From DAOVGU01 sp030637775 [NCBI: bacterium] (GTDB lineage: Bacteria; Ratteibacteria; UBA8468), in NCBI GenBank assembly GCA_030637775.1, contig DAOWFY010000071.1:1-5356 (forward strand): a stretch of DNA of 5,356 nucleotides, written 5' to 3'. Positions 1 to 5,356 of this stretch are shown here, piece by piece. The notes under the pieces were generated by a model. It ran no database searches. It was not told the DNA's origin and saw nothing but the letters and a program-made list of their open reading frames with translations. Each line of letters begins with the position of its first letter. Within the stretch, counting starts at the first letter, position 1. The position numbers and the translations under genes are program-made.

Positions 1-318
1 ACCTATGGGTACGGAAAGTTAACCCTTGTTGAAGAAGAAACGGAACCAGAACCAAGTAGTGGAAATGGCGGAGGAGGAGGTTGCTTTATTGCTACCGCGG
101 CCTTTGGAACACCACTGGCCGAAGAGGTAATTGCTTTAAAGAAATTCAGGGACCAGCACCTTCTAAGCAGTCCCTGGGGAAGAATATTTGTGAGAGCCTA
201 CTATAAGTTTTCTCCCCAAATAGCTAACTTTATCCGCAACAAACCCCTCATCAAGTACATGGTGAGACTTCAATTAAGCCCCCTAATCTGGCTCAGCAGG
301 AAAATAACCACAGATTAA
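1..318 (+). CDS. C-terminal fragment of a CFI-box-CTERM domain protein
   Basis: This is an open frame from the first base to a TAA at 316-318, giving the last 105 residues of a longer protein. It reads as the end of an upstream domain, then an acidic Glu/Pro stretch (about residues 11-18), a Gly-rich linker (21-27), and CFIATAAFGTPLAEEV at 28-43. After that come a basic/aromatic segment (KKFRDQ, RIFVRAYYKFSP) and a final hydrophobic stretch ending in charged residues. The Gly linker followed by Cys-Phe-Ile-Ala-Thr-Ala-Ala is the signature of the C-terminal domain named CFI-box-CTERM, found at the end of varied secreted or surface proteins in many Gram-negative-type genomes. A role in sorting or anchoring is plausible but not established. 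The upstream domain cannot be identified from what is present. The gene is separated from polA by 75 nt that hold a structured repeat but no clear terminator. Confidence 0.8.
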   Translation, partial: TYGYGKLTLVEEETEPEPSSGNGGGGGCFIATAAFGTPLAEEVIALKKFRDQHLLSSPWGRIFVRAYYKFSPQIANFIRNKPLIKYMVRLQLSPLIWLSRKITTD

Positions 319-319
319 A

Positions 320-367
320 GTAGTGGCAGAGTTTACTCTGCTTATGTCGAGCAAGCTCGACCACTAC
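320..367. repeat. Intergenic three-way-junction palindromic element
   Basis: This 48-nt element nearly fills the gap before polA. The outer stem is GTAGTG (320-325) pairing with CACTAC (362-367). Inside it, arm 1 is GCAGAG/CTCTGC (326-331/336-341, loop TTTA), followed by a linker TTAT (342-345). Arm 2 is GTCGAG/CTCGAC (346-351/356-361, loop CAAG). All pairs are Watson-Crick, and 44 of the 48 bases lie in stems or tetraloops. It directly follows the upstream stop codon. There is no T-tract after it, so it is not a standard intrinsic terminator. It looks like a REP-like dispersed repeat and shares its design with 1532-1585 and 2302-2378. It may also stabilise the 3' end of the upstream mRNA. 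Confidence 0.75.
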
Positions 368-393
368 ATCGCTAATAAAGGTAGCAAAAATGA

Positions 394-2934
394 ATGGATA
401 AATCCCTTTATCTTATTGATGGAAATAATCTCATCTATCGTTCCTATTATGCGTTGGGTCCACTTTCCACCTCTTCCGGTCAACCGACAAATGCCGCTCT
501 CGGCTTTACGACCACTCTGCTTAAACTAATCCGGGAGAAAAGTCCTTCCTATTTGGCAGTTGCCTTTGACCTTAAAGGGCCTACATTTCGCCATAAACTT
601 TTTCAGGATTATAAGATTCAGCGACCTCCAATGCCGGAGGATTTAGTAAGCCAGATTCCGATCATCAAGGAGATAGTCAAGGCTCTTCGTATCCCCATCT
701 TGGAAAGGCAAGGATATGAGGCGGACGATGTTTTAGCCACGGTAGCAAAACGAGCAGAAAAAGAAAATCTAAATACCTTTATTATTACCGGGGATAAGGA
801 TATTCTTCAATTGGTTGATGTTAGAATCAAGGTCTACAATACCAACAAGAACCTTCTCTATGATGAAGAAAAGGTAAGGGAAAATTTTGGCATATCCCCG
901 GAGAATATCGTTGACCTTATTGCTTTGATGGGTGACGCATCGGATAATATTCCCGGGGTCTCCGGTATTGGAGAAAAGACCGCCGTCAAATTAATTGAGA
1001 AGTTTGGTTCTCTAGAGAAGCTTTATGAAAATCTTGATAGAATAGAGGGTTCCCTCAAGGAGAAACTAAAACAAGGAAAAGAAATAGCCTTTTTAAGTAA
1101 GAGATTGGCAATACTTGATTTATCTGTACCCTTAGAGATAAAAGTTGCTGACTGTCAGATGAAGAGTCCTGATTACCAGAAATTAAGAGAAATTTTCCAG
1201 AGACTGGAGTTCAAGAGATTGGTTAAAGAGATAGAGAAGAGAGATTCTTCGGCTGTGCCTCAGAATGACACTTCGTGTCGGGTTGCTTCGCCTTCGGCTC
1301 ACAATGACGAGGAAGATTTTTTGCTCTTTTCGCCGGGCAAATCTTATAAGATGTCAGAGATTTTGGGGGATTTAGAGAGCTTTAGGGCTATCTTAGAGAA
1401 TCCGGACATAGAAAAGATTGGTTTTCATCTCAAGGAGAAAATAGTTCAATTTGCAAAGAGCGGAATTGAGGCAAGAGGAGAACTCTTCGATCTGGCTGTG
1501 GCGGGATATCTGTTGAATACGGGGCCAATGACTGTAGGGGTCGGATTCATCCGACCCGCGGGCTTGATAAATCAAGCCCCCACAGAATTGCGGGACTATT
1601 ATGAAAGAGACCTTCAGAAGAAAAATCTTTTCTCTCTCTTTAGAGAAGTGGAGATGCCTCTCGCCAGCGTCCTAACAAAGTTGGAAATAAGGGGTATCTA
1701 CATTGATCTCAATTACCTTTCCTCTTTAAGCAAAAGATTTGGAGAAAAACTGCGAGATTTAGAAAGGGAGATATATTTAGCAAGTGGAGAGGAGTTTAAC
1801 ATCAATTCTCCCGATCAACTGAGAAAAATTCTCTTTGAGAAATTAAAGCTACCCCCGGGCAAAAGAACAAAGAAAGGTTACTCTACCGATAGCGAGGTGT
1901 TAAAGGAACTCTCAAAGATTCACCATCTTCCCGCCACCTTATTAGAGTATCGGGAGCTTTACAAACTTAAGAGTACCTATGTTGATGCTTTACCGAAACT
2001 TATCAGCAAGAAAGATAATAGACTTCATACCACCTTTAATCAGATCGGAACGGCTACCGGAAGGCTCTCCTCTTCCAACCCGAATCTGCAGAATATCCCC
2101 ATCAGAACGGAGAATGGTTCCTTAATCCGGAAAGCATTTAGGGCGGAGAAAAAAAATCTCCTCTTTTCCTTTGACTACTCCCAGATTGAATTAAGGATTC
2201 TGGGGCATCTTTCTCAAGACTCTCTCCTGATAGAAGCCTTTTTGAAGGATAAAGATATTCACGCGGAAACCGCCTCTTTAATCTTTAAGGGAGAATCATC
2301 ACCCTCTCTTCTATCCCCTCCCCTCGAGGGAGGGCTCCCGTCCGGTGGACGGGATGGGGGGGAAGATAGGGGAGGGGGGATTACTCCGGAAATGCGACGG
2401 ATTGGAAAAACAGTAAACTTTGCTATTGTCTATGGGATGAGTGGTTTTGGTTTAGCAAAAGAGTTGGAAATTAAGAGAAAAGAGGCAGAAGATTTTATTG
2501 CGCGCTATTTTGAAAGATATCGCCGCGTTAAGGAATATTTGGAAGAGACCTTGGAAAGAGCAAGAGAGGAAGGCTATGTCTCTACCATTCTGGGTAGACG
2601 CCGCATGATTCCCAATATTAAAAGTGAACTTCCCAATCTGCGAAAAATTGCCGAGCGCGCCGCGGTTAATATGCCGGTTCAGGGCTCGGCGGCCGATCTT
2701 TTAAAGCTCGCAATGGTAAAGATTGAGAGGGATTTGACAAAGAAAAATTTAAGGACTACAATGATTTTATCAATCCATGACGAACTTCTCTTTGAAGGGC
2801 CAGAGGAAGAGGAGCAACTTTTGACAAAGATTGTTAAGGATGATATGATAAATGCAATTCCTCTTTCCCTGCCGATTGAGGTGGAGGTGAAGAAAGGAAA
2901 GAACTGGTTGGAATTGACAAAGATAAAGGATTGA
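394..2934 (+). CDS. polA: DNA polymerase I (5' nuclease + polymerase; vestigial proofreading domain; three in-frame repeat insertions)
   Basis: 846 aa, a family A polymerase for Okazaki-fragment maturation and repair gap filling in the cytoplasm. The 5' nuclease domain (about 1-285) has the N-terminal DGNN (Asp9), EADD (109-112), GDKD (133-136) and GDASDN (180-185), followed by a helix-hairpin-helix region. The 3'-5' exonuclease region (about 306-410) lacks the DxE motif, and the Asp expected in NLKYD is Lys349 (HLKEK). Only a YxxxD (402-406) remains, so proofreading is probably absent, as in Taq or Bacillus enzymes. The polymerase part has TATGRLSSSNPNLQNIP (553-569), motif A DYSQIELR (Asp594), the O-helix with Arg668/Lys672/Phe676/Tyr680, and motif C HDE with Asp796. 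Repeat-derived inserts lie at about residues 283-305, 380-397 and 636-662, all in frame. The start is ATG 394; AAAGGT at 377-382 is an acceptable if slightly distant ribosome site, and an ATG at 390 gives only three codons. No clear promoter was seen upstream. Confidence 0.97.
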   Translation: MDKSLYLIDGNNLIYRSYYALGPLSTSSGQPTNAALGFTTTLLKLIREKSPSYLAVAFDLKGPTFRHKLFQDYKIQRPPMPEDLVSQIPIIKEIVKALRIPILERQGYEADDVLATVAKRAEKENLNTFIITGDKDILQLVDVRIKVYNTNKNLLYDEEKVRENFGISPENIVDLIALMGDASDNIPGVSGIGEKTAVKLIEKFGSLEKLYENLDRIEGSLKEKLKQGKEIAFLSKRLAILDLSVPLEIKVADCQMKSPDYQKLREIFQRLEFKRLVKEIEKRDSSAVPQNDTSCRVASPSAHNDEEDFLLFSPGKSYKMSEILGDLESFRAILENPDIEKIGFHLKEKIVQFAKSGIEARGELFDLAVAGYLLNTGPMTVGVGFIRPAGLINQAPTELRDYYERDLQKKNLFSLFREVEMPLASVLTKLEIRGIYIDLNYLSSLSKRFGEKLRDLEREIYLASGEEFNINSPDQLRKILFEKLKLPPGKRTKKGYSTDSEVLKELSKIHHLPATLLEYRELYKLKSTYVDALPKLISKKDNRLHTTFNQIGTATGRLSSSNPNLQNIPIRTENGSLIRKAFRAEKKNLLFSFDYSQIELRILGHLSQDSLLIEAFLKDKDIHAETASLIFKGESSPSLLSPPLEGGLPSGGRDGGEDRGGGITPEMRRIGKTVNFAIVYGMSGFGLAKELEIKRKEAEDFIARYFERYRRVKEYLEETLERAREEGYVSTILGRRRMIPNIKSELPNLRKIAERAAVNMPVQGSAADLLKLAMVKIERDLTKKNLRTTMILSIHDELLFEGPEEEEQLLTKIVKDDMINAIPLSLPIEVEVKKGKNWLELTKIKD
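1241..1308 (-). repeat. Tandem GTCATT-TGAG repeat pair embedded in polA
   Basis: On the minus strand this stretch holds two 29-nt units in direct tandem, at 1308-1280 and 1269-1241. Both open with GTCATTnTGAG and contain GAAG near the end. They match at 21 of 29 positions by my count. The 10-nt spacer forms, with flanking bases, the hairpin GACAC/GTGTC (1267-1271/1275-1279, loop TTC). The sequence resembles the dispersed GTCATTGCGAG...CGAAGCAATC and GTCATTCTGAG...GAAGAATC repeats known from many environmental bacterial genomes. In polA it is translated as a hydrophilic Ser/Ala/Thr-rich stretch, about residues 283-305. That is the linker between the 5' nuclease and the exonuclease-like domain, where an insertion would be well tolerated. 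Confidence 0.75.
1532..1585. repeat. Three-way-junction palindromic element embedded in polA
   Basis: 54 nt, equal to 18 codons. The outer stem CTGTAG (1532-1537) pairs with CCACAG (1580-1585), with one A-C mismatch. Arm 1 is GGGTCGGA/TCCGACCC (1538-1545/1550-1557, loop TTCA). After a 2-nt linker, arm 2 is GGGCTTGAT/ATCAAGCCC (1560-1568/1571-1579). It is read in frame as about residues 380-397 of PolA (VGVGFIRPAGLINQAPT), inside the degenerate exonuclease domain where family members normally have other sequence. The arrangement matches that of 320-367, though the bases differ. It resembles the GGGG-hairpin-GCGGGCTTGATAAATCAAGCCC type of dispersed repeat seen in uncultivated bacterial genomes. 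Confidence 0.78.
2302..2378. repeat. CCCTCCC/GGGAGGG palindromic element embedded in polA
   Basis: The outer stem is 14 bp, 2302-2315 with 2365-2378, including three G-T wobbles. Arm 1 is CCCTCCC/GGGAGGG (2316-2322/2328-2334, loop CTCGA). Arm 2 is TCCCGTCC/GGACGGGA (2336-2343/2347-2354, loop GGT). A G-rich bulge, 2355-2364, completes it. In PolA it encodes a Pro/Gly-rich stretch (about residues 636-662, SPPLEGG...DRGGG) between motif A and the O-helix. Typical family A enzymes have only a short loop there before the TPEMRR-like sequence. The same family of sequence recurs at 4793-4815 and 5297-5356. Confidence 0.8.
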
Positions 2935-2942
2935 GGTACAAT
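2914..2942 (+). promoter_or_regulatory. Sigma-70-type promoter for the pseudopilin pair, overlapping the polA 3' end
   Basis: TTGACA (2914-2919), a 17-nt spacer and TACAAT (2937-2942) form a consensus -35, optimal spacing and a one-mismatch -10. The -35 and most of the spacer lie inside the last polA codons. The predicted start is near 2949, giving a leader of about 22 nt that still contains the ribosome site. No terminator separates polA from this gene, so polA transcripts probably also read through. Confidence 0.75.
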
Positions 2943-2950
2943 CAAACAGA

Positions 2951-2962
2951 AAAGGGGGGTGA
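2951..2962 (+). promoter_or_regulatory. Ribosome binding site that sets the first pseudopilin start
   Basis: AAAGGGGGGTGA matches an extended Shine-Dalgarno (GGAGGTGA type, one G-U wobble), 8 nt before ATG 2971. The GTG at 2959 lies inside this site and so cannot use it. The next gene has the same arrangement, with AGGGGGTGG (3569-3577) just before ATG 3581. This supports 2971 over 2959 as the start. Confidence 0.75.
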
Positions 2963-2970
2963 ATAAGGAA

Positions 2971-3537
2971 ATGAGAGGAAGAAAAGGATTTACTTTGATT
3001 GAGCTTTTGGTGGTAATAGCAATTATTGCTATTTTAGCGGCGATGCTATTACCCGCATTAGCCAGAGCCCGGGAGCAGGCCAGAAGAGGAGTCTGCATCA
3101 CTCGGTTAAAACAGATTGGTCTGGCATTGCATATGTTTGCCCAGGACCACGAGGAGGCTTTCCCTGCCGCAAATACTGATCATAGCGACTATACAGGTTT
3201 GGGCCAGTTGGAAGTGGTAGGCAAAGAGTATATATCTGCTCACAAAGTGTTTATTTGTCCATCCGATAGGGCTACCCTTGCATTGAGCGTAGACGCAAAC
3301 TACTTTTCCTATGCCTATGATGCTGGTCTTACCGAGCAGAGTAGCTCAAGTGCCTACATCGTTAGTGACCGAACAACTCCTGATGCTTCGACAGCCTGTC
3401 CTGCATCAGTTCCTTCTGGCACCCATAAGGGAGATGGAGTTAATATTCTTTATGTGGGTGGTCAGGCGGAGTGGGTCCCCGAGGCAAGCCTCACGGATGG
3501 TGCTATGGGAGTTCTCGTAACTGCCAGCGGTAGCTAA
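2971..3537 (+). CDS. Prepilin-like (type II pseudopilin/type IV pilin-like) protein with a diverged H-X-DG C-terminus
   Basis: 188 aa from ATG 2971. A six-residue basic leader (MRGRKG) precedes [19 protein letters not shown]. This is a class III signal, cut by prepilin peptidase after Gly6, leaving an N-methylated Phe with Glu at mature position 5 (Glu11). Residues 10-30 form the membrane/assembly helix. Then follow a basic [10 protein letters not shown] segment, [20 protein letters not shown], and FICPSD with Cys96, which could pair with Cys42. The C-terminal strand reads [18 protein letters not shown] (152-169). In the family this is normally H...NVLYxDGHVxWV; here the Asp of DG is Gly163 and the following His is Gln165. 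Such proteins form surface or secretion filaments; the exact role is unknown. It is the first of two tandem paralogues, 43 nt apart, with its own promoter. A GTG start at 2959 (192 aa) is less likely. Confidence 0.88.
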
Positions 3538-3580
3538 TTGCCTGATTGTTTATGCAAATAAAAATGACAGGGGGTGGAAA

Positions 3581-4204
3581 ATGAGAAGAAAAGGTTTTAC
3601 CTTAATTGAACTTTTGGTGGTAATAGCGATTATTGCTATTTTAGCGGCAATGCTATTACCTGTTTTAGCCAGAGCCAGGGAGCAGGCAAGAAGATCTGTC
3701 TGTATTTCCAACTTAAAGCAGATTGGTCTGGGGATGCATATGTACGCTCAGGATTACAATGAATGGTTCCCCACATCCGGTGGTGGAGCTCATGCTGTAG
3801 CTTATTCTTTCAGATGTCTGGCTCGATACGTTACGGCACCCAAGACTTTTATCTGTCCGAGTGCCGCTGATACAGCAGCCGATAGTGTTGACGAACTCAC
3901 CGGGACAAGTGTATCCTATGCTTACAATTATGGCTTGAGTGAGCAAACTTCAACCGATAACGTACTGGTAATAGACCAGCCCGACGAAGGTGCTGAGAGC
4001 AATACGCAAGTAAAAGCACTAACTCCAGATCTGCAGACTACATCTAACCATGGTCGGGCTGGGGTTAATGCTCTCTATGTTGATGGTCATGTAAAATGGG
4101 TAGAGTCCACATCAACCTTCAATATTCCTACATCTGGTGGAGAGACCGCCGATGTGCCCAATCTTGCTAATGCCGAGTTTGTGAACCCTGATAAGACACC
4201 TTAA
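3581..4204 (+). CDS. Prepilin-like (type II pseudopilin/type IV pilin-like) protein with H-X(10)-DG C-terminal motif
   Basis: 207 aa. A five-residue leader (MRRKG) is followed by [19 protein letters not shown], so prepilin peptidase would cleave after Gly5 and Glu10 is mature position 5. Then come [38 protein letters not shown] with Cys92, [12 protein letters not shown], and [19 protein letters not shown]. In the last, His157 and Asp168-Gly169 are ten residues apart. This is the canonical prepilin-type H-X9-DG-like ending, one residue longer by my count. Compared with the upstream copy it keeps the DGH motif and has a longer tail. The first part of the two genes is almost identical in DNA (77 of 84 bases, 3004-3087 against 3611-3694), indicating tandem duplication. 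It is preceded by a strong ribosome site (3569-3577) and followed by an intrinsic terminator, so it is probably the last gene of the transcript. Confidence 0.92.
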
Positions 4205-4232
4205 AGGCTGTGGTAGGAACAGAAGTAAAGAT

Positions 4233-4268
4233 AAAAAAACGCCGGGGAAAAATCTTCGGCGTTTTTTT
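4233..4268. terminator. Strong intrinsic terminator after the pseudopilin pair
   Basis: AAAAAAACGCCG (4233-4244) pairs perfectly with CGGCGTTTTTTT (4257-4268). G-T/G-C pairs at 4245-4247 with 4254-4256 can shorten the loop to six bases. The GC core is followed by seven T. The A-tract on the other side means it could work in both directions. It lies 29 nt after the stop at 4204 and insulates the ligase gene from upstream transcription. Confidence 0.93.
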
Positions 4269-4280
4269 ATTTGACATTTG

Positions 4281-4289
4281 TGGTAAAAT
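4281..4289 (+). promoter_or_regulatory. Extended -10 promoter, likely producing a leaderless mRNA
   Basis: TGG followed by TAAAAT (4284-4289) is an extended -10 element. Transcription would start about 7 nt after the hexamer, at A4296, which is the first base of the ATG of the next gene. The only -35 candidate at normal spacing is the terminator T-tract. A consensus TTGACA (4271-4276) is nearby but only 7 nt from this -10. No Shine-Dalgarno precedes ATG 4296, which fits a leaderless message. Confidence 0.55.
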
Positions 4290-4295
4290 GTTTTT

Positions 4296-5356
4296 ATGTC
4301 AAAAATCAGAAGAGTCCTTTTATATTCCTTTCTTCTTCTTTCCCCTTTAGCCTTTTCTAAATTTACCTATAACTATACAATTTTTAAACTGATTTTGCCC
4401 CAGATTTTTTTTCTTTTTATTGCTTTAACATTTCTTATTGAAAAGAAAATTTTTTACTATCATAAGCCTTTAACCATTGTTCTTTCTCTTTATCTCCTCT
4501 TCAATCTCCTCTCTTTTCTTGTTAATCCCTTTCATCATCTTAGTTACCCCCACATAATGCAATTATTAACCTATTTTTCCATCTTCCTCATCACGGTTAA
4601 TTTAAAGAAGGATAAAAGGCTCTTCTTTTTTTTATTTGTTTCCGGGGCTCTTCTTTCTCTCTGGGCAATCAGTGATTTTTTGAAATTTCATCTGGTTAAT
4701 GCCGGTTTTGGCAATAAGAATTTTTTTGCCGGCTATATCATCTTTCTTATTCCCCTTTCATTAAGTTTTGTCATCATTCACCCCCACCTATCTCCTCCCC
4801 CCTCAAGGGGGAGGATTTACCATAAAATCATTTTTCTTTCTCTATTTCTCCTCTATTCCTTTGCCCTTCTTCTCACAAAGTCACAAGCAGCCTATTTAGC
4901 AACAATCGGTGCCATCCTCTTTCTTTTTGCTGTAAACTCAACCAATAGAAAAATACTTTTGCTTAAAACATCCTTTATTCTATTTTTCTTATTTCTTATC
5001 TCTATATTCTCTCATTTCTATTTTGTTAATAGAATCACGGAAAATGTTAGATTGCTTGTCTGGAGAGGAACAATAGATATGATTAAGGTTCATCCTTTAT
5101 TGGGCTCTGGGCCGGGAACCTTTACTATTCATTATCCAAATTACAGGATACCGGAATACTTTCTGCAAAAAGCGGTTGCTCCCATCACCGCCCATGCTCA
5201 CAATGAATATTTGGAGATTCTTTCCGAAACCGGAATTTTTGGTCTCCTTCTTTTTCTTGGTTTTATTTTTCTTTTTTTTAAGGAGGCATGGAAAACCTTT
5301 CCCCCTCCCCTAATTTCCCCTCCCTCGAGGGAGGGGAAATTAGGGGAGGGGGAAAG
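4296..5356 (+). CDS. O-antigen ligase/polymerase (Wzy_C/WaaL-like) membrane protein, 3' truncated by the window
   Basis: Open from ATG 4296 to the window end (353 codons plus two bases), so the C-terminus is missing. It is a very hydrophobic protein with many predicted membrane helices from residue 7 onward. The family's FGNKNFFAGY segment follows the central helices. A large non-cytoplasmic-type loop carries WRGTIDMIKVHPLLGSGPGTF (256-276, Arg257) and HAHNEYLEILSETG (300-313, His300/His302), then a further helix. These Arg and His positions correspond to the conserved catalytic-loop residues of WaaL/Wzy-type glycan transferases, which move undecaprenyl-linked glycans onto an acceptor in the periplasm. 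The actual substrate is unknown; a polysaccharide or glycoprotein role is possible. Two repeat-derived stretches interrupt it: HPHLSPPPSRGRIYH (about 162-176) and FPPPLISPPSREGKLGEGE (335-353). The coding strand is strongly pyrimidine-rich. There is no ribosome site; see the extended -10 element. Confidence 0.85.
   Translation, partial: MSKIRRVLLYSFLLLSPLAFSKFTYNYTIFKLILPQIFFLFIALTFLIEKKIFYYHKPLTIVLSLYLLFNLLSFLVNPFHHLSYPHIMQLLTYFSIFLITVNLKKDKRLFFFLFVSGALLSLWAISDFLKFHLVNAGFGNKNFFAGYIIFLIPLSLSFVIIHPHLSPPPSRGRIYHKIIFLSLFLLYSFALLLTKSQAAYLATIGAILFLFAVNSTNRKILLLKTSFILFFLFLISIFSHFYFVNRITENVRLLVWRGTIDMIKVHPLLGSGPGTFTIHYPNYRIPEYFLQKAVAPITAHAHNEYLEILSETGIFGLLLFLGFIFLFFKEAWKTFPPPLISPPSREGKLGEGE
4793..4815. 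repeat. CCTCCCCC/GGGGGAGG hairpin embedded in the ligase gene
   Basis: TCCTCCCCC (4793-4801) and GGGGGAGGA (4807-4815) form a perfect 9-bp stem around the loop CTCAA. A C-rich lead-in starts near 4780. It is the same kind of hairpin as 2316-2334 (loop CTCGA) but without the second arm, so it looks like a half element. It is read in frame as LSPPPSRGR between two membrane helices of the ligase, the type of loop where extra sequence is tolerated. Confidence 0.75.
5297..5356. repeat. Perfect 60-nt palindrome at the end of the ligase fragment
   Basis: The left arm 5297-5324 and right arm 5329-5356 (28 nt each) are exact reverse complements around TCGA, which is itself self-complementary, so all 60 bases form one perfect palindrome. 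The arms are built of alternating C4-5/T blocks and a TAATTT segment. It belongs to the same family as 2302-2378 and 4793-4815. It remains open in the ligase frame (FPPPLISPPSREGKLGEGE). The palindrome stops exactly at the last base of the window and could extend further. Confidence 0.9.

Follow-up and report, generated by a model that had tools for sequence, protein, structure and literature searches.

The polA gene of this genome carries three short repeats of different kinds, and all three are in frame, as a sequence-only reading of the same DNA had proposed; their families recur genome-wide. The inserts probably derive from small mobile repeats of the REP type, which have spread in the genomes of this family and, unlike most REPs, have accumulated in genes. 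In the window (the whole 5,356-nt stretch of DNA analysed), polA and the repeats in and beside it are the following.

320..367, + strand: REP dimer of the form GTAG...CTAC in the stretch that separates polA from the gene upstream (evidence: pattern; fold, z = -5.0)
394..2934, + strand: polA, encoding DNA polymerase I (846 aa), host of the three inserts (Pfam, Taq alignment, AlphaFold2, dN/dS)
1241..1308, + strand: insert 1, a REP-like cluster with a CGTC tag (ATGAC), in the linker that joins the 5' nuclease to the exonuclease-like domain (25 rows in its own genome; pLDDT below 50 at residues 285-305)
1526..1532, + strand: CAATGAC, directly 5' of the GTAG dimer of insert 2 (sequence comparison)
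1534..1583, + strand: insert 2, a GTAG...CCAC REP dimer of two perfect hairpins in the exonuclease domain (24 rows in its own genome; z = -5.2)
2302..2378, + strand: insert 3, a C/G-rich palindrome before the O-helix (34 rows in its own genome, composite and parts)
2329..2355, + strand: inner repeat of insert 3, a 27-nt hairpin (E3 core) (17 rows genome-wide; aligned copies)

The open reading frame at 394-2934 matches PF02739, PF01367 and DNA_pol_A, and in the protein the inserts occupy residues 283-305, 380-398 and 637-662. Frame and motifs are kept, as had been claimed: phmmer aligns to Taq the nuclease as far as residue 281, together with residues 409-631 and 663-840 of the polymerase, and the stretch before the O-helix has 31 residues here against 6 in Taq. 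The AlphaFold2 model has a mean pLDDT of 87.5, and values below 50 occur at residues 285-305, 377-393 and 634-660 only, which are the insert sites. Low pLDDT is expected there in any case, as the inserts have no counterpart in the alignment. The earlier proposal that selection keeps frame-preserving copies in loops fits the findings. In a comparison with sibling G001 at 553 codons clear of gaps, dN/dS is 0.145; polA is thus under purifying selection, and a dead gene can be rejected. The inserts are presumably neutral for the protein. Insert 2 translates as VGVGFIRPAGLINQAPT, and the predicted translations of the insert-encoded stretches include EGGLPSGGRDGG and RGRIHPTRGLDK.

The three inserts differ in kind, being a CGTC-tagged REP cluster, a GTAG-tagged REP dimer and a C/G-rich palindrome with a nested 27-nt repeat. 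Searches of the 1.397-Mb assembly returned 25, 24 and 34 rows for inserts 1, 2 and 3, respectively (E-value up to 1, self included; some rows are the two strands of one palindrome). Rows dropped before counting were 8 of 25 for insert 1 (E1; E-values 0.016-0.67), 2 of 24 for insert 2 (E2; E-value 0.96) and 17 of 34 for insert 3 (E3; 16 that matched the C/G-rich arms only and one weak row on C50, E-value 0.36). A single family can be rejected, as the copy lists point to different places, polA itself excepted. Stability was compared with that of 200 shuffles and expressed as a z score. Insert 2 (1532-1583) folds into two hairpins (z = -5.2, 0/200 shuffles as stable), and the fold of insert 3 is moderate (z = -2.05, 7/200). 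The fold of insert 1, in the copy in the window, is no better than shuffled (z = 0.37, 124/200 as stable), so that "palindromic" is a weak label for it, though it is a repeat. Insert 3, previously taken for one element, is two, the 27-nt repeat lying inside the C/G-rich palindrome.

In insert 1, the CGTC tag is present on the reverse strand as CGTCATTG, and CAGAATGAC and CACAATGAC were also found. This tag and the ATGAC motif make the earlier analogy with the palindromic elements of Rickettsia a fitting one. The CGTC copies are mostly extragenic, 2 of 17 being genic.

Many copies of the GTAG units follow the pattern GTAGGGG...CCCCTAC; the end of insert 2 is CCAC. Extragenic location is a named trait of REPs, yet 13 of the 22 GTAG rows lie inside genes; this does not disqualify the dimers, because the survey in PMC3733652, in its accessible text, counts intragenic members as REPs. 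In-frame hosts include uvrA, uvrC, ileS, folC and tsaB, among others, and the idea that polA is a special case, or the only such gene, is thereby ruled out. A comparison of FolC gave no clean empty site for the dimer. A RAYT-like gene (C119:7788-8213, encoding a 142-aa protein) has GTAG units of the insert-2 type on both sides. Its product matches NF047646 (E-value: 7e-18; 64.8 bits, below the NCBIfam cut-off of 80) and PF01797 (29 against 23), and its closest solved relative is a TnpA-REP (4er8). It was not among the matches listed in a genome-wide PF01797 search. Next to two longer Y1 transposases (C119:11445-12431 and C86:1980-2945), a strict scan for hairpins found none of the GTAG type, and this analysis linked no transposase to the CGTC repeats, the C/G-rich palindromes or the 27-nt repeat.

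The 27-nt repeat is genic in 15 of 17 copies, all in sense orientation; this count leaves out the copies in C168 (which has no family match) and gyrA (at the 5' end, with the start codon in doubt). Pfam gave no match for the short frame of C168 (by eye a SIR2 fragment) or for the C127 protein (by eye PilM). Compared with empty sibling alleles, the repeat accounts for exactly 27 additional nt at five of six sites (argD, lplA, lysC site 2, a pyrK-like gene and a damage-control phosphatase [PF01937] gene). At lysC site 1 the gain is 18 nt in this genome and 27 nt in G002, with G001 and G003 empty, a length pattern that implies repeated insertion or precise loss, and so more than one simple event. 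The consensus is stop-free in all frames, and the net addition is nine codons. Many copies have GGA or ATGGA on both flanks, as a target-site duplication would give, but the target itself resembles the element end; the target appears to be GGA, often a glycine codon. These words are in excess on the sense strand (GGA 1.58, ATGGA 1.77 and ATGG 1.40 times; 1.4-1.9 overall), but 15 sense copies of 15 would have a probability of about 0.0016 even at 0.65. Pure target bias can therefore be rejected, and target words explain the orientation only partly. One copy in G001 is read antisense. It is conceivable, and put forward tentatively, that the 27-nt element is mobile and has an intragenic niche: with nine stop-free codons and a GGA target (often glycine, hence often a turn), it could spread cheaply through essential genes and would not be confined to intergenic DNA.

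Phase was tested by codon usage, with one rule for all sets and no requirement for an open frame through the insert. GTAG dimers were in phase in 11/22 cases in this genome (2/22 same strand, other phase), in 11/21 in G001 (0/21) and in 0/20 in G008, a member of another family (2/20). GTAG rows number 24 in this genome, 37 in G001 and 44 in G008, and 21/37 and 20/44 of the rows of the last two were used. The 27-nt repeat was in phase in 12/17 cases (0/17 same strand, other phase) and the CGTC repeat in 2/17 (0/17). A stricter version in this genome gave 10 versus 1 for GTAG, 9 versus 0 for the 27-nt repeat and 2 versus 0 for CGTC. The families differ, CGTC being mostly extragenic, GTAG mixed and the 27-nt repeat mostly genic. 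Genic GTAG copies are in sense orientation in 13/13 cases here and 5/7 in G001 (the latter omitting four places judged by eye to be common with this genome and one copy immediately preceded by a stop). This total of 18/20 differs from the expectation of two open frames in sense and one in antisense (p = 0.018), and open frames explain most of the sense excess.

The three inserts are absent from PolA of 23 class relatives in three other families, an outcome that the sequence-only reading had proposed to look for, along with copies elsewhere, which were found both in and between genes. In these relatives the linker loop has 11-18 residues (28 here), the exonuclease-site loop 13 in 23/23 (26 here) and the O-loop 16-20 (37 here). 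In a wider alignment (46 of the 66 frameable PolA proteins from 80 loci, 14 of which had no frame), the O-loop insert is the only one that is mostly missing elsewhere, since exonuclease domains are longer in other phyla. Shared residues in close relatives had been named as evidence against insertion; this is half the case, in that the two siblings with readable PolA (G001 and G002) do have inserts at most of these sites, but of largely other sequence. At the linker these are also CGTC-type, in a differing arrangement. The exonuclease site holds a GTAG dimer here, a C/G-rich repeat in G001 and a CGTC element in G002, and the CAATGAC at 1526..1532 is possibly a seven-base remnant of an older CGTC element, G002 having one at this site. 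At the O-loop, G002 has no insert and G001, up to the limit of its contig, has a C/G-rich repeat with no inner 27-nt repeat; polA of G001 is split between a contig that starts within the O-loop repeat and one that stops about 20 codons before it. Different families at one site are also seen in a second repeat-bearing gene of the window.

4296..5354, + strand: O-antigen ligase gene (Wzy_C, PF04932), cut by the contig end
4778..4813, + strand: C/G-rich repeat, in frame in this gene (sequence comparison)
5297..5356, + strand: 60-nt perfect C/G-rich palindrome, in frame in this gene, at the assembly break (z = -6.9)

The site at 4778..4813 has a GTAG dimer in G001 and nothing in G002. Contig C53 begins with the palindrome at which the window stops and continues in an open frame that resembles the G001 protein.

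Sibling differences of this kind might instead reflect the decay of ancestral insertions that have diverged past recognition. The CGTC-type linker inserts of all three family members, the linker 3' boundary AATGACGAGGAAGATTT common to this genome and G001, the likeness of their O-loop inserts at the 3' end and the GTAG dimers at matching places in uvrC, tsaB and mtnA of G000 and G001 (compared by eye) would agree with this. Decay is nevertheless unlikely, as different families occupy the exonuclease site and the O-antigen ligase site, and an extra PolA insert at residue 216 is present in G001 and absent here and in G002. It is less probable still that the inserts are kept for a function, with mRNA hairpins or flexible peptides altering PolA and repair proteins to give, for example, a mutator state (an idea found in the accessible text of PMC3733652). 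Hosts do include the replication and repair genes polA, uvrA, uvrC, recJ, priA and dnaX (22.6% of the genome read), a tendency also reported in that text, but the same PolA sites in siblings hold unrelated sequence or nothing, and other hosts include argD, lysC, folC, ileS, argC, lplA, apbE and thiL. An assembly or binning artefact is very improbable: although contigs end in or near repeats (the window stops inside a palindrome shared with C53, and the G001 polA contigs break in or near the O-loop repeat), protein-family models match in one frame before and after the insert in most genes checked, the same uvrC, tsaB and mtnA dimers occur in separate assemblies, and the +27-nt and empty alleles differ cleanly. 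Assemblies may mishandle repeats, and the evidence for insertion here is sequence comparison.

Spread of mobile repeats is thus the preferred reading, and we infer transposition, its enzyme and its choice of target as follows. The putative resident RAYT-like transposase would move GTAG dimers as single-stranded hairpins, a role suggested by the REPtron arrangement. The CGTC, C/G-rich and 27-nt repeats would spread too, by whatever mechanism. Insertions that cause a frameshift, introduce a stop or strike the protein core would be lost, and whole-codon additions in loops would be kept. A loop tolerant of one insert may become a landing place for more, such that families replace or invade one another at one site. 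The 27-nt repeat would largely evade this filter, because it adds a net nine codons and its consensus is stop-free in any frame. If this is true, the frame-neutral repeat shows a route by which mobile DNA adds residues to essential proteins. Because close relatives carry filled, empty and replaced alleles, insertion, tolerance and turnover become directly measurable. Insertions in metagenomic proteins may, by the same token, be repeats rather than new domains.

REPINs and MITE-like non-autonomous elements have in common with the present system that hairpin repeats lacking a transposase of their own occur together with a candidate transposase gene; the 27-nt repeat differs in being short, in having no linked transposase and in lying mostly in reading frames. 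The GTAG dimers share with the GTAG REPs and REPtrons (RAYT/TnpA-REP) of Opitutus terrae, Thioalkalivibrio and others, as described in the accessible text of PMC3733652, the GTAG tag, the two inverted hairpins and the REP-flanked RAYT-like gene. Further points in common are TAG stop codons from REPs, insertions in uvrA and DNA polymerase I, and differing REPs at about one site, in that text in recB of two Xanthomonas species. Unlike those REPs, which are mostly intergenic in the available portions of PMC3733652 and PMC8266576, more than half of the present rows are genic, and three unrelated families lie in one gene. Rickettsia is the best-known home of in-frame palindromes, with scattered cases elsewhere; here they are found in another lineage and in many housekeeping genes. 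RPE-4, RPE-6 and RPE-7 are likewise short in-frame repeats in housekeeping genes, with a CGTC tag as in insert 1, the likeness resting on the description of tag and ATGAC motif in excerpts of PMC3733652 and PMC3767692, and different RPE types occur at one locus across species (PMC3767692, in part). The insert 1 family differs from them in being mostly extragenic, the genic load here being carried mainly by the GTAG and 27-nt repeats. An open-access literature search gave nothing on this lineage among the matches listed. Intragenic REPs (also in DNA polymerase I), differing repeats at one site and several repeat families within one genome appear in earlier reports, to judge from excerpts of PMC3733652 and PMC3767692. 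Beside these systems, what looks new is the extent of the phenomenon, the three families in one gene, the turnover of repeats at sites common to siblings and the frame neutrality of the 27-nt repeat.

The polA gene (394-2934) carries three inserts, located where the sequence-only reading had placed in-frame palindromic repeats. The window is one entire contig (C167) of a 1.397-Mb assembly of 177 contigs (G000). The inserts are as follows:

1241-1308, linker: insert 1, of the CGTC-tagged REP-like type
1534-1583, exonuclease site: insert 2, a GTAG-tagged REP dimer
2302-2378, loop before the O-helix (O-loop): insert 3, a C/G-rich palindrome enclosing a 27-nt hairpin repeat (2329-2355)

The exonuclease site has 26 residues in this PolA versus 13 in 23/23 class relatives from other families (f3-f5). 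The corresponding lengths in these 23 relatives are 16-20 residues for the O-loop (versus 37) and 11-18 for the linker (versus 28), and the O-loop of G002, a sibling genome of the same family, has only 10. Taq polymerase aligns up to residue 281, then over residues 409-631 and 663-840. In an AlphaFold2 model (47-row alignment, mean pLDDT 87.5) most similar in structure to Taq, M. smegmatis and Bacillus Pol I, segments of at least 3 residues with pLDDT <50 are found solely at 285-305, 377-393 and 634-660. The dN/dS of polA is 0.145 against the sibling genome G001 (residues 1-616) and 0.092 against G002. The exonuclease domain is presumably catalytically dead, and the inserts are likely to be neutral.

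The fold of insert 1 is not more stable than those of shuffled sequences. The composite of insert 3 (C/G-rich palindrome plus 27-nt repeat) also occurs in contig C127 (91% identity), and it or its parts were found in 6 of the 19 other genomes searched. The O-loop site of G001 has, within reach of its contig, a C/G-rich repeat lacking the inner 27-nt repeat.

Fifteen of the 17 copies of the 27-nt repeat in G000 lie inside frames of at least 100 aa with sequence on both sides, all in the sense orientation. In 13/15, the host protein is matched by a family model or domain both before and after the repeat (polA, ftsK, a TPR-SPOR protein, dnaX, a nitroreductase fusion, a PF01937 gene, a pyrK-like gene, lysC twice, argD, recJ, lplA and a PMT_2 protein). 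An O-antigen ligase has a family match only downstream of the repeat, and the C127 protein, guessed to be PilM, has no match in Pfam or NCBIfam. The last two copies are at the 5' end of gyrA, whose start is uncertain, and in C168, in a short frame guessed to be a SIR2 fragment, which Pfam does not confirm. In a codon-usage phase test, with one rule applied to all repeat sets, 12/17 copies are in phase, four have one coding flank, one has none and none is out of phase. The genic share (15/17) differs from that of the CGTC repeats in the same genome (2/17; Fisher p 2e-5), of which 2/17 are in phase, six have one coding flank and nine have none; against the GTAG dimers (13/22), p is 0.07. In G001, 5/7 loci have the same best stop-free frame on both sides (no score limit), four sense and one antisense.

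The copies in argD, lplA, lysC site 2, the pyrK-like gene and, read by eye, the PF01937 gene each lengthen the sequence by exactly 27 nt relative to sibling alleles. At lysC site 1, the sixth and final site compared, G000 has 18 additional nt and G002 has 27. The consensus is stop-free in all six frames, and 16/17 copies start with GGAG, the GGA belonging to either target or element. Two copies stand in tandem in dnaX (C93:5116-5173), and recJ (C53; L166:923-2929, minus strand) seemingly has three repeat-like inserts by eye, one a variant of the 27-nt repeat.

The sequence read covers 22.6% of G000, mostly selected by matches. GTAG dimers are in frame within genes in 13/22 rows, three as half-dimers (polA, uvrC, archease, uvrA, ileS, folC, mtnA, tsaB, apbE, thiL, argC and genes for a DegT aminotransferase and a GFO/IDH oxidoreductase). 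For 12/13, the protein matches a family model or domain before as well as after the insert; the oxidoreductase match is confined to the part before it. The remaining rows are extragenic, at gene ends, adjoining a REP-associated transposase (RAYT) or doubtful. By codon usage, 11/22 dimers are in phase in G000 (two same-strand and out of phase) and 11/21 in G001 (none out of phase). In G008, from another family (f2), 0/20 are in phase under either of two codon models, one built on only 27 ORFs of G008 itself, and two or one are out of phase, depending on the model. Two gene-end dimers (C80:6073-6127 and C116:10755-10814) apparently supply a TAG stop codon, a role of REPs that PMC3733652 describes in other species.

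A RAYT-like gene (142 aa, C119:7788-8213) has GTAG units of the same type on both sides, and a search of 19 other genomes detected GTAG dimers in five, all of families f1 (that of G000) and f2. We infer that RAYT mobilises these units. A strict scan gave no GTAG hairpin next to either of two longer Y1-transposase proteins (328 aa, C119:11445-12431; 321 aa, C86:1980-2945).

Elsewhere in the window, two adjacent prepilin-like genes (2959-3537 and 3581-4204) share 81% identity over 187 nt near their starts; the second has Pfam N_methyl and DUF1559. Prepilin-like genes also occur on the polA-piece contigs of G001, G002, G004 and G008. A terminator-like perfect 14-bp inverted repeat with a terminal T run (4231-4270) lies 3' of the second gene. 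Positions 1-318 hold a gene end without a Pfam match, its tail GGGGGCFIATAAFGTPLAEEV being what we take to be a C-terminal sorting-like signal; the corresponding G001 frame has 1117 aa.

The same sites hold different repeats in related genomes. The PolA exonuclease site has a C/G-rich repeat in G001, which has one further insert at residue 216, and a CGTC unit in G002. At one site of the O-antigen ligase gene there is a C/G-rich repeat in the window, a GTAG dimer in G001 and nothing in G002, where a repeat-like insert lies at another place. Family f2 PolA (G004, G008) has repeats resembling SSPPRGEDKGEGE at several places. Different repeats at one site have also been described for Rickettsia palindromic elements (RPEs) in PMC3767692, and PMC3733652 gives a comparable case in recB of two Xanthomonas species. 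Insert 1 itself shares the CGTC tag and an ATGAC motif with CGTC REPs and with RPE-4, RPE-6 and RPE-7.
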